Under the pieces are notes generated by a model. It had not been told where the DNA came from, ran no database searches, and saw only the letters and a program-made list of their open reading frames with translations. From contig NZ_FUYZ01000004.1 in assembly GCF_900167905.1 (NCBI RefSeq), positions 157,846 through 221,845 of the forward strand: a stretch of 64,000 nucleotides of DNA. The letters are read 5' to 3'. Within the stretch, counting starts at the first letter, position 1, and the number at the start of each line of letters is the position of its first letter. The translations under genes were made by a program, and so were the position numbers. The DNA is from Soonwooa buanensis (GTDB taxonomy: Bacteria > Bacteroidota > Bacteroidia > Flavobacteriales > Weeksellaceae). This document shows, piece after piece, positions 1 through 64,000 of this stretch.

Positions 1-118
1 TTATGAATTATGAATTATGAATTATGAATTATTTTAATCTTAAGCCAAGAACCAAGAACCAAGAACCAAGAACCAACAACTGTCAACTGTCAACCAACAA
101 CCAAAAACTAATTACTAA
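1..118. repeat. Composite heptanucleotide repeat array (copy 1)
   Basis: The left edge carries about four to five tandem TTATGAA units (1-32), then units of AAGAACC (about 48-77), then CAACTGT/CAACCAA units (about 77-110), all with period 7. The array continues off the window on the left. The same three motifs in the same order recur at 16974-17160. There is no coding potential. The array ends about 30 bp before the pcm promoter. Repeat number is likely variable by slippage, which is inference. Confidence 0.85.
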
Positions 119-144
119 AATTTTGAAATGCGATTTCATTCTTT

Positions 145-152
145 TAATTTTG
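145..152 (+). promoter_or_regulatory. -7 box of pcm-mazG
   Basis: TAATTTTG matches the Bacteroidota -7 consensus TAnnTTTG. It ends 5 nt before the pcm ATG at 158, so transcription would begin at or next to the start codon and the mRNA would be nearly leaderless. No clear -33 TTG is seen. Confidence 0.6.
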
Positions 153-157
153 CGTAG

Positions 158-808
158 ATGAGAGATTCTTTTGTACATCGGGGAAAACGTCGGCAGTTGG
201 TGGATTATCTTCAGCGCGGTTTGGGGATTAGCGATGCGCTGGTTCTTAATGCAATGAACGAGGTACCACGTCATCTTTTTATAGAAAGCGTTTTCGAAGA
301 CTATGCTTACGAAGATCGTGCGTTTCCGATTGCCGCTGGACAAACGATTTCGCATCCGTCAACTGTTGCTGAGCAATCCGAATTGTTAGAATTAAAACAA
401 GGCGAAAAAGTTTTAGAAATCGGAACGGGTTGCGGTTATCAAACTGCAGTTTTGATGAAGATGGATGCTCAAGTTTACACTATCGAACGCCAAAAGAGCC
501 TTTACGAATTTTCCACAAGAATGTTTCGAGAGTTAATGTTAAGACCAAAGTTTCAGAGTTTTGGTGACGGTTTTGCTGGACTTCCGAGTTTTGCTCCTTT
601 TGACAAAATTATCGTGACTTGCGGCGCAGAACAATTGCCAACCGAACTTTTGCGCCAATTGAAAGTTGGTGGAAAAATGGTGATTCCGTTAGGTCCAACC
701 GATCAACAAATGTTGTGTCGATTTACAAAAATTTCGGAAAAAGAAATCGAAAAAGAAGAATTCGGGATTTATAAATTTGTCCCAATGTTGCAGGATAAAA
801 ACCACTGA
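158..808 (+). CDS. pcm: Protein-L-isoaspartate O-methyltransferase
   Basis: Cytoplasmic repair enzyme that methylates abnormal L-isoaspartyl residues in aged proteins with S-adenosylmethionine. The 216-aa length is normal for the family. The PCMT substrate motif GQTISHPSTVA lies at residues 61-71, and the SAM-binding motif I EIGTGCGYQTA at 87-97. A later IIVTCGAEQLP strand matches the family's post-III region. The ATG at 158 directly follows a -7 box and gives a full-length N-terminus. It is followed after 2 nt by mazG, so the two are probably co-transcribed up to the terminator at 1618-1652. Confidence 0.93.
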   Translation: MRDSFVHRGKRRQLVDYLQRGLGISDALVLNAMNEVPRHLFIESVFEDYAYEDRAFPIAAGQTISHPSTVAEQSELLELKQGEKVLEIGTGCGYQTAVLMKMDAQVYTIERQKSLYEFSTRMFRELMLRPKFQSFGDGFAGLPSFAPFDKIIVTCGAEQLPTELLRQLKVGGKMVIPLGPTDQQMLCRFTKISEKEIEKEEFGIYKFVPMLQDKNH

Positions 809-810
809 AA

Positions 811-1584
811 ATGATGAATACAAAGCAAGAAAAAATGGAAGCTTTCGGGCGTTTGCTCGATATTATGGATGATCTTCGTGAGAAATGTCCATGGGATCAA
901 AAGCAAACTTTCGAGACACTTCGTCATTTGACTTTGGAAGAAACTTACGAATTGTCGGATGCACTTTTGAGTGAAGATTTACAGGAAATAAAAAAAGAAT
1001 TGGGTGACGTTCTCCTGCATTTGGTTTTTTATTCTAAAATTGGTTCCGAAAAGGAAAGTTTTGATATTGCGGATGTTATCAATTCGTTAAATGAAAAGTT
1101 GATTTTCCGTCATCCACATATTTATGGCGATGCAGTTGCAGAAGATGAAGAAACGGTAAAGCAAAACTGGGAAAAATTAAAACTTAAAGAAGGAAACAAA
1201 TCCATCCTTTCTGGTGTTCCCAAGTCTTTGCCCGCTTTGATAAAAGCTTATAGAATTCAGGACAAAGTAAAAGGTATCGGTTTTGAGTTTGATACTGCGG
1301 AAGATGCGTGGCAAAAAGTAGAGGAGGAACTGAGTGAATTTCACGCGGAAACCGAAAATGATAAAAAGGAAAAAGAGCTGGGCGATGTTTTCTTTTCGTT
1401 GATAAATTATGCCAGAATTTCGGGGCTTAATCCAGATTCAGCTTTAGAAAGAACTAATATTAAATTCATTTCTCGATTCCAAAAAATGGAAAATTTAGCT
1501 AGAGATAAAAATTTAGTTTTAGCAGATTTAAGTTTAGAAAAAATGGACGAATTGTGGGAAGAAGCAAAAACATTTGAAGTTTAA
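811..1584 (+). CDS. mazG: Nucleoside triphosphate pyrophosphohydrolase MazG
   Basis: Hydrolyses (d)NTPs to the monophosphate and pyrophosphate, a house-cleaning role in the cytoplasm. At 257 aa it has the tandem two-domain form. The N-terminal domain has PWDQKQTFETLRHLTLEE (about 27-44) followed by KKELGDVLLHLVFYSK, the EExxE...ExxD metal-binding pattern. The C-terminal domain repeats it with EELSEFHAE and KEKELGDVFFSLINYAR. The start is ATG ATG (811 or 814). It lies 2 nt after pcm, so it is almost certainly in the same transcript. Confidence 0.93.
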   Translation: MMNTKQEKMEAFGRLLDIMDDLREKCPWDQKQTFETLRHLTLEETYELSDALLSEDLQEIKKELGDVLLHLVFYSKIGSEKESFDIADVINSLNEKLIFRHPHIYGDAVAEDEETVKQNWEKLKLKEGNKSILSGVPKSLPALIKAYRIQDKVKGIGFEFDTAEDAWQKVEEELSEFHAETENDKKEKELGDVFFSLINYARISGLNPDSALERTNIKFISRFQKMENLARDKNLVLADLSLEKMDELWEEAKTFEV

Positions 1585-1617
1585 GTTTAATTAAAATTAT
1601 TGCTTTAAATAAGATAT

Positions 1618-1652
1618 AAAATCCGAATCAAAATATTGAATTCGGATTTTTT
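1618..1652 (+). terminator. Intrinsic terminator after mazG
   Basis: The inverted repeat AAAATCCGAAT / ATTCGGATTTT is followed by a T-run. It separates pcm-mazG from the LemA operon. The remaining gap up to 1780 is AT-rich and holds the LemA promoter. Confidence 0.8.
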
Positions 1653-1742
1653 GTTTAAACTAAAAGTAAATTCGACACCGTCTTCTCAGATTGGATTTTT
1701 CATTTATTAAACAAAATTTTAAATTTAATAAAGAGAAATATC

Positions 1743-1750
1743 TATCTTTG
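1743..1750 (+). promoter_or_regulatory. -7 box of the LemA/TPM operon
   Basis: TATCTTTG is a perfect TAnnTTTG element, 30 nt upstream of the lemA ATG. It is the best promoter candidate for the three-gene LemA-TPM-TPM operon. The -33 element is not clear. Confidence 0.6.
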
Positions 1751-1780
1751 ATTTAGTAACAAATAAAAAATACATAAACT

Positions 1781-2377
1781 ATGAAAGGAAAAGGCTGTCT
1801 AGTCCTAGTAATCGCCCTTGTTGTTATTGCAGGTATTGCATTGATGTGGGGCGTTGGTGTTCGCAACAATTTTGTGACTCAAAAAAATGTTGTAGAATCT
1901 AAATGGTCAAACGTTGAGACTGTTTATCAAAAAAGAGCTAACCTTATCCCAAATCTTGAAAGAGCAGTAAAATCTTATTCAAAATTTGAGCAAGAAACTT
2001 TAACACAAGTTGTAGAAGCGCGAGCTAAAGCGACGTCTGTTAATATCGATCCGACTAATATGACGGAAGCAGATATGGCAAAATTCCAAGCGGCGCAAGG
2101 ACAACTTTCTGGTGCTTTAGGGAAATTAATGATGGTTGTTGAAAAATATCCCGATTTAAAAGCGGATCAACAATATATCAATTTCCAAAGAGAATATACA
2201 GCTATCGAAAATAGCATCCGTATGGAAACTGTTAATTACAACGATGCTGCGAGAGAATACAATACGGCGATCCAAAAATTCCCGAATAATGTTGTAGCTA
2301 ATTTTACAAACTTTAAAGATAAACCTTACTTCAAAGCTGAAGCAGGTGCAGAAAAAGCGCCAGAAGTTTTCAAATAA
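1781..2377 (+). CDS. lemA: LemA family membrane protein
   Basis: Member of the LemA family: one N-terminal transmembrane segment (about residues 6-27) followed by a long helical domain, usually facing the periplasm. Typical family features are visible: the NNFVTQKNVVESKWSNVETV segment, then QKRANLIPNL, and the late FQREYTAIENSI/YNDAAREYN helix. At 198 aa it has the usual length. The molecular role is unknown; homologues co-occur with TPM-domain proteins, as here. The stop codon is directly followed by the ATG of the next gene, so it is the first gene of a tight three-gene operon. Confidence 0.9.
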   Translation: MKGKGCLVLVIALVVIAGIALMWGVGVRNNFVTQKNVVESKWSNVETVYQKRANLIPNLERAVKSYSKFEQETLTQVVEARAKATSVNIDPTNMTEADMAKFQAAQGQLSGALGKLMMVVEKYPDLKADQQYINFQREYTAIENSIRMETVNYNDAAREYNTAIQKFPNNVVANFTNFKDKPYFKAEAGAEKAPEVFK

Positions 2378-2808
2378 TGTACACCTCTTTTTTAACAGAT
2401 AAAGAAATAGCCACGTTGGTTGATACGATCCAGACTGCGGAAGATTTAACTTCTGGAGAGATTCGGGTGCATATCGACTCTACAACGCTTGATCATAATG
2501 CTAAAGTGGCTTGGGATGTTTTCAGGTCACTTAACATGGATCAAACAAAGGAGCGAAATGCTGTTTTGTTTCATGTTAATTTTGAACAAAAATATTTAAC
2601 CATTATCGGTGACGAAGGTATTCATCGTAAGGTGAGACAAGCTTTTTGGGATCAATTGCATGACGAGATAACAACAGGCTTTGCAAATAGCAAATATTGC
2701 GAGGCGCTCCAAAATGCTATTCTTAAAACTGGACACGAGTTAAAAAAATATTTCCCTATAAAAGGAGAAAATAAAAATGAATTACCTAATGAGATTAGTT
2801 TCTCGTAG
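2377..2808 (+). CDS. TPM domain-containing protein (short, cytosolic-type)
   Basis: A 143-aa protein with a TPM (TLP18.3/Psb32/MOLO-1) domain over most of its length: an initial LTSGEIRVHIDSTT strand, then NAVLFHVNFEQKYLTIIGDEG, and a final amphipathic helix. No signal peptide or membrane segment is seen, unlike the following gene. It overlaps lemA by 1 nt and the next gene by 32 nt, so translation is probably coupled. TPM domains are linked to phosphatase-like or protein-quality roles in other organisms; the function here is not known. Confidence 0.85.
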   Translation: MYTSFLTDKEIATLVDTIQTAEDLTSGEIRVHIDSTTLDHNAKVAWDVFRSLNMDQTKERNAVLFHVNFEQKYLTIIGDEGIHRKVRQAFWDQLHDEITTGFANSKYCEALQNAILKTGHELKKYFPIKGENKNELPNEISFS

Positions 2809-3592
2809 CTTTCTGATTGTTGTTGTTTTACTAAGTTTCATCGGGAATTTAGCAGCACAAACTATTCCAGAAAAACCGAAAATTCTATACCCCGTTTACG
2901 ATCAAGCGAATCTTTTGAATCAACAAGAGAAAGATAGACTTAATCAAAAACTAATAAAATTCGCAGATTCTACATCAACCGAAATTGAAGTCATAATCTT
3001 GCCAACAACTGGCGGAGAAGATGTTAACTTTTTGGCGGCGCGTTATGGCGAAAAGTGGGGCATAGGGAAAAAAGGTGTTGACAATGGTGTTGTCTTTTTG
3101 ATCGCGACCGAAGATCACACCATGTCTATCCAGCAGGGTCGTGCAGTCGAGCAATATTTGACGGCGTCAGTCGCAGGACAAATTTTGGATTATCTCGTGA
3201 CACCAGCTTTCAAAAATGGAGAATGGTACAAAGGTATTGACCAAGGTACCAATGCGATTATGGAAGCGGTTGAAGGTAAATTCAAGCCGATTGTTAAGAA
3301 GAAGCAACCCGAAGGAGGCGTTAATATTGGGACAATACTTTTCATAATTGTCTTGTTAATAATCTTTATCGGCGCCATTAAAGGTGGTGGTGATGGTATG
3401 GGTGGCGGTAATTATGATGACGATGATGTGATATTGTCACGTCGCGGAAGTCGAAGATATCGTGGCGGATTCTTCCCGTTCCCAGGTAGTTTTGGGGGCG
3501 GCGGTTTCGGCGGCGGATCATCAGGTGGCGGTTTTGGCGGCTTTGGTGGTGGCGGAAGCTTCGGCGGTGGCGGTGCCAGTGGCGGTTGGTAA
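2777..3592 (+). CDS. TPM domain protein with Gly-rich tail (YgcG family)
   Basis: At 271 aa it has an N-terminal signal/anchor segment (about 7-28, cut probably after LAAQ), a TPM domain (about 40-165: PVYDQANLLNQQEKDRLNQK, then GVDNGVVFLIATEDHTMSIQ), a transmembrane segment (about 184-201) and a low-complexity Gly/Ser/Phe tail ending GGGGASGGW. This matches YgcG-type proteins that accompany LemA. The start at 2777 is supported by an AAAGGAG ribosome-binding site just upstream, inside the end of the previous gene. The domain probably faces the periplasm. The biochemical role is unknown. Confidence 0.88.
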   Translation: MNYLMRLVSRSFLIVVVLLSFIGNLAAQTIPEKPKILYPVYDQANLLNQQEKDRLNQKLIKFADSTSTEIEVIILPTTGGEDVNFLAARYGEKWGIGKKGVDNGVVFLIATEDHTMSIQQGRAVEQYLTASVAGQILDYLVTPAFKNGEWYKGIDQGTNAIMEAVEGKFKPIVKKKQPEGGVNIGTILFIIVLLIIFIGAIKGGGDGMGGGNYDDDDVILSRRGSRRYRGGFFPFPGSFGGGGFGGGSSGGGFGGFGGGGSFGGGGASGGW

Positions 3593-3616
3593 TTAATTTT
3601 GAACATAAAAAATCAG

Positions 3617-3645
3617 GCAAGTCTCAATCGGGACTTGCTTTTTTA
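3617..3645 (+). terminator. Intrinsic terminator after the LemA/TPM operon
   Basis: GCAAGTC (3617-3623) pairs with GACTTGC (3632-3638), followed by a T-run. It closes the LemA-TPM-TPM operon. Confidence 0.8.
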
Positions 3646-3712
3646 TTATATAAATCGAAGCGATAGATTGGATTTTTTTTGATATTTAATTAATTTTACA
3701 GAAATCTCAATT

Positions 3713-4234
3713 TTGAAAAAGACTTTAGTCCTTTTTGCACATCCTTATTTCGAACATTCTACAACCAATGTAGAGTTAATAAAAGCCTACCAAAATAATC
3801 CGAATATTGTTTTTAGAGATCTTTATGAAGATTATCCAGATTTTCATATTCAGCCATTTCGGGAGCGAAAAAGAATTGTAGATTTTGACAGAATTATTTT
3901 TCATTATCCAATGATTTGGTTTGGTATGCCACCACTTCTTAAACTTTGGCTAGAAGAAGTTTTTGATATGAAATGGCTTAATGAAGGTTTCCCGAATCCA
4001 TTAGCAGGTAAAGAATGCGCAATTGTTGTCACGGTTGGCGGTAATGAGGAAAGTTATTCTAAAACGGGTCGTTATAAGGTGGGTTTGACGGATTTGACGC
4101 TTGGTCTTAAACTTAGTATTGAGTCCAATGACATGCTTTTGAAAGACGAATTATACATTTATCAAGCTGACGATCTTAAAGTCTATGAGATAAAACCATT
4201 TACAAACCAATTAAAAAAAATACTCGATAACTGA
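3713..4234 (+). CDS. NAD(P)H dehydrogenase (quinone), KefF-like flavoprotein
   Basis: Flavodoxin-fold quinone reductase. The N-terminus KKTLVLFAHPYFEHSTTN is the FMN-binding loop, and FHYPMIWFGMPPLLKLWLEEV (about 63-83) is the conserved NQO/KefF motif. At 173 aa it matches KefF. Translation starts at a TTG (3713); no upstream ATG is in frame and this start gives the canonical N-terminus. The stop overlaps the ATG of the KefC-like antiporter by 1 nt. By analogy with E. coli, it would bind and activate that transporter, which is inference. A TAATTTTA sequence at 3691-3698 may be its -7 box. Confidence 0.87.
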   Translation: MKKTLVLFAHPYFEHSTTNVELIKAYQNNPNIVFRDLYEDYPDFHIQPFRERKRIVDFDRIIFHYPMIWFGMPPLLKLWLEEVFDMKWLNEGFPNPLAGKECAIVVTVGGNEESYSKTGRYKVGLTDLTLGLKLSIESNDMLLKDELYIYQADDLKVYEIKPFTNQLKKILDN

Positions 4235-6099
4235 TGGAAGGCTCGATTGCAATGATCGCGTTAATATTTTTGGGAGCTGCAATTATTATGGTTCCTATTG
4301 TGAAGCGCTTGGGACTTAGTTCGGTTATTGGTTATATTCTTGGAGGGATAATTATTGGCCCTTTTGTTCTCAAACTTACTGGACGATCCGCCGATAATGT
4401 GATGCATGCCACCGAATTCGGTGTTATCATGATGTTGTTTCTTGTAGGATTAGAGCTGGATCCTAAAAAACTTTGGGCAATTCGGAAACGTATTTTAGGA
4501 CTTGGTTTAAGTCAACTCTTGCTGTCAATTTTGTTTCTATTTGCAATATTTTATTTTGCGGGTTGGCGTGTTAACAAAGCTTTCGTTATCGCGATGTGTT
4601 TTGCATTGTCATCGACAGCAATTGTTTTACAAACATTAAAGGAGAAAAATCTTTTCAGGACAGCAAGTGGTGAAGCATCGTTTTCAATCTTATTATTTCA
4701 AGATATTGCGGTTATACCAATTTTGGCATTGTTACCGATTATTTCTCCGTTAGATACAGATAACTCACATGAGAAAATATTACTACAATATTTACCAGAT
4801 TGGTTGCAACCTTTCTCGTTGATTGTTGGCATAACCGCTTTAATACTTTTGGGACGTTATATTTTTGTACCGTTTTTAAGATTTGTTTCAAAATCTGGGA
4901 TGAATGAATTATTGACGGCTTCATCTTTATTTCTAGTAATTGGCGTATCCGAATTGATGATTTCAGTAGGATTAAGCCCAGCGTTAGGTGCTTTTATCGC
5001 TGGTGTTATGCTTGCCAATAGTGAGTTTCGTCACGAGTTAGAAAGCCAGATTGATCCTTTCAAAGGTTTGTTATTGGCTGTTTTCTTTGTAAGTGTAGGT
5101 TCGACCATTAATTTTAGTATTATTAAAAACGATCCTATTTTTATTTTTTCTACCGCTTTTGCAGTATTGTTTGTTAAAGCTTTAATACTTTTTGGAATCG
5201 CGAAGTATTATAAAATGAATAACAATCAAAGTTTTTTCATTGCTTTTGCATTGTCGCAAGTTGGCGAATTTGCTTTTGTTTTGGTCAATTTCTCTACCAG
5301 TTTGTATTTAATAGATAAACAAACAAGCGCCGAAATGTTAGCGATTGTTGCGATAACGATGTGCATAACGCCATTTTTATTAATGTTTAAAGAACGTTTT
5401 CTCGATGATAAATTTAATAAAGAAGATAAAGGTGCTTTGCCATTAGAACCTATAACACAAAGAAAAATAATTATCGTTGGTTTTGGATATTTCGGAAGTA
5501 CCGTTGGGCGTTTGTTGAGAGCTAATGGTATACGTGCAACAGTTTTGGATAGCGATCCTGACAGAATAGCATTGCTGAGATCTAACGGATTCAATGTTTA
5601 TTACGGCGATGCTACTAAAAATTCTTTATTGAGAGCAGCTGGGATAGAAGAAGCTTCGTTGTTAATTTTATGTCTTGATGATCCCGAAAAAAATAAACTA
5701 ATTGTTGAATGGGTTCATGAGAATTTTCCTAAAGTGAAAATTTTTGTAAGAGCAAAAAACAGATTAGACGCCTACGATTTTATCAATAATGGCGTAGATA
5801 ATATTTATCGTGAAACGCTGGGTACAGCCGTTGATCTTGCGGTGGATGTTCTTAAAGCGACGGGCATGCGAAGTTATGCTGCACGTCGTATGGGGAAACG
5901 ATTTATGTTGCTTGATAAAGCTTCAACAAAGAAACTTGCCAAACAAAAAGTAAACGATATTGTTTCTTTTGGTCTGCGAGAATCTCTCGAACGCGAAGCC
6001 GAATTACTAGCTTACGACAGCATATCTTTTGACGAAAATTATTGGAGTGAGGATGATGAGGAAGATCATAAAACTATTGATAAAACCAATGATGTCTAA
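4234..6099 (+). CDS. Monovalent cation:proton antiporter, CPA2 family, KefC-like
   Basis: Inner-membrane K+ efflux/H+ antiporter of the CPA2 family. At 621 aa it has about 12 transmembrane helices (1-385), including the family's GLELDPKKLW segment and the ALSSTAIVLQTL motif. An RCK/TrkA-N nucleotide-binding domain follows (about 410-530), with GFGYFGSTVGRLL as the Rossmann glycine motif. The C-terminal tail is acidic. It overlaps the KefF-like gene by 1 nt, so both are translated together. Glutathione- or nucleotide-gated potassium efflux under electrophile stress is the family role; the actual ligand is not visible here. Confidence 0.9.
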   Translation: MEGSIAMIALIFLGAAIIMVPIVKRLGLSSVIGYILGGIIIGPFVLKLTGRSADNVMHATEFGVIMMLFLVGLELDPKKLWAIRKRILGLGLSQLLLSILFLFAIFYFAGWRVNKAFVIAMCFALSSTAIVLQTLKEKNLFRTASGEASFSILLFQDIAVIPILALLPIISPLDTDNSHEKILLQYLPDWLQPFSLIVGITALILLGRYIFVPFLRFVSKSGMNELLTASSLFLVIGVSELMISVGLSPALGAFIAGVMLANSEFRHELESQIDPFKGLLLAVFFVSVGSTINFSIIKNDPIFIFSTAFAVLFVKALILFGIAKYYKMNNNQSFFIAFALSQVGEFAFVLVNFSTSLYLIDKQTSAEMLAIVAITMCITPFLLMFKERFLDDKFNKEDKGALPLEPITQRKIIIVGFGYFGSTVGRLLRANGIRATVLDSDPDRIALLRSNGFNVYYGDATKNSLLRAAGIEEASLLILCLDDPEKNKLIVEWVHENFPKVKIFVRAKNRLDAYDFINNGVDNIYRETLGTAVDLAVDVLKATGMRSYAARRMGKRFMLLDKASTKKLAKQKVNDIVSFGLRESLEREAELLAYDSISFDENYWSEDDEEDHKTIDKTNDV

Positions 6100-6107
6100 A
6101 TAAAGGA

Positions 6108-6136
6108 TTGCATTCGCATTATTTTTTCTACCTTTA
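6108..6136 (+). promoter_or_regulatory. Putative promoter of the M3 peptidase gene
   Basis: TTG at 6108-6110 and TACCTTTA at 6129-6136 (one mismatch to TAnnTTTG) are spaced by 18 nt, 23 nt upstream of the ATG at 6160. The layout fits a Bacteroidota housekeeping promoter. Confidence 0.45.
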
Positions 6137-6159
6137 GATATTCAATAATAATCATTATA

Positions 6160-8316
6160 ATGAAAAAAGTAACAACTAGCGTGTTGATGGCTGTTTTGGC
6201 TTTCAATATTTCTTGTAGTACAATGAAACAAAATTCAACAACCGAAGTGGCAACAACTAACCAAAATACTTCTGGTGACGAGTCAATGAAAAATAATCCT
6301 TTCATGACGAAAAGTAAACTTCAATATGAAGCACCAGAATTTGATAAAATTAAAGATTCGGATTTCAAACCTGCTTTCGATTACGGATTAAAGCAGCAAG
6401 AGCAAGAGGTTAATATGATTGCAAACAATCGTATGGTTCCGTCTTTTGAGAACACCATTGTCGCTTTAGAAAAAAGTGGTGAAGTCTTGAAGCGTGCACA
6501 GATTGTATTTTATAATTTGAGTAGCGCAAATACCAATCCAACGATTCAGGCTTTGGATGAAGAATATGCACCAATTTTTGCAGCGCATTCTGACAAAATC
6601 TACCTTAACGAATTTCTTTATAATAAAGTAAAATCGATAAAAGAAGATGGTCTAGATCCTGAAAGTAAAAAGTTGTTACAATATTATAAACAAAATTTTG
6701 AAATCGCTGGTGCTAATCTTTCTGCAGCTAAAAAAGAAGAATTAAAACAAGTTAATCAAGATTTAGCGTCATTATCAACACAGTTTTCTAACAAATTGTT
6801 GGAAGCGAGAAAGCAAGGTGGTGTTTTAATTTCTGATGTTAAAGAATTGGATGGACTTTCTGCAGACGAAATTTCTGCGGCGGCTGCCGATGCTAAAGCT
6901 GCTGGACAATCTGGAAAATATCTTTTAGCTTTACAAAATACAACGCAACAACCGATGTTGCAAAACCTAAAAAATAGAGCGACTCGCGAAAAGCTTTTCA
7001 AAGCGTCGTGGGGTAGAGCAGAGAAAGGCGATGCTAATGATACAAGAGATACAGTCGAAAAATTAGCAAAACTTAGACTTAAAAAAGCTCAAATTCTTGG
7101 GAAACAAAACTTCGCAGAGTGGAAGTTGCAAGATCAAATGGCGAAAACTCCTGAAGCTGCAAAACAGTTAATGGATCAATTGGCGAAACCTGCGGTGGAA
7201 ACTGCAAGACGTGAAGCTAAAGATATTCAGGATTTGATTGATCAGCAAAAAGGTGGTTTCAAAGTTGAGCCTTGGGACTGGAACTTTTATGCAGAGCAAG
7301 TTAGAAAAGCTAAGTATGACCTTGACGACAACGAGATAAAACCTTATTTTGAAATTACAACCGTACTAGAAAAAGGAGTTTTCTACGCTGCTGAAAAGTT
7401 CTACGGTATTACGTTCAAAAAGAGAACCGATCTTCCGGTGTATCATCCAGATGTTGTGACTTACGAAGTTTTTGACCACGACGGAAAGTCTTTGGCGATA
7501 TATTATTTGGATTTTTACACAAGAGATTCTAAAAGTGGTGGCGCTTGGATGAGTAATTTTGTCGAGCAGTCGCACATGATGGGGACTAAACCTGTCATCG
7601 TGAATTGTTATAACTATCAAAAACCAGCTCCAGGAAAGGCATCGTTAATTAGTTATGATGATGTGACAACGATGTTCCATGAGTTTGGACACTCTATTCA
7701 TGGGATTTTTGCTAACCAAAAATATACGTCTTTGTCAGGAACTAACGTGCCGAGAGACTTTGTAGAATTCCCTTCGCAGATTAATGAGCATTGGGCTTTG
7801 GATCCAGTAGTTCTTAAAAATTATGCGATCCATTATCAAACGAAACAGCCGATTCCTCAGACTTTGGTTGATAAGATTAAAAAAGCAGCGACTTTTAACC
7901 AAGGTTATATGACCACGGAATTGGTGTCTGCAGCGATTTTGGATATGGATTGGCATACGGTGTCTAAAGATTCGGACTTCAAACCTGCTTTAGATTTTGA
8001 AAAAGCGTCTTTGTTGCAACATGGTTTCACGTTGGGGACTGTTCCGCCGAGATATCATACGCCGTATTTTGCGCATATCTGGGGTGGCGGATATTCTGCT
8101 GGTTATTACGCTTACATTTGGTCTGAAACTTTGGATGCAGACGCTTGGGAGTGGATTCGTGATAATGGTGGATTGACTAGAGAAAACGGTGATAGATTCC
8201 GTAAGTATATTTTGTCTGTCGGCAATTCGGTGGATTTGAATAAAGCTTTCAAAGAGTTTACGGGAAGAAATCCTGACATCAAACCATTGTTAAGAAATAG
8301 AGGTTTTATTAAATAA
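6160..8316 (+). CDS. dcp: M3 family peptidyl-dipeptidase, lipoprotein (Dcp-like)
   Basis: Zinc metallopeptidase of the M3 (thimet) family that removes C-terminal dipeptides or degrades oligopeptides. The zinc motif HEFGH is at residues 507-511 (TTMFHEFGHSIHGI), and the downstream FVEFPSQINEHWA supplies the third ligand region. At 718 aa it is full length. The N-terminus is a signal peptide with a Cys near residue 19 (NISC), so it is probably a lipoprotein in the periplasm or outer membrane; the lipobox is loose, as is common in Bacteroidota. It stands alone between its own promoter and the terminator at 8341-8375. Confidence 0.92.
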   Translation: MKKVTTSVLMAVLAFNISCSTMKQNSTTEVATTNQNTSGDESMKNNPFMTKSKLQYEAPEFDKIKDSDFKPAFDYGLKQQEQEVNMIANNRMVPSFENTIVALEKSGEVLKRAQIVFYNLSSANTNPTIQALDEEYAPIFAAHSDKIYLNEFLYNKVKSIKEDGLDPESKKLLQYYKQNFEIAGANLSAAKKEELKQVNQDLASLSTQFSNKLLEARKQGGVLISDVKELDGLSADEISAAAADAKAAGQSGKYLLALQNTTQQPMLQNLKNRATREKLFKASWGRAEKGDANDTRDTVEKLAKLRLKKAQILGKQNFAEWKLQDQMAKTPEAAKQLMDQLAKPAVETARREAKDIQDLIDQQKGGFKVEPWDWNFYAEQVRKAKYDLDDNEIKPYFEITTVLEKGVFYAAEKFYGITFKKRTDLPVYHPDVVTYEVFDHDGKSLAIYYLDFYTRDSKSGGAWMSNFVEQSHMMGTKPVIVNCYNYQKPAPGKASLISYDDVTTMFHEFGHSIHGIFANQKYTSLSGTNVPRDFVEFPSQINEHWALDPVVLKNYAIHYQTKQPIPQTLVDKIKKAATFNQGYMTTELVSAAILDMDWHTVSKDSDFKPALDFEKASLLQHGFTLGTVPPRYHTPYFAHIWGGGYSAGYYAYIWSETLDADAWEWIRDNGGLTRENGDRFRKYILSVGNSVDLNKAFKEFTGRNPDIKPLLRNRGFIK

Positions 8317-8340
8317 TTCTTTTTAGAAATTCTAAATATT

Positions 8341-8376
8341 AAAAGCAAGTTGACTGTTGTTAACTTGCTTTTTTAT
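8341..8376 (+). terminator. Intrinsic terminator after dcp
   Basis: AAAGCAAGTT pairs with AACTTGCTTT across a short loop and is followed by a T-run. The repeat element at 8388-8498 begins about 12 bp downstream. Confidence 0.8.
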
Positions 8377-8387
8377 TATCCGAAATC

Positions 8388-8498
8388 TGCGGCCGGGATA
8401 GTAAGGGCGCTCGCGAAGCGAGCGGTCTGAAGAATGGCTTGGGAAAGTTTAGACTTCTGAAGACGGAACCCCTGAATAGCCCGAAATGCCGCCCAAAT
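8388..8498 (-). repeat. GC-rich structured interspersed element, subtype A copy 1
   Basis: A 111-bp GC-rich island in an AT-rich intergenic region, over 85% identical by eye to 12499-12610 and to the reverse complement of 38770-38882. Read on the minus strand it begins TTTGGGCGGC and ends GGCCGC. Those ends pair as GCGGC/GCCGC, and an internal arm GCTCGC-TTC-GCGAGC forms a hairpin. It has no open reading frame. It lies between dcp and aadS. Confidence 0.85.
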
Positions 8499-8567
8499 AA
8501 TACTACTTTTTTTGGAAATGATGGATAAATGAGCGATTTTTGAATTGTATAATCAAATCTATTTCTG

Positions 8568-9431
8568 ATGAAAATTCGTGATGAAAAGTTAGAAAATATC
8601 ATTGCTTGGGCAGAAAATAACGAAGATATTCGAGTGGTTTTGTTGACGAGTTCTTTGGTGAATCCGTTGGCGCCGGTTGATGATTTGAGCGATTTGGATA
8701 TCGAATTTGTTTTTGAAAATAATGATAAATATGTTGAAAATAATTCTTGGCTAAATATTTTTGGGAATCCAATTGCAATGATTGAAGAAGATGAAACTTG
8801 TTTTGATGGCAAGCATGCGATGAAGATGGTTTTGTACGAAGATGGCGTGAAGGTGGATTTTAAATTGTATAGTAAAACGAAATTCTGTGAAGAAGTTAAT
8901 CAGCAAGATTTGCCGGAAGATTGGGATATTGGCTATGAAATTTTGCTAGATAAAGACGAAATGACCAAGGCTATGAAGAAGCCTAGTTATCAAGTTTCGA
9001 TTATCAAGAAGCCGACAGAAGCGCAATTTCAAACCTTGTTAAATGATTTTTGGTGGGATACAACTTATGTTTCAAAATGTTTGAAAAGAGACGATTTATT
9101 TTATGCTAAATATATGTCCGAGGGTATTCGAAGTAATTATTTGGTTCCGTTGATTGAGTATTTTATCGGAAGTCAACACGATTGGAAAGTGACAACTAAT
9201 AAACATGGAAGGCTTTTCAAACACTATTTGTCGCCAGAATTATGGAAGAAAATTGAAGCAACATTTTCAGGAAGCGATATTGATGAAAACTGGAAAGCCT
9301 TATTTGCAATGATGGATTTGGTGCACGAAATTGGAACGCAATTATCTGTAAAACTGAATTTTAGCTATCCTGAAAAATTAGAAAAAGATATTAGAAAATA
9401 TACAACAGATTTGAAGGTTAAGATTAAATAA
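8568..9431 (+). CDS. aadS: Aminoglycoside 6-adenylyltransferase AadS-like
   Basis: Nucleotidyltransferase of the ANT(6) family that adenylylates streptomycin. The signature region LLTSSLVNPLAPVDDLSDLD (residues 25-44) contains the D-x-D metal-binding aspartates, followed by EEDETCFDGKHAMKMVLYEDGVKVDFKLY, which supplies the third acidic residue. The 287-aa length equals AadS of Bacteroides and the Chryseobacterium group. No mobility genes flank it, and codon use resembles its neighbours, so it looks like an intrinsic chromosomal copy. No convincing TAnnTTTG box is seen before the ATG; the 70 bp upstream follow a repeat element. Resistance itself cannot be judged from sequence. Confidence 0.83.
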   Translation: MKIRDEKLENIIAWAENNEDIRVVLLTSSLVNPLAPVDDLSDLDIEFVFENNDKYVENNSWLNIFGNPIAMIEEDETCFDGKHAMKMVLYEDGVKVDFKLYSKTKFCEEVNQQDLPEDWDIGYEILLDKDEMTKAMKKPSYQVSIIKKPTEAQFQTLLNDFWWDTTYVSKCLKRDDLFYAKYMSEGIRSNYLVPLIEYFIGSQHDWKVTTNKHGRLFKHYLSPELWKKIEATFSGSDIDENWKALFAMMDLVHEIGTQLSVKLNFSYPEKLEKDIRKYTTDLKVKIK

Positions 9432-9434
9432 AAA

Positions 9435-9466
9435 AATGGCAGTATTCTCGGAAGAATACCGCCATT
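9435..9466. terminator. Bidirectional hairpin between aadS and the M4 protease gene
   Basis: AATGGCAGTATTCT and AGAATACCGCCATT form a 14-bp stem with one mismatch and a 4-nt loop, between two convergent genes. The A-run on the left gives a T-tract for minus-strand transcripts; the plus side is weaker. Confidence 0.7.
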
Positions 9467-9485
9467 AAATAATGATTTTATAGTG

Positions 9486-12152
9486 TTATTTTTTTACGAA
9501 TTTTAGAACTATTGGTTCTTCTGAGTTGTCAATTTTGACAATGTATACACCTTGTTGTAGTCTTGCAACATTGATGTTTTGATCGTCTGATGTTAGTTTA
9601 ACACTCATTTTTAAATTACCAGCTACATCATAAATGTTGGCAGTGGTATCTTTTCTTAATTTCGCAGGGATATTCAAAGTGAAGTTGTCAACAACAGGAT
9701 TTGGATATAGTTTGATATCGTCATTTGTTAATTCTGAATTTTGGTTTTGAGAATTAATATTATTGACAGTATAACCTGGTTCTACTCGCAAAGAATAACA
9801 AGAGTTAGCATTGTAGCCGCTATATGGATATACTTTAATGTAATATGTTCCTGCAGCAAAATTATATTGTATCTTCTCAGCTGTTGTACCTGCATTCAAT
9901 GAGGATTTTAGAATGCTTGTACCATTTGAATTGTATAATCTTAAGTCAATATCATGTGTAAGATTGCTTAGTTTGATGGTAGCTTGTCCGCCAGTTGTAA
10001 AGGTAATTTTGTACCAGTCTATATCACCAGAAACTTGAATGGCTGCATTATAATCTGTGCTAAGTGCGGTGATTGGTGTTGCGGTCGCGGTTGTGTTATT
10101 TGATTCGTAAGCTTGTGCGCAAGAGCCAGTTGAAGCTGCAGTTGTGAATTGTCCAGTTGTGTAGTTGCTACTGCTAGTTATCGAACAATTATTTTTAACT
10201 CGAATATCATAAGTGGTACTCGCTGTAAGGCTAGTTAAGTTCTGTGTAGTTGTTGTTGTAGAATTTGTAGTCCATGTACTTGATGATGTTGGCTTGTATT
10301 CAAAACTATAGCCTGTTGATCCGCTTACTGCTGACCAGTTAACTGTGGCTGTAGTTTGTGTAATATTTGCAGAAGTTATAGTGCTAGGTGCTGTACAAGT
10401 TGTGGTGCCTCCTGAGCCAGCTGCAGAACCTATTCCTACGGCGTAAAATGCATTCATGACTTGATTGGCCTCGTTGCTGCCAACACCGTAAAGGTCTTCT
10501 GCAGATTTGATAGAGTAAGTTCTAGCATCAGCATAAGTTGAAGAAGCTCCTAGGTATGATGTGTTTGTTCTGTATGCAATTGCAGCAGCCTTTTGAATAC
10601 CGATACCAGTAACGTTAAAACTATTGCCGATATCATTAGTACCTGCGCCACCAACTGTTAATAAGTAGAACCAATAATTAAGTACACCAGAGTTGGTATG
10701 TACACCGCAGTAGTCGTTAGAGCTTGTCGGTGAGCAACCAGAGACATTAACCCATTTTGTACCTTTATAAGTATCTGGTTGGTTGTATTGGTTGGGATTA
10801 CTCATACTTCTAAAAGTCATTCCGATTTGTTGTCCCATTAGCCAATTGGCTGTTGTTGGTTTTGCAGAAAATTCGACTGCTTTTCCCAGAATGTCAGAAT
10901 AAGCTTCGTTAAGCGCACCAGACTCGCCACGATAAGCAAGATTTGAAGTTCTTTCTGTTACGCCATGCGTCATCTCGTGACCTACAATATCGAGTGAGGT
11001 TAATGGTGTAGTAGATGAATCGCCGTCGCCATAGGTCATTCTAGAGCCGTCCCAATAAGCATTAAGGTAGTTAGAGCTATAATGTACATAACTTAACATT
11101 TTCATACCGTTATTGTCGATACCATTTCTATTGTAGGTATTTTTATAGTAATCATAAACTTTTTCGGAACCCCAATGTGCATCCGTAGCGTATTGATCTT
11201 CTGCAGAGTTAACATTGTTCCAATTGTTGTCAGCATCGGTAAAGTCAACAGCATTTGTGTAGGATGTTGATTTTTTGAGATTGTAAGTTTCAATACCATT
11301 GCCTCTGCCAGTTTCACGAAGTCTATAGGTAGAACCTGTATAATCTGTTGTAATACTTTGTGTGCCACTGTATGCGGTTACTGCGCTTCCTGTTGTGTTA
11401 GCTAACATACTAGATGATGTGGCAATAACTGGGTGATAATCGATATGTATTTCTCTGCTAGTCCCTTCGCCGTACAGTGTTTTAATAAGGTCTTCACTTC
11501 CTAGGATGCTGCCGTTTTGTGCATCGACATATATTAATTTTCTTGAAACTGGAGCCTCTGCATAAATGTCAAATTTGTAAGCTAAACGCAATTGATCAGC
11601 TTTGAACTCGGAGCCAGAATTGTAATAAACAAGATCAGCTTTTGGAAGAAAGCTTGCATTCTTGTTTTGAGTTTCTTTTTTAAGGAAATCTTCTTCGGCT
11701 AGATTTTCCCATTTATATTGCTTAGCACCTACGAGGTTTTTGGCAGCAGCTAATGCTGAGCTTTCAGAAATTTTTGAGCTTTTGCTTTTTATATCTGATG
11801 AGAACTCTTTAATGCTTAATCCATTTTGAGCAAGCAATTTGCCAGCTTTTACATGTTGAACGATATAAGCGCCTTCGATAGGTATACCATTGTAGGTTTG
11901 TTGATAACGATAATGCTCGATACCCAGATTATCAATTTCTGAGGAAATGAATTTAAGTTCTGGAAGTTGATCTTTTGTACTTTTCGAATCGAAAGCAAAA
12001 ACACCTTTTTGGAAATTAGGTGCATTAGATTCTGTAAATTCGATAAGTGAGTTGTGAAATTTTTGATTGTTAAGGTCTTGTTTTTGTTCTTGACCATAAA
12101 ATGCTACTGCTATTCCTAAAGCAGCAACAGAAAGGTAGTACTTGTTTTTCAT
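9486..12152 (-). CDS. Secreted M4 (thermolysin-like) metalloprotease with T9SS sorting domain
   Basis: Extracellular zinc endopeptidase of 888 aa. Order: signal peptide (about 1-20), FTP/PepSY propeptide (about 25-220), M4 catalytic domain (about 230-570) with zinc motif HEMTH at 392-396 and third ligand Glu416 in GALNEAYSD, a fibronectin type III domain (about 583-670), a PPC-type beta domain (about 680-790) and a C-terminal Por/type A sorting domain (about 815-888) with YPNPV and the final VLKFVKK. The sorting domain predicts export through the type IX system after Sec transport. It has its own promoter (12173-12180). Confidence 0.93.
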   Translation of the reverse strand: MKNKYYLSVAALGIAVAFYGQEQKQDLNNQKFHNSLIEFTESNAPNFQKGVFAFDSKSTKDQLPELKFISSEIDNLGIEHYRYQQTYNGIPIEGAYIVQHVKAGKLLAQNGLSIKEFSSDIKSKSSKISESSALAAAKNLVGAKQYKWENLAEEDFLKKETQNKNASFLPKADLVYYNSGSEFKADQLRLAYKFDIYAEAPVSRKLIYVDAQNGSILGSEDLIKTLYGEGTSREIHIDYHPVIATSSSMLANTTGSAVTAYSGTQSITTDYTGSTYRLRETGRGNGIETYNLKKSTSYTNAVDFTDADNNWNNVNSAEDQYATDAHWGSEKVYDYYKNTYNRNGIDNNGMKMLSYVHYSSNYLNAYWDGSRMTYGDGDSSTTPLTSLDIVGHEMTHGVTERTSNLAYRGESGALNEAYSDILGKAVEFSAKPTTANWLMGQQIGMTFRSMSNPNQYNQPDTYKGTKWVNVSGCSPTSSNDYCGVHTNSGVLNYWFYLLTVGGAGTNDIGNSFNVTGIGIQKAAAIAYRTNTSYLGASSTYADARTYSIKSAEDLYGVGSNEANQVMNAFYAVGIGSAAGSGGTTTCTAPSTITSANITQTTATVNWSAVSGSTGYSFEYKPTSSSTWTTNSTTTTTQNLTSLTASTTYDIRVKNNCSITSSSNYTTGQFTTAASTGSCAQAYESNNTTATATPITALSTDYNAAIQVSGDIDWYKITFTTGGQATIKLSNLTHDIDLRLYNSNGTSILKSSLNAGTTAEKIQYNFAAGTYYIKVYPYSGYNANSCYSLRVEPGYTVNNINSQNQNSELTNDDIKLYPNPVVDNFTLNIPAKLRKDTTANIYDVAGNLKMSVKLTSDDQNINVARLQQGVYIVKIDNSEEPIVLKFVKK

Positions 12153-12172
12153 TTTTTAAGATTTGGTATCGA

Positions 12173-12180
12173 CAAATGTA
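12173..12180 (-). promoter_or_regulatory. -7 box of the M4 protease gene
   Basis: Reading minus strand, TACATTTG matches TAnnTTTG, 20 nt upstream of the ATG at 12152. Confidence 0.6.
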
Positions 12181-12498
12181 TAATAAAATCCTAATGAAAA
12201 AATAAAATTTTTGAGAAAAATATAATAAATAGAATTAAATTATATAAATTATGTAATTTAATTAATATTGTCTATAATTTATTCATTTGTTTTGTTTGTG
12301 ATGTTATTGATTTTATTTATGTTAAAAGATTGGTAATCTATAAATTAATGTAGTATTATGTTTGGAATAGTTTATTATTTAAAATAGTTTTAGGTTATAG
12401 ATATTTAAAATTAGATTGGTAAAACTGATAAATAAAATAAATATTTGAAGCTTTTAAAGAAATTTCTTTCATTATAACTTTTGTAATTATCCACCAGC
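12181..12498. other. AT-rich intergenic stretch with no gene
   Basis: About 320 bp of very AT-rich sequence upstream of the M4 protease promoter. I see no open reading frame, tRNA or convincing hairpin. It could hold upstream regulatory sites for the protease. Confidence 0.6.
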
Positions 12499-12610
12499 TG
12501 CGGCCGGGATAGTAAGGGCGCGAGCGCAGCGAGCGGTCTGAAGAAAAGCTTTGGGAAAGTTTAGGCTTCTGAAGACGGAACCCCTGAATAGCCCGAAATG
12601 CCGCCCAAAT
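12499..12610 (-). repeat. GC-rich structured interspersed element, subtype A copy 2
   Basis: Second copy of the element at 8388-8498, same orientation, with the same closing pair GCGGC/GCCGC (12500-12504 with 12600-12604) and the shared GGGCTATTC and CTATCCC blocks on the minus strand. The internal GC arm differs: GCTCGCTGCGCTCGC instead of the perfect inverted repeat of copy 1. Confidence 0.85.
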
Positions 12611-12647
12611 AAAAAATCCGCTCTCCTAAAATGAAGAACGGATTTTT
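12611..12647 (-). terminator. Intrinsic terminator of the S9 peptidase gene
   Basis: AAAAATCCG (12612-12620) pairs with CGGATTTTT (12639-12647) around an 18-nt loop. It lies directly after the S9 peptidase stop codon on the minus strand and abuts the repeat element. Confidence 0.65.
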
Positions 12648-12650
12648 GTT

Positions 12651-14789
12651 TTATTTTTTTAGATGTTGATCGAAATAATCGGTCACTTTTTGCATCAAAT
12701 GGACACGATCTTTGCCGATGACATTGTGTTGATGCCCTGGATAAACGAAGTAATCCAACTGCACGCCTTTGTCAACCGCAGACTTTAGGAAGTCGATGGA
12801 ATGTTGCCAAACCACAACGTCGTCTTGCGCCCCGTGGATCATCAAAAGATTGCCTTTCAGATTTTGTACTTTGTCCAAAAGATTGGCTTTGGCGTAACCT
12901 TCTGGATTTTCTTGTGGCGTGTCCATATAACGTTCTGTGTACATTATTTCGTACATATTCCAGTCGATAACTGGACCACCAGCAACTCCAGCTTTGAAAA
13001 CTTCTGGATGCTTTAACATAAAGGAAGTCGTCATAAAACCACCAAAACTCCAGCCGTGGATTCCCATATTTTGAGCATCAACGTAAGGTAGAGATTTAAG
13101 GTAAGAAACGCCTTTTAGTTGGTCGTTCATTTCGGTATCGCCCAAGTTTCTGAAAACAGCTTGCTCGAATTTAACGCCTCTGTTAGACGATCCGCGACCA
13201 TCCATCGTGAAGATAATGTAGCCATTTTGTGCCATATATTCGTACCAAAGATTACCCGAAGCAGGGAAGGAGTTGGTGATCAACTGCAAATGCGGACCAT
13301 TGTACAAATAGACAATTGTCGGATATTTTTTGTTGGGATCGAAGTCTGTTGGAAGAATTATTTTTCCGTAAAGATCTGTGCCGTCGTCGGCTTTCAGCGT
13401 TACATTTTTAATTTCAGGTCGCTTGTAGTTTTTAAGCGGATTTTCTGAAGTTAAAATATTTTCGGATTTCAAGTTGTTGGTATGGATAATATTGGCAACG
13501 CGCGGCGTTGTTGCATTGGCGTAGACATCGTAGATTTTACTTCCATCTTTAGATAAAACCGCTTGGTGCATACCTTCGGCTTTGTCTAATCTTTCCATTT
13601 TTTGAGTTGACCAATTAACGCGGTAGATGTGTCTTTCTAAAGCAGTTTCTTTGGTGGAAATAAAATAAATGTCTTTTTGTTTTTCGTTAAATCCAAGAAT
13701 TTCGGTTACCAACCAATCGCCTTTTGTCAACTGAGAAACAAGACCTTTTTCCAAATTATAATGGAACAAATGATTGTAACCCGAACGTTGACTTTGCCAA
13801 ATAAAATCGGTGTTAGAATTTGGTAAGAACAACATTGGATTTTGAGGTTCTACATATTTATCGTTAGTTTCTTCAAAAAGTGTTTTGATAAAGTTTCCGC
13901 TTTTTGCGTCATACTGATTCAGTTTCATGTGATTTTGACCACGATTAAGCACTGCAACGAAAACATATTTAGAATCTGGACTCCAAGAAATAGCCGTTAA
14001 ATATTGCTCTTTATCACCATCTATTTTTAGAAAATTGGTTTTATTGCTTTTAACATCGTAAACGCCCAAAGTCACTTCATGAGACTTTTGTCCAGCCATC
14101 GGATACTTGATATTGGTATTAACCGCAGGCGTCACAGACCAATCGATAATCGGATAATCTTTTACCATACTTTGGTCCATTCTATAGAAAGCAATCATCT
14201 CAGAATTTGGTGCTGCGAAAATTCCGCCTTTGATCCCAAATTCGTTTCTGTGTACAGCTTGACCGTTAAGAATATCTTTGTTTTGGTCGTTCGTAATAGC
14301 GGTTTCTTTTCCGTTTTGATTGATGAAAAGATTATTGTCTTTGGTGTAAACTAAACTTTTTTTGTCTTGTAAAAGTTGAAGATTATCGTTGTTTTCACCT
14401 AAAGTAATTGACTCGCCAATTGTCCAAGTTTTGTTAGATTTCGTTAACCAAGTTAATTTGTTTCCGCTAACATAATAAGCTTTGTCAGAACCAACAAAAT
14501 TAATTTTTGGAAGCGATTTTAGTTTTGCAGTTCCAAGGTTTTGGTTAAGTTGTGTTAAAGAGATTAATGTATCTTGCTTTTTGCTTTTAACATCGGTTGT
14601 CAAATAAGCATTTTTTACAGACTGAATATAAGATTGTCCATCGTCCGACCACGAAAACTGTGCAATGTTTTTTGGTGCTAAATTGCTTCGCATTCCGTTA
14701 ACCGCTTCTGCCATTGTGAATTTTTGATTCTGTGCAAAAGCAAAGCTACCAACAGTCAAAGCAACTAGTGAGTATTTTATAAATTTCAT
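12651..14789 (-). CDS. S9 family dipeptidyl peptidase (DPP IV-like)
   Basis: Serine peptidase that releases N-terminal dipeptides, probably periplasmic. At 712 aa it has a signal peptide (about 1-19, cut near AFAQ), an N-terminal beta-propeller (DPPIV_N, about 95-445) and a C-terminal alpha/beta hydrolase domain (about 500-712). The nucleophile motif GWSFGG has Ser581; HGAQDD carries the catalytic Asp, and the His lies in YPGHQHN near residue 688. Family specificity is often Xaa-Pro, but this is not readable here. It is a single-gene unit with a promoter at 14810-14817. Confidence 0.9.
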   Translation of the reverse strand: MKFIKYSLVALTVGSFAFAQNQKFTMAEAVNGMRSNLAPKNIAQFSWSDDGQSYIQSVKNAYLTTDVKSKKQDTLISLTQLNQNLGTAKLKSLPKINFVGSDKAYYVSGNKLTWLTKSNKTWTIGESITLGENNDNLQLLQDKKSLVYTKDNNLFINQNGKETAITNDQNKDILNGQAVHRNEFGIKGGIFAAPNSEMIAFYRMDQSMVKDYPIIDWSVTPAVNTNIKYPMAGQKSHEVTLGVYDVKSNKTNFLKIDGDKEQYLTAISWSPDSKYVFVAVLNRGQNHMKLNQYDAKSGNFIKTLFEETNDKYVEPQNPMLFLPNSNTDFIWQSQRSGYNHLFHYNLEKGLVSQLTKGDWLVTEILGFNEKQKDIYFISTKETALERHIYRVNWSTQKMERLDKAEGMHQAVLSKDGSKIYDVYANATTPRVANIIHTNNLKSENILTSENPLKNYKRPEIKNVTLKADDGTDLYGKIILPTDFDPNKKYPTIVYLYNGPHLQLITNSFPASGNLWYEYMAQNGYIIFTMDGRGSSNRGVKFEQAVFRNLGDTEMNDQLKGVSYLKSLPYVDAQNMGIHGWSFGGFMTTSFMLKHPEVFKAGVAGGPVIDWNMYEIMYTERYMDTPQENPEGYAKANLLDKVQNLKGNLLMIHGAQDDVVVWQHSIDFLKSAVDKGVQLDYFVYPGHQHNVIGKDRVHLMQKVTDYFDQHLKK

Positions 14790-14809
14790 TGAGTAATTGT
14801 TTAAGTACT

Positions 14810-14817
14810 CAAAAATA
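14810..14817 (-). promoter_or_regulatory. -7 box of the S9 peptidase gene
   Basis: Minus-strand TATTTTTG matches TAnnTTTG, 20 nt upstream of the ATG at 14789. Confidence 0.6.
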
Positions 14818-14899
14818 CGGATTTATCTTGATTTTGAAATTTGGGTTAAATAAAAGTCTTTCTTAATGAAATAACTGAATAAAAAATGTGATAAAGGAA

Positions 14900-14932
14900 A
14901 AGGCTTTCAGGGTTTAAACCGCTGAAAGCCTT
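14900..14932. other. Perfect hairpin between S9 promoter and ABC-F terminator
   Basis: AAGGCTTTCAG (14900-14910) pairs perfectly with CTGAAAGCCTT (14922-14932); the loop holds the palindrome GGTTTAAACC. It lies beyond the ABC-F terminator at 14950-14971. It could be a second, back-up terminator or an operator for the S9 gene. Confidence 0.6.
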
Positions 14933-14941
14933 GTTAAGCGC

Positions 14942-14971
14942 ACAAAAAAAATCCTCCGAAATTGGAGGATT
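14942..14971 (-). terminator. Intrinsic terminator of the ABC-F gene
   Basis: AATCCTCC and GGAGGATT form an 8-bp stem, followed on the minus strand by eight T residues. It lies a few bases after the ABC-F stop. Confidence 0.85.
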
Positions 14972-14977
14972 TAGTAT

Positions 14978-16912
14978 TTAAGAAGTTTGTTCTGATAAAT
15001 ATTCCCATTCTTGCAACGCAAGATCAAGTTCTTCTTTTGTTTTATTGTATTGTTCTAAAGTTTCGTCCGAAGGATTACTTTTCGTGAACTGCGCTTCAAA
15101 TTCCGAAACCTTGGTTTCAAGCTCCGAAATTTTTTCTTCCACTTTTTTAATCTTATTTAAAACCGCTTTTTGTTCTTTACTTACAAAGCCAGAATTAGTC
15201 GAAGTTTCCTTTTCAACAGGTTTTTCTTCCTTTTTCGGTTGTTCAACTTTGGCTTCTTCACCATGAAGTTTTGCTTTTTCAGCAGAGATTTCGCGGATAC
15301 TTTCTTTCTGACGGAACTCTAGATATTCGTCGATGTTTCCTAAAAATTCTTTCATTTTTCCATCACGGAATTCAAAGATTTTATCACAAAGACCTTGCAA
15401 GAATTCACGGTCGTGAGAAATAACAATTAAGGTTCCTTCAAATTTTTGAAGCGCCAATTTGATGATTTCTTTAGACTGAATATCCAAGTGGTTGGTAGGT
15501 TCGTCCATAATCAACGTGTTGAAAGGACGTAACAACAACTTACAAAGTGCTAGACGGTTACGTTCTCCTCCCGAAAGGACTTTCGTCTTTTTGGTAACAT
15601 CTTCACCTTGAAACAAGAAAGATCCTAAAAGGTCACGAACTCTAGGTCTCGTTTCTTCGGTTGCAGAATCTTCCGCCTCTTGAAGAACCGTTTTGTCTGG
15701 TGTTAAAACTTCTTCCTGATTTTGAGCAAAATAACCAATATTAACATTGTGTCCTAAAGTCCAATTTCCGGAATGGTCTTTAATTTCGCCAGCCAAAATT
15801 TTAGCTAAAGTCGTTTTACCTTGACCATTTTGTCCCAACAATGCGATACGATCGCCACGTTGCACAAAGAAATCGACATCATCAAAAATCTGTTTTTGTC
15901 CGTAAGCTTTTCCTAGTTTTTCGGCTTCGAAAACCACTTTGCCCGGAACAACAGATTGTACAAATCGAATATTAAATTTAGAAACGTCCTCGTTGTCAAT
16001 TTCGATACGTTCTATTTTTTCTAATTTTTTAATTAAAGATTGCGCAAAAGAAGCTTTGGTCGCACTCGCACGGAACTTGTTGATGTTGTCTTCCATCTGT
16101 TTGATTTCCGCATCTTGGTTTTTCTTCGCTTGTGATAACTTTTCGCGACGTTCTTCACGCATTACCAAATATTTGGAATAATTGGCTTTGTAATCGTCAA
16201 CTTTTTTGTTGTTAACATCAAAAGTTCTGTTACAAACAGCAGTCATAAACTGCTTATCGTGACTTACCAAAACAATGGCGCCGTTATAATCTTTTAAGAA
16301 GTTTTCTAACCAAATAATGGATTCCATATCCAAGTGGTTGGTCGGCTCATCGAGAAGCATCAAATCATTTTTCTGAAGTAAAAGCTTCGCCAATTCGATT
16401 CGCATTCTCCATCCGCCAGAAAATTCGTCAGTGATTTTATGAAAATCATCCGCTTTGAAACCAAGTCCAAACAAAACCTTTTCCACATAGCATTCTAGGT
16501 TGTAGGCATCGTGATTCATCAACAAATCGTTTAGCTCTGTCATTTTCTGAATAAGGTCAGAATAAGCGTCACTTTCGTAATCTGTTCTCGTTGCTAATTG
16601 GTGGTTAACCTCTTCTAATTCGTCCTTCCAAGCGTTAATTTGCTCAAAAGCTTGCATGGTTTCGTTCCAAACAGTTCTACCTTTTACAAAGTCTAAATCT
16701 TGCTTTAGAAAACCAATCGTTATATTACCTTCTGTAACAACGTTGCCTTCAAAAAAAGTAATTTCTTTTGAAAGTATTTTAAGAAGTGTAGATTTTCCTG
16801 CTCCATTTTTACCTACCAAACCGACTTTGTCATCTTTTTTAATGGTGAAATTCACATCTCTAAAAAGATAATTTCCGGAGTGATGAAGCCCTAAACCTTG
16901 TACTGAAACCAT
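14978..16912 (-). CDS. ABC-F family ATP-binding cassette protein
   Basis: Soluble tandem ABC ATPase with no membrane domain, 644 aa. Domain 1 has Walker A GKNGAGKST and signature FSGGWRMR; domain 2 has GQNGQGKTT and LSGGERNR. Each Walker B is followed by LLDEPTNHLD or IMDEPTNHLD and a switch SHD. The interdomain linker (about 235-315) is charged and helical, and the C-terminus carries a Uup-type coiled coil (about 575-644). ABC-F proteins act on ribosomes in translation or antibiotic protection. This one resembles housekeeping Uup/YdiF types more than resistance types, but the split is not certain from sequence. Confidence 0.9.
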   Translation of the reverse strand: MVSVQGLGLHHSGNYLFRDVNFTIKKDDKVGLVGKNGAGKSTLLKILSKEITFFEGNVVTEGNITIGFLKQDLDFVKGRTVWNETMQAFEQINAWKDELEEVNHQLATRTDYESDAYSDLIQKMTELNDLLMNHDAYNLECYVEKVLFGLGFKADDFHKITDEFSGGWRMRIELAKLLLQKNDLMLLDEPTNHLDMESIIWLENFLKDYNGAIVLVSHDKQFMTAVCNRTFDVNNKKVDDYKANYSKYLVMREERREKLSQAKKNQDAEIKQMEDNINKFRASATKASFAQSLIKKLEKIERIEIDNEDVSKFNIRFVQSVVPGKVVFEAEKLGKAYGQKQIFDDVDFFVQRGDRIALLGQNGQGKTTLAKILAGEIKDHSGNWTLGHNVNIGYFAQNQEEVLTPDKTVLQEAEDSATEETRPRVRDLLGSFLFQGEDVTKKTKVLSGGERNRLALCKLLLRPFNTLIMDEPTNHLDIQSKEIIKLALQKFEGTLIVISHDREFLQGLCDKIFEFRDGKMKEFLGNIDEYLEFRQKESIREISAEKAKLHGEEAKVEQPKKEEKPVEKETSTNSGFVSKEQKAVLNKIKKVEEKISELETKVSEFEAQFTKSNPSDETLEQYNKTKEELDLALQEWEYLSEQTS

Positions 16913-16930
16913 GTGTTAAATTTTACGGTG

Positions 16931-16938
16931 CAAAAGTA
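16931..16938 (-). promoter_or_regulatory. -7 box of the ABC-F gene
   Basis: Minus-strand TACTTTTG matches TAnnTTTG, 18 nt upstream of the ATG at 16912. The heptanucleotide array begins about 36 bp further upstream. Confidence 0.6.
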
Positions 16939-16973
16939 AGGATTTTAAGCGAGAGAGAAAATTGAAGTTTTAC

Positions 16974-17160
16974 TTATGAATTATGAATTATGAATTATGA
17001 ATTATGAATTATGAATTATGAATTATGAATTATGAATTATGAATTATGAATTAGTTTTGATTAAGAGACAAGAGACAAGAGACAAGAGACAAGAGACAAG
17101 AATCAAGAGACAAGAACCCAAAACCGACAACCATCAACCATCAACCATCAATTAACAACC
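16974..17160. repeat. Composite heptanucleotide repeat array (copy 2)
   Basis: Eleven perfect tandem TTATGAA units occupy 16974-17050. After a 12-bp spacer come five perfect AAGAGAC units (17063-17097), then the variants AAGAATC, AAGAGAC and AAGAACC. CATCAAC-type units follow to about 17155, ending in ACAACCAAAACTAAT. The motif order matches the array at the left window edge. It is intergenic, between the ABC-F promoter and the 3' end of the DUF5715 gene. Confidence 0.95.
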
Positions 17161-17164
17161 AAAA

Positions 17165-17779
17165 CTAATAATTCCTCACCGTGACATGATAGCAGCTTTG
17201 TTGCTTTTCTTTAATAAAATAAATTCTGCCAAGGCTTTCGTAGTATTTTAAAACTTTTAAAAGTGCAGCATCCAATTTGGTGTTATGTTCAAGTTTTCCA
17301 TTAAATCTTACATAAGAAATGTCAAACGAATTGCCATAATTGTGCGAGCTAATGCCTAATGACGCATTTTTATTGACTTTACGAAGTTTGCACTGATCTT
17401 CCAAAGTTCGCGTTATCGAAGTAACTGTAATTGTAGCGCCTTTGTTGTCTTTGCTAAATTTAGAACCAATTTTTTCTAAAGTTGTTTTCGCTTTCGAAAC
17501 AAGATAAGGTCGGCTGTAATCCAATTTCTGAACTTTATAACCTTTCGCTGTCATTTTAACTTTCGGCATTTTCCCTCTGTTATTGTACTTTGTAACGTCT
17601 TTGGAGTCTTTTAAAAGCTTGATGTTAAACTTTTTGGAAGCGTCAAGATGAGGTTGGTACAAAGGTGTTGCTTCAACCTCGAGAACTTTTTTCAAGTCGT
17701 AGCAATCTAAAGATTTGTTTTTTTGACTGAAGTAAAAGTTGATATTTAAAAGTAAAAAAGCGAAAATATATCTTTTCAT
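17165..17779 (-). CDS. DUF5715 family protein, secreted
   Basis: A 204-aa protein with an N-terminal signal peptide (MKRYIFAFLLLNINFYFSQ). The body contains SITRTLEDQCKLRK and SSHNYGNSFDISYVRF, a pattern like D-Ala-D-Ala carboxypeptidase/VanY-type peptidases (SxHxxGxxxD...). The His and Asp of SSHNYGNSFD fit that zinc site, and a final CYHVTV gives the last His. It may therefore cut peptidoglycan peptides in the periplasm; this is inference from motifs. The ATG at 17779 is chosen over a further upstream in-frame ATG because the latter overlies the -7 box. Confidence 0.75.
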   Translation of the reverse strand: MKRYIFAFLLLNINFYFSQKNKSLDCYDLKKVLEVEATPLYQPHLDASKKFNIKLLKDSKDVTKYNNRGKMPKVKMTAKGYKVQKLDYSRPYLVSKAKTTLEKIGSKFSKDNKGATITVTSITRTLEDQCKLRKVNKNASLGISSHNYGNSFDISYVRFNGKLEHNTKLDAALLKVLKYYESLGRIYFIKEKQQSCYHVTVRNY

Positions 17780-17797
17780 TTTATTGAATTGATTCGG

Positions 17798-17805
17798 CAA
17801 AGATA
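17798..17805 (-). promoter_or_regulatory. -7 box of the DUF5715 gene
   Basis: Minus-strand TATCTTTG matches TAnnTTTG perfectly, 18 nt upstream of the ATG at 17779. It excludes the in-frame ATG at 17827 as start. Confidence 0.65.
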
Positions 17806-17951
17806 GGTCTTTATTAAAAAAAGACATGCATATAGCTTTATTTTAAACTTTTAGAAATGTTTTTTTATTTCATTATTAAAACAGAAATTTTAACAAATGA
17901 TAAAATCGGCTTTTCCTTAAGCAAGATTTAGCCTATACGTTTCAATATTCC

Positions 17952-17959
17952 TATCTTTG
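17952..17959 (+). promoter_or_regulatory. -7 box of the deoxyhypusine synthase-like gene
   Basis: TATCTTTG matches TAnnTTTG, 18 nt upstream of the ATG at 17978. A possible TTG start at 17957 falls inside this box and is therefore rejected. Confidence 0.65.
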
Positions 17960-17977
17960 CAAAAACAAATTTCAAAA

Positions 17978-18955
17978 ATGAGCAATAGACCAATTTCAGA
18001 ATTTCTTGAAAAGTACTATTTACACTTTAACGCTGCTGCGCTTGTAGACGCGTCTAAAGGTTATGTTGCCCACCTAAAAGATGGCGGGAAAATGATGATT
18101 ACTCTTGCTGGTGCAATGTCAACGGCAGAAATGGGTAAAATTCTTGCGGACATGATTCGTCAAGGGAAAGTAGATATTATTTCTTGCACAGGAGCCAACT
18201 TGGAGGAAGATGTAATGAATCTTGTTGCACATTCGCATTATAAAAGAGTTCCTAACTACCGTGATTTAACGCCAGAGCAGGAAAGAGAACTTTTAGATCA
18301 ACACTACAACCGTGTTACAGATACTTGTATTCCTGAAGAAGAAGCTTTCAGAAGATTGCAAACGCATTTGGAAGATGTTTGGCATGCAGCCGAAGAAAAA
18401 GGCGAAAGATATTTCCCACACGAGTTCTTATATCAAGTGGTGAATTCTGGAGTTCTAGAACAATATTACGAAATCGACCCTAAAGATTCTTGGATTGTAG
18501 CGGCGGCAGAGAAAAACTTACCAATCGTTTGTCCAGGATGGGAAGATTCAACAACTGGAAACATCTTTACTTCTAACGTAATCAAAGGAAATCTTAATGT
18601 TCACACCGTAAAATCTGGTATCGAATATATGATTTACTTAACGGAGTGGTATCGTGCAAATTCAGGCGGAAAAGGCGTTGGATTCTTCCAAATTGGTGGA
18701 GGTATCGCTGGAGATTTCCCAATTTGTGTAGTTCCGATGATGTATCAAGATTTGGAGTGGGAAGACGTACCTTTCTGGTCGTATTTCTGTCAGATTTCAG
18801 ATTCTACAACCTCTTACGGTTCGTATTCAGGAGCTGTTCCGAACGAGAAAATCACTTGGGGGAAATTGGATATCGATACCCCAAAATATATCGTGGAATC
18901 AGACGCTACAATCTGTGCACCATTGATGTTTACGTACATTTTGGAGAATTCTTAA
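17978..18955 (+). CDS. Deoxyhypusine synthase family protein
   Basis: A 325-aa member of the deoxyhypusine synthase superfamily (NAD-dependent transfer of the aminobutyl group of spermidine). Family blocks are visible: ITLAGAMSTAEMG near the N-terminus, ISCTGANLEEDVM, VNSGVLEQYYEID, FFQIGGGIAGDFPIC (NAD binding) and, near the C-terminus, ITWGKL with Lys296 at the place of the catalytic lysine of eukaryotic enzymes. Bacteria lack eIF5A, so the acceptor is unknown. Some bacterial homologues use putrescine to make homospermidine. It is a single-gene unit ending in the terminator at 18985-19012. Confidence 0.88.
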   Translation: MSNRPISEFLEKYYLHFNAAALVDASKGYVAHLKDGGKMMITLAGAMSTAEMGKILADMIRQGKVDIISCTGANLEEDVMNLVAHSHYKRVPNYRDLTPEQERELLDQHYNRVTDTCIPEEEAFRRLQTHLEDVWHAAEEKGERYFPHEFLYQVVNSGVLEQYYEIDPKDSWIVAAAEKNLPIVCPGWEDSTTGNIFTSNVIKGNLNVHTVKSGIEYMIYLTEWYRANSGGKGVGFFQIGGGIAGDFPICVVPMMYQDLEWEDVPFWSYFCQISDSTTSYGSYSGAVPNEKITWGKLDIDTPKYIVESDATICAPLMFTYILENS

Positions 18956-18984
18956 TCGAATTTTTAAGATTTAAAATAAAACAA

Positions 18985-19012
18985 AAACCTCTAGAATTTC
19001 TAGAGGTTTTTT
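18985..19012. terminator. Bidirectional terminator between the DHS-like gene and coaD
   Basis: AAACCTCTAGAA (18985-18996) and TTCTAGAGGTTT (18998-19009) form a long perfect stem, with a T-run on the plus side and an A-run on the other. It serves the two convergent genes. Confidence 0.85.
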
Positions 19013-19043
19013 AGTTTTTATAATCTTGATTTTTCTTTTAATT

Positions 19044-19505
19044 CTAAACCCTCACAGAATCCGGAACCATAATCTCGTAGTTACCACCAAAAGAGATAAT
19101 TTCTCTCACGATGCTACTGCTGATAAAGGATTTTCCAGAAGAAGTCAGTAGGAAAATGGTTTCAATAACATTTTCTCGTGTCAAGGCTCGGTTGGTTTGT
19201 GCAATCGCTTTTTCAAACTCAAAATCAGCTGGATTTCTAAGACCACGCAAGATAAAATTAACACCTTTACTTTTACAATAATCCACTGTCAAACCTTCGA
19301 AGTCGTCAACTTCAACATTCGGAAAATCTTTGAAAGTATTACGGATAAACTCTTTGCGTTGCTCGAGAGAGAACATATATTTCTTCTGCGAGTTTTTGCC
19401 GATGGCGATAATTATTTTGTCAAACAAAGGGGAAGCTCTTTCTACGATGTCGTAATGTCCAAGTGTGATCGGATCAAAAGAACCTGGGAAAACTGCTATT
19501 CTCAT
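19044..19505 (-). CDS. coaD: Phosphopantetheine adenylyltransferase
   Basis: Catalyses the fourth step of coenzyme A synthesis (4'-phosphopantetheine + ATP to dephospho-CoA). The 153-aa length is typical. The nucleotidyltransferase motif TLGH is at residues 14-17 (GSFDPITLGHYDIVERA), and the ISSSIVREI motif is near the C-terminus. It lies 14 nt after ddl in the same direction and is probably co-transcribed with it. Confidence 0.95.
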   Translation of the reverse strand: MRIAVFPGSFDPITLGHYDIVERASPLFDKIIIAIGKNSQKKYMFSLEQRKEFIRNTFKDFPNVEVDDFEGLTVDYCKSKGVNFILRGLRNPADFEFEKAIAQTNRALTRENVIETIFLLTSSGKSFISSSIVREIISFGGNYEIMVPDSVRV

Positions 19506-19519
19506 TAGTTTTAGTTTGG

Positions 19520-20512
19520 TTAATGTAAAGGTTTTTTTAGTGCTTTTTCGACTTCGTTACCACAAAGGTCTTGTATGCTGATGCCATAGATTTTGGCTTG
19601 TTGCGGAAGGATACTCGCTGGCGAAAAACCAGGATTGGTATTCATTTCCAGCATATAAGGTTCGCCGTTCATGATGATATATTCACTTCTAGAGAAACCA
19701 CTCATCCCAAGAGAATCATACGCACGAATCGAAATTTCTTCAACCTTTTTGCGTGTTTCCTCGTCTAGTCTTGCTGGCGTTATCTCTTGCGAAGCGCCTT
19801 CGTATTTAGCTTGATAATCAAAAAACTCATTGTCAGGCACAATTTCCGTAATTCCCAAAACAATAGTTTTTCCTTGATAATCTAAAACGCCAACCGAAAC
19901 CTCAGTGCCGTCCAAGAAGCTTTCGATAAGGATTTCGTCGTCTTCTTTATAAGCGATTTCAATCGCTTTGTTTAGTTCAGATATATCTTTAACCTTCGAA
20001 ATTCCGAGGCTACTTCCAGATTGGTTAGGTTTTACAAAAACAGGAAGTCCCAGTTCTGTAACTATTTTTTCTTGATCGACAACTTCGCCTTTTCTTAAAT
20101 AAATACTTTTTGCAGACGGAATATTATATTTTGACAAAACCGCCAACGTATCTTTTTTATTAAAAGTCAAGGCACTTTGGTAGAAGTTGCAGCCCGTATA
20201 ACGTTGTCCAACAGCGTCCCAATAAGCTTGCAGAATACCATTTTCACCTGGTGTTCCATGGATAATGTTGAAGCAAGCATCAAATTTCAATGCGCTACCA
20301 TCAGCCAACGTCACCGAAAAATCCACTTTGTTAATGCCAAGTTTTTGTTCGTTTTCATCCAAAAAGTACCATTCATCTTTTAGGATAACAACTTTATAAA
20401 CATTGTATTTATCGCGGTCTAGAGAGTCGTAGATCAATTGTCCACTTTTTAGCGATACAACATATTCATCAGAATAGCCGCCCATAACAACAGCTATATT
20501 TTTCTTTTCCAT
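19520..20512 (-). CDS. ddl: D-alanine--D-alanine ligase
   Basis: ATP-grasp ligase that makes the D-Ala-D-Ala dipeptide for peptidoglycan. From the ATG at 20512 it is 330 aa, starting MEKKNIAVVMGGYSDEYVVS. Typical blocks are HGTPGENG (substrate loop), VFVKPNQSGSSLGISKV (ATP-binding lysine) and EMNTNPGFSPASILPQQA at the C-terminus with the metal ligands. The reading frame stays open 36 codons further upstream, but that extension crosses the -7 box at 20531-20538 and is not conserved-looking. It is first in a ddl-coaD operon and divergent from the PASTA gene. Confidence 0.93.
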   Translation of the reverse strand: MEKKNIAVVMGGYSDEYVVSLKSGQLIYDSLDRDKYNVYKVVILKDEWYFLDENEQKLGINKVDFSVTLADGSALKFDACFNIIHGTPGENGILQAYWDAVGQRYTGCNFYQSALTFNKKDTLAVLSKYNIPSAKSIYLRKGEVVDQEKIVTELGLPVFVKPNQSGSSLGISKVKDISELNKAIEIAYKEDDEILIESFLDGTEVSVGVLDYQGKTIVLGITEIVPDNEFFDYQAKYEGASQEITPARLDEETRKKVEEISIRAYDSLGMSGFSRSEYIIMNGEPYMLEMNTNPGFSPASILPQQAKIYGISIQDLCGNEVEKALKKPLH

Positions 20513-20530
20513 AACAGATTTATATTGCAA

Positions 20531-20538
20531 CAAATGTA
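20531..20538 (-). promoter_or_regulatory. -7 box of ddl-coaD
   Basis: Minus-strand TACATTTG matches TAnnTTTG, 18 nt upstream of the ddl ATG. It supports the start at 20512 over the longer frame. Confidence 0.6.
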
Positions 20539-20579
20539 AAAATTTTATCAACAAGGACCGTCCCGTTTGCTTTTTATTT

Positions 20580-20710
20580 TTGGGCGATTCCGCAACTTTT
20601 CCTAGCTTTTTCCTTGGCACAGTTGCGGTCGGGCTATTCGCTGCTATCTTCTGTCCATCGCTTTAGCCATTTCTTCAGAAGGATATCCGCTGCTATCCCT
20701 ATCGCAAAAT
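20580..20710 (+). repeat. Structured interspersed element, subtype B copy 1
   Basis: A 131-bp element between the divergent ddl and PASTA promoters. The closing stem is GCGAT (20584-20588) with ATCGC (20701-20705). Arm 1 is CCGCAACT (20590-20597) with AGTTGCGG (20621-20628). Arm 2 is ATCTTCTG (20646-20653) with CAGAAGGAT (20676-20684, one bulge). The block CGCTGCTATC occurs twice (20639 and 20688). It shares TTTGGGCG, GGGCTATTC, CATTTCTTCAGA and CTATCCC with the subtype A copies. Confidence 0.8.
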
Positions 20711-20756
20711 GGCATAAAAAATGAAGCAACAAGAAAAAACTACAAAAATTATTATT

Positions 20757-20777
20757 TATATTTGCTAGATATTTTTG
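20757..20777 (+). promoter_or_regulatory. Two tandem -7 boxes before the PASTA gene
   Basis: TATATTTG (20757-20764) and TATTTTTG (20770-20777) both match TAnnTTTG; the start codon is at 20795. Either or both could be used. Confidence 0.5.
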
Positions 20778-20794
20778 TAACAAAACAATAGAAT

Positions 20795-21811
20795 ATGTTC
20801 AAATCTTTTTTCCATTGGAAAGTTCTTGTTAACCTCCTTGTCGCTTTGGCGGTATTTGCAGGTCTTGTTTGGTTGACTTTCCGTTGGTTAGAGTTTCATA
20901 CCAATCATGGTGAAGAAATTCCTGTTCCTAATGTTGTTAATATGACAGTGCACCAAGCCATCAAAGTTCTGGACGATTCAGGTCTAGAGTATGAGGTTGA
21001 CAGTGCGCAATACAATCCAGTATACAAACCTTTCCAAGTCTTGATGATTTCTCCATCACCAGGATCTCATGTTAAAGGCGGAAGAACTGTACTTTTAAAA
21101 GTTAACCCAAGAACTTGGGCAAAAGTTGCAGTGCCAGATATTATCGATCGTTACAAAGGTTTGGCTTTTAACCAGCTTAACTTGGTTGGTCTCAAAGTAG
21201 GTGACACCCTTTATGAACCAAGTATCCAAAGAGATGCGGTTCTTAGAATTTTATATCAAAGTCGCCCAATCAAACCAGGTGAATTGCTTCCGAAATTCTC
21301 TTCTGTAGATTTGGTAATTGGTTCTGGTCCAATGCGTAACGTAACGATTCCTAATTTAGTTGGGCGTACAGTACAAGAGGCTAAAAAGATTATCGCTCAG
21401 AATTTATTCGAAGTTGGTATCGTAGAATATGAAGACGGCAAAACCGACGAATCTGCCATTGTATATTATCAAGATCCACCAGGTGGTGCACTTCGTGATC
21501 AAGGTATGCAAATTGACCTTTGGGCAAGTAAGAAAACACCTGCTGAGATGTTTAATAAAGTTAAAGAGTTGGATTTGATGTATCGTCCAAAAGTTGATAC
21601 AGTGGCACCACCGCCAATTAGATATGAAGAAGTAGATTTTGACGCACCAGCAGCGCCTGTGCCAGTTGTTCCAAAACCAAAGCCTACGCCAAAACCGGAG
21701 GCAGAGAAGAAGCCACAGACTACAACGACAAAACCGACAGCAACTTCTTCTGACAAAAAACCAATAACAACCGAAAAACCAAAAGAAAAGAAAAAGGTTA
21801 TTATAGAATAA
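20795..21811 (+). CDS. PASTA domain-containing membrane protein
   Basis: A 338-aa protein with one N-terminal transmembrane helix (about 10-28) and three PASTA repeats outside the membrane: about 38-105 (IPVPNVVNMTVHQA), 107-178 (VAVPDIIDRYKGLA) and 180-248 (VTIPNLVGRTVQEA). A Pro/Lys/Thr-rich tail (about 265-338) follows. PASTA domains bind peptidoglycan fragments or stem peptides. No kinase or transpeptidase domain is attached, so it is not a PknB or PBP. The divergent ddl gene suggests a wall-related role, which is inference. The rluD-type gene follows after 71 nt in the same direction. Confidence 0.85.
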   Translation: MFKSFFHWKVLVNLLVALAVFAGLVWLTFRWLEFHTNHGEEIPVPNVVNMTVHQAIKVLDDSGLEYEVDSAQYNPVYKPFQVLMISPSPGSHVKGGRTVLLKVNPRTWAKVAVPDIIDRYKGLAFNQLNLVGLKVGDTLYEPSIQRDAVLRILYQSRPIKPGELLPKFSSVDLVIGSGPMRNVTIPNLVGRTVQEAKKIIAQNLFEVGIVEYEDGKTDESAIVYYQDPPGGALRDQGMQIDLWASKKTPAEMFNKVKELDLMYRPKVDTVAPPPIRYEEVDFDAPAAPVPVVPKPKPTPKPEAEKKPQTTTTKPTATSSDKKPITTEKPKEKKKVIIE

Positions 21812-21882
21812 TTTTAATAAAAATAAAATATATAAAAGTGGCTTCAGCTTAGTTGTTGAAGCCAATTTTGATAAATAAAAGT

Positions 21883-22956
21883 ATGCAAGAAGATAATTAC
21901 GAAGACGAATTTGATGATGCTTTAGAATCTAATGATGAAGTGGGATTATCCGATGAGAATAGTGGACTCTATGAACATCTTAATATTACTGTTGATAAAA
22001 AACAAGAACCACTGCGTATCGATAAGTTCTTATTAATCTATCGACAAAACTCATCTCGTAACAAAATATCACAAACTTGTCGCGCTGGTAATGTTGTCGT
22101 TAATGGTAATCCTGTTAAGCAGAATTATCGTGTAAAGCCAGGTGACGAGATTAGTGTACTTCTTGCGCATCCACCAAGAGAAAATGTCATCATTCCACAA
22201 GATATTCCAATTAAAATCGTTTATGAAGATGACGATTTGGTAGTTGTCGATAAAGATGCTGGGATGGTTGTACATCCAGGTTTCGGAAATTGGGATGGGA
22301 CCTTGGTTAATGCTTTGGCATTTCATTTTGCAAAAGACCCGAATTACAATTCAGATTTAGATCGAGTAGGATTGGTACATCGTATTGATAAAGATACATC
22401 TGGACTTTTGGTGATTGCAAAAACAGAGTATGCATTAAGCTATTTGGCGAAGCAGTTTTTTGATAGAAAAACAAGACGCTTGTATTGGGCTTTTGTCTGG
22501 GGAAATGTTGCTGATGATGAAGGAACAATACGCGGACATATTGGACGCCACCAAAAAAATAGAATGCAAATGGCGGTCTATGAAGATGGCAGTCACGGTA
22601 AACATGCTGTAACGCATTACAAAGTTTTGGAACGTTTTCGTCACATGACTTGGGTGGAGTGTAAATTGGAGACAGGGCGTACACATCAGATTAGAGCACA
22701 TTTTAAACATATTGGGCATACCTTATTTAATGATGAACGTTACGAGGGACATACAATTTTGAGGGGTGTTAATCTTCCAAAATATAAACAATTTGTTCAA
22801 AATGTTTTTGAAGTATTGCCAAGACATGCGCTACATGCACATACATTAGGATTTATCCATCCGACGACGAAAAAAGAAATGTACTTCGAAAGTCCGATGC
22901 CTAGTGATATGCAAGAGGCTGTTGAGAGATGGCGAAAGTATTTGGAAAGTAATTAA
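21883..22956 (+). CDS. RluD-family 23S rRNA pseudouridine synthase
   Basis: Isomerises uridine to pseudouridine in 23S rRNA. At 357 aa from the ATG at 21883 it has an acidic N-terminal tail, an S4 RNA-binding domain (about 36-95) and the RluA/C/D catalytic domain with LVHRIDKDTSGLLVIAK, where the Asp after HRI is the catalytic residue. The ETGRTHQIRAHFKHIGH segment is also typical. An in-frame TTG 30 nt upstream is less likely as start. By length and the S4 domain it is closest to RluD, but the target uridines cannot be read from sequence. Confidence 0.9.
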   Translation: MQEDNYEDEFDDALESNDEVGLSDENSGLYEHLNITVDKKQEPLRIDKFLLIYRQNSSRNKISQTCRAGNVVVNGNPVKQNYRVKPGDEISVLLAHPPRENVIIPQDIPIKIVYEDDDLVVVDKDAGMVVHPGFGNWDGTLVNALAFHFAKDPNYNSDLDRVGLVHRIDKDTSGLLVIAKTEYALSYLAKQFFDRKTRRLYWAFVWGNVADDEGTIRGHIGRHQKNRMQMAVYEDGSHGKHAVTHYKVLERFRHMTWVECKLETGRTHQIRAHFKHIGHTLFNDERYEGHTILRGVNLPKYKQFVQNVFEVLPRHALHAHTLGFIHPTTKKEMYFESPMPSDMQEAVERWRKYLESN

Positions 22957-22979
22957 AAGTATCTAATACAATATTTTTT

Positions 22980-22987
22980 TATATTTG
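22980..22987 (+). promoter_or_regulatory. -7 box of the porP/sprF gene
   Basis: TATATTTG matches TAnnTTTG and ends only 4 nt before the GTG start at 22992, so the transcript is probably leaderless. Confidence 0.55.
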
Positions 22988-22991
22988 CCTT

Positions 22992-23954
22992 GTGAGAAAA
23001 ATTTATAAAATCTTTAGCGCTGCTTTTGTTTTGACTTTATTTAATGTAAATACAGTTAAAGCTCAGGAGACTTTACCACTATATCAACAATATTTATTGG
23101 ATGGGGATTTCTTGTTCAATCCAGCATTGTATGGAGAATCGGATGATGTTGTTCTAAATCTAAACTATCAAAAACAGTTTTCCAATTTTGGAGAATCGCC
23201 TAACGTACAATCTGTTGGGATGCATGCCAATGTTTTCGATAGAGTAGGTGTTGGCGCGTCTTTTTTTAGAGATCAAAATGGTCCCATTTCAGCAAATGGT
23301 ATTACTGTAGGATCCGCATATTTCATTCCGCTTGGTGATGAAGAAAATCGTGAAAATCAATTCTCATTTGGGGCAGGAGCAAGTTTTTATAACATGAATT
23401 TGGATACAGCTTTGTTAACACCAGAAAATCCTAATGATCCTGTACTTTATGATAAAAATATTTTTCTAGCCTACGCTAACTTAGGTATGGCGGTTAAATA
23501 TAAAGGTTTTGCTGGTGGTATTTCGGTGATGGACATTGCATTGAATAATGACATCCCAATCGTTAACGGTATCGAACCTTCTCCTACCAAAATTATTATG
23601 AATGCTGGTTACGATTGGCATTTTGCAGATAGTTTTTTTATAACACCATCGGTCCTTTGGAATCTCAATACCAATTCATCAAGTATGATGGATTTAAATC
23701 TTCTAGCAACTATTTTTTCAGATAATGCAAGTTTTTCTGGAGGTGTTAGTTTTAGAAGTGCAAAAAGTAGCGTTGGTAGCCAAAACTTGGGGCTTTCTCC
23801 AGTTATTAAAGGTCGTGTTGGTAATTTCACTTTTGGAGCAGTTTATAACTTCGGGATGTCAGAGTTGCAACAGACAGTTGGTAATAGTTTTATGTTGAGT
23901 CTTGGTTTCAGATTCGAGAACTTTATTAATGGACAAGGTTTCCGATATAGATAG
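22992..23954 (+). CDS. PorP/SprF family type IX secretion outer-membrane protein
   Basis: Outer-membrane beta-barrel of the PorP/SprF family, linked to type IX secretion and gliding; some members bind PorE or SprB-like substrates. At 320 aa it has a signal peptide MRKIYKIFSAAFVLTLFNVN ending near VKAQ, then the family start LPLYQQYLLDGDFLFNPALYG. The C-terminus LSLGFRFENFINGQGFRYR is typical. It starts with GTG at 22992; no ATG is available before residue 100. It stands alone, so it may serve one secreted protein or be an unpaired paralogue. Confidence 0.87.
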   Translation: MRKIYKIFSAAFVLTLFNVNTVKAQETLPLYQQYLLDGDFLFNPALYGESDDVVLNLNYQKQFSNFGESPNVQSVGMHANVFDRVGVGASFFRDQNGPISANGITVGSAYFIPLGDEENRENQFSFGAGASFYNMNLDTALLTPENPNDPVLYDKNIFLAYANLGMAVKYKGFAGGISVMDIALNNDIPIVNGIEPSPTKIIMNAGYDWHFADSFFITPSVLWNLNTNSSSMMDLNLLATIFSDNASFSGGVSFRSAKSSVGSQNLGLSPVIKGRVGNFTFGAVYNFGMSELQQTVGNSFMLSLGFRFENFINGQGFRYR

Positions 23955-23979
23955 AATTTTATTTTAAATTAAATATCAT

Positions 23980-24006
23980 AAAGCCACATTAGTTGGCTTT
24001 TTTTGT
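23980..24006 (+). terminator. Intrinsic terminator between porP and hemW
   Basis: AAAGCCA (23980-23986) pairs with TGGCTTT (23994-24000), followed by more T residues. The T-run ends 3-4 nt before the hemW ATG. Confidence 0.7.
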
Positions 24007-24008
24007 TG

Positions 24009-25133
24009 ATGATCTACATACATATTCCGTTTTGTAAGCAAAAATGCAGCTATTGCAATTTTCATTTTTCAACTTCTTTAAAGCTTAAAGAAGATATGCT
24101 TTCGTCGATTATCAAAGAGTTTTCGTTAAGACATCAAGAACTCGAAAACAAAAAAATCGACTCTTTGTATTTTGGAGGTGGGACGCCATCTATTCTAGAA
24201 GCTAAGGAAATTGGAAAAATTATTGATGAAGCCAATCGCTATTTTGAATTTAATCCAGACATGGAATTGACTTTGGAAGCGAATCCAGACGATCTGAATG
24301 CTTCATTTTTAAAAGAAATAAAAAATATTGGCATTAATCGTTTAAGTATCGGTACACAATCTTTTTTTGAAGACGATCTTAAATTAATGAATCGTGCACA
24401 TACAGCTTCGGAAGCGGAATCTAGCATCAAACGTGCACAAGATTTTGGTTTAGAAAACATCAGTGTTGATCTAATTTATGGTTCGCCAACATCTACAATG
24501 GAACAATGGAAACAGAATCTCGCAAAAATCATAGAATTGCAAGTTCCACATGTTTCGTCTTATGCTTTAACCATCGAGTCAAAAACGATTTTAGACAATT
24601 GGATTAATCAACAAAAAATAAAATCTCCTGACGAAGCGTTTCAGAATGATGCCTTTTTCTATATGTCAGAATTTTTGAAAGAAAATGGCTTTGATCATTA
24701 TGAAATTTCAAATTTTGGAAAACCGAATTTCCATTCTAAACACAATTCTTCTTATTGGGAGTATAAGGAATATCTGGGCATTGGTCCGTCCGCACATTCT
24801 TATGATGGTAAAAATCTCAGAAGTTGGAATGTCGCTAATAATACGAAGTACATCAAGTCACTTTCAGAAAATCAATTGCCGATCGAACGTGAAGAACTTA
24901 ATGAAAATGATCGCTACAACGAAATGTTGATGATTGGACTTCGTACGCAAAAAGGCGTTGATTTGATGAGGTTTAAAAATAGTTTTTCAAGTGAGATGAT
25001 TTCTGCTTTTGAAAACTCGATTCAGCAAAAAATAAAAGATGGTATTTTAAAAATCGAAAATAATCGGTTGATAATTCCTGAGCAACATTGGTTTATGGCA
25101 GATGGCATTGCAGCGGATTTGTTTTTGGTTTAG
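24009..25133 (+). CDS. hemW: Radical SAM protein HemW (heme chaperone)
   Basis: Radical SAM protein of the HemN/HemW family. The cluster motif C-x3-C-x2-C is at Cys9, Cys13 and Cys16 (HIPFCKQKCSYCNF), without the extra Cys used by true coproporphyrinogen dehydrogenase HemN; a Phe follows at +2. This favours HemW, which inserts heme into target enzymes. FGGGTPS and LGIGPSAHS are family motifs. Length is 374 aa from the ATG; two in-frame TTG codons just upstream are less likely starts. The start abuts the T-run of a terminator, so it depends on read-through or on a promoter I cannot identify. Confidence 0.9.
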   Translation: MIYIHIPFCKQKCSYCNFHFSTSLKLKEDMLSSIIKEFSLRHQELENKKIDSLYFGGGTPSILEAKEIGKIIDEANRYFEFNPDMELTLEANPDDLNASFLKEIKNIGINRLSIGTQSFFEDDLKLMNRAHTASEAESSIKRAQDFGLENISVDLIYGSPTSTMEQWKQNLAKIIELQVPHVSSYALTIESKTILDNWINQQKIKSPDEAFQNDAFFYMSEFLKENGFDHYEISNFGKPNFHSKHNSSYWEYKEYLGIGPSAHSYDGKNLRSWNVANNTKYIKSLSENQLPIEREELNENDRYNEMLMIGLRTQKGVDLMRFKNSFSSEMISAFENSIQQKIKDGILKIENNRLIIPEQHWFMADGIAADLFLV

Positions 25134-25216
25134 TTTAAGTAATTCCTAATTAAATAATTGATTTGTTACTGAATTTTAGTTCTATGTAAAAATAAGTTAT
25201 ATTTTTAATAAAAAAT

Positions 25217-25870
25217 ATGACTATGAAAAAACTTTACACATTCTGTTTTCTGTTTTGCTTTTTTCTCAGTTTTTCACAAAATGCAGAATATTTGGGAATT
25301 TCTGATTTAAGTTTAGCCCAAATTGGTGAACATCAAATAAAAGCAAATCTAAAAGTGACTGGTTCTACCGCTGGTGAATATTTGACTAATAAAATAGAAA
25401 CTTCAGGCTCACAAATTACACTTTCACTTTGTTATAAAGTAACGGATTTTGGAGCGATGACATATTATGACCATGATTTTAATATCGGTATTCCTACAGT
25501 TCCTAGTAATTACAATCTGAAAGTTAATGTTTATCAAACCGAGGTTGTTTGTGATTATAAAAAACTCGAAGACAGTGTTAATCTCAATTTTTCGATGCCT
25601 TTTTCGGGAACGATTTCTTTAAAAACTTTTGAAAACGACTTTAATAATAAATCGGTTTCTCTTTTTCCAAATCCTGTAAAAGATATTTTAAATTTTAAAA
25701 CAGATGTTAAATTCGATGAAGTTAATGTTTATGATGCTTCGGGAAGATTGGTTTTGACAAGTTTATTCAAACCAGAAATCAATGTTTCAAATCTTAAAAA
25801 TGGTAATTACTTCCTAGAATTAAAATCAAAAGACAAAATAATTACTAAGAAGTTTGTGGTTAAAAAGTAG
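25217..25870 (+). CDS. Secreted protein with T9SS type A sorting domain
   Basis: A 217-aa protein: signal peptide (about 1-22, ending FSQ), a central beta-rich domain of about 110 aa with two Cys residues (CYKV and VCDY) and no family I recognise, and a C-terminal Por sorting domain (about 145-217) with FPNPVKDILNF and the final ITKKFVVKK. Export through the type IX system is expected. ATG at 25217 and ATG at 25223 are both possible starts. It is a small cargo protein of unknown function, similar in build to adhesion or surface proteins. Confidence 0.75.
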   Translation: MTMKKLYTFCFLFCFFLSFSQNAEYLGISDLSLAQIGEHQIKANLKVTGSTAGEYLTNKIETSGSQITLSLCYKVTDFGAMTYYDHDFNIGIPTVPSNYNLKVNVYQTEVVCDYKKLEDSVNLNFSMPFSGTISLKTFENDFNNKSVSLFPNPVKDILNFKTDVKFDEVNVYDASGRLVLTSLFKPEINVSNLKNGNYFLELKSKDKIITKKFVVKK

Positions 25871-25952
25871 AAGTTTTTTGATTCTGTTGGTAAAGCATTT
25901 TTTTGGTTTAAAATTTATTTCCGATATTAAAGCTGAAAAGATAATTAATAAG

Positions 25953-25960
25953 TAATTTTG
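25953..25960 (+). promoter_or_regulatory. -7 box of murI
   Basis: TAATTTTG matches TAnnTTTG. The in-frame TTG at 25958 overlaps it, so the TTG at 25976, 15 nt after the box, is the better start. Confidence 0.6.
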
Positions 25961-25975
25961 CACAAAGATTTTTTT

Positions 25976-26797
25976 TTGAAACCTAATTATACACATCTAT
26001 CAGCAAAGCAACCCATCGGAATTTTCGATTCTGGTGTTGGTGGTTTGACTGTTGCAAAAGAGATAAAAAGATTGATGCCTCAGGAAGATTTAATCTACTT
26101 TGGCGATACCAAACATTTGCCGTACGGCGAAAAGTCCAAAGAAGCGATTGTAGGCTATTCTTTACAAATCGTTAATTTCCTTCTAAGCATGAACTGTAAA
26201 GCGATTGTTATTGCTTGTAACACCGCAACAGCGAACGCTCTAAAAGAAATTCTGGACTTGGTTGCTGGGCAGGTTCCTGTTTTTGACGTTATCAACCCTG
26301 TTGCCGAAAAAGTAGCTTTCGAAATTCATAATAATGTTGGCGTAATTGCGACGAAAGCAACGGTTAATTCAGGACTTTATAAAAAGAGCATTCGCAAGCA
26401 TAATAAATTCATCAAAGTGGACGAGTTGGCGACACCGCTTTTGGTTCCAGCTATTGAAGAAGGTTTTGCAAATCACCCGATAACGCACGCGATTATTTAC
26501 AATTATCTATCCAATAGTAAACTCAAAAATATTGAAACCTTAATCCTTGGATGTACGCATTATCCTTTGCTTTTGGGCGAGATCAAGCAGTATTACGGCA
26601 ATCGTGTTCGTGTGATCGATTCGCCAAATATTGTTGCCAACCAAGTGAAAAGTGTTTTGGATAAATATCAATTGTTAAACGAAGAAAATCCTGATCCTAA
26701 ATACAGATTTTTCTTGTCAGATATTACGAAGAATTTCGAGAGAATTTCGAAGAAGTTTTTCGGAAACCGAATAGCATTAGAGCTGAAAGTCTTATAG
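25976..26797 (+). CDS. murI: Glutamate racemase
   Basis: Interconverts L- and D-glutamate for peptidoglycan synthesis. The two catalytic cysteines are Cys81 (VIACNTATANA) and Cys193 (LILGCTHYPLL); the N-terminal motif IGIFDSGVGGLTV carries the conserved Asp-Ser. Length is 273 aa when started at the TTG at 25976 (Met-Lys-Pro-Asn...). There is no ATG before the catalytic domain, so a TTG start is required. It converges with rsmD and overlaps its last 6 nt; the shared end forms a terminator hairpin. Confidence 0.93.
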   Translation: MKPNYTHLSAKQPIGIFDSGVGGLTVAKEIKRLMPQEDLIYFGDTKHLPYGEKSKEAIVGYSLQIVNFLLSMNCKAIVIACNTATANALKEILDLVAGQVPVFDVINPVAEKVAFEIHNNVGVIATKATVNSGLYKKSIRKHNKFIKVDELATPLLVPAIEEGFANHPITHAIIYNYLSNSKLKNIETLILGCTHYPLLLGEIKQYYGNRVRVIDSPNIVANQVKSVLDKYQLLNEENPDPKYRFFLSDITKNFERISKKFFGNRIALELKVL

Positions 26798-26812
26798 ACC
26801 TTCAGCTTTTTT
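26781..26812 (+). terminator. Terminator overlapping the stops of murI and rsmD
   Basis: AGCTGAAAGTC (26781-26791) pairs with GACCTTCAGCT (26797-26807) with one mismatch, followed by a T-run. Both stop codons lie in or beside its loop, so the hairpin is encoded by the last codons of two genes. Confidence 0.75.
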
Positions 26813-27361
26813 CTTGTCAAAAAATGAGAAACTCACATTCCCATATTTTCTAGTTTCGATGTAATTGGGATGTTCGAATTTTTGTCGACTTTGATGTTCT
26901 AAAACAAAAGTTCCGTTTTCTTTTAGAAAGTCACCTTCCATCACCAAAGTTATCAAGTCGTGGTATTTTTTTTCGTCCATATCAAATGGTGGATCCGCAA
27001 AAATTAAATCATAAGTTTTGGATTGATTGCGCTTCTTTTTTAACCATTCAAAAACATCAGAACGTTGCACGTTAACTTGCAGTCCAAAACCTAATTCTTG
27101 CGCAGTTGTGTTGATAAACCCCGCATGTTTAGGATTCATTTCCACTGTTGTAATGTCGGGGCAATCTCTAGAAGCGAATTCTAAACAAATGGAACCAATC
27201 CCGCCAAACAAATCCAAAACGGAAATAAATTGCATATCAAAACGATGTTCTAACATGCTAAACAAAGCTTCTTTTGCGAAGTCAGTTGTTGGTCTAACAT
27301 CAAAATTTTTGGGAGCAGCAATTCTTTTTGCTTTCCATTTTCCGGATATAATTCTGTACAT
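26792..27361 (-). CDS. rsmD: 16S rRNA (guanine(966)-N2)-methyltransferase
   Basis: SAM-dependent methyltransferase acting on G966 of 16S rRNA in the 30S subunit. At 189 aa it has the normal length. Visible motifs are RIISGKWKAKRI at the N-terminus, LDLFGGIGSICLEF (SAM motif I, about 49-62) and FADPPF (catalytic DPPF, 123-126). It lies 32 nt downstream of the DUF3822 gene on the minus strand and is probably in its operon, an arrangement common in Flavobacteriia. Confidence 0.93.
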   Translation of the reverse strand: MYRIISGKWKAKRIAAPKNFDVRPTTDFAKEALFSMLEHRFDMQFISVLDLFGGIGSICLEFASRDCPDITTVEMNPKHAGFINTTAQELGFGLQVNVQRSDVFEWLKKKRNQSKTYDLIFADPPFDMDEKKYHDLITLVMEGDFLKENGTFVLEHQSRQKFEHPNYIETRKYGNVSFSFFDKKKAEGL

Positions 27362-27393
27362 TTTTTTTAATTTTTAAGATCGAATTTTCTCTT

Positions 27394-28113
27394 CTAAGCG
27401 TTTAGTATAAAGGATTTTTTATACAAATTGTCGAAAAGAATTTTCATGTGTTTTGCAAATTTTTGCAACTCAGAGATAAAGGTATCGTTTTCTGAAGTCT
27501 CGCCGTAGATGTAGAAATACGTATCGTTAATTCCGAAGCCGATTTTACTTAATGTAAACATAATAAAATACAAAAAATCAACTTCCGAAGAAGCATCAAG
27601 ATTGTTATAAAGCACCACTTTTTTATTCTCTAAAGCGAAAAACTCAACCTGATTTTTGTAAAGGTTAATGTGGATTTCCTTTTTATGTTTATTATTAATC
27701 GTGTTAAGAAATTTTTCTCCAGTAAAGTTGAAATAAGTTGGTAAGTCTTTGGCTTTTATTGCTTTATAAAAGTTTTTTGGAAAACTATAATAGAATTGAA
27801 CATCGAATTTTTTATTAATCGATAACATCAACTCTTCATTCGCTTTGTCAACATCAGCATTGTATGCAATAAGGTCAAATCCAAGATTATGTTTATCAAA
27901 ACCTTCTGGCATTACTGTAAAATGATTAAGCGTACTCAACACCGTAATATCTTGGAAATCATCTCTAGAAAGCACCTCGTTAAGTGCTTCTTCAATAAGG
28001 TTTGCAGGACTTTCTTCTGTTACGAAAAATTGTTTTTCTTCAATGACTTTTTTCGCTTTCAGAATTTGCCATTGCAAGCCGTCCTTCATGAAAAGAAGAG
28101 ATAATTTTTGCAT
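27394..28113 (-). CDS. DUF3822 family protein
   Basis: A 239-aa cytoplasmic protein of the Flavobacteriia-restricted DUF3822 family. No membrane segment or signal peptide is seen. The family is thought to have an actin/ASKHA-like fold, and the NLYKNQVEFFALENKKVVLYNNLD segment resembles such beta-hairpins. The function is unknown. It is the first gene of a DUF3822-rsmD unit, which suggests a link to ribosome maturation, but this is only context. Confidence 0.8.
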   Translation of the reverse strand: MQKLSLLFMKDGLQWQILKAKKVIEEKQFFVTEESPANLIEEALNEVLSRDDFQDITVLSTLNHFTVMPEGFDKHNLGFDLIAYNADVDKANEELMLSINKKFDVQFYYSFPKNFYKAIKAKDLPTYFNFTGEKFLNTINNKHKKEIHINLYKNQVEFFALENKKVVLYNNLDASSEVDFLYFIMFTLSKIGFGINDTYFYIYGETSENDTFISELQKFAKHMKILFDNLYKKSFILNA

Positions 28114-28132
28114 AAATAACTTTTATAATTTG

Positions 28133-28140
28133 CAAATTTA
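28133..28140 (-). promoter_or_regulatory. -7 box of the DUF3822-rsmD unit
   Basis: Minus-strand TAAATTTG matches TAnnTTTG, 19 nt upstream of the ATG at 28113. Confidence 0.55.
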
Positions 28141-28243
28141 TGAAATTCTTACGATTGCGTTTTAGTTTTGTTAAAAGTCATTGTCTTAGGTTTTTCAATT
28201 TTGCAGTATATTCGCATATTATAAATTAAAGACAAACAAGCTT

Positions 28244-29443
28244 ATGTCATTTTTCGTTGAGCAATCTATGTTGTTGAAAAAAGCCGCAGTTGTATTTGGA
28301 TTAGGGATTTCTGTTGCTGGTTGGGCACAAAACTCTATTAAATTTGAGGATACAGACTTCCAAACTATTTTAGCAAAAGCCAAAAAAGAGAAAAAAATAA
28401 TCTTTATGGATGCTTTTGCAGCTTGGTGTGGACCTTGTAAAATGATGGAAAAAAATGTTTTTACTGATGCAAAAGTTGCAGAGTATTACAATAAAAACTT
28501 CATCAATGCCCGTTTTGATATGGAAAAAGGGGAAGGTAGAACATTGGCACAGAAATATTCTGTAAGAAGTTACCCAACTTTTTTGTTTTTAAATGGTGAT
28601 GGCGAAGCTGTTGGACAAGAGTTAGGTTATATCGAAAGTTCAGAGTTTATAAAAGTTGGCGAAAGATATAACAAACCGGGTAACACGCAAGGAAGCCTTC
28701 AAGAACGTTTTGATAAAGGCGATCGCGATCCAGATTTTTTAATTAGCTATTTTAAAACAGCGGTGCAGACCAATCCTATTAAAGCGAAAATGGCTGCAGA
28801 AGCTTATTTTAAAGCAAAAAAGAATTTAGAATTTTCGGCTGACGAAATTAATATGTTGTTTGGAAGCATCCAATCCAATCAAGATTTTAATTATCAATAT
28901 ATTGTTAATAATAAAGATGTACTTTCTAAATACATCGGCAACGACAACTATTCGCAGTTCATTTTCAGAGTTAATATTCAGAAGATTATTCAGGATGCAA
29001 CTAACGTGGATAAAAAGACTTTTGATGAGCAATTATACATCAAAGAGGCGTCTAAATATATTTCTGCAGAAGAGGTTCAAAAATCGCTTTCTATTATTAA
29101 ATTAAGTTTTTATCAAAGCGTACAAAACTGGAAAGAGTACGAAAAGGCTGCTTTAGACGTTTTTAAAACTGGAGATGGCTTTTCAGCCGAAGATTTATTA
29201 ACGGCTGCTAAAAATTTTAGTGATCATATAACAACAAAATCTTCATTAGAAAGAGCCTCGATGTGGGCAGAAAAAGCTTTGATGACAGAAGATTCTTTCC
29301 GAACCAATGCGATGGTTGCTACACTTTATAACAAAATCGGAAAAAAGAGCGAAGCTAAAAGCTTTGCCGAATCTGCTGTAGCGCATTCGAAAGATCAAAA
29401 TGTTGATCTAACAGAGCTTAACAAAATTATCAATCAGAAATAA
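28244..29443 (+). CDS. Periplasmic thioredoxin-family protein
   Basis: A 399-aa protein with a signal peptide (about 9-29, ending GWAQ), a thioredoxin domain (about 35-140) with active site Cys62-Gly-Pro-Cys65 (AAWCGPCKMMEKNVF) and cis-Pro in SYPTFLFL, and an all-helical C-terminal half (about 155-399) that looks TPR-like. It probably acts as a disulfide reductase or isomerase in the periplasm. ATG 28244 and ATG 28268 are both possible; the second trims the signal peptide to a standard n-region. The next gene begins 5 nt after the stop, so the two are likely in one operon. Confidence 0.83.
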   Translation: MSFFVEQSMLLKKAAVVFGLGISVAGWAQNSIKFEDTDFQTILAKAKKEKKIIFMDAFAAWCGPCKMMEKNVFTDAKVAEYYNKNFINARFDMEKGEGRTLAQKYSVRSYPTFLFLNGDGEAVGQELGYIESSEFIKVGERYNKPGNTQGSLQERFDKGDRDPDFLISYFKTAVQTNPIKAKMAAEAYFKAKKNLEFSADEINMLFGSIQSNQDFNYQYIVNNKDVLSKYIGNDNYSQFIFRVNIQKIIQDATNVDKKTFDEQLYIKEASKYISAEEVQKSLSIIKLSFYQSVQNWKEYEKAALDVFKTGDGFSAEDLLTAAKNFSDHITTKSSLERASMWAEKALMTEDSFRTNAMVATLYNKIGKKSEAKSFAESAVAHSKDQNVDLTELNKIINQK

Positions 29444-29448
29444 AATAG

Positions 29449-30087
29449 ATGAGGAATATTCTTATTGCAGGATTACTTAGTGTAGGAAGTTTTGCTTTTG
29501 GACAGGAACAAGAATCTAACAATACAAAAGATTTAAGAATAAAAGCTAACCTACTAACCTTGCCGATAAGCATGATAAATGTTGGTGTAGAAAAGCAGAT
29601 TAGCGAACATTATACTGTACAAGCAGATGTTTTTGTGTCACCTTGGAAGTCGTTTGCGGGCAAACATGCACAAGCTTATTTGGTGGGATTCGATGGTCGA
29701 TATTATTTCAGTAAGGCATTCGAAAAGTTTTATATCGGAGCCAATGTTTCTGGTGGATTTTTTAATATTCAAAAATGGAATTATTGGAACGACAACTTTT
29801 ATGTTCATAAAAATGGTGAAGTAACGCCTTATATTCATTCTAATCTTTATCAAAAAGGATTTACGTTTATCCTTGGTGCAGTTGGCGGTTATCAATTCCA
29901 GTGGAACGATCATTGGGGACTTGATATTTATTTAGGAATTGGGACGATGCAGAGCTTCTATAAAGGCTATGATAAAGTAAGTGGCGACCGTTACGATAAT
30001 CTTGAAGATCGCGCAGGACATGAGTGGGACAGAAGTGGCGAGTGGCTGCCTTATCGTGGCGGTGTGATGTTAACTTATAAACTTTAA
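29449..30087 (+). CDS. DUF3575 family outer-membrane protein
   Basis: A 212-aa protein with a signal peptide (about 1-18, ending AFGQ) and a DUF3575 beta-barrel-like domain (KANLLTLPISMINVGVEKQI, then RYYFSKAFEKFYIGANVSGG). The C-terminus GGVMLTYKL is a terminal beta strand. It lies 5 nt after the thioredoxin-family gene and 4 nt before a small membrane protein gene, so all three are probably one transcript. Role unknown. Confidence 0.8.
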   Translation: MRNILIAGLLSVGSFAFGQEQESNNTKDLRIKANLLTLPISMINVGVEKQISEHYTVQADVFVSPWKSFAGKHAQAYLVGFDGRYYFSKAFEKFYIGANVSGGFFNIQKWNYWNDNFYVHKNGEVTPYIHSNLYQKGFTFILGAVGGYQFQWNDHWGLDIYLGIGTMQSFYKGYDKVSGDRYDNLEDRAGHEWDRSGEWLPYRGGVMLTYKL

Positions 30088-30091
30088 ACCA

Positions 30092-30292
30092 ATGAAGAAA
30101 ATTTTAAATCCTAAATATCTTTTAATCGCAGTTGCAGTTTTTGTAGTTTTATTTTTAATGAATTACATTGGTAACGATAATCCAGACAAAGTAGAACGTG
30201 CCGTTTTAACAGGACTTGGTGGCGTTGCGGGACTTACAATATGGATGTTGTTCTTTAATAAGGATAATGATCCTCCACAAAATTTTGATTAA
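30092..30292 (+). CDS. Small two-helix membrane protein
   Basis: A 66-aa hypothetical protein with two hydrophobic segments (about 7-25 and 37-55) and a short acidic C-terminus (NKDNDPPQNFD). It starts 4 nt after the DUF3575 gene and ends before the terminator at 30309-30332. I do not recognise a family. The tight spacing supports it as a real gene. Confidence 0.7.
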   Translation: MKKILNPKYLLIAVAVFVVLFLMNYIGNDNPDKVERAVLTGLGGVAGLTIWMLFFNKDNDPPQNFD

Positions 30293-30308
30293 ATTATTAA
30301 TAAATAAG

Positions 30309-30335
30309 AAATCCACCCCAAAAGGTGGATTTTTA
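30309..30335 (+). terminator. Intrinsic terminator after the thioredoxin operon
   Basis: AAATCCACC (30309-30317) pairs with GGTGGATTT (30324-30332), followed by T residues. The further stretch 30336-30450 shows no gene. Confidence 0.8.
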
Positions 30336-30451
30336 TCGATTGTTAATCGTGTCGTTTATATTAAAAGTGTGTTTTTCTTGATTTAATAAGATGTTTAAGT
30401 AGTTTGCAAGCATCGTGCCAAAAATTATTTCACTGAATTATAACAAATAGA

Positions 30452-30478
30452 AAATCCTCAAAATATTTGAGGATTTTT
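30452..30478. terminator. Bidirectional terminator after the DUF1343 gene
   Basis: AAATCCTCAAA (30452-30462) and TTTGAGGATTT (30466-30476) form an 11-bp stem with a 3-nt loop; A and T runs flank both sides. Confidence 0.8.
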
Positions 30479-30499
30479 GTTTTTATATCAATAGATGTT

Positions 30500-31699
30500 T
30501 TAGTTAGGATAGATAAGATATTTGTTTCTTATTTTACTAAATGCTTCAAGATCAGACTTCCACGAGTTTCGGATGTCTTTTTCGGATTTTCTTGAGATTA
30601 ATTGTTTCCTTAATTCGTCGCTCCCTGCTAATTTATCAAAGAATAAATTTTTCAAAAAGAATTGCTTTTTCGAATGGTCAAAATTTTTGTAAGCTTTCAA
30701 TAACCAAGCGATATCGAGTTTTCTAAGATCGCTTTTATCTTTACTAAGATTTTCTCCGTAACATAATTGACCATTCAGGAAAGGATCTTTTGCACCATAA
30801 TTAGGTTTTGGCGTGAAGCTATAGTCCATACTTTTAATCCAAGGCGAACCGTATATTTGGAAAGGGAAATCCGTTCCTCGACCAACCGAAACTTCCGTCC
30901 CTTCAAAAAAGCAAAGACTTGGATAAAGATTTATCGATTGGTCATTTGGAAGATTAGGCGATGGACGCTCCGAAATTGGATAACGTTTTTGTTTGTGATA
31001 ATTTTTCATTGGGATGATTTCGTAATCGCAAGTCACACCGTTTTTCATCCACTTTTCACCATTTACCATTTTGCCATATTCGCCAATCGTCAATCCATAG
31101 ATAACAGGCACTTGATGCAATCCAACAAAGCTCGACCATTTTTCTTTTAAGACAGGACCGTCGATGTAGCCATCGTGCGGATTTGGTCGGTCAAGAAGCA
31201 TTACAGGAATATTATTTTCCGCCGCCGCTTCCATTACATAAGTCAAAGTCGAAATGTACGTGTAAAATCTCACCCCAACATCCTGAATATCAAAAAGGAT
31301 GAGATCTGCGCCTTTTAGTTGATCGTTGCTTGGTTTTTTATTTTTACCATACAACGAAACAATTGGTAGGTTGGTTTTGGTATCGATACCATTTTTGATA
31401 TGTTCGCCAGCGTCAGCATCACCACGGAAACCATGTTCGGGTGCAAAAATACTTTTGATGTTTATTTTTTTCTCTACTAAAAAGTCAACAAGATGTTGTT
31501 TGTTTTCCAAAAGCGAAGTTTGGTTGGCAACGACGATGATGTTTTTTTTGCTTTTAAGTTTTTCTAAATAAAGTTCGGGTTGGTCAGCGCCAGTTCGGAA
31601 GCTTGTGTTTGCGATATTTTGAGCACCTAAATTTTGGTTGATTCCAAAATAAATTAGGCACATCAAAACTAAATGTTTAATTTTGAACTCTAAAATCAT
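30500..31699 (-). CDS. DUF1343 protein, NamZ-like exo-beta-N-acetylmuramidase
   Basis: DUF1343 proteins include NamZ, which removes terminal MurNAc from peptidoglycan fragments. From the ATG at 31699 the protein is 399 aa with a signal peptide (about 8-27, ending LGAQ). Family blocks: IFAPEHGFRGDADAGEHI, LFDIQDVGVRFYTYISTL, LLDRPNPHDG and EGTEVSVGRGTDFPFQIYG. It probably acts in the periplasm in wall recycling. Frames upstream of 31699 cross the -7 box. It is divergent from the permease gene; the two start codons are only 4 nt apart. Confidence 0.88.
   Translation of the reverse strand: MILEFKIKHLVLMCLIYFGINQNLGAQNIANTSFRTGADQPELYLEKLKSKKNIIVVANQTSLLENKQHLVDFLVEKKINIKSIFAPEHGFRGDADAGEHIKNGIDTKTNLPIVSLYGKNKKPSNDQLKGADLILFDIQDVGVRFYTYISTLTYVMEAAAENNIPVMLLDRPNPHDGYIDGPVLKEKWSSFVGLHQVPVIYGLTIGEYGKMVNGEKWMKNGVTCDYEIIPMKNYHKQKRYPISERPSPNLPNDQSINLYPSLCFFEGTEVSVGRGTDFPFQIYGSPWIKSMDYSFTPKPNYGAKDPFLNGQLCYGENLSKDKSDLRKLDIAWLLKAYKNFDHSKKQFFLKNLFFDKLAGSDELRKQLISRKSEKDIRNSWKSDLEAFSKIRNKYLIYPN
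31678..31685 (+). promoter_or_regulatory. -7 box of the permease gene, inside the DUF1343 gene
   Basis: TAATTTTG matches TAnnTTTG and lies within the signal-peptide codons of the divergent DUF1343 gene. It favours the TTG at 31704 over the TTG at 31683 as permease start. Confidence 0.6.
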
Positions 31700-31703
31700 T
31701 AAG

Positions 31704-32933
31704 TTGAATTTTCCTGTATTTTTTTCTAAAAAAATTGCCTTTTCCAAAGATAACAAAAATAATCTATCAAAGGTTATTGTCTACATCGGGCGCATCTCGG
31801 TTGCGTTAGGGATAATTGTGTCGCTGATTACCGTGGCAACAGGTCTTGGATCCAAAAAAGCAATAGAAAACAGAATTTCCAATTTTAGTGGTGATATTAC
31901 TGTTAAGTCGACGCGCTCTAATAATTCTTATAACTCTTCTGTTTTAGACAAAAAAGGTCTTAATCTTAAAGCTCTAAAATCACTGGATGAAGTTGCAGGC
32001 GTACAATCCTATGCAACAGTTAGTGGGATTTTAAGAACCGAAAAAAACTTCTCGGGCGTTATCCTAAAAGGTGTTGGGAAAGATTTTGATAAAGAAAGAT
32101 TCCAAAGTTTTATGGTCGCAGGAAGTATTCCTAACTATAATGAGGACGGCTATAACAACGAAATTATCTTGTCCGAAAAAACGGCTAACGACTTAGATTT
32201 AAAACCAAAAGATAGCATTGTTGCGATCTTTTCTAAGGAAGAACAAAAACCAATTTATAGAAAATTTGTTGTCACAGGAATTTATAAAACGGACATTAAA
32301 TTAGTTGACGACCTTTATATGATTGGCGACATCAATCATGTTAGAAAAATCCAAGGACTGCAACCAGAAGATATTGGTGGGATGGATATTTTCCTAAAAG
32401 ACAACGCGAATATGACCCGCGAATATCCCGAAATCGAAAAATATATCGGTTACAAAAACTATGCAGAACGCGTTATCGATCGATATCCGCAGATTTTGGA
32501 TTGGATTAATATTTTTAATCAAAACATCAGTTTGATTATCACGATTATGCTTTTGGTGGTGGTTATTAACATCGTCATGGTACTTTTAATTTTAATCATT
32601 GAAAGAACAAATTCCATAGGACTTTTAAAAACATTTGGTGCAACTAATGGTCAGATTCGAGCGATTTTTATTAATTATACTTTGATGATTATGGTGCCTG
32701 GATTAATTATAGGTAATGTCGTTGGCGTTGGTCTATTGTTGATTCAAAAGTATTTTGGTATTATTAAACTCGATCCCAAAAACTATTTTATTAGTACCGT
32801 TCCTGTGGATCTCAATCCAGTGCATATCATTTCGATATCGTTGGGAATTCTTATAACATCCGCAATTGTGATGATTATCCCAAGTTATTTAATAAGTAAG
32901 ATTTCCCCAGTGAAGTCTATTAAATACGATTAA
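31704..32933 (+). CDS. ABC transporter permease, FtsX/LolC-E-like
   Basis: Inner-membrane permease of the MacB/FtsX/LolCE type. Length is 409 aa from the TTG at 31704, giving Met-Asn-Phe-Pro-Val-Phe-Phe. It has one N-terminal helix (about 26-46), a large periplasmic domain (about 50-260) and three C-terminal helices (about 275-297, 322-350, 375-395), the FtsX layout. SIGLLKTFGATNGQIRAIF is the coupling-helix region. No ATPase gene is adjacent, so the partner must be elsewhere. Lipoprotein export is the most likely role by family. The cysteine synthase homologue follows after 19 nt. Confidence 0.85.
   Translation: MNFPVFFSKKIAFSKDNKNNLSKVIVYIGRISVALGIIVSLITVATGLGSKKAIENRISNFSGDITVKSTRSNNSYNSSVLDKKGLNLKALKSLDEVAGVQSYATVSGILRTEKNFSGVILKGVGKDFDKERFQSFMVAGSIPNYNEDGYNNEIILSEKTANDLDLKPKDSIVAIFSKEEQKPIYRKFVVTGIYKTDIKLVDDLYMIGDINHVRKIQGLQPEDIGGMDIFLKDNANMTREYPEIEKYIGYKNYAERVIDRYPQILDWINIFNQNISLIITIMLLVVVINIVMVLLILIIERTNSIGLLKTFGATNGQIRAIFINYTLMIMVPGLIIGNVVGVGLLLIQKYFGIIKLDPKNYFISTVPVDLNPVHIISISLGILITSAIVMIIPSYLISKISPVKSIKYD
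31745..31752 (-). promoter_or_regulatory. -7 box of the DUF1343 gene, inside the permease gene
   Basis: Minus-strand TATCTTTG matches TAnnTTTG perfectly. It lies within the early permease codons, 45 nt upstream of the DUF1343 ATG, so the two divergent transcripts would overlap at their 5' ends. Confidence 0.6.
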
Positions 32934-32952
32934 TTTTCAGAAAAAATATTTT

Positions 32953-33936
32953 ATGAAATATTATAATAACATTTTAGAAACCATTGGCAATACGCCATTG
33001 GTAAAGCTTAACAAAGTATTGGGAGAAGATTTTCCTGCTTTGGTTTTAGCAAAAGTAGAAACGACCAATCCTGGTAATTCTGTTAAAGACAGAATGGCGC
33101 TTAAGATGATTGAAGATGCTGAAAAAGACGGACGTCTAAAACCAGGCGGAACCATCATTGAAGGGACTTCTGGTAACACAGGTATGGGATTGGCTTTGGC
33201 GGCGATTATCAAAGGTTACAAATGTATTTTTGTGACGAACGCGAAACAGTCAAAAGAAAAATGCGATATTCTTCGCGCTGTTGGTGCAGAAGTTATCGTT
33301 TGTCCGACAGATGTTAAACCGACTGATCCACGCTCTTATTATTCAGTTTCAAAAAGATTAGCGAAAGAAACCGAAAATGGTTGGTATGTTAATCAATACG
33401 ATAATTTGTCAAACAGAACCGCGCATTACGAGCAAACGGCTCCCGAAATTTGGGATCAAGTAGAAGGGAAGTTGACGCATTTTGTAGCTGGAGCAGGGAC
33501 TGGAGGTACAGTCACAGGTTGTGGTATGTTCTTCAAAGAGAAAAATCCAAACATCAAAGTAATCGGTGTGGATACTTATGGTTCGATTCTTAAAGAATTC
33601 CACGAGACTGGCGAATTGCATTACGATCATGCCTATTCTTACATTACAGAAGGAATTGGAGAGGATATTATCCCAGACAATTATGATATGTCGGTGATTG
33701 ATCATTTCGAAAAAGTAACCGATAAAGACGGTGCGATCTATGCTAGAAAACTGGCGAAAGAAGAAGGGATTTTCTGTGGTTATTCTGCGGGAAGTGCGAT
33801 GTCGGCTTTGGTACAGATGAAGGATCAGTTCACCAAAGATGACGTTATTGTTGTATTGTTACACGACCACGGAAGCCGTTATGTAGCCAAAATCTACAAC
33901 GACGAGTGGATGAAAGAAATGGGTTGGCTAGACTAA
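32953..33936 (+). CDS. PLP-dependent cysteine synthase family protein
   Basis: Fold-type II PLP enzyme of the cysteine synthase/cystathionine beta-synthase family. At 327 aa, the PLP lysine is Lys45 (NSVKDRMAL), the substrate loop is GTSGNTG at 71-77, and the glycine-rich phosphate loop is GAGTGGTVTG. No CBS (Bateman) domains are present. The sequence fits the O-acetylserine sulfhydrylase or cystathionine beta-synthase catalytic core; which substrate is used cannot be decided here. It follows the permease by 19 nt. The element with the big hairpin at 33951-34105 lies just downstream and probably terminates it. Confidence 0.88.
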   Translation: MKYYNNILETIGNTPLVKLNKVLGEDFPALVLAKVETTNPGNSVKDRMALKMIEDAEKDGRLKPGGTIIEGTSGNTGMGLALAAIIKGYKCIFVTNAKQSKEKCDILRAVGAEVIVCPTDVKPTDPRSYYSVSKRLAKETENGWYVNQYDNLSNRTAHYEQTAPEIWDQVEGKLTHFVAGAGTGGTVTGCGMFFKEKNPNIKVIGVDTYGSILKEFHETGELHYDHAYSYITEGIGEDIIPDNYDMSVIDHFEKVTDKDGAIYARKLAKEEGIFCGYSAGSAMSALVQMKDQFTKDDVIVVLLHDHGSRYVAKIYNDEWMKEMGWLD

Positions 33937-33950
33937 CATTTTTAAAGTAT

Positions 33951-34105
33951 TTTGGGCGTGCCCACAATAATAAAGACTGCTTAATATGGGCAGTCTTTTT
34001 TATTGTGGTCGGTCTCCATGCAGTCGCTGTTATGCTCGGACGGCTCCGCTGCGCTCCGCCGCCTCGCATAACGAGCTCCAACAATGCATTTCGCCCTCAC
34101 GCAAA
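33951..34105 (+). repeat. Structured interspersed element, subtype B copy 2
   Basis: A 155-bp element between convergent genes. The closing stem is GCGTG (33956-33960) with CACGC (34098-34102). Arm 1 is a 19-bp stem with one mismatch (33962-33980 with 33990-34008) ending in a T-rich side, and can act as the terminator of the upstream gene. Arm 2 is GTTATGC (34029-34035) with GCATAAC (34066-34072) around a GC-rich core. Its layout matches the copy at 20580-20710 although the arm sequences differ. Confidence 0.8.
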
Positions 34106-34140
34106 ATGTGGGTAGAAAGTAAGATTAAATTCATTTCTTT

Positions 34141-34986
34141 TTATTCAAAAACCTCAAAGTTTTCTCCATCAAAACTAGCAAATACCATTGTCGGATAAGA
34201 ATCTTGATGGAAAATATTGCCTTTATTATCGATGCCAATTGCACCAGCAAAACCATCGATTTGTTTTAATTCAATAAAGGTTTTAGCAAAAGCATCTTCT
34301 ATGCTCATACCGTCTGTGACGCGCGTAACAATTTTTGCAGAAGTGGCATTGCTGACGATATCTTCGCCAACACCAGTACAACTAACCGCACAATATTCAT
34401 TTGTGTAATTTCCAGCAACAGTAGCAGAATCAGAGATTCGTCCTGGGATTTCAAAACCTTTTCCACCTGTTGAAGTTGCCACAGCCAATTTTCCATTGCT
34501 GTCGATGGCAACTGCGCCTACTGTACCTTTACCACCAGTTTTTAGTTTAGCTTCATATTCACTTCTACGTTGAGGGATTTCGGTTGAAAAATCTTCAAAG
34601 CCATGTTCTGTTGCGTAATTTTTAGCACCAGAACCGCCCAAAACGCGGTCGTCTTCTTGTCGTAAAGCTTTCGCTACAAAAATGGGATTTTTAACATTTT
34701 CGATATTAATAACACCACTTAGTTTTTGCGAATCGCCATCCATAATGGCAGCACTCATACGGATAACGCCATCACTTTGTATTTGTGATCCAATTCCTGC
34801 ATTAAAGAGCTCATCATCTTCCAATAAAGACACAGCATAAGCTACGGTATCATAAGAAGAATTTGATTTTAAAAACTCATAAGACTTTTCAATAATAGAT
34901 TTTAGAGCGTTTTGCTTTGCAATTTTAGTGTCGTGCGATTGGTCACTTTCCGAGAAAAAACCACCGTGAATAATAAGCTTCATCAT
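34141..34986 (-). CDS. Isoaspartyl peptidase/L-asparaginase (plant-type, Ntn hydrolase)
   Basis: Ntn-hydrolase that self-cleaves before a catalytic Thr. At 281 aa the predicted nucleophile is Thr155 in GGKGTVGAVA; the substrate-binding GRISDSATVAGNY and CTGVGEDI blocks follow. No signal peptide is present, so it stays in the cytoplasm, unlike secreted asparaginases. It starts 1 nt after the cyanophycinase stop, so the two are co-transcribed. By context it splits beta-Asp-Arg dipeptides from cyanophycin into Asp and Arg, the last step of use (inference from family and neighbours). Confidence 0.9.
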   Translation of the reverse strand: MMKLIIHGGFFSESDQSHDTKIAKQNALKSIIEKSYEFLKSNSSYDTVAYAVSLLEDDELFNAGIGSQIQSDGVIRMSAAIMDGDSQKLSGVINIENVKNPIFVAKALRQEDDRVLGGSGAKNYATEHGFEDFSTEIPQRRSEYEAKLKTGGKGTVGAVAIDSNGKLAVATSTGGKGFEIPGRISDSATVAGNYTNEYCAVSCTGVGEDIVSNATSAKIVTRVTDGMSIEDAFAKTFIELKQIDGFAGAIGIDNKGNIFHQDSYPTMVFASFDGENFEVFE

Positions 34987-34987
34987 A

Positions 34988-35875
34988 TTAATTAACTTGC
35001 GGAATCGGACTGTATTGAGAGTTAATAATCGTCATATCACGTGTTGTAAGATTGTAAGTATCGTTCATCGACATTACATTTACAATAAGATTTTCTATAG
35101 AAATTGGTTGTCCCATTTCGACATTTGTAAGATTGGTGTCTTTTATAAAACGACCATCTACAATAATAACAAGACCAGATCCAATGGCTGTCATTACATC
35201 ACCTGAGATAAAAAGTCCAGTATCTTCACCCAAACCAACGCCCAAAGTACGAGGATTGTTAACCACCGCTTGGAAGAGACGCCCCATTCTGCCACGTTGT
35301 ACAAAGTGTGTATCCACGGTAACATTTTCGATGAGGCCGAGACCTTGCGTCATTTTAATTTCACCTTTTAGAAGTGCTTCTGTGCTACTTCCTTGGTAGA
35401 TCATATTTTCGGAAGCCGCAGCTGCACCAGCAGAAGTACCAGCATAGATAAAATCTTCATTTTGATACTTGTTTAATAATGCATCATGGAAAAGCGTTCC
35501 ACCCAAAATTGAAGTCAAACGCAATTGATCTCCACCGGTGAACATCACAACATCCGCAGCATTTATTCTTGCAACGATCTCGTCGCTGTTAGCTTGCTCA
35601 CGTGTGAAGATATCCAAAACGTTGACATGCTTCGCGCCTAGATGCGTGAAAGCTTTGATATATTCTGGTCCTACGATATCAGGGATTTGAGAGGCTGTCG
35701 TAATTATTTCGATAACAGAATCTTCTTTCAGACGAGATTCTGAAATAATTTTCTTTAAAATACCTCTTTCAAAAAAGTTAAGATTTTTCTCTACATCTTG
35801 GTCGTATGATACTTCGGAAAAGCTGCCGACATTAACGGCGCCTCCTATGATCACTAATTTTCCTATCGGTTTCAT
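34988..35875 (-). CDS. cphB: Cyanophycinase
   Basis: Serine exopeptidase (S51 family) that cuts cyanophycin to beta-Asp-Arg dipeptides. At 295 aa the nucleophile motif GTSAG (146-150) has Ser148, preceded by the FTGGDQ loop at 112-117; HFVQRGRMGRL is the conserved segment after the active site. There is no signal peptide, so it is an intracellular form. It is first in a cphB-isoaspartyl peptidase operon, divergent from cphA. The -7 box ends 4 nt before the ATG, so the mRNA is probably leaderless. Confidence 0.93.
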   Translation of the reverse strand: MKPIGKLVIIGGAVNVGSFSEVSYDQDVEKNLNFFERGILKKIISESRLKEDSVIEIITTASQIPDIVGPEYIKAFTHLGAKHVNVLDIFTREQANSDEIVARINAADVVMFTGGDQLRLTSILGGTLFHDALLNKYQNEDFIYAGTSAGAAAASENMIYQGSSTEALLKGEIKMTQGLGLIENVTVDTHFVQRGRMGRLFQAVVNNPRTLGVGLGEDTGLFISGDVMTAIGSGLVIIVDGRFIKDTNLTNVEMGQPISIENLIVNVMSMNDTYNLTTRDMTIINSQYSPIPQVN

Positions 35876-35879
35876 ATTA

Positions 35880-35887
35880 CAAAATTA
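35880..35887 (-). promoter_or_regulatory. -7 box of cphB
   Basis: Minus-strand TAATTTTG matches TAnnTTTG, 4 nt from the ATG. The 231-bp cphA-cphB intergenic region is otherwise AT-rich with no further gene. Confidence 0.55.
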
Positions 35888-36071
35888 AGAATTATTAATA
35901 TGCAATCTCTTTAATATGTATCGCTATTGATAATTTCGATTTAGTTCTTTAAAACTGAAAAATTAATAAAAAATTTTAAAACTTCCGAATTAATATTGTT
36001 GAAAATTAATTGGTTTGCATTTTCTAATAAAATATTAATTGTTTTGAATGTTAATTATTAGGAAAATCTTT

Positions 36072-36079
36072 TATCTTTG
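36072..36079 (+). promoter_or_regulatory. -7 box of cphA
   Basis: TATCTTTG matches TAnnTTTG, 27 nt upstream of the ATG at 36107. TTTG at 36043-36046 may be part of a -33 element, though the spacing is long. Confidence 0.6.
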
Positions 36080-36106
36080 ATTATAACGATTAAAAAATGA
36101 TAAAAT

Positions 36107-38734
36107 ATGCGCATTGAGAAAATACAAGTTTTACGCGGTCCAAATATTTGGAGTATAAGAAGAAAAAAGCTTATCCAAATGCGCTTAAATTTGGAAGAAT
36201 TAGAAGATTTTCCGACAAATAAAATCGATGGTTTTAGAGAAAGAATAGAAGCTTTGCTACCGTCAATGTACGCGCATCGCTGTTCCGAAGGGGAAGCAGG
36301 TGGATTCTTCAAGCGTATCGAAATGGGAACTTGGATGGGACATGTCATCGAGCATATTGCTTTAGAAATTCAACATTTAGCAGGGATGTCGGTTGGCTTT
36401 GGACGTACAAGAGAGACCAAAACACCAGGCACTTACAATGTTGTTTTTGACTACGTAGAAGAGAAAGTTGGCGTCTTTGCTGCGGAAGAATCTGTGAAGA
36501 TTGCGCAAGCTTTGATAGACAACACCGATTATAACATTGCAGATTGCGTTCAAAAATTAAAAGAAATTCGCGAGCAAGAACGTCTTGGTCCATCAACAGG
36601 AAGTATTGTAGAAGAAGCCGTTTCGCGTGACATTCCATGGATTCGATTAGGCAGAAATTCTTTAGTTCAGTTGGGTTACGGTGTTAATCAGCAACGTTTC
36701 CAAGCGACAATTACAGGTAACACGAGCAGTATTGCCGTGGATATTGCTTGTAATAAAGAGCTAACTAAAAAAATGTTGGATGATGCGGCGATTCCTGTTC
36801 CGACGGGAGGCTTGGTTAGCGATGTTGAGCAATTAGAATCTGTTATTAAAAAAATAGGTTATCCGATTGTTATTAAACCTTTGGATGGCAATCACGGGCG
36901 TGGACAAACCATAAATGTAACCGATTGGGAAACCGCAAAAATTGGTTTAGAACATGCTCAAAATGTCTCTAGACGTGTTATCGTTGAAAAATATGTTACA
37001 GGTTTTGACTTCCGAGTTTTGGTGATTAATCACAAAATGGTAGCTGCAGCGAGGAGAGTTCCTGCGCATATTATTGGGGATGGCGAAAATAATATTCAGT
37101 ATTTAATAGATCTTGAAAACCAAGATCCGCGCAGAGGTTATGGCCACGAAAATGTTTTAACAGAAATAAAAGTTGACAAAGATACCAACGAGCTTCTCGA
37201 AAAATTAGAATATTCATTAGAAACAATTCCTCAAAAAGGTGAAATCGTCTATCTAAAGTCCACAGCCAATCTTTCTACTGGAGGAACTTCCATTGATGTT
37301 ACCGAAATGGTGCATCCCGAAAACATAACCATGATGGAACGTATTTCCAGAATCATTGGTTTGGATGTTTGCGGTGTCGATGTTATGGCAGAAAATCTGA
37401 CGCAACCGCTTAAGGAAAGTGGCGGCGCAATTTTAGAAGTTAATGCAGCGCCAGGCTTTAGAATGCATTTGGCACCAAGTGAAGGTCTTCCAAGAAATGT
37501 TGCTGCACCAGTCGTTGATATGTTGTATCCACAGGGGAAAGAATGTCGAATCCCAATTATGGCGGTTACGGGGACCAACGGTAAAACTACGACGACAAGG
37601 ATTCTTTCTCACATTGTTAAAAACAGTGGTTATCGCGTAGGTTTTACAACTTCTGACGGTATTTATATTCAGAATACCATGTTGTCAAAAGGCGATACAA
37701 CAGGACCTTTGTCGGCAGAATTTATCCTAAAAGATCCAACGGTTGAGTTCGCGGTTTTAGAAACAGCGAGAGGCGGAATTCTCCGTTCTGGACTTGGTTT
37801 CTCAAGATGTGATGTTGGGGTTTTAACCAATATTAAAGAAGATCATTTAGGGCTTAATGATATCCACACGCTCAAAGATTTAACACGAGTAAAACGTGTC
37901 GTTTTAGACAGTGTCAAAAAAGATGGTTGGGCAATTCTAAATGCTGGCGACGAATATTCCATGAAAATCAAAAATGATTTGGATTGCAGAGTCGCGATTT
38001 TTAGTATGGATGAAAACAATCCTTATATTCAAAAATATGCGAAAGAAGGCAAGACGACTTGCGTTTTCGAAGACGGTTATGTAACCATCAAAAAAGGTGA
38101 GTGGAAAATCCGCATCGAAAAAGTGAAAAACATCCCGATTACGATGGAAGGCAAAGCCCGTTTTATGATCGAAAATGTTTTGGCAGCATCTTTGGCGGCT
38201 TACGTTTACGGTTTCGAAATCCAAAACATTGCACAAGCCTTGACCACTTTTATCCCGAGTGCGCAGTTGACGCCGGGACGACTTAATATCTTTAAGTTTA
38301 AAAACTTTAAAGTGATGATCGATTTTGCCCACAATCCTGCGGGTTACGAAGCTATCGAAGACTTTCTGAAAAACGTCGAATCCAACAAAAAAATCGGTAT
38401 TATTTCTGGCGTTGGCGACCGCCGTGACGAGGACATCCGCGAGTGTGGTAAGATTGCAGGTCGCATGTTCGATCATATCATTATCCGCAGCGAAAAGCAT
38501 TTGCGAGGCCGCGAAGAGGAAGAAATCAACAATCTCATCATCGAGGGCATCAACAGCTCGGGCAGAGAAGTCAGCTATGAGATTATTCCGAAAGAAATCG
38601 AAGCTCTAAAACACGCCATGAGCATGGCGGAGGACGGCATGTTTATCACCGCGCTCAGCGACGTTTTGACCAACGCTATCGAGCTGGTGCAGGACTATCA
38701 GCACCGCGAGATGATGGAGGACAACATATTATAA
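36107..38734 (+). CDS. cphA: Cyanophycin synthetase
   Basis: Makes multi-L-arginyl-poly-L-aspartate from Asp, Arg and ATP. At 875 aa it is full length: an N-terminal domain (about 1-160), an ATP-grasp domain that adds Asp (about 215-475; VIKPLDGNHGRGQTINV) and a Mur ligase-like domain that adds Arg (about 485-875; TGTNGKTTTT near 488-497). The N-domain keeps HVIEH (79-83), an HxxEH zinc-site pattern linked to self-made primers in some CphA1 enzymes. It has its own promoter, diverges from cphB, and is followed by a hairpin at 38741-38764. Confidence 0.94.
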   Translation: MRIEKIQVLRGPNIWSIRRKKLIQMRLNLEELEDFPTNKIDGFRERIEALLPSMYAHRCSEGEAGGFFKRIEMGTWMGHVIEHIALEIQHLAGMSVGFGRTRETKTPGTYNVVFDYVEEKVGVFAAEESVKIAQALIDNTDYNIADCVQKLKEIREQERLGPSTGSIVEEAVSRDIPWIRLGRNSLVQLGYGVNQQRFQATITGNTSSIAVDIACNKELTKKMLDDAAIPVPTGGLVSDVEQLESVIKKIGYPIVIKPLDGNHGRGQTINVTDWETAKIGLEHAQNVSRRVIVEKYVTGFDFRVLVINHKMVAAARRVPAHIIGDGENNIQYLIDLENQDPRRGYGHENVLTEIKVDKDTNELLEKLEYSLETIPQKGEIVYLKSTANLSTGGTSIDVTEMVHPENITMMERISRIIGLDVCGVDVMAENLTQPLKESGGAILEVNAAPGFRMHLAPSEGLPRNVAAPVVDMLYPQGKECRIPIMAVTGTNGKTTTTRILSHIVKNSGYRVGFTTSDGIYIQNTMLSKGDTTGPLSAEFILKDPTVEFAVLETARGGILRSGLGFSRCDVGVLTNIKEDHLGLNDIHTLKDLTRVKRVVLDSVKKDGWAILNAGDEYSMKIKNDLDCRVAIFSMDENNPYIQKYAKEGKTTCVFEDGYVTIKKGEWKIRIEKVKNIPITMEGKARFMIENVLAASLAAYVYGFEIQNIAQALTTFIPSAQLTPGRLNIFKFKNFKVMIDFAHNPAGYEAIEDFLKNVESNKKIGIISGVGDRRDEDIRECGKIAGRMFDHIIIRSEKHLRGREEEEINNLIIEGINSSGREVSYEIIPKEIEALKHAMSMAEDGMFITALSDVLTNAIELVQDYQHREMMEDNIL

Positions 38735-38740
38735 TTTCAG

Positions 38741-38769
38741 AAGCTGGGTCGTAAGACTTAGCTTTTTTA
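38741..38769 (+). terminator. Weak hairpin terminator after cphA
   Basis: AAGCT (38741-38745) pairs with AGCTT (38760-38764), followed by six T residues; the stem is interrupted. The subtype A element begins directly after it. Confidence 0.5.
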
Positions 38770-38882
38770 TTTGGGCGGCATTTCGGGCTATTCAGGGGTT
38801 TCGTCTTCAGAAACCCGAACTTTCCCCAAGCATTTCTTCAGACCGCTCCTTGCAGTCGCGCCCTTACTATCCCGGCCGCGAC
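38770..38882 (+). repeat. GC-rich structured interspersed element, subtype A copy 3
   Basis: Third subtype A copy, opposite in orientation to the first two. The closing stem is GCGGC (38775-38779) with GCCGC (38875-38879). An internal hairpin GGGTTTC/GAAACCC is perfect here but weaker in the other copies. It lies between the 3' ends of convergent transcripts. Confidence 0.85.
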
Positions 38883-38904
38883 TACTAACCGCCATAATTG
38901 TAAA

Positions 38905-38938
38905 ACAAAAAATCCTATCATTCGATAGGATTTTTTGT
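38905..38938. terminator. Bidirectional terminator overlapping the small membrane protein stop
   Basis: AAAAAATCCTATC and GATAGGATTTTTT form a 13-bp stem with a 4-nt loop. The minus-strand small gene ends at 38918 inside the stem. Confidence 0.85.
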
Positions 38939-39091
38939 TTTATTTAAACTTAAGTAGCAACTTATCATCATCAAAACTAAAGGGATAATTCGTAACCAAA
39001 ATAGCCAGTCATAATCTTTTGAAAATATTAAGTTTAATACCAAAAGAATTAGCGCAACTATTATTAAGCTTATTTTAAATTTATTACGCAT
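38918..39091 (-). CDS. Small membrane protein, coupled to the aquaporin gene
   Basis: A 57-aa protein with two hydrophobic segments (about 5-22 and 30-47) and a short charged tail. Its ATG at 39091 overlaps the last codons of the aquaporin gene by 8 nt (shared ATGCGTAA), which suggests translational coupling. The last codons form the stem of the terminator. I do not recognise a family. A longer reading in this frame is overlapped by the aquaporin gene and is rejected. Confidence 0.65.
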
Positions 39092-39812
39092 TTGCAACTT
39101 CTTCGTCAGTTCTTTGCAAAAGGAATTTGTAGATGGCACCACCAACAATTGCTCCCAAGATTGGCGCAACCCAGAATAACCATAACTGCGACATCGCTTG
39201 TCCACCAACAAAAACAGCTTGAGAAAGTGATCTTGCAGGGTTAACAGATGTATTTGTAATTGGGATCGAAATCAAGTGGATCAATGTAAGACCTAGACCA
39301 ATCGCGATACCCGCAAATTTTCCGTTCGCGAATTTATCCGTTGCTCCCATAATGATGATTAAGAAAAAGCAAGTCAATAAAAACTCAGTCATAAAGGCTT
39401 GTTGCATCGAATAGCTTTTACCAAAATAGACGGCGGACTCGTAGAAGTTAGTAGCAAAGGATCCAGCGCTGCCATCGCCAACACCACCATTGATGAAGCT
39501 AAGCGCACCAGCAGCTGCAATCGCACCAACACATTGTGCCACAATGTACGGCACCAATTCTTTAGCAGAAAATCTTCCACCCGCGAAAAGCCCAAAAGAA
39601 ACCGCTGGGTTGAAGTGACCTCCAGAGATATGACCAACAGCATAAGCCATCGTCAAAACCGTAAGACCAAAAGCCAAAGCAACACCAACCAAAAGGATAC
39701 CCATTTGTCCCGTGCTTGCAGGGGCAATTTGAGAAGCGAAAATAGCACTTCCGCAACCTCCGAATACTAACCAAAATGTGCCGAAAAATTCAGCAAATAA
39801 TTTTTTTGTCAT
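39084..39812 (-). CDS. aqpZ: Aquaporin Z / MIP family channel
   Basis: Inner-membrane water channel of 242 aa with six transmembrane helices and both NPA half-helices: [11 protein letters not shown] and [11 protein letters not shown]. The Arg after the second NPA and the small residues nearby favour a water-selective AqpZ over a glycerol facilitator. The ATG at 39812 gives [21 protein letters not shown], the usual N-terminus; an in-frame start 27 nt upstream lies near the -7 box and is not preferred. It is co-transcribed with the small membrane protein. Confidence 0.92.
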
Positions 39813-39836
39813 AGTTTGAAATTTTTTTGTGTCTAT

Positions 39837-39844
39837 CAAATGTA
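39837..39844 (-). promoter_or_regulatory. -7 box of aqpZ
   Basis: Minus-strand TACATTTG matches TAnnTTTG, 24 nt upstream of the ATG at 39812. Confidence 0.55.
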
Positions 39845-39946
39845 GTATAATTTTTAATACAATTCTTATTTCATCGGACTAAACTGGCAACTTTGTCCTA
39901 TTTTTTTAGTGGTTCGGTTTTTGTCCCGATTTAGAAAAGAGAAAAT

Positions 39947-40939
39947 ATGGCAATTAAATATTCGGTGTTAGATTTAGCAACTATTATTAAAGGCGATAAT
40001 CTTAGCCAGACTTTTGATAAATCTGTTAGAGCGGCACAAAAAGCAGAGGAATTAGGTTTTACAAGATATTGGTTTTCGGAGCATCATAATATGCCCAATG
40101 TTGCGAGTGCGGCGACTTCTTTATTAATAGGACATGTTGCATCACAAACCAAAACCTTAAGAATTGGTTCTGGTGGCATTATGTTACCCAACCATTCGAC
40201 ATTGTCCGTTGCAGAACAATTTGGGACTTTGGAAGCGCTTTATCCCAACAGAATCGACTTAGGTCTAGGAAGAGCACCGGGAACGGATATGCTGACGGCA
40301 AGCATTTTGCGCCGAGGACAACTGGATAACAATTATAATTTTGAATTTCATATTCAAGAGCTTCGACAATATTTAAGTTTAGAAAATAAAAATTCAAAAG
40401 TTAGAGCAATTCCTGGAGAAGGAGCGGATGTTCCGTTATATATGTTAGGATCGTCGACAGACAGCGCTTTTCTTGCTGCAAAGTTAGGCTTGCCTTATGC
40501 GTTTGCTGCACATTTTGCACCATCACAAATGGAAGTTGCTTTTGAGATTTATGAAGAACATTTTCAACCAAGTGAGGTTTTAGATAAACCTTATAAAATG
40601 GCGTGTATTAATATTATTGCCGCTGATACAGTCGAAGAAGCGCATTATTTGTCGACGTCGCATTTTCAAGCTTTTGTTAATATTTTGACAGATCAGCGTC
40701 AACCACTTTTGCCACCTGAAGAAACGCAATTGGGCGATATGTCTAATGAGTTGGCTGTTCATCTTAACAGAATGTCTGCCAAAACCTTTGTTGGAGATAA
40801 AGAACTTTTAGAAAAGAAATTATCAGATTTTGTAAAGTTGAATAAAGTAGACGAAATAATTGTGTCGGGACATATTTATGATTTCGCTGCTAAGCTTCAT
40901 TCCTACGAAATCGCTACTGAGGTTTTGAAAGTTTTGTAA
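39947..40939 (+). CDS. LLM class flavin-dependent oxidoreductase
   Basis: A 330-aa member of the bacterial luciferase-like monooxygenase superfamily, using FMNH2 or F420. The N-terminus YSVLDLATIIKGDNLSQTFD and the block RYWFSEHHNMPNVASAATS are typical of the MsnO8-like group; IGSGGIMLPNHS and DLGLGRAPGTD follow. Substrate unknown. No flavin reductase gene is next to it. The frame fills the space between the aquaporin promoter and the terminator at 40997-41027. No clear -7 box is seen. Confidence 0.87.
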   Translation: MAIKYSVLDLATIIKGDNLSQTFDKSVRAAQKAEELGFTRYWFSEHHNMPNVASAATSLLIGHVASQTKTLRIGSGGIMLPNHSTLSVAEQFGTLEALYPNRIDLGLGRAPGTDMLTASILRRGQLDNNYNFEFHIQELRQYLSLENKNSKVRAIPGEGADVPLYMLGSSTDSAFLAAKLGLPYAFAAHFAPSQMEVAFEIYEEHFQPSEVLDKPYKMACINIIAADTVEEAHYLSTSHFQAFVNILTDQRQPLLPPEETQLGDMSNELAVHLNRMSAKTFVGDKELLEKKLSDFVKLNKVDEIIVSGHIYDFAAKLHSYEIATEVLKVL

Positions 40940-40996
40940 GTCTTTTAAACCAAAATTTTATAGACAATTATTTAGTTTTAAACTTAATTTAAAAAC

Positions 40997-41027
40997 AAAA
41001 AAGCTTCAGAAGAACTGAAGCTTTTTT
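40997..41027. terminator. Bidirectional terminator between the LLM gene and the nuo operon
   Basis: AAAAAAGCTTCAG (40997-41009) pairs with CTGAAGCTTTTTT (41015-41027) with a 5-nt loop. It ends both the LLM transcript and the nuoA-N operon. Confidence 0.88.
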
Positions 41028-41034
41028 AATTTTA

Positions 41035-42417
41035 TTAAAGTCCAAATTGTTTGACAAACAAATCTGGATAAACACCTAGACTGATGATGGCGAAAATAAT
41101 AACAACAGCCACAATGTTGTAAGTGATGCTTACTTTTTCTGAAGTGTTGAATGTACTTTCTTTATAGAAAAACATCGCAATGATTAATCGTAAATAATAA
41201 GCGATACTCAATGCAGAACCGAAAACTGCGATTAATACTAAGAATTCGAAACCACCTTTAATTGCTTGGTTGAATAACGAAAACTTAGCCATGAATCCTG
41301 CTGTTAAAGGAATACCAGCCATTGATATCATCGAAACTGCTGCTGCAATTGCCAATAATGGATGTCTTTTTCCTAAACCGTTAAAGGCATTGAAAGAGGT
41401 TTCTCTTTTCACTTTTTCTACCCAAATTAATGCCATGAAAACACCAACCGTAGACAACGAATAAGCGAATAGATAGAATGCTAAGTTATAAGGTGAAAGG
41501 CTATTCATTCCGAAGAAAATTAGCGTCACGTAACCAGCATGCGAAACACTCGAATAAGCCAACATACGTTTTGCGTTGGTTTGTACCAATCCCATTACGT
41601 TTGCTAATAGCAAAGTCACGATTAATAATACGCCAACAATGTTAATCCATTCTCCAACGATTCCTCCAAATGCGATGGTCATTAATTTTAAGAACGCAAA
41701 GAAACCTGCGATTTTAACAACCGTTGCCATGAAAGCTGTAATCAATGATGGTGCACCTTGGTATACGTCTGGACTCCACATGTGGAAAGGCGCTAACGAT
41801 ACTTTGAAAGCCATTGCGGATAACATAAGAATCGATCCAACAACTAGCATCAAATTCTTAGGATTGTTAATCGCGAACGAACTTATTTGATAAAGATCAA
41901 AACTACCAGCAGATCCGTAAACTAATGCGACACCGAATAATAAAAACCCTGTTGCAAAAGCTCCCATCAAGAAATACTTCATTGAGGCTTCTGTAGAGCG
42001 AAGGTCAGTTTTGTTACTTCCTGCCATTACATATAATGGGATAGAAAGGATTTCGATACCGATGAATAATGTTACTAAATTTTGATAACCGAAAAGTACA
42101 ACACCACCAGATAAAGAAATTAGCATTAACGCATACAATTCTGATTGGTGACTTCTATGATTACTAAATGCAAATCCTCCGATAAAGAAAATTAGCAAAG
42201 TCGTTACGATAGATATTTTGGTAAACAAAGCAGCATTAGTACTGTAATCGAACATCGTTTTGTAGGCTGCGAAAAACTCGCAATCTGGAAGATAACTTAC
42301 ATATAAAGCTACTAACAATCCTGCAATGCCGATGTATCTTGAATATTTGCCTTGTTCGAAAACGCCAGCAAATAATGCTAAAACTGCGGTAATGAATAAT
42401 ACTATAAAAACACTCAT
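41035..42417 (-). CDS. nuoN: NADH-quinone oxidoreductase subunit N
   Basis: Antiporter-like membrane subunit of complex I, 460 aa with about 14 transmembrane helices. It pumps protons with NuoL and NuoM. The proton-path Lys and Glu are present in the MKYFLMGAFATGF and LAPFHMWSPDVYQGAPS blocks. It is the last gene of the nuoA-N operon, 15 nt after nuoM, and ends at the terminator at 40997-41027. Confidence 0.95.
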   Translation of the reverse strand: MSVFIVLFITAVLALFAGVFEQGKYSRYIGIAGLLVALYVSYLPDCEFFAAYKTMFDYSTNAALFTKISIVTTLLIFFIGGFAFSNHRSHQSELYALMLISLSGGVVLFGYQNLVTLFIGIEILSIPLYVMAGSNKTDLRSTEASMKYFLMGAFATGFLLFGVALVYGSAGSFDLYQISSFAINNPKNLMLVVGSILMLSAMAFKVSLAPFHMWSPDVYQGAPSLITAFMATVVKIAGFFAFLKLMTIAFGGIVGEWINIVGVLLIVTLLLANVMGLVQTNAKRMLAYSSVSHAGYVTLIFFGMNSLSPYNLAFYLFAYSLSTVGVFMALIWVEKVKRETSFNAFNGLGKRHPLLAIAAAVSMISMAGIPLTAGFMAKFSLFNQAIKGGFEFLVLIAVFGSALSIAYYLRLIIAMFFYKESTFNTSEKVSITYNIVAVVIIFAIISLGVYPDLFVKQFGL

Positions 42418-42432
42418 TTTTTATATATCAAA

Positions 42433-43935
42433 TTAACTTATCATTGATAAGAAGATAAACTTCAACGAACTACCCACCATTTCGATAATAACTTGTGGGA
42501 AAATACCCATAAGAATTACAAAAACAGATAAACTTGCAAGAACTGAAAACTCTGCAGTCGAAAGATCTTTTGCGGTTGATAATAACATGTCATCTGTCTT
42601 ACCAAACATTGCTTTTCCGTATAATCTCAACATGTACACGGCACACAAGATTACTGTTAATCCTGATAAAACGCCCATGATGAGGTTATAATCAAAAACT
42701 GATTTAAGAAGGATAAATTCTCCGATAAATCCGTTGGTTAATGGCACCGCCATAGAACCTAGTAAGATGATCATGAAAAGAATTGCAAACTTGGGTGCGA
42801 TTTTCGCCAGGCCACCCATTTGTCTAATATCTCTTGTTTTAAATCTTTTATAAAGAATATCAGCACAGTAGAATAAACCTACAACGTTGATACCGTGTGC
42901 AAATGTCTGTACCAAAGCACCTTCTGCGCCTTCGATAACCAATGACGCTGGATTTGCAAGTCGCACTGTCAAAATTGCAGAAGCAAAAATCCCTGCAACC
43001 ATCAAGCCTACGTGAGATAGGGAAGAGTAAGCTATAATTCTTTTAGAATCGTTGTTGACAATGGCGATTAATGCACCATAAATAACACCGACAACTGCAA
43101 GAATAACAACAATATCTCCCGAAATTCCGCCAATTGCTAAAGGTGTAATCGGTAATAAATATCTTAAAACACCATAAACAGCCATTTTTAACATGATACC
43201 AGATAACAACATCGAACCTTGTGTTGGTGAATAAGTATACGTATCTGGTTGCCATGTATGGAACGGAAATACTGGTAATTTAACTGCAAATGCAAAGAAT
43301 ATAAACCAGAATATAACCGTCTGCTGATTAAGATTAAGCGCTGCGTTGTACATATCCGTTACCGCAAACGATGCCGAATAGTTGTAAACGTAGATGAAAC
43401 CAAGTAACATAAATAAAGACCCAACAAATGTGTAAACAAAGAATTTTGTTGTGAATTTAATACGTTTGTCTTCTTGTCCCCAAACGCCAGCAATAAGCCA
43501 AATCGGGATCAAAGTTACTTCCCAGAAGATGTAGAATAACAAACCATCCAATGCTGTGAAAACTCCAATTAATCCAAATTGCATTAATAAGATTAACGCA
43601 TAAAAATTGTTGTTGTAAGGCTTGTTTTCGTTGTATGAAGAAAGTATGATTAATGGTACTAAAATATTAGTTAGTATCACCAAAAGCATACTCATCCCAT
43701 CTATCCCGAAATGAAGTGTACTGTTAATAAACTGAAACCAAGGATATTGGATTTCGTATTGTAATCTAGAATCTACCGTTGGTCCAAAATCAAAATTGGA
43801 TAACATATAGAATGCTAAAAACATTTGTATAAACGCAATTGCCAGCGCAAGATGCTTGCTAGAAGAATTTCTCCATGCAAAAACCAATCCCGAACCTACA
43901 AGAGGTAATAGTAATAGTGTTGCTAAATATGACAT
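42433..43935 (-). CDS. nuoM: NADH-quinone oxidoreductase subunit M
   Basis: Antiporter-like membrane subunit of complex I, 500 aa with about 14 transmembrane helices. Family blocks: GIDGMSMLLVILTNILVP, the EVTLIPIWLIAGVWG helix with the key Glu, and LPVFPFHTWQPDTYTYSPTQGSMLLSG (written here only as the region around residues 220-247). It lies 2 nt after nuoL and 15 nt before nuoN on the minus strand. Confidence 0.95.
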   Translation of the reverse strand: MSYLATLLLLPLVGSGLVFAWRNSSSKHLALAIAFIQMFLAFYMLSNFDFGPTVDSRLQYEIQYPWFQFINSTLHFGIDGMSMLLVILTNILVPLIILSSYNENKPYNNNFYALILLMQFGLIGVFTALDGLLFYIFWEVTLIPIWLIAGVWGQEDKRIKFTTKFFVYTFVGSLFMLLGFIYVYNYSASFAVTDMYNAALNLNQQTVIFWFIFFAFAVKLPVFPFHTWQPDTYTYSPTQGSMLLSGIMLKMAVYGVLRYLLPITPLAIGGISGDIVVILAVVGVIYGALIAIVNNDSKRIIAYSSLSHVGLMVAGIFASAILTVRLANPASLVIEGAEGALVQTFAHGINVVGLFYCADILYKRFKTRDIRQMGGLAKIAPKFAILFMIILLGSMAVPLTNGFIGEFILLKSVFDYNLIMGVLSGLTVILCAVYMLRLYGKAMFGKTDDMLLSTAKDLSTAEFSVLASLSVFVILMGIFPQVIIEMVGSSLKFIFLSMIS

Positions 43936-43937
43936 TA

Positions 43938-45833
43938 CTATTTCAATAAAAAGTTAATAATTAAAATTATTCCGATTGCTAAAGACATGATCAAAACATA
44001 GTTTTCGACCTTACCATTTTGCAATCTCTTCGCTGCTCTACCAGAGTCTGCTGCGCCTAGTCCAATGAAAGTTACAATCGGATCAAGAACAGATCTATCG
44101 AACATTGACGCTGCTTTACCAAGTCCTTCAACTGGTTTTACAACACAAGCTTGATATATTTCGTCGATAAACAACTTCTTTGCAGAAAGTCTTTCCCAAC
44201 CAGTGTATTCTTCTTCTGGAAGCGCCACTTTCTTTTTGTTAACATAGATATTTTTAACAACGAAGAAGATAACAACAACCATAATAATCGTTAGCGCTAA
44301 CAAAATCATTTCGATGTTAAACGGAATCTCAGCCGCAGCTTGTGGATATTTGTAAACTTTACTTAACCAATGTGCCAAGTTTTGATATTCGCCATGTCCA
44401 ATAAAATGCGGAAGATTGATGAAACCACCAACTACTGAAAGAATCGCTAGAACAATTAATGGAATCGTCATAGAAGCTGGACTTTCGTGGATGTGCTTCT
44501 TTTGTTCTTCAGTTCCACGGAAATCTCCGAAGAAGGTTAAGAACAATAATCTGAACATATAGATCGCTGTCATTGCAGCACTAAATAATGTCAATGCCCA
44601 AAGAATAGGACTTTTTTCGTAAATCGTTACTAAAATTTCGTCTTTAGAAATCATACCTGACAATGGCGGAACACCACAAATTGCCAAAGTACCGATTAAG
44701 AATGTCCAATAAGTTACTGGGATTTTCTTTCTAAGTCCTCCCATAAAGCGCATATCTTGTTCGCCACTCATTGCGTGGATTACAGATCCTGCACCTAAGA
44801 ATAATAAAGCTTTGAAGAAGGCATGCGTCATAACATGGAACATACCAGTTGTATAAGCGCCTGCGCCCAAAGCAATAAACATAAAACCTAACTGGGAAAC
44901 AGTAGAGTAGGCCAATACTTTTTTGATATCGTTTTGTCTTAAACCAATGAAAGCTGCAACCAAAGATGTTGCTAAACCGATTAACAAAATTACATTAAGT
45001 GTTGTCGGTGCTAAAGTGAATAAGAAATTAGATCTTACGACTAAATAAATACCCGCAGTTACCATCGTTGCAGCGTGGATTAAAGCTGAAACTGGCGTTG
45101 GTCCAGCCATCGCATCTGGCAACCAAGTGAAAAGTGGAAGCTGAGCAGATTTACCAACAGCCCCAACGAATAAACACATTGTGATGAAGATAATCGCATT
45201 GCCATCCAATTCAAAAACTGTTGAATTTTCTGCAACGCTCAAGAAGTCAATCGCGTTAAGATGATGTGCTAAAGCAAAAATACCTAACAACAATCCTAAG
45301 TCACCAATACGGTTCATGATAAAGGCTTTACGAGCTGCTTTACCATATTCAACATTGTCGTACCAGAAACCAATTAATAGGTAAGAACAAAGTCCTACAC
45401 CTTCCCATCCGATAAATAGGATAAGATAATTGCTTCCCAATACCAATAACAACATCGAGAAGATGAAAAGATTTAGGTATGTAAAAAATTTATAAAAACC
45501 TTTGTCATGGCTCATATAACCAATAGAATAAAGGTGAATCAACGACCCGATTCCTGTAATAATCATCACCATCATGATTGATAGTTGATCAACTTGGAAC
45601 CCGAAGTTAACCTGCATCCCATTAACTGTGAACCACTCAAATGCTTTTACAATAACAGGCGCGCTATCTTTTGACATTCCTATAAAGATGCTAACAGCAA
45701 TAAGGAAAGATCCAAAAACAACCAAAGTTGCTAATCCTCCAACAAGAGTTTTAGGAAGATTTTTCCCAAACAAACCATTGATGAGGAAACCTGCTAATGG
45801 TAAAAGAATAATTGCGTAAACTAAATTTTCCAT
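43938..45833 (-). CDS. nuoL: NADH-quinone oxidoreductase subunit L
   Basis: The largest antiporter-like membrane subunit of complex I, 631 aa. It has about 16 transmembrane helices and the long lateral helix near the C-terminus. Typical motifs: GWEGVGLCSYLLIGFW, LPDAMAGPTPVSALIHAATM and HAFFKALLFLGAGSVIH. It sits 6 nt downstream of nuoK and 2 nt upstream of nuoM. Confidence 0.96.
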   Translation of the reverse strand: MENLVYAIILLPLAGFLINGLFGKNLPKTLVGGLATLVVFGSFLIAVSIFIGMSKDSAPVIVKAFEWFTVNGMQVNFGFQVDQLSIMMVMIITGIGSLIHLYSIGYMSHDKGFYKFFTYLNLFIFSMLLLVLGSNYLILFIGWEGVGLCSYLLIGFWYDNVEYGKAARKAFIMNRIGDLGLLLGIFALAHHLNAIDFLSVAENSTVFELDGNAIIFITMCLFVGAVGKSAQLPLFTWLPDAMAGPTPVSALIHAATMVTAGIYLVVRSNFLFTLAPTTLNVILLIGLATSLVAAFIGLRQNDIKKVLAYSTVSQLGFMFIALGAGAYTTGMFHVMTHAFFKALLFLGAGSVIHAMSGEQDMRFMGGLRKKIPVTYWTFLIGTLAICGVPPLSGMISKDEILVTIYEKSPILWALTLFSAAMTAIYMFRLLFLTFFGDFRGTEEQKKHIHESPASMTIPLIVLAILSVVGGFINLPHFIGHGEYQNLAHWLSKVYKYPQAAAEIPFNIEMILLALTIIMVVVIFFVVKNIYVNKKKVALPEEEYTGWERLSAKKLFIDEIYQACVVKPVEGLGKAASMFDRSVLDPIVTFIGLGAADSGRAAKRLQNGKVENYVLIMSLAIGIILIINFLLK

Positions 45834-45839
45834 TCCTAA

Positions 45840-46169
45840 TTATCCTCTTAATTTATTAAATATACTTACGTCCACAGATTTAGTATTTCTGTACATCATA
45901 GCAATAATTGCAAGTCCAACTGCTACTTCGGCAGCTGCTACAACCATGATAAAGAATACTAATAATTGTCCATGCGCATCACCTTTGTATGCAGAAAAAG
46001 CTGCTAACAAAAGATTGACAGAGTTAAGCATTAACTCCACACAACCCAAAATGATGATCGCATTTTTACGAATTAGAACGCCCAACACGCCTAAACAAAA
46101 CAAAATGGTACTTAGAATAATAAAATATTCTAAAGGTACAGATTGTATAAAACTGTTAACTTCTCCCAT
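45840..46169 (-). CDS. nuoK: NADH-quinone oxidoreductase subunit K
   Basis: Small membrane subunit of complex I, 109 aa with three transmembrane helices. The conserved Glu residues lie in LGCVELMLNSVNLLLAAFS and AAAEVAVGLAIIAMM. It is 2 nt downstream of nuoJ. Confidence 0.95.
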   Translation of the reverse strand: MGEVNSFIQSVPLEYFIILSTILFCLGVLGVLIRKNAIIILGCVELMLNSVNLLLAAFSAYKGDAHGQLLVFFIMVVAAAEVAVGLAIIAMMYRNTKSVDVSIFNKLRG

Positions 46170-46171
46170 TT

Positions 46172-46669
46172 TTATATTTCTTTTTTACCAATTAATACCG
46201 CACTAACAATACCTGCAAATATCAGTACTGATGCTAGCTCGAACGGTAAAACATATTCGTTAAATAATAGTCTTCCCAAATTTTTTGTTAATCCAACACC
46301 AGAGTCTACTGTTGCCGCTGCTGTGGTGTTACCAGTAAGACCTTTGTAAGCACCCAACATCCCGATAAACAAAATGCAAACCGTGAAAATCCCAATGAAT
46401 TTTGGAAGATTTTTCTTTTTACTTTCGTCTTTAGCATTAAGGTTTAACATCATTAATACGTAAAGGAAAAGCACCATAATAGCTCCAGCATAGACGATAA
46501 TCTGTACAATTCCTAAAAACTGAGCGTTAAGAAGAATATACATCGCAGCAATACTGAAAAACGTTACGATAAGGGACAAAACACTGTATAATGGATTTCT
46601 TGCAAATACAAAATACACAGCACTAAGAATTGCAATAAAAGCAACTGTGAAAAATAATATCTGATCCAT
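46172..46669 (-). CDS. nuoJ: NADH-quinone oxidoreductase subunit J
   Basis: Membrane subunit of complex I, 165 aa with five hydrophobic segments. The IVQIIVYAGAIMVLFLYVLM helix with its conserved Tyr and Gly is the family marker. It lies 2 nt after nuoI and 2 nt before nuoK. Confidence 0.94.
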   Translation of the reverse strand: MDQILFFTVAFIAILSAVYFVFARNPLYSVLSLIVTFFSIAAMYILLNAQFLGIVQIIVYAGAIMVLFLYVLMMLNLNAKDESKKKNLPKFIGIFTVCILFIGMLGAYKGLTGNTTAAATVDSGVGLTKNLGRLLFNEYVLPFELASVLIFAGIVSAVLIGKKEI

Positions 46670-46671
46670 TC

Positions 46672-47211
46672 TTAATAAGTTTTCTTTTGACGTTCACTAA
46701 TATCGATACGTTGTTCGATTTTCTCAACTAACTTGTCTTTACCGTAGACAAAATTTTGTCTTATCATTTCAACATCTACAAGACGATCTGTCAAGAAGAT
46801 GGCTTGCTTTGGACAAGCTTCCTCGCACATACCACAGAAGATACAACGTAGCATATCGATTTCGTAGATTTCGGCGTATTTTTCTTCTCTATAAAGATGT
46901 TTTTCGTCTTTTGTACGTTCTGCCGCCGTCATTGTAATCGCTTCTGCAGGACAAGCTACAGCACACAATCCACAAGCAGTACAACGCTCTCTACCTTCGT
47001 CATCACGTTTTAACACATGTTGTCCACGCCAGATAATAGCGCGTGGTCTTTGCTCTTCAGGATATTGTACGGATGGTACGCCTTTAACAAGATTTCGTAC
47101 AGCATGTTTCAAAGTAATCCCCATACCTTGTGCAATTGCAGGAAGGTATAGTTTTTCCTTCAAACTCATTTTCTTGTTAGAAACAACTTTTGATCTGTTT
47201 GTTAGTTTCAT
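46672..47211 (-). CDS. nuoI: NADH-quinone oxidoreductase subunit I
   Basis: Peripheral subunit of complex I carrying two 4Fe-4S clusters. At 179 aa the cluster motifs are CTACGLCAVACP and CIFCGMCEEACP, the double ferredoxin fold that passes electrons toward NuoB. It lies 2 nt upstream of nuoJ. The gap to nuoH (47212-47300) contains 7-nt-periodic sequence. Confidence 0.95.
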   Translation of the reverse strand: MKLTNRSKVVSNKKMSLKEKLYLPAIAQGMGITLKHAVRNLVKGVPSVQYPEEQRPRAIIWRGQHVLKRDDEGRERCTACGLCAVACPAEAITMTAAERTKDEKHLYREEKYAEIYEIDMLRCIFCGMCEEACPKQAIFLTDRLVDVEMIRQNFVYGKDKLVEKIEQRIDISERQKKTY

Positions 47212-47219
47212 TTAATTAT

Positions 47220-47247
47220 AGATATTAGATGTTAGACGTTAGATGTT
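47220..47247. repeat. Heptad spacer between nuoH and nuoI
   Basis: Four consecutive 7-nt units: AGATATT, AGATGTT, AGACGTT, AGATGTT. It lies in the short spacer upstream of nuoH on the minus strand. Confidence 0.75.
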
Positions 47248-47300
47248 AAAAGATAAATTCTATCTGATAGCACATCTTACATCATCATATTATCACTTTT

Positions 47301-48365
47301 TTAATGTCCGAATAACAAGATTAATGCTCCTGTTACTAATAGATTAACCAATGCTAGTGGAATTAAAGTTTTCCATCCCAAGTGCATCAATTGATCGTAT
47401 CGGAATCTCGGTAAGGTCCATCTTATCCACATGAATAAAATAATACCGAATATTGTTTTACTTAAAAATGCTACAACACTCAAGATACCAGCAACGTTTT
47501 CGCCCCAGTGTTGAGTAACCCAATCGATTCCTGGATAGTTGAAACCTCCAAAGAATAAAACAGTGATTAAAGCATTAGAAATAAACATGTTAACATATTC
47601 TCCGAACATGAATAATCCTAACTTCATCGAAGAATATTCTGTTGAGTAACCTGTTACAAGCTCAGACTCACATTCTGGTAAGTCGAATGGGTGACGGTTG
47701 GTTTCTGCCAAAGCTGCAATTAAGAAAATAATAAATGCAACGGGTTGGTAGAAGATATTCCAGTTCATCCCAGAAACCTCAGGAATAATACCCCAAAGTT
47801 TACCATGCGTTTGTGATTCAGTAATAACTTTTAAATCTAAAGAACCAGCCATCATAATGATTGCTAGTAACGAAAGTCCCATCGCTAATTCATAAGAAAT
47901 CATTTGTGAAGACGCTCTAACCGCACTTATCAAAGAGTACTTGTTGTTAGAAGCCCAACCTCCGATCATAATTCCGTAGACACCAATTGACACCATTCCG
48001 ATCAAGTAAAGTACACCAACATCAACGTTAGCAACTTGTAGGTCAAATGATTGTCCACCAATGTTAAGACTTTTTCCCCAAGGGATAACGGCACCTGTAA
48101 TTAATGAAATAAACATCACCAATGCAGGTCCAATTACGAATAGGAATTTTTCGGCATTTGCAGGTGTAAAATCTTCCTTGAAGAAGAATTTTCCACCATC
48201 AGCCAAAGGTTGTAAAAGTCCAAAAGGTCCCGCACGGTTAGGTCCAATACGGTCTTGCATAATTGCTGCCACTTTACGCTCTGCCCAAGTCGAGTAGGCT
48301 GCTACCGTAAGTGCTAGCAAGAATAAAGCTAGGACTAATATTAGTTTAAAAGTTAATAGTTCCAT
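47301..48365 (-). CDS. nuoH: NADH-quinone oxidoreductase subunit H
   Basis: Membrane subunit of complex I at the quinone site, 354 aa with about eight transmembrane helices. Diagnostic blocks: ERKVAAIMQDRIGPNRAGPFG near the N-terminus, AETNRHPFDLPECESELVTG in the middle and MWIRWTLPRFRYDQLMHLGWK at the C-terminus. It lies 75 nt downstream of nuoG. Confidence 0.96.
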   Translation of the reverse strand: MELLTFKLILVLALFLLALTVAAYSTWAERKVAAIMQDRIGPNRAGPFGLLQPLADGGKFFFKEDFTPANAEKFLFVIGPALVMFISLITGAVIPWGKSLNIGGQSFDLQVANVDVGVLYLIGMVSIGVYGIMIGGWASNNKYSLISAVRASSQMISYELAMGLSLLAIIMMAGSLDLKVITESQTHGKLWGIIPEVSGMNWNIFYQPVAFIIFLIAALAETNRHPFDLPECESELVTGYSTEYSSMKLGLFMFGEYVNMFISNALITVLFFGGFNYPGIDWVTQHWGENVAGILSVVAFLSKTIFGIILFMWIRWTLPRFRYDQLMHLGWKTLIPLALVNLLVTGALILLFGH

Positions 48366-48369
48366 ATTT

Positions 48370-48438
48370 TTGATTTGAAATTTGAAATTCGATTCAGAAT
48401 AAAATTCATCTTCAAAACGTCAAATTATCTAATTTTCA
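48370..48438. repeat. Degenerate heptad spacer between nuoG and nuoH
   Basis: The spacer begins with two ATTTGAA units and an ATTCGAT unit, then continues in weaker 7-nt periodicity (AAAATTC, ATCTTCA, AAACGTC, AAATTAT). It is less regular than the nuoC-nuoD spacer. Confidence 0.5.
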
Positions 48439-48440
48439 AA

Positions 48441-49457
48441 TTAATTATTGTTCTCGATTTTCTCCTCGTCTTTTTTAGCAATTTCTATAGCATCAGGATT
48501 ATCCAATTGTCTGTAATAATCTTTTGGCTTTTCGTAATGGTTAAGCGAGATAACAGAATGTCTGTCGATATGTCTAGGACCTTCGATGCTCCAATATTTA
48601 GGATCTTTTCTTTCGAAACGACATTCGTTACATATCCAATCTTGCACTTCGTCGTACTGATCTTTTCTTGCAGTTACGCGTACAATTTCGTCACCTTTCA
48701 TCCACAACACTGCTTTACCACTACATTTTTCGCATTTACAAGTTGCGTTAACAGGTTTAGTAAACCAAACTCTACTTGCAAAACGAGCCGTTCTGTCTGT
48801 TAAAGCGCCTACTGGACAAACATCGATAACGTTTCCGATAAAGTCATTGTCCAAAGCTTTGTTAAGATAAGTCGAAATCTCAGCATGATCTCCTCTGAAC
48901 AAAATACCATGCTCGCGCTTTTCAGTCAACTGATTAGCAGCCAAGACACATCTTGCACAAAGGATACAACGGTTCATATTTAATTTAATATAAGGACCGA
49001 TGTCATCTGCATCGTAAGTATTTCTTTCGAACTCCGTTCTTGTCCCTTCAACACCGTGCTCGTATCCCAAATCCTGAAGATGACATTCTCCAGCTTGGTC
49101 ACAAATAGGGCAGTCCAAAGGGTGATTGATTAATAAAAATTCGGTTACCGCTTTACGACCTTCTTGTGCTTTTTCCGAAGTTAAATTTTTAACTTCCATA
49201 CCGTCCATAACGCCAGTTCTACAACTCGCTACCAATTTTGGCATTGGACGAGGATCAGCTTCAGAACCTTTTGACACTTCTACCAAACATGTTCTGCAAC
49301 GGCCACCACTGGTTTCCAACTTGCTATAATAACACATCGCAGGCGGAACAGATTTGCCACCGATTTGTCTAGCAGCTTCCAAAATAGAAGTACCAGGCAA
49401 GACTTCGGTTGTCTGTCCGTCGATGGTTACTTTAAATTTTTTAATTTCTTCGCTCAT
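48441..49457 (-). CDS. nuoG: NADH-quinone oxidoreductase subunit G, short form
   Basis: Iron-sulfur subunit of complex I, 338 aa against about 900 in E. coli. It keeps the 2Fe-2S ferredoxin domain (MCYYSKLETSGGRCRTCLVE), the His-Cys3 domain (HPLDCPICDQAGECHLQD), a 4Fe-4S site (CILCARCVLA) and an N-terminal part of the molybdopterin oxidoreductase domain with CKCEKC...CNEC. The large molybdopterin-like domain is absent. The frame ends cleanly in an acidic tail with no downstream remnant, so this is the short form usual in Flavobacteriia and not a truncation. It follows the inserted outer-membrane gene. Confidence 0.92.
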   Translation of the reverse strand: MSEEIKKFKVTIDGQTTEVLPGTSILEAARQIGGKSVPPAMCYYSKLETSGGRCRTCLVEVSKGSEADPRPMPKLVASCRTGVMDGMEVKNLTSEKAQEGRKAVTEFLLINHPLDCPICDQAGECHLQDLGYEHGVEGTRTEFERNTYDADDIGPYIKLNMNRCILCARCVLAANQLTEKREHGILFRGDHAEISTYLNKALDNDFIGNVIDVCPVGALTDRTARFASRVWFTKPVNATCKCEKCSGKAVLWMKGDEIVRVTARKDQYDEVQDWICNECRFERKDPKYWSIEGPRHIDRHSVISLNHYEKPKDYYRQLDNPDAIEIAKKDEEKIENNN

Positions 49458-49497
49458 TATCTTATTGTTATAAGCTTATCATTAAGGCAAAAGCCTG

Positions 49498-50337
49498 TTA
49501 ATTTTTCTTTTTTAAACCGAAAATATATCCGATTCCTAAATTAGCCTGTGCAAACATAAAATCTTGTGACGCTTTATCAGGCTTATTGTTCAATGTTGTT
49601 TTGATATCTGGCATATTGATGTAACCAATTTTACCTTCCAATCTCAACATAATATGATTTGCAAAAATAGCATTGAAACTCGCTCTCGCATCAGCTCCAA
49701 ATCCTGCTAAATGAAATCTGTCGCTTCTTTCGTTTCCAAATAATTTAACATTACTTTTCGGAAACAGAGCGCCAACACCGGCTCCGTAAGCAAATTCTAC
49801 ATCGAATCCTTTTTTGTTAAGGATGTTTTGATATTTTTCAACACCAACGTTGATGTAGTTAAGTCCATCGGTATGTTCGAAAGTTAAAAACTGCTCATTC
49901 GTAAGATTAACCGCCGAACCTGGCTGGATCATATTGGCATAAGTCGGATCCGAAATGTGACCTTCGAAGCCAACAGTTTGGTTTTGATCCATCACATACT
50001 TCATGTGGTCAAGACCTAAAACAACTGCAACATTATCTTTTACAAAATATCCAATTCTGGCATTAGTCTGTGGAATTGTCCAACTGTCTGGCGCAAAATA
50101 ATCCTTAAAAGTGAATGGTGTAATTCTATCATGAGCACTTACACTTTTCAATGTAAAGTCATAACCATTTCCTTTAAAATGAATATCTGAGTCACTATAA
50201 GCTGCGGTATTCCAACCCCAGAATAAAAATATTTTTCCTTTTTTAGTTAAAGAACTATCCTCTTGTGAAGTTTGTGATTGTGCAAAACCTAAAGTTGTTG
50301 ACAAGGCACAAAGTCCAGCTACAATTAATTTTTTCAT
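49498..50337 (-). CDS. Outer-membrane beta-barrel protein inside the nuo operon
   Basis: A 279-aa protein with signal peptide MKKLIVAGLCALSTTLGFAQ and a beta-strand-rich body of alternating aromatic and polar residues (KIFLFWGWNTAAYSDSD, then MLRLEGKIGYINMPD), ending in QANLGIGYIFGLKKKN. It looks like an 8- to 12-stranded outer-membrane barrel. The ATG at 50337 lies 1 nt after the nuoF stop, and nuoG follows 40 nt later, so it is co-transcribed in complex I. I see no iron-sulfur or quinone motif. No role in complex I is known; it could be an accessory or passenger gene. Confidence 0.8.
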   Translation of the reverse strand: MKKLIVAGLCALSTTLGFAQSQTSQEDSSLTKKGKIFLFWGWNTAAYSDSDIHFKGNGYDFTLKSVSAHDRITPFTFKDYFAPDSWTIPQTNARIGYFVKDNVAVVLGLDHMKYVMDQNQTVGFEGHISDPTYANMIQPGSAVNLTNEQFLTFEHTDGLNYINVGVEKYQNILNKKGFDVEFAYGAGVGALFPKSNVKLFGNERSDRFHLAGFGADARASFNAIFANHIMLRLEGKIGYINMPDIKTTLNNKPDKASQDFMFAQANLGIGYIFGLKKKN

Positions 50338-50338
50338 T

Positions 50339-51694
50339 TTAGTTTCCTGCAACTACAGGAATTGGGTCGGCATAATTAGCCAGGCCGTAATTTTGAGTTA
50401 AACATAATTCCGGATTGTTAACATGCCATTCGAACTCATCACGGAAGTGGCGAATCGCCGCTGCAACAGGCCAAGCCGCTGCATCTCCTAATGGACAAAT
50501 GGTGTTACCTTCAATTTTTCTTTGGATGTCCCAAAGTAGATCGATGTCTGCTAAAGTTCCTTTTCCGGCATCAATTTTCTTTAAGATTTTGTACATCCAT
50601 CCTGTACCTTCACGACAAGGCGTACATTGTCCACAGCTTTCGTGGTTGTAGAATCTCGCCAAAGTCATTGTATGTTCTACAACGCATTGATCTTCATCCA
50701 AAACTTCGAAACCTCCAGAACCCATCATTGTTCCTGTTGCGAAACCACCATCTGCAAGAGATTCGTAATTCATCAAACGAGGTTCACCATTAATAGTTTT
50801 TAAAAGTAAATTCGCTGGTAAAATCGGCACCGAAGAACCTCCAGGAATACAAGCTTTTAATTTTTTACCATTCGGGATTCCACCACAATATTCTTCGGAA
50901 TAAATAAACTCTTCCACAGAAATTGTCATGTCAATTTCGTAAACGCCTGGTTTGTTAATGTTACCACAAGCCGAAATTAATTTAGTTCCCGTTGAGCGTC
51001 CAACACCAATTTTGGCATATTCAGCTCCAGTAATATTGATAATCGGCACAACTGCCGCAATTGTTTCTACATTGTTAACCACGGTTGGTCTTTCCCAAAG
51101 TCCTTTAACAGCAGGGAAAGGTGGTTTAAGACGAGGATTTCCTCTTTTACCTTCAAGAGATTCTAGCAAAGCCGTTTCTTCTCCACAGATATAAGCACCA
51201 GCACCACGTTGAACATATATTTCTAAATCGAAACCAGTTCCTAAGATATTTTTACCTAAGAAACCAGCTTTTTTAGCTTCTTCAATCGCTTCTTCTAAGA
51301 TATCTGGAATCCAAGAATATTCGCCACGAATGTAGATATAAGAAGTGTTTGCACCTAAAGTGTAAGACGAAATGATCATCCCTTCTATCAAAAGATGCGG
51401 AATGAATTCCATCAAGTATCTATCCTTGAAAGTCCCAGGCTCCGACTCATCGGCGTTAACTACCAAGTGTCTTGGTACGCCTTCTGGTTTCGCTAAGAAA
51501 CTCCACTTCATCCCAGTGGGGAAACCTGCACCACCACGACCACGAAGTCCAGAAGTTTTAACTTCTTCTAAAACTTCATCGGTTGTCATTTTCAAAGCTT
51601 TTTCAACAGCCTCATAGCCACCTTGCTTTCGATACACATCGAAATATCTAATGCCTTCTACGTGGGCGTCTTTAAGTAAAAGTTTTTTACTCAT
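50339..51694 (-). CDS. nuoF: NADH-quinone oxidoreductase subunit F
   Basis: NADH- and FMN-binding subunit of complex I, 451 aa. LRGRGGAGFPTGMKWSF is the NADH site, GAYICGEETALLESLEG the FMN region, and ESCGQCTPCREGTGWM plus a later Cys hold the 4Fe-4S cluster N3. The gap to nuoE (51695-51820) is AT-rich with a weak hairpin. The next gene downstream, unusually, is an outer-membrane protein and not nuoG. Confidence 0.96.
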   Translation of the reverse strand: MSKKLLLKDAHVEGIRYFDVYRKQGGYEAVEKALKMTTDEVLEEVKTSGLRGRGGAGFPTGMKWSFLAKPEGVPRHLVVNADESEPGTFKDRYLMEFIPHLLIEGMIISSYTLGANTSYIYIRGEYSWIPDILEEAIEEAKKAGFLGKNILGTGFDLEIYVQRGAGAYICGEETALLESLEGKRGNPRLKPPFPAVKGLWERPTVVNNVETIAAVVPIINITGAEYAKIGVGRSTGTKLISACGNINKPGVYEIDMTISVEEFIYSEEYCGGIPNGKKLKACIPGGSSVPILPANLLLKTINGEPRLMNYESLADGGFATGTMMGSGGFEVLDEDQCVVEHTMTLARFYNHESCGQCTPCREGTGWMYKILKKIDAGKGTLADIDLLWDIQRKIEGNTICPLGDAAAWPVAAAIRHFRDEFEWHVNNPELCLTQNYGLANYADPIPVVAGN

Positions 51695-51820
51695 TTTTAT
51701 TTGCTTATTGCAATCGGCTTTTACACTTTGACAAGCGTTGTGTGTTAGCTTTTTGCATTTTAATATTAATTACCTAGGTTTGATTTAATTAAAAAAAAAA
51801 TCAAATCTTTTTAAACTTTA

Positions 51821-52330
51821 TTAACCCAAATCAACTTGACCTTGTCTGCAAAGCTCCAAGATTTCGTCAACTTTTTCTATGGTTAAATTTTCGTGATAAA
51901 ACTTACCAAGTTGTAGCATTGGCGCATAACCACAAGCACCAAGACACTCGGCTGGTTTTAATGTGAACAATCCATCTGCTGTTGTTTCGCCATCTTTAAT
52001 GTTTAAAGTTGTACGAATGTGGTCAAGGATTTTTTCACTACCTCTTACCATACAAGGTCCTGTTCTACAAACTTCCAAAACATATTTACCAACTGGCTTC
52101 ATGTTGAACATGGTGTAGAATGTCGCCACTTCATATACCTCAATTGGTGTGATGTTAAGAACTTGTGCAACGTAATCCATAACTGGTACGTCTAACCAAC
52201 CTCCAAATTCCTTTTGAGCAACATGCAAAACAGGAATAAGAGCCGACTTCTGACGACCTTCTGGATATCTAGCGATAATTTTATTAACCTGTTCTAAAGT
52301 TTCAGGTTTAAAAGCAATAGTTTCGCTCAT
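51821..52330 (-). CDS. nuoE: NADH-quinone oxidoreductase subunit E
   Basis: Thioredoxin-like 2Fe-2S subunit of complex I, 169 aa. The four cluster cysteines lie in EVCRTGPCM and ECLGACGYAPML. It is in the nuo operon between nuoD and nuoF. The spacer to nuoD contains 7-nt repeats. Confidence 0.95.
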   Translation of the reverse strand: MSETIAFKPETLEQVNKIIARYPEGRQKSALIPVLHVAQKEFGGWLDVPVMDYVAQVLNITPIEVYEVATFYTMFNMKPVGKYVLEVCRTGPCMVRGSEKILDHIRTTLNIKDGETTADGLFTLKPAECLGACGYAPMLQLGKFYHENLTIEKVDEILELCRQGQVDLG

Positions 52331-52346
52331 TTTTATTTCTTGTAAA

Positions 52347-52424
52347 ATGTACTATGTACTATGTACAGCGTACTTTAATAATATTTAAATTTTTTTACAT
52401 TTTACTTTGTACTTCGTACAAATT
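52347..52424. repeat. Heptad spacer between nuoD and nuoE
   Basis: Units ATGTACT, ATGTACT, ATGTACA, GCGTACT occupy 52347-52374. A second set ACATTTT, ACTTTGT, ACTTCGT, ACAAATT runs from 52397 to 52424, reaching the nuoD stop. Confidence 0.7.
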
Positions 52425-53646
52425 ACGCGTCTAGCTCGCCTGCAATCACATTCATGCTACACATCGTTACAATCGCATCAGAGATTACAGATCCTGTAAT
52501 CATCTCTGGATAAGCTTGATAATAAATAAAGCAAGGTCTACGGAAGTGCAATCTGTATGGACTTCTTCCGCCGTCACTTACTAGATAAAATCCTAACTCG
52601 CCGTTTCCGCCTTCTACAGCGTGATAAACTTCACCACGAGGCACTTCAGTTTCTCCCATTACGATTTTGAAATGGTAGATCAAAGCTTCCATTTTCGTAT
52701 AAACGTCTGGTTTTTCTGGTAAATAGAAATCCGGAACGTCTGCATGGAAAGGGCCTTCGGGTAAGTTTTCGTAAGCTTGTTTTATAATTTTAATCGATTC
52801 CCAAACTTCTTGCTGACGTACCATAAAACGGTCATAAGTGTCACCAGCTGTACCAATTGGAATATCGAAATCAAAATCTTGATAAGATGAATAAGGTTGT
52901 GCTACACGAACATCGTAGTCAACACCTGCAGCTCTTAGGTTAGGTCCTGTGAAACCATAACTCAAAGCACGTTCTGCAGAAATACCTCCAACACCAATGG
53001 TTCTGTCCATAAAGATTCTGTTTCTTTCTAATAAATTACAGAACTCTTGGAATCTTGGTGGGAAAGTTTTAAGGAAGTCTTTTAACAACTCATGGAATTT
53101 AGGAGAAAGATCTCTTTCGAAACCGCCAATTCTTCCCATGTTAGTTGTCATACGAGCACCACAAATTTGCTCATACATATCGTAAATTCGTTCTCTTTCG
53201 ATGAACATATAAGTTAGACCAGTAATAGCTCCAGCATCCATACCTGTAACACCGTTACAGATAAGGTGATCACCAATTCTTGCTAATTCCATCAAGATAA
53301 CGCGCATATAATCTACACGTTTTGGAACTTCGCAACCGATTAGTTTTTCAACTGTCATGTGCCAACCTAAGTTATTAATAGGTGCAGAACAGTAATTCAT
53401 ACGGTCAGTAAGCGTCGTAATCTGAGCGAAATTTCTTCTTTCAGAGATTTTTTCAAAAGCTCTGTGGATGTATCCAACTGTTTGTTCAGCATGAAGAATA
53501 CGCTCGCCATCCATGGTCAACACGTTTTGGAAAATACCGTGTGTAGCAGGGTGGGTTGGTCCAAGGTTGAGGGTGTATAGCTGCCCGTCAATCTGTTCTT
53601 TTGACTCGTATTGGTTAAGTATGTTTGATAATTCGTTGTCTTTCAT
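52423..53646 (-). CDS. nuoD: NADH-quinone oxidoreductase subunit D
   Basis: 49-kDa-type subunit of complex I that forms the quinone pocket with NuoB, 407 aa. Typical sequence includes LGPTHPATHGIFQNVLTMDGE at the N-terminus, the EKLIGCEVPKRVDYMRVI segment, and FIYYQAYPEMI near the C-terminus. It is separate from nuoC (not a CD fusion). Confidence 0.96.
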   Translation of the reverse strand: MKDNELSNILNQYESKEQIDGQLYTLNLGPTHPATHGIFQNVLTMDGERILHAEQTVGYIHRAFEKISERRNFAQITTLTDRMNYCSAPINNLGWHMTVEKLIGCEVPKRVDYMRVILMELARIGDHLICNGVTGMDAGAITGLTYMFIERERIYDMYEQICGARMTTNMGRIGGFERDLSPKFHELLKDFLKTFPPRFQEFCNLLERNRIFMDRTIGVGGISAERALSYGFTGPNLRAAGVDYDVRVAQPYSSYQDFDFDIPIGTAGDTYDRFMVRQQEVWESIKIIKQAYENLPEGPFHADVPDFYLPEKPDVYTKMEALIYHFKIVMGETEVPRGEVYHAVEGGNGELGFYLVSDGGRSPYRLHFRRPCFIYYQAYPEMITGSVISDAIVTMCSMNVIAGELDA

Positions 53647-53655
53647 AATATTAAT

Positions 53656-53718
53656 GCTTTAGGCTTTAGGCTCTAGGCGTTAAGCATTTTGCTTATTGCT
53701 TATAGCTTCATGCATTAT
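53656..53718. repeat. Nine phased heptads between nuoC and nuoD
   Basis: Nine consecutive 7-nt units all begin with GC: GCTTTAG, GCTTTAG, GCTCTAG, GCGTTAA, GCATTTT, GCTTATT, GCTTATA, GCTTCAT, GCATTAT. The phase is kept although the other five positions drift. Confidence 0.85.
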
Positions 53719-53721
53719 TTT

Positions 53722-54216
53722 TTATCTTCCGAACATGCTGTCGTTTTTATCCGTTCTTGTTCCGTCTTCTAGTCGATATTCTTTTAACATTGGGTGATAA
53801 CCAAGGTCGTCCATATTAAGAATAGGTCTTAAGTCTGGATGTCCTTTAAAGTTAATACCATAGAAATCGTAGGTTTCGCGCTCCATCCAGTTAGCTCCAG
53901 CAAATAATTCTGTTAAAGAATCTATTTCAGCATTTTCTCTTGGCATAAAAGCTTTAAGACGTAATCTGAAATTTGCCATCATATTTTGTAAATGGTAAAT
54001 AACGCCGATTTCTTTATCTGGTGTTTCTGGATAATGAATACCACAGATATCTGTTAAAAAATTAAATTCCAAAGAAGAATCTCTTAGATAATGAATAATC
54101 TTTTTAGTATCATCTTTTTTAACCTCGATGGTTAACATGCCATAAGGCTCCGATGATGCAAGGATAGAATCAGGAAATTCTCGTGTTAAAGCTTCTAGTA
54201 CAAATTCGTTTGTCAT
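53722..54216 (-). CDS. nuoC: NADH-quinone oxidoreductase subunit C
   Basis: 30-kDa subunit of complex I, 164 aa. The conserved block is EIDSLTELFAGANWMERETYDFYGINFKGHPDLRPIL (about 100-136). It lies 11 nt downstream of nuoB. Confidence 0.95.
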   Translation of the reverse strand: MTNEFVLEALTREFPDSILASSEPYGMLTIEVKKDDTKKIIHYLRDSSLEFNFLTDICGIHYPETPDKEIGVIYHLQNMMANFRLRLKAFMPRENAEIDSLTELFAGANWMERETYDFYGINFKGHPDLRPILNMDDLGYHPMLKEYRLEDGTRTDKNDSMFGR

Positions 54217-54227
54217 TGTTTCCTGAT

Positions 54228-54785
54228 TTATTTAATTCCGTAAGAGTCTAACAAAGCTTTATATTCTGGTAAGTCTCTTCTTCTAAGACTTTCGGTTTGT
54301 GCTAGTTCTTGGACTTGCATTACCCCTTCAATAATTTGTTCTGGTCTTGGAGGACATCCTGGCACGTACACGTCAACTGGGATAATCTTGTCAATACCTT
54401 GAAGTACAGAATATGTGTCAAAAATACCACCACTAGAAGCACAAGCACCAACAGCTACAACCCATTTTGGTTCCGCCATCTGTGAGTAAACTTGCTTAAG
54501 AACTGGACCTAATTTTTTAGAAATAGTTCCGCAAACCATCAACATATCAGCTTGACGAGGTGAGAAGGAGTTACGCTCCATCCCGAATCTTGCTGCATCG
54601 TAGTTAGGGTTAAGTGTTGCCATGAATTCGATACCGCAACAAGAGGTTGCAAATGGTAACGGCCAAAGCGAATAACTTCTGGCAAGACCAATAACGCTAC
54701 TTAATTTTGTCGCAAAAAAACCTTCTCCTTCATAACCAGCAGGAGCAGGGTTGTTCATGTTAACGACTGGTTTATTATCTGACAT
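54228..54785 (-). CDS. nuoB: NADH-quinone oxidoreductase subunit B
   Basis: Carries cluster N2, the last one before quinone, 185 aa. The tandem cysteines are in [12 protein letters not shown], followed by [19 protein letters not shown] and [12 protein letters not shown]. It follows nuoA after a 94-bp AT-rich spacer (54786-54879) with weak 7-nt periodicity. Confidence 0.96.
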
Positions 54786-54879
54786 TTTTGTTTATGATTT
54801 AAATATTTAAAGATTCAATGATTTTAAAATTTGAAATAAAATTCAATTATTTAATGTTTAAATCTTTTAATGTTAAAAA

Positions 54880-55245
54880 TTATTTATCCCAATCCAAAGC
54901 GCCTCTTTTAAGAACATAAAAGAAACCAAGGAAAAAGATGGATACAAAAGTTACTATAGCTAAAAAGCCTTCGACACCCAACTCGCGGAAGTTAACGGCG
55001 TAAGGGTAGAAGAATACGATTTCGATATCGAATAAAACAAATAGAATAGCGGTTAGGAAATATTTAACCGAAAACGGCGTTCTCGCATTACCGACACTTT
55101 CCACACCACATTCCCAACTTTGGTCTTTGACTTCACTTTTTACTTTTGGTCCTAAAAAGTGAGCACCTAATAAAGAAACTATCACAAATCCAAGGCCTAC
55201 AGCAGCTTGGATGAGTATCGGAATATAATTTTCTGGCAAATTCAT
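54880..55245 (-). CDS. nuoA: NADH-quinone oxidoreductase subunit A
   Basis: Small membrane subunit of complex I, 121 aa from the ATG at 55245, with three transmembrane helices and the loop QSWECGVESVGNARTPFSVKYF, which carries the conserved Cys near the quinone site. The frame remains open 9 codons upstream, but the -7 box begins there. It is the first gene of the nuo operon. Confidence 0.95.
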   Translation of the reverse strand: MNLPENYIPILIQAAVGLGFVIVSLLGAHFLGPKVKSEVKDQSWECGVESVGNARTPFSVKYFLTAILFVLFDIEIVFFYPYAVNFRELGVEGFLAIVTFVSIFFLGFFYVLKRGALDWDK

Positions 55246-55269
55246 TATTGTACCTAATTTATGCACCTG

Positions 55270-55277
55270 CAAAAGTA
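55270..55277 (-). promoter_or_regulatory. -7 box of the nuoA-N operon
   Basis: Minus-strand TACTTTTG matches TAnnTTTG, 24 nt upstream of the nuoA ATG. It would drive the full 14-kb operon. Confidence 0.6.
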
Positions 55278-55374
55278 CAAAATTAAGATCGAATAATAGA
55301 AAAAACCTAGGCTTTAAGTCTTTTTAGAATGGCAAAAAAAAGCTAATTTAGAATGGTTAAAAATAAATGGATTC

Positions 55375-55557
55375 TTATTTTTTCTTACCCATTTTTTTCA
55401 ATATAACAAATGCGATATATGCAATGTAAAGGAATAAAATACTTGCAAAAACAATGTTAATCAAGGTGTTAGTTTTCGGGTCTTTAATCGGATCAATAAA
55501 GTTGAAAGCTAAAAATATGACGATAAGAATTGCGTATATGATAATTTGAGTCTTCAT
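55375..55557 (-). CDS. Small two-helix membrane protein
   Basis: A 60-aa hypothetical protein with two hydrophobic helices (about 3-21 and 31-53), an acidic loop (IDPIKDPKTNT) and a basic C-terminus KKMGKKK, predicting both ends inside. It lies 48 nt downstream of the acetyltransferase-like gene. No family recognised. Confidence 0.6.
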   Translation of the reverse strand: MKTQIIIYAILIVIFLAFNFIDPIKDPKTNTLINIVFASILFLYIAYIAFVILKKMGKKK

Positions 55558-55605
55558 TATTCTTTGATTTTCCTTTTTAAATAAAACTAAACATTTGCTT
55601 AAATT

Positions 55606-56730
55606 TTATACTTCTTTGCTATAAGTACGTCTTCTTTTGTGATTAACGGGATCGTAATCTTGCCACAGAAGTTGGATGTTTTTGTTCTCTTCCAATTCTG
55701 GATTGGTTTCTAAAAATTTAACACCTTTTTTCTTAAAAGTCTCATAGATTTCTTTAAAAATAATTGCTGTAACACCACGTCTTTGGTATTCTGGATGGAT
55801 ACCGATTAGATAAAAGTTAGCGCGATCGTTTTTCTTACCAGCATTTAAAAGATGCCACCAACCAAAAGGGAAAAGTTTTCCGTTGGCTTTTTGAAGTGCG
55901 CGAGAATAAGAAGGCATTGTAATAGCGAAGGATACTAAATTGTGGTTTTCATCTTCAATACAAATAATGTAATCTTTGTCTATAAAACCGAAGTATTTCT
56001 CTTTATAATGTTTGATTTGCTCGTCAGTAATCGGCGTATAGGTAGAAAGTCCTTTGTAAGTCTCATCCAAAAGTTTGAACATTGGTTCTACAAGAGGAAG
56101 AATTTCTTTTTTTGAGTTAAATTCTAAAACTTTCAGTTTATATTTTTCTTTGATTAAATTATTGAATTTCACCACTTTTTCTGGTAAAACCTCAGGGAAA
56201 ACAATTTCGAATTCTACCCATTCTTTTTCTTTTACAAGTCCAAGATTCTCCAAATGTTTTGGATAGTAAGCCTCGTTGTAAATGCCAATCATTGTTGCAA
56301 GCTTATCAAATCCAAGTGTTAACATCCCAGCTTTGTCGAGATTGGTGATGCCCATTGGACCTTCGATTTTCGTGATGTTGTTGGCTTTAGCATATTTAAT
56401 AGCTTCATCAATCAAAGCTTTAGAAACTTCTTGATTATCGATAAAATCTAACCAACCGAATCTCACTTTTTTGATGCCTAAATCCTTTTCTTCCTTATGA
56501 TTGATCATTACAGCAATACGACCAACGATTTTATCATTTTTAAAAGCTAAAAATTGTTGTGCATCTGCATATTCTAAAGCTGGGTTTTCCTTAGGATTCC
56601 AAATATTAAGTTCGTCGTTGGTTAAAGGCGGAACGTAATTATCGTTGTTGCGATACAAATCGTTCGGGAATTGGACAAAATCTGCCAAATCCTTTTTAGT
56701 TTCAACCTTTTTTATGATGATCTGTGACAT
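55606..56730 (-). CDS. GNAT-like N-acetyltransferase family protein
   Basis: A 374-aa cytoplasmic protein. An N-terminal part (QFPNDLYRNNDNYVPPLTNDE) is typical of a large GNAT-related family found across Bacteroidota; the C-terminal part holds FYLIGIHPEYQRRGVTAIIF, the acetyl-CoA-binding R/Q-x-x-G/A region. The substrate is unknown. The ATG at 56730 is 16 nt after the -7 box at 56747-56754; an in-frame TTG three codons upstream is less likely. Confidence 0.8.
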   Translation of the reverse strand: MSQIIIKKVETKKDLADFVQFPNDLYRNNDNYVPPLTNDELNIWNPKENPALEYADAQQFLAFKNDKIVGRIAVMINHKEEKDLGIKKVRFGWLDFIDNQEVSKALIDEAIKYAKANNITKIEGPMGITNLDKAGMLTLGFDKLATMIGIYNEAYYPKHLENLGLVKEKEWVEFEIVFPEVLPEKVVKFNNLIKEKYKLKVLEFNSKKEILPLVEPMFKLLDETYKGLSTYTPITDEQIKHYKEKYFGFIDKDYIICIEDENHNLVSFAITMPSYSRALQKANGKLFPFGWWHLLNAGKKNDRANFYLIGIHPEYQRRGVTAIIFKEIYETFKKKGVKFLETNPELEENKNIQLLWQDYDPVNHKRRRTYSKEV

Positions 56731-56746
56731 AATTTTCAAAATTAAA

Positions 56747-56754
56747 CAAATATA
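56747..56754 (-). promoter_or_regulatory. -7 box of the acetyltransferase-like gene
   Basis: Minus-strand TATATTTG matches TAnnTTTG, 16 nt upstream of the ATG at 56730. Confidence 0.6.
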
Positions 56755-56837
56755 AGCGCAAATGGCAGTTATTACAATACTTTGGCATACTTTTTACTCA
56801 AATTTACTCAAAGTAAAAGTTATAAAAATATATAAAA

Positions 56838-57548
56838 ATGACGGGTTATTATTTAATTATTGGTCTTACGATGTTAGCGAGTTGGATTGTATCCAATCGG
56901 TTAAAATCCAAGTTCCAATACTATTCTCAAGTCCACTTAAGGAACGGGATGTCCGGAAAAGAAGTGGCAGAAAAGATGTTGAGAGATAATGGCATCAACG
57001 ATGTGCAAGTTATTTCGGTGCCAGGACAATTGACAGATCATTACAATCCTGCTGATAAAACAGTTAACCTTTCGGAAGCCGTATATATGCAAAGAAATGC
57101 AGCGGCTGCGGCAGTTGCAGCACACGAAGTTGGGCATGCAGTTCAACATGCTGTTGGTTATTCGATGTTGCAACTAAGATCGAAACTGGTGCCGATGGTT
57201 AACATTAGTTCTACCTTGTCTCAATTCGTAATTATGGCGGGTATTGGTGTCATGTTCGCATCTAGAACAATTGACAATCCACAAGGTAATACATGGATTT
57301 TAGCAATCGGTGTAGCGCTTTTTGCAGTGACAACATTGTTTGCATTTGTGACGTTACCAGTGGAATACGATGCAAGTAATCGCGCAATGAAGTGGTTAAA
57401 ATCATCTGGAACCGTAACACAAGAAGAATATGTTGGTGTAGAAGATAGTCTAAAATGGGCGGCAAGAACTTATGTTGTCGCTGCGATTGGCTCTCTTGGA
57501 CAGCTTCTCTACTGGGCATCGATGCTCTTTGGAGGCCGTCGCGACTAA
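56838..57548 (+). CDS. Neutral zinc metallopeptidase, membrane-bound (YugP-like)
   Basis: A 236-aa membrane protein of the YugP/DUF neutral zinc metallopeptidase family. The zinc motif HEVGH is at residues 96-100 (AAAAVAAHEVGHAVQHA). Hydrophobic segments lie at about 3-19, 120-142 and 148-172, plus a C-terminal one (about 212-230). It is probably an inner-membrane protease with a cytoplasmic active site; substrates are unknown. It converges with the yigZ gene, only 6 nt apart, and no terminator is obvious. Confidence 0.87.
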   Translation: MTGYYLIIGLTMLASWIVSNRLKSKFQYYSQVHLRNGMSGKEVAEKMLRDNGINDVQVISVPGQLTDHYNPADKTVNLSEAVYMQRNAAAAAVAAHEVGHAVQHAVGYSMLQLRSKLVPMVNISSTLSQFVIMAGIGVMFASRTIDNPQGNTWILAIGVALFAVTTLFAFVTLPVEYDASNRAMKWLKSSGTVTQEEYVGVEDSLKWAARTYVVAAIGSLGQLLYWASMLFGGRRD

Positions 57549-57554
57549 CAAATA

Positions 57555-58157
57555 TTATAAATCGATAATTTCGAAATCTAAAAGCATCTCCGCCAATTGG
57601 TTGGAGATGTTTTCTTTTTGAGCCGTTTTTATTCGGGCATCAATCGTGCAAATTTGCTGCGCGTCGAAGTTGAGGATTTGCGCACCGTTTTTATTTAATA
57701 ACGAAAAAATAACATTCTGCTGGCTGAATTTAAAACTCAATTTTAAATCGCTTTCCAATTCTTTAGTAATGATTTTTGCAGATTCTAAAGTAAATTTTGC
57801 AGTTTCTTTGTAAGTTTTAACCAAACCCGAAACGCCCAATTTTGTTCCACCATAATATCGAATAACAACAACCAAAATATTGGTCAGTTGGTGCGCAAGA
57901 AGTTGGTTGTATATTGGTAAACCAGCACTTCCACTAGGTTCGCCGTCGTCATTTGCGCGATAATTTTCACCAGAAAGTCCCAATCGAAAAGCATAACAAT
58001 GATGCGTCGCTTTTGGATGTTCTTCGTAGAGTTTTTGCAGGCAAGATTTTACTTCTTCTTCAGAAATGACAGGATAAGCAAATCCAATAAATTTGCTGCC
58101 TTTTTCCTTTATTAAAACATCTTCAACTGTTTTTTCTATACTTTGATATTCGAACAT
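57555..58157 (-). CDS. yigZ: YigZ/IMPACT family protein
   Basis: A 200-aa member of the YigZ/IMPACT family. The N-terminal domain has the marker block GEPSGSAGLPI followed by VVVIRYYGGTKLGVSGLVKTY, and a C-terminal DUF1949 domain follows (about 135-200). It probably acts on RNA or ribosome-linked substrates, but the function is not settled. It lies 3 nt after ribD and is co-transcribed with it. Confidence 0.9.
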   Translation of the reverse strand: MFEYQSIEKTVEDVLIKEKGSKFIGFAYPVISEEEVKSCLQKLYEEHPKATHHCYAFRLGLSGENYRANDDGEPSGSAGLPIYNQLLAHQLTNILVVVIRYYGGTKLGVSGLVKTYKETAKFTLESAKIITKELESDLKLSFKFSQQNVIFSLLNKNGAQILNFDAQQICTIDARIKTAQKENISNQLAEMLLDFEIIDL

Positions 58158-58160
58158 TTT

Positions 58161-59204
58161 CTATATAAAATTGTTTTCTGGATTAATGTAATATTCGATT
58201 ATGTTATCACGGAAATCTATTTTTTCTTTGGTTTTAAAATTAAAAATTGGCGCTTTAGTCCCGTTTTGTAATTTTAAATCAGGATTTTTTAAAACAAATG
58301 CTTCATCCCAAATATTAGCATTAATAAATTGTTGCAGTGTAAAGCTTCCGCCTTCTACCAAAACCGATTGTATATTTTGCTCGAATAATTTTTCCATTAA
58401 ATTCTGAACGAAATTATCCTTTTCAATCTTAATGAATTGAACATTATTTTTGACTTCATTTTTTACAGAATTAAAAACAATTGTTTCCGCTTCTTCGTTG
58501 AAGATGGCGAAATTTTCAGGAATTTCCAATTTAAAATCAATTAAAATTCTGATAGGATTTCTTCCTGTAATTTCTCGCGTTGTCAAACTAGGGTTGTCAT
58601 GCAAAGCAGTATTTTTTCCTACCAAAATTGCATGTTCTTCGCTTCTCATTTTATGAACAAATTGCTTGCAAAGACTGTTGCTAATTTGGGTTGGTTGGAA
58701 GTTTTTGTCCATAAATCCGTCGGAAGATTCTGCCCATTTCAGAATGATGTAAGGTCTACTTTTTTGATGAAAAGTGAAAAATCTTTTATTAAGCGTCAAA
58801 CTTTCTTGTTCGAGAATCCCTGATTCTACAGAGATGCCAGCATCTTCAATTATTTTGACGCCTTTTCCGCTCACTTTATCGTGGCTGTCGATAATCCCAA
58901 TCACCACTTTTTTGAAACCAATTTCTTTAATCTTTAAAGCGCAAGGTGGCGTTTTTCCAAAATGTGCGCAAGGTTCTAAAGAAACATAAATCGTAGATTC
59001 TTTTAATAAATTAAAATCTTCGTCTTTAACCGAATTAATAGCGTTGATTTCTGCATGTGCTTCGCCCGCTTTTTTATGATAACCTTCGCCGATTATTTTG
59101 TCGTTATGGACGATGACTGCACCAACCATGGGATTAGGATAAGTTTTGCCAATCGCTTTTTCTGCTAATTGTATGCAGCGTTGAAGATAAAATTTGTCTG
59201 TCAT
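58161..59204 (-). CDS. ribD: Riboflavin biosynthesis bifunctional deaminase/reductase RibD
   Basis: Catalyses the deamination and reduction steps of the riboflavin pathway. At 347 aa, the N-terminal cytidine-deaminase-like domain has zinc ligands His50-Ala-Glu52 and Cys79/Cys88 (LEPCAHFGKTPPC). The C-terminal reductase domain begins near residue 150 (PYIILKWAESSDGF) and has VEGGSFTLQQFI. The ATG at 59204 fits the N-terminus MTDKFYLQRC; a start 15 nt upstream falls near the hairpin. Its promoter seems to sit in the loop of the upstream terminator. yigZ follows in the same operon. Confidence 0.93.
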   Translation of the reverse strand: MTDKFYLQRCIQLAEKAIGKTYPNPMVGAVIVHNDKIIGEGYHKKAGEAHAEINAINSVKDEDFNLLKESTIYVSLEPCAHFGKTPPCALKIKEIGFKKVVIGIIDSHDKVSGKGVKIIEDAGISVESGILEQESLTLNKRFFTFHQKSRPYIILKWAESSDGFMDKNFQPTQISNSLCKQFVHKMRSEEHAILVGKNTALHDNPSLTTREITGRNPIRILIDFKLEIPENFAIFNEEAETIVFNSVKNEVKNNVQFIKIEKDNFVQNLMEKLFEQNIQSVLVEGGSFTLQQFINANIWDEAFVLKNPDLKLQNGTKAPIFNFKTKEKIDFRDNIIEYYINPENNFI

Positions 59205-59212
59205 ATTAATAA

Positions 59213-59240
59213 AAAACACTTAAGCAAAGTTAAGTGTTTT
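59213..59240 (-). terminator. Terminator hairpin that also holds the ribD -7 box
   Basis: AAAACACTTAA (59213-59223) and TTAAGTGTTTT (59230-59240) form an 11-bp stem with a 6-nt loop, followed on the minus strand by a T-run. It ends the transcript of the DUF349 unit. Confidence 0.8.
59225..59232 (-). promoter_or_regulatory. -7 box of ribD-yigZ
   Basis: Minus-strand TAACTTTG matches TAnnTTTG. It occupies the loop and adjacent stem bases of the hairpin at 59213-59240, 20 nt upstream of the ribD ATG. Confidence 0.5.
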
Positions 59241-59265
59241 AAAATTTTTATTAAGTTGTTTATGC

Positions 59266-59892
59266 TTATTTAGCGATAACTTTAATTGTTGGCATTGGTG
59301 CTGTAATTACGTAATCTAGCAATTTGTTGCGTTGCTTGTTGATGTATTTGGAAGCACTTCTAAAATCGGAACCATACAATCTTTTTGAATAAGAAAAAAT
59401 CAATAGTCCATTTTGATCACCGTTTTTAGTTGGGCGAAATCGATCAATATTATATTCTGCATAAGCTTCACCATCACCTTCTTTTGGAACAATCGTTACC
59501 AAATAATCTACGATCAACTCGTTGCCATCAGGACTTTCGATAACATCGATAAACGAATAATTGTCATTAAGATCCGTCTTTCTTTTTGTAATGTTATCTA
59601 CTTTTTTCTTAACAGCGTCGTCGATATCAATCTCTTTATTGAAAAAAGAAATATTAACTAATTCTTCGTAGGTGTCATAGTTATCATCACTTCTCAAATA
59701 TTTTTGTTGAAACCATGTTGCCGAATTTTTTTTATTCCAATATAGAAAAAACTCAGAATCTCCAATTTTTAAAGGTCCCGGAACCGAAATATAATCTGCA
59801 ACATCGCGACCTTCGATTTTTGTGTCTTCTTGCGCACTTAGCTGTAGAACTGCAAAACCGAAAATCAAAAGAAATGATAATTTTTTCAACAT
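59266..59892 (-). CDS. Secreted hypothetical protein
   Basis: A 208-aa protein with a signal peptide (about 1-20, ending LSAQ). The rest is a mixed alpha/beta domain with FFLYWNKKNSATWFQQKYLR and IDVIESPDGNELIVDYLVTIVP. No catalytic motif is seen. It begins 12 nt after the DUF349 gene and is probably in that operon. It resembles Flavobacteriia proteins of unknown function. Confidence 0.7.
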   Translation of the reverse strand: MLKKLSFLLIFGFAVLQLSAQEDTKIEGRDVADYISVPGPLKIGDSEFFLYWNKKNSATWFQQKYLRSDDNYDTYEELVNISFFNKEIDIDDAVKKKVDNITKRKTDLNDNYSFIDVIESPDGNELIVDYLVTIVPKEGDGEAYAEYNIDRFRPTKNGDQNGLLIFSYSKRLYGSDFRSASKYINKQRNKLLDYVITAPMPTIKVIAK

Positions 59893-59904
59893 GATTTTTA
59901 GATT

Positions 59905-61716
59905 TTAGTTATCGTTGCTGGTAATAATGTTGTGAAGCGTTTGTTTTAAACTTTCTAATTGCTCCTTTTTGTCATCCAATTTTTGATAAGTGTCTTTTAA
60001 TAATGGATTTTCTCGCGACGCATTACTAAAGAACGAAATATTGTTATCCAATTTAACAACTTCAGCTTCTAGATCAGCAATTTGATTTTTAATTTTTCTT
60101 GCTTTATCTGTTAACTGATTTTCTGTTAGATTTTCCTCATTTAAGTCAAACTCATTGATTTTGTTAAGCTTAAGCTTGTCTCTCAAAGTTTTGTTAAACT
60201 CTGTATTGATGCCCAATTTATCTTTCGGAACTTTACCGATGGCATTCCATTGGTTTTTGATTTGCTCAATTTTTTCGATGCTACCTTCTTCGTTAGAAAT
60301 CGTTTTTAATTGATCTAAAAGGGCGCGTTTATTTTTGAAATTATCTTTCCAATTGTCGGTTGTTGCGTTGTTTTTGTCACGGAAGTTTTTGAAAAACGTG
60401 TTACAAGCCTCACGGAATTCGTCCCAAACTTTATTAGCTTGCGATCTTGGTACATGTCCAACATGCTTCCAATCTTCTTGTAGTTTTTTGAAAAGTGGGA
60501 CAATAGTTTCCCAGTCTTCCGATAACATATTGTCTTGCGCTGTTTTTATTAAAGCTAATTTCGTTTCTAAATTTTTGATTTGAGAATCTTTTAAATTTTT
60601 ATAAAAACTATTTTTAGCGGTGTTAAAAGCGCGAAGATTTTGTTTGAAATCTGTCCAAGTTTGGTTAGAGACTTTCTTTGGAACACTTCCCGTTTTTAAA
60701 AACTCAAGACGAAGATTTTCAACAGTTTTAATAGCGTTTTGCCAATAATTGTGGTTGACGTTTTGACTAGGTGAAGCAAGTTTTTTTAATTCTTCGATAA
60801 TCTCGGTTTTCTTCGCAAGATTAGCTTCTTGATCTTTTTCTAAATTAGCAAAAAGTTCAGATTTTCTTTCGTGGATTTTTTGCGAAATATCTTTGAATTC
60901 TTCCCAAGTTTTTTCACGGAATTCTTCTGCAACTGGTTCTGCTTCTTCTTTCCAAAGTTTGTGAAGATATTGTAACTCGTTAAGTGCTTTTTGTACCAAA
61001 GGCTCATTAAGAAGCTCTTTGGCGCGATCAATAATATGATTTCGTTTTTCTAGATTGTGGCTGTACTCTTGCTCAAGATATTCTTTGTTAAGATCTAACA
61101 TCTCATTGAACATCTTAAGATGATGGAAGTAGTTGTTATTCAGGTTTTTAAACTCTGATTTTGCAACTTGTCCAGCATTAGACCAAGCTTCTTTAATCTC
61201 ACGAATCGCTTTGAAAAGGTTAGTGCCAGCTTCGGTATTGGTATAAAGATTTTTTAATCTTTCGATGATATCGTGACGTTCTGCTAAGTTTTTAGAATGT
61301 TCTTCTTCTTGCTTTTTGTGGAAGTCATCCATTTTTTCTTTATAAATGTTGACTAAAGCAGAAAGGCGCGACGCCTTTGGATGTTGATAACTGAAGTTGG
61401 CCTCGTCGTTACCTTCTTCTGTGTATTGATGTTTTTTCTCTTCAATTTCGTCATGAATATGAAGATTAGCAGCATCTCTCAGTTGTTGGAATTTTCTCGA
61501 ATGAGAGCCAGCGTCTTTAAGGTTGACAATTTTCTCCAACTCGTCCAATATTTGATCCAAAGACAAGGATTCTATCGGATTTTCTTCGGGCAAAGCTTCT
61601 ATTTCTGCTTCGTAATCGATGTCATCGTGATGATGATTTTGCTCCGAATTGTTTTGAGATTCATCTAAAGATACTTTGTTTTCTTCATTTTCAGGATTTC
61701 CAGTCTCTGTTATCAT
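59905..61716 (-). CDS. DUF349 domain-containing protein
   Basis: A 603-aa cytoplasmic protein with an acidic N-terminal region (about 1-50), then at least four or five DUF349 repeats of about 75 aa, recognisable by W-K-x-(V/I)-G-x-(V/A)-P or WS-N-A-G-Q patterns (EDWKHVGHVPRSQANKVW, then QWNAIGKVPKDK). A coiled-coil C-terminus follows (about 530-600). DUF349 proteins are linked to RNA or nucleic-acid stress responses, but the role is not known. It is first in a two-gene unit. Confidence 0.87.
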   Translation of the reverse strand: MITETGNPENEENKVSLDESQNNSEQNHHHDDIDYEAEIEALPEENPIESLSLDQILDELEKIVNLKDAGSHSRKFQQLRDAANLHIHDEIEEKKHQYTEEGNDEANFSYQHPKASRLSALVNIYKEKMDDFHKKQEEEHSKNLAERHDIIERLKNLYTNTEAGTNLFKAIREIKEAWSNAGQVAKSEFKNLNNNYFHHLKMFNEMLDLNKEYLEQEYSHNLEKRNHIIDRAKELLNEPLVQKALNELQYLHKLWKEEAEPVAEEFREKTWEEFKDISQKIHERKSELFANLEKDQEANLAKKTEIIEELKKLASPSQNVNHNYWQNAIKTVENLRLEFLKTGSVPKKVSNQTWTDFKQNLRAFNTAKNSFYKNLKDSQIKNLETKLALIKTAQDNMLSEDWETIVPLFKKLQEDWKHVGHVPRSQANKVWDEFREACNTFFKNFRDKNNATTDNWKDNFKNKRALLDQLKTISNEEGSIEKIEQIKNQWNAIGKVPKDKLGINTEFNKTLRDKLKLNKINEFDLNEENLTENQLTDKARKIKNQIADLEAEVVKLDNNISFFSNASRENPLLKDTYQKLDDKKEQLESLKQTLHNIITSNDN

Positions 61717-61837
61717 AACCCAACTTTTTATTAGAATAAGAACTTTTTATCGTACTAAATTAATTTTTTTTTATGGAAATAGCCAACTTTTAAGGCTTTT
61801 TTATTAAATCCTTGATATTTGAAACGATTTTTAAAAG

Positions 61838-62566
61838 CTATTTTGTCCAAATTGACCAAGCTTTTTCCGCTTGTTGTTCTAGCATATAATAGCCATTCAT
61901 GGTTATAGCGCCTTGTTTTCTAGCGTTTTTAATGAAAGACGTTTCGGTCGGATTGTAAATCAAATCAATAATATAATGTTGACTAGTCAAAGCCTCAAAA
62001 GGAAATTTTATACAGTCATCAACATTAGGAAAAGTGCCAACTGGCGTACATTGTACAATTAAAAAATGTTCTGAAACAATGTCCGACGTGAGGTTTTCAA
62101 AATTTAATTCAGATTTTCGAGAGACCGTTTTGTAATCGATGTTATGTTTTTCAAGAATAAATTTAACAGCTTTTGCAGCACCGCCATCACCCAAAATAAG
62201 AGCTTTGGTATGATGTGGTTTTTTATGAATCAAAAGACTTTTTTCAAATCCAAAAGCATCTGTATTAAAACCAATTTTTTTGTCATCAATCAATTTGACA
62301 CAGTTAACAGCACCAATTTTTTCGGCTTCTTCACTTAATTCATCCAAAAAAGGAATAATCGCTTCTTTATAAGGAATAGTTACATTAAAACCTTTTAGCT
62401 CTGATGTATTAAATAAGTCACTGATTTTATTTAAATCTTGAACATCAAAAAAGTTGTACGAATGATTTTGTAAGAATAATTTTTTGAATTTTTCTTCAAA
62501 ATATTTTTTTGAGAAAGAGTAGGAGATGTTTTTTCCTAAAAGTCCAAATTGCTGCGCTTGTTCCAT
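61838..62566 (-). CDS. aroE: Shikimate dehydrogenase
   Basis: Reduces 3-dehydroshikimate to shikimate with NADPH. At 242 aa it is a little shorter than E. coli AroE. Substrate residues: Ser near 16 (NISYSFSKKYF), catalytic Lys67 (NVTIPYKEA) and Asp103 (GFNTDAFGF). The NADP domain has LGDGGAAKAVKFIL. It ends with EQQAEKAWSIW, the usual C-terminal helix. A TAACTTTA sequence just upstream (minus strand, near 62571-62578) may be its -7 box; it would be nearly leaderless. Confidence 0.93.
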   Translation of the reverse strand: MEQAQQFGLLGKNISYSFSKKYFEEKFKKLFLQNHSYNFFDVQDLNKISDLFNTSELKGFNVTIPYKEAIIPFLDELSEEAEKIGAVNCVKLIDDKKIGFNTDAFGFEKSLLIHKKPHHTKALILGDGGAAKAVKFILEKHNIDYKTVSRKSELNFENLTSDIVSEHFLIVQCTPVGTFPNVDDCIKFPFEALTSQHYIIDLIYNPTETSFIKNARKQGAITMNGYYMLEQQAEKAWSIWTK

Positions 62567-62583
62567 AGAGTAAAGTTATAAAA

Positions 62584-62609
62584 AAAGACCGAAGAAATCT
62601 CCGGTCTTT
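62584..62609 (-). terminator. Terminator of the endonuclease gene
   Basis: AAAGACCG (62584-62591) pairs with CGGTCTTT (62602-62609), followed on the minus strand by a T-run, right upstream of aroE. Confidence 0.8.
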
Positions 62610-62628
62610 AGTATGATTATTTTCAATA

Positions 62629-64000
62629 TTATTCAACAATAAATTTAGTTGAAGAAGTTGAAGTTTTTAAAATGTACATTCCTTTTGGCAATTTGTTCAA
62701 GTTAAGTTTTTGCTTGTTTTTAACTTGGTTAAAGTTTTGAACTTTTTGACCGTTAAGGTTGTAGATTTCTACATTTTCTGAAGCTTTGATGCCTTCAACA
62801 AAAATCTCCTGATTTTTAACAGGGTTAGGATAAACTTTAATTTTGTTATCAGTATTTTTCACTTCGTCTGTTGCCATTTTTGTATAACAAGTCCAAGATA
62901 AGTTGTCAAGAGATACACGGTTAATGTAAGTTAGATTTTGGTCGATGATTTCTAATTCTACATTTCCTTCAATATTAATATTAGAAATAGTGTAAGTTTT
63001 TTTGCTTGTAGAATAATCGATTGTTCCTACTTTTTGACCATTAACTAAAACGCTAAGACTTCCAGCTTTATCTGTCCCGAAAGGCAAATAAGTTTTAAGA
63101 GAAAGACTTCCGATACCTCCTGTGATTCCTGTTGCTTTTAGATGTCCCGCATTAGTACCACCAGTTTTGATGTTGATTGCTTTGTTAGTATCACCATCGA
63201 TATAGATTTGTTTGTCAGTTCTTGCATTAGTTGCTTCGTAGATAACGCCATTAGTCGACCATTCTCTTAATGAATAAGCTGATGCAGGTGGTTGACTAGG
63301 AACTGGGATGTTGTCGAAAGTTTCGGTACCACAAGTTGTTCCTGTGTTGCCACCATCGCCGTCGCCATTTCCGTTAGATTTTGTAGTTGTTACTTCTATT
63401 GTATTACTAGCCGCAGATACGTTACCAGCAGCATCTTTAGCTTTAACATAGAAAGTGTAAGTTGTTTCTGGTGCTAGACCTGTAATGTTGATGCTGTTAG
63501 TAGAAGCCGTTTGTACATATTCATTATTCATGAAAACTGTATAGTTAGCTACACCAACGTTGTCTGTAGAAGCTGTCCAAGTTAAATTAGCCGCAGTTGA
63601 AGTAACATTGCTAGCTGCCAAATTAGTAGGAACAGTCGGCGCTTGTGTATCGGTAGAAGTTCCACCGTTAAATGAATCTGGCCAAGTGTTTTGTGCATTT
63701 GGACCACCCCAAATAACTGTTGCTAAATAAGGATTATCGATGAAAGGATTTCTGTTTCCTTGCTTGTTAGCAACGATGTTGTTACGTTGTACTTCGAAAG
63801 CAGAAACTGGATCTTCGATGTTCCATTTTAATAAAATATCTGGGAAGTCTGAAGAGTAAGTGCTAGGTCCCATTGTGATGTTAAGAGGCTTACATCTATC
63901 GTTGTAACGCACGTACATATACATAAGGATTCTTGCAACATCACCTTTCCATTCGTCGCCTGGATACCAACCTCCACGACTAGACTTTTGCGCCATTGCG
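62629..64000 (-). CDS. Secreted endonuclease I with FN3 and T9SS sorting domain (5' end off window)
   Basis: Partial: the frame is open to the right edge, so the signal peptide and first part of the nuclease domain are missing. The visible 450-plus aa start inside an endonuclease I domain (WYPGDEWKGDVARILMYMYV, then QRNNIVANKQGNRNPFIDNP). A linker, a fibronectin type III domain (about 118-208), a beta-sandwich region (about 225-370) and a C-terminal Por sorting domain (about 385-455; YPNPVKNQEIFV) follow. It is an extracellular nuclease exported by the type IX system. The codon at 63996 is an internal Met, not a demonstrated start. Confidence 0.87.
   Translation of the reverse strand, partial: AMAQKSSRGGWYPGDEWKGDVARILMYMYVRYNDRCKPLNITMGPSTYSSDFPDILLKWNIEDPVSAFEVQRNNIVANKQGNRNPFIDNPYLATVIWGGPNAQNTWPDSFNGGTSTDTQAPTVPTNLAASNVTSTAANLTWTASTDNVGVANYTVFMNNEYVQTASTNSINITGLAPETTYTFYVKAKDAAGNVSAASNTIEVTTTKSNGNGDGDGGNTGTTCGTETFDNIPVPSQPPASAYSLREWSTNGVIYEATNARTDKQIYIDGDTNKAINIKTGGTNAGHLKATGITGGIGSLSLKTYLPFGTDKAGSLSVLVNGQKVGTIDYSTSKKTYTISNINIEGNVELEIIDQNLTYINRVSLDNLSWTCYTKMATDEVKNTDNKIKVYPNPVKNQEIFVEGIKASENVEIYNLNGQKVQNFNQVKNKQKLNLNKLPKGMYILKTSTSSTKFIVE

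Follow-up and report, generated by a model that had tools for sequence, protein, structure and literature searches.

Folded intergenic elements in the window

The window, which is the whole 64,000-nucleotide stretch of the Soonwooa buanensis genome analyzed here, carries five folded elements located between genes. A sequence-only reading had described these elements, and reading the window confirmed both their places and their ends. All five fall between long open reading frames (ORFs), in agreement with the proposal that the copies sit between genes and contain no ORF; the listed ORFs that overlap them, 8360-8812 on the minus strand and the 5' extension of 19520-20620 on the minus strand, are mechanical calls. 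Both the Rfam match of the 20.6-kb copy and the lower folding energy (in 5/5 elements) lie on the reverse of the strand that was read. The features are as follows.

20580-20710, minus strand (the Rfam Flavo-1 strand; the strand first read is its complement): the complete 20.6-kb element, supported by an Rfam match and an orthologue in the related genome G032
20584-20588, minus strand: one side of the closing stem, GCGAT when read on the plus strand, supported by sequence and closing-stem statistics
20701-20705, minus strand: other side of the closing stem, ATCGC when read on the plus strand, supported by sequence and closing-stem statistics
20590-20628, minus strand: arm 1 hairpin, CCGCAACT ... 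AGTTGCGG, supported by sequence and folding
20631-20699, minus strand: core stem and exchangeable tip, the part modelled by Rfam, supported by the Rfam alignment and covariation
8388-8498, plus strand (Flavo-1-like strand): subtype A copy, from the copy search, under the Rfam threshold
12499-12610, plus strand: subtype A copy, in direct orientation relative to the 8.4-kb copy, from the copy search
33951-34105, minus strand: third sub-type, GCGTG/CACGC, with a long arm 1 and a tip hairpin common to many Flavo-1 copies, from the copy search
38770-38882, minus strand: subtype A copy, from the copy search
38880-38890, minus strand: GGTTAGTAGTC box, directly 5' of the 38.8-kb element on the Flavo strand, overlapping the last three bases of the element as first delimited
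8375-8388, plus strand: ATTATCC...TCT box, directly 5' of the 8.4-kb element on the Flavo strand, from the box count
12486-12499, plus strand: the same box in its ATTATCC...GCT form, next to the 12.5-kb copy, from the box count

A scan of the window against all of Rfam returned a single match over threshold, to Flavo-1 (RF01705), at 20623-20710 on the minus strand (43.8 bits; gathering threshold 42). The sequence-only reading had placed the elements in no known family and had named an Rfam match as evidence against its view; this is what was found for the 20.6-kb copy, while the other four copies are below threshold, with no Flavo-1 match up to E = 2. The 34-kb element gave a partial match to a second model, R1, at 34025-34076 (E 0.00078). 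The 20.6-kb copy is thus a member of an already catalogued family, and the other four are relatives missed by Rfam. Flavo-1 (Weinberg et al. 2010, PMC2864571) has the same core fold and comes from the same lineage. The RF01705 model comprises 76 positions on the strand assumed to be the RNA, and spans the core with closing ends of the TAGC type. It does not extend to arm 1, to the variable closing stem, to the sister sub-types, or to the DNA-like behaviour of the elements described below.

On the Rfam strand, an element opens with one 5-mer of the closing stem. The core stem comes next and carries a tip hairpin between its two sides; arm 1 follows, then the complement of the first 5-mer, and finally CC[C/T]AAA. 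Read on the opposite strand, TTTGG or TTTAGG (or a variant) precedes a closed hairpin with several arms. Units are approximately 110-160 nt long, intergenic, and present in tens of copies per genome. The sister sub-types missed by Rfam share this plan of variable closing stem, arm 1, covarying core, and exchangeable tip. A further sub-type with GCAGC/GCTGC ends, also outside the Rfam model, is common in relatives; L277:1045-1150 is one such element, with many matches in genomes G037 and G126.

In the genome containing the window (3.33 Mb, 30 contigs), Flavo-1 matches at E<=0.001 number at least 60, and 41 of these reach the threshold; the total is a lower bound because 150 of 797 candidates were scored. 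Subtype A is represented there by five copies over most of its length, query included. The 34-kb element as query gave 42 matches, mostly to the tip or to one end only, and its distal hairpin is common to many Flavo-1 copies. Across the class, Flavo-1 was detected in 76 of 198 genomes, which represent 46 of the 121 genera sampled. In a sample of the family, 123 of 148 genomes were positive, with 0 to at least 29 matches per genome. Model R1, which does not cover all sub-types, found 85 copies in G008 and 77 in G037; where copies were counted, there were 59-90 per genome. No blastn match of 20580-20710 was found in plasmid and phage collections.

Two regions of the window merit separate mention. 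The direct subtype A copies at 8388-12610 bound about 4 kb with two genes, and G032 has a single subtype A-like element at the matching junction; this segment was therefore gained or lost between copies. At 16961-17163 are tandem repeats, ATTATGA-type heptamers followed by AGAGACA-type, whose sequence recurs at many places in the genome.

Covariation of the core and closing stem

The five closing stems differ in sequence and remain paired, as had been noted. On the Rfam strand they are GCGGC/GCCGC at 8.4, 12.5, and 38.8 kb, GCGAT/ATCGC at 20.6 kb, and GCGTG/CACGC at 34 kb. The related claim that arms 1 and 2 vary yet stay paired was borne out across the copies read. Among 27 copies from the same genome, 13 of 14 predicted pairs had changed on both sides.

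Tests of covariation showed an excess of pairing over shuffles, both in the core and in the closing stem. For the core structure we used 106 copies from this genome and its relatives, in an alignment that was fitted to the model and is consequently biased in the model's favour. Paired cells made up 97.6% compared to 72.7% after shuffling, the covariation score was 0.668 compared to 0.215, and 369 cells had changed on both sides compared to 105; none of these values was reached in 500 shuffles. The number of pairs with a change on both sides (12) and of further pair types (29) did not exceed shuffles of the same 106 copies. When partners were slid along the alignment as a control, pairing dropped to 37-54%.

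For the closing stem, ends were located by motif, and both GC-type end motifs were present in 48 of 131 elements; the 83 elements without one GC-type end motif, many of them of the TAGC/GCTCC type, were omitted. The three inner closing pairs, which are not fixed by the motif, were Watson-Crick in 131 of 144 cases, whereas swapping ends between copies gave a mean of 37.5% and a maximum of 55%. When the 15 distinct left/right combinations were each counted once, 80% paired compared to 37.7% after shuffling (maximum 68.9%). Failing pairs at L046, L278, and L055 resemble misplaced ends and were retained in the count.

Dispersal, tip exchange, and replication strand

Many pairs of near-identical copies occur in the genome containing the window, with homology that spans the unit from closing stem to CC[C/T]AAA and then diverges on both sides. 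Among 69 alignments (at least 85% identity over 90 nt), 58 reach no more than 15 nt upstream of the model match. The other 11 run more than 15 nt into the 5' flank and include L044-L047 and L014/L017; a minority of copies therefore spread, or were duplicated, together with flanking sequence. L044-L047 are four near-identical long-tip copies from this genome, some sharing flanks with ATAATTC tandem repeats, and L044, L046, and L047 lie within about 1.5 kb of contig ends. No target duplication was visible by eye at the copies read, or at one site with a presence/absence difference whose flanks also differ. A model R1 search for empty sites among 80 named loci gave 10 matches among the matches listed, in which L093/L091 form a close pair.

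The ATTATCC...TCT and GGTTAGTAGTC boxes lie directly beside elements of different types. Within 253 kb of sequence from the same genome, GGTTAGTAGTC (4/4) and TTATCCGAAATC (3/3) occurred only beside elements, and looser forms of TTATCCGAAATC were also present away from them. These boxes may reflect a target preference or be an optional part of the element.

Comparison of orthologous sites shows that copies are mostly inherited. The 20.6-kb element is orthologous in G032, which belongs to the same genus, inside an alignment of 87% identity. For 11 of 15 loci of G037, a matching locus was found in the sampled sequence of G008. Eight of ten aligned pairs of the G037/G008 type had the same tip, and two, L190/L278 and L186/L206, had a different one; some elements in these ten pairs were conserved equally to their flanks or more. 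At a site designated A, the element was present in all 10 genomes in which both anchors were found (nine of 13 relatives, all but L168, L169, L170, and L177, plus G008), with a probable stop codon on one side and a terminator-like hairpin on the other. Tips at site A fell into two unrelated classes, with five genomes each, and G126 differed from G008 in tip class despite flanks that are 94-98% identical. The tip also differed between G008 and G126 at a second site, and one arm differed between orthologues at another. At site B, both anchors were found in one of seven relatives.

One element is present in G008 and G037 and absent in G126. Because G126 also differs in about 40-50 nt of flank, this site does not fix gain versus loss or the exact ends of the unit. 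The two other elements of this stretch lie inside continuous alignments in both genomes and are common to both.

Copies were also distributed unevenly with respect to replication. On the single-contig chromosome of G008, the copies listed (77 of 85) segregate by strand along its length (scan p 0.0055). Positive GC skew is taken to mark the leading strand, and 20 samples of 18 kb placed the G008 origin at about 2.4 Mb and the terminus at about 0.78 Mb. With replichores defined in this way, 53 of the 77 have one orientation relative to the fork (p 0.001; 51-54 over alternative choices of origin and terminus). A similar bias was observed in G131, where 60 of 90 copies share one orientation with the terminus placed by skew at 2.2 Mb (p 0.002; 59-62 for terminus choices from 2.1 to 2.44 Mb). 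In G067 the strand split was 41/59 (scan p 0.038), and its noisy skew gave no origin placement. The origins come from sampled GC skew only. Copies shared by descent or at shared sites are not independent between genomes, which makes these p-values optimistic. With the skew convention given above, about two thirds of copies have their 5' foot on the strand that serves as lagging-strand template. A guide foot 5' of the hairpin has been described both in REP elements and in IS200/IS605, the latter of which also use the lagging strand (PMC6006769).

RNA or mobile DNA

The sequence-only reading had left a choice between REP- or MITE-like DNA and a structured RNA. In the RNA account, each element is an sRNA or a piece of a UTR, folded on the Flavo-1 strand and maintained by selection on RNA pairing. 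The filing of RF01705 as an sRNA and the strong covariation speak for it, as do the elements that match or exceed the conservation of their flanks and the retention of site A in 10/10 anchored genomes, with a probable stop codon and a terminator-like hairpin on either side. The Flavo strand also folds more stably in 63 of 85 elements, with a mean difference of -4.65 kcal/mol compared to -1.63 in 118 flank windows. An RNA would be expected to show more G.U than A.C mismatches on its functional strand. Using helices placed with a scoring that treats the two alike, we counted 60 of each over the cores and tips of 131 elements; the 91 non-redundant ones gave 41 G.U and 43 A.C, and the long helices of 85 elements gave 80 and 88. 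Wobble was uneven along the hairpin, with 18 G.U and 37 A.C in the outer half and 42 and 23 in the inner half, suggesting that each strand is favoured in one half of the hairpin. Columns fitted by the covariance model contained 23 G.U and 9 A.C, which speaks for an RNA, although the priors of such models favour G.U. A tRNA control for wobble bias gave 5 G.U and 1 A.C, from only four distinct tRNAs, too few to carry weight.

Further points weigh against an RNA. The orientation of elements relative to flanking genes, based on rough ORF calls, was random (++19, --15, +-13, -+13, n=60), whole tips are replaced between orthologues, and genomes hold 59-90 copies. In a published transcript map of Flavobacterium psychrophilum, Flavo-1 matches seemed indistinctly sense or antisense, many were outside transcribed regions, and neither a clear strand nor a clear function emerged (PMC9723704). 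We therefore regard a structured RNA as quite unlikely. A chromosomal DNA structure with a host role, for instance a hairpin connected with replication or lying beside a terminator, to which a host protein binds, would agree with the replication-strand bias and with the terminator-like hairpin adjoining the conserved site A. It is very improbable given a range of 0 to at least 29 matches per genome within one family and the random gene context.

Another explanation is that the elements are old, immobile repeats in which template switching during replication both makes and restores the hairpins, so that pairing needs no function. Template switching is described as making and mending stems, yielding perfect stems and multi-base compensatory changes (PMC8794818). 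This process fits the elements because they show no net wobble bias and exchange whole tips at orthologous sites; most copies are also common to close species. Immobility is harder to reconcile with near-identical copies at unrelated sites, which require a copying step, with the conserved foot and core, and with 5-bp closing pairs that stay paired around about 100 nt or more in most copies tested. We consider it unlikely overall. As for the earlier claim of selection on fold, the covarying fold is real, but the case for selection is less strong than was claimed, since double changes that preserve pairing can also come from template switching and whole tips differ at orthologous sites.

The elements were then compared to known mobile DNA. 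They resemble REP elements moved by RAYT (TnpA_REP) transposases in being intergenic, in having many copies and a hairpin with a conserved 5' foot on one strand, and in showing no target duplication at the sites read. They differ in being multi-arm and 110-160 nt long, compared to 21-65 nt for REP (PMC6006769), and in having a TTTGG/TTTAGG foot rather than GT[AG]G, with no model match beside 22 Y1 genes. On reading the copies printed, no GT[AG]G foot was seen at the hairpin; the foot was mostly TTTGG or TTTAGG, with variants such as TTTGAAG. REP elements proper are thus not supported, on length, foot, and the absence of a model match at 22 Y1 loci. With IS200/IS605 ends and their non-autonomous derivatives the elements share the foot-plus-hairpin geometry and the replication orientation bias (53/77 in G008 and 60/90 in G131, by GC-skew replichores), but no transposase encoded within them and no conserved end sequence was seen, and an enzyme acting in trans was not found. 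Like MITEs, they are short, non-coding, and dispersed with a terminal inverted repeat; MITEs proper are not supported, because the terminal repeats vary among copies (48 elements have 15 different closing combinations) and the sites read showed no target duplication. Integron attC sites are recombination sites known by their fold, with a variable terminal structure, and their core boxes have the consensus RYYYAAC/GTTRRRY. The elements differ from attC in having dispersed copies and GC...GC or TAGC...GCTCC ends, and reading their listed ends revealed no RYYYAAC/GTTRRRY boxes.

A REP-associated or IS200-like transposase had been suggested as something to look for, and two Y1 (RAYT-like) genes are indeed present in the genome containing the window, L031 (G000:C29:378232) and L032 (G000:C11:296688). 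From translations of their neighbours, we take these to lie between carA and carB and between trp genes. Small palindromic repeats lie downstream of both. Y1 genes occur in 99 of the 148 family genomes and are more common where Flavo-1 is abundant: 52 of 58 genomes with at least 20 matches have one, compared to 47 of the remaining 90 (Fisher p 2e-6, uncorrected for genome size or phylogeny). This association would be expected if Y1 transposases of these genomes moved the elements as REP-type DNA, as would the Bacteroidetes subclass 2.6 genes, described in one study as flanked by 'atypical secondary structures' (PMC6006769). Six genomes with at least 20 matches nevertheless have no Y1 match at E<=1e-3, and five of 20 listed genomes without Flavo-1 have one.

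None of 22 Y1 loci inspected had a match to model R1, which does not cover all sub-types, within about 0.8 kb. Their flanks (L216-L235) instead hold other REP-like repeats such as GCTCCGTAGGAGC, as judged from the 17 loci in which the Y1 gene was located (all except L222-L225 and L232). At two of the 22, L219 and L234, a short hairpin is directly followed by CCCAAA, the tail of the elements, and L229 has a similar hairpin with an extra C before the tail; these three look like one orthologous locus. Since CC[C/T]AAA was no more common after hairpins than control tails (7/3252, in 2.7 Mb), we treat CCCAAA as a weak hint of a Y1 link. RAYT was rejected as the mover on the basis of the 22 loci, with the search covering this genome and the 148 family genomes, and Y1-driven movement is in our judgment improbable. 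We also looked for an autonomous version at 20 loci, chosen because they lie close to contig ends or have near copies in further families, and saw no transposase within the unit in an unannotated ORF list. Repeats shared among seven G213 loci, of those listed, were up to 258 nt long.

Collectively, these findings favour the DNA branch of the original choice, because there is no net wobble bias, gene orientation is random, many copies are discrete units, one site shows a presence/absence difference, and copies are biased by replication strand; within that branch, MITEs proper and REP elements proper are not supported. Our preferred reading, held tentatively and at slightly less than an even chance, is that the elements are non-autonomous mobile DNA in which a folded single strand is the recognized feature and the arms are renewed at the DNA level. 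Besides the RNA-like signals in folding and in the model columns, the predominance of inherited copies, the minority that spread with flanking sequence, and the six high-copy genomes lacking a Y1 match count against it. We infer that they work like a REP/IS200 element, yet they fall outside REP in foot, length, and linkage. In such a mechanism, the strand with the 5' T-rich foot would be exposed as the lagging-strand template at the replication fork and would then fold. A single-strand transposase acting in trans could cut and paste the folded strand, following the geometry of IS200/IS605 and REP elements. Insertion would make no target duplication, and copies would afterwards persist by descent. 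The main source of paired double changes and of whole-tip exchange would be processes acting on DNA, either template switching or conversion between copies, and selection would act only for remaining a hairpin. Many genomes today may lack the candidate enzyme.

Covariation is commonly accepted as proving that an RNA is functional, and Flavo-1 was catalogued as an sRNA on that ground. Its equal G.U and A.C counts overall, random gene orientation, replication-strand bias, and whole-tip exchange point instead to DNA. Our searches of the open-access literature turned up no description of Flavo-1 as a mobile DNA element. A bolder possibility, which we consider rather unlikely, is a large class of bacterial mobile DNA known by shape alone, with ends that are free as long as they pair, interchangeable tips, entry on the lagging-strand template, and an enzyme unrelated to known REP transposases; a transposable DNA hairpin would in that case be listed among RNA families in a database. 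If the preferred mobile-DNA reading is true, the family would be a warning about RNA discovery from covariation alone and would offer a wealth of genomes in which to test how template switching shapes bacterial hairpins, and a single-strand transposition activity would be left to find in Flavobacteriia.
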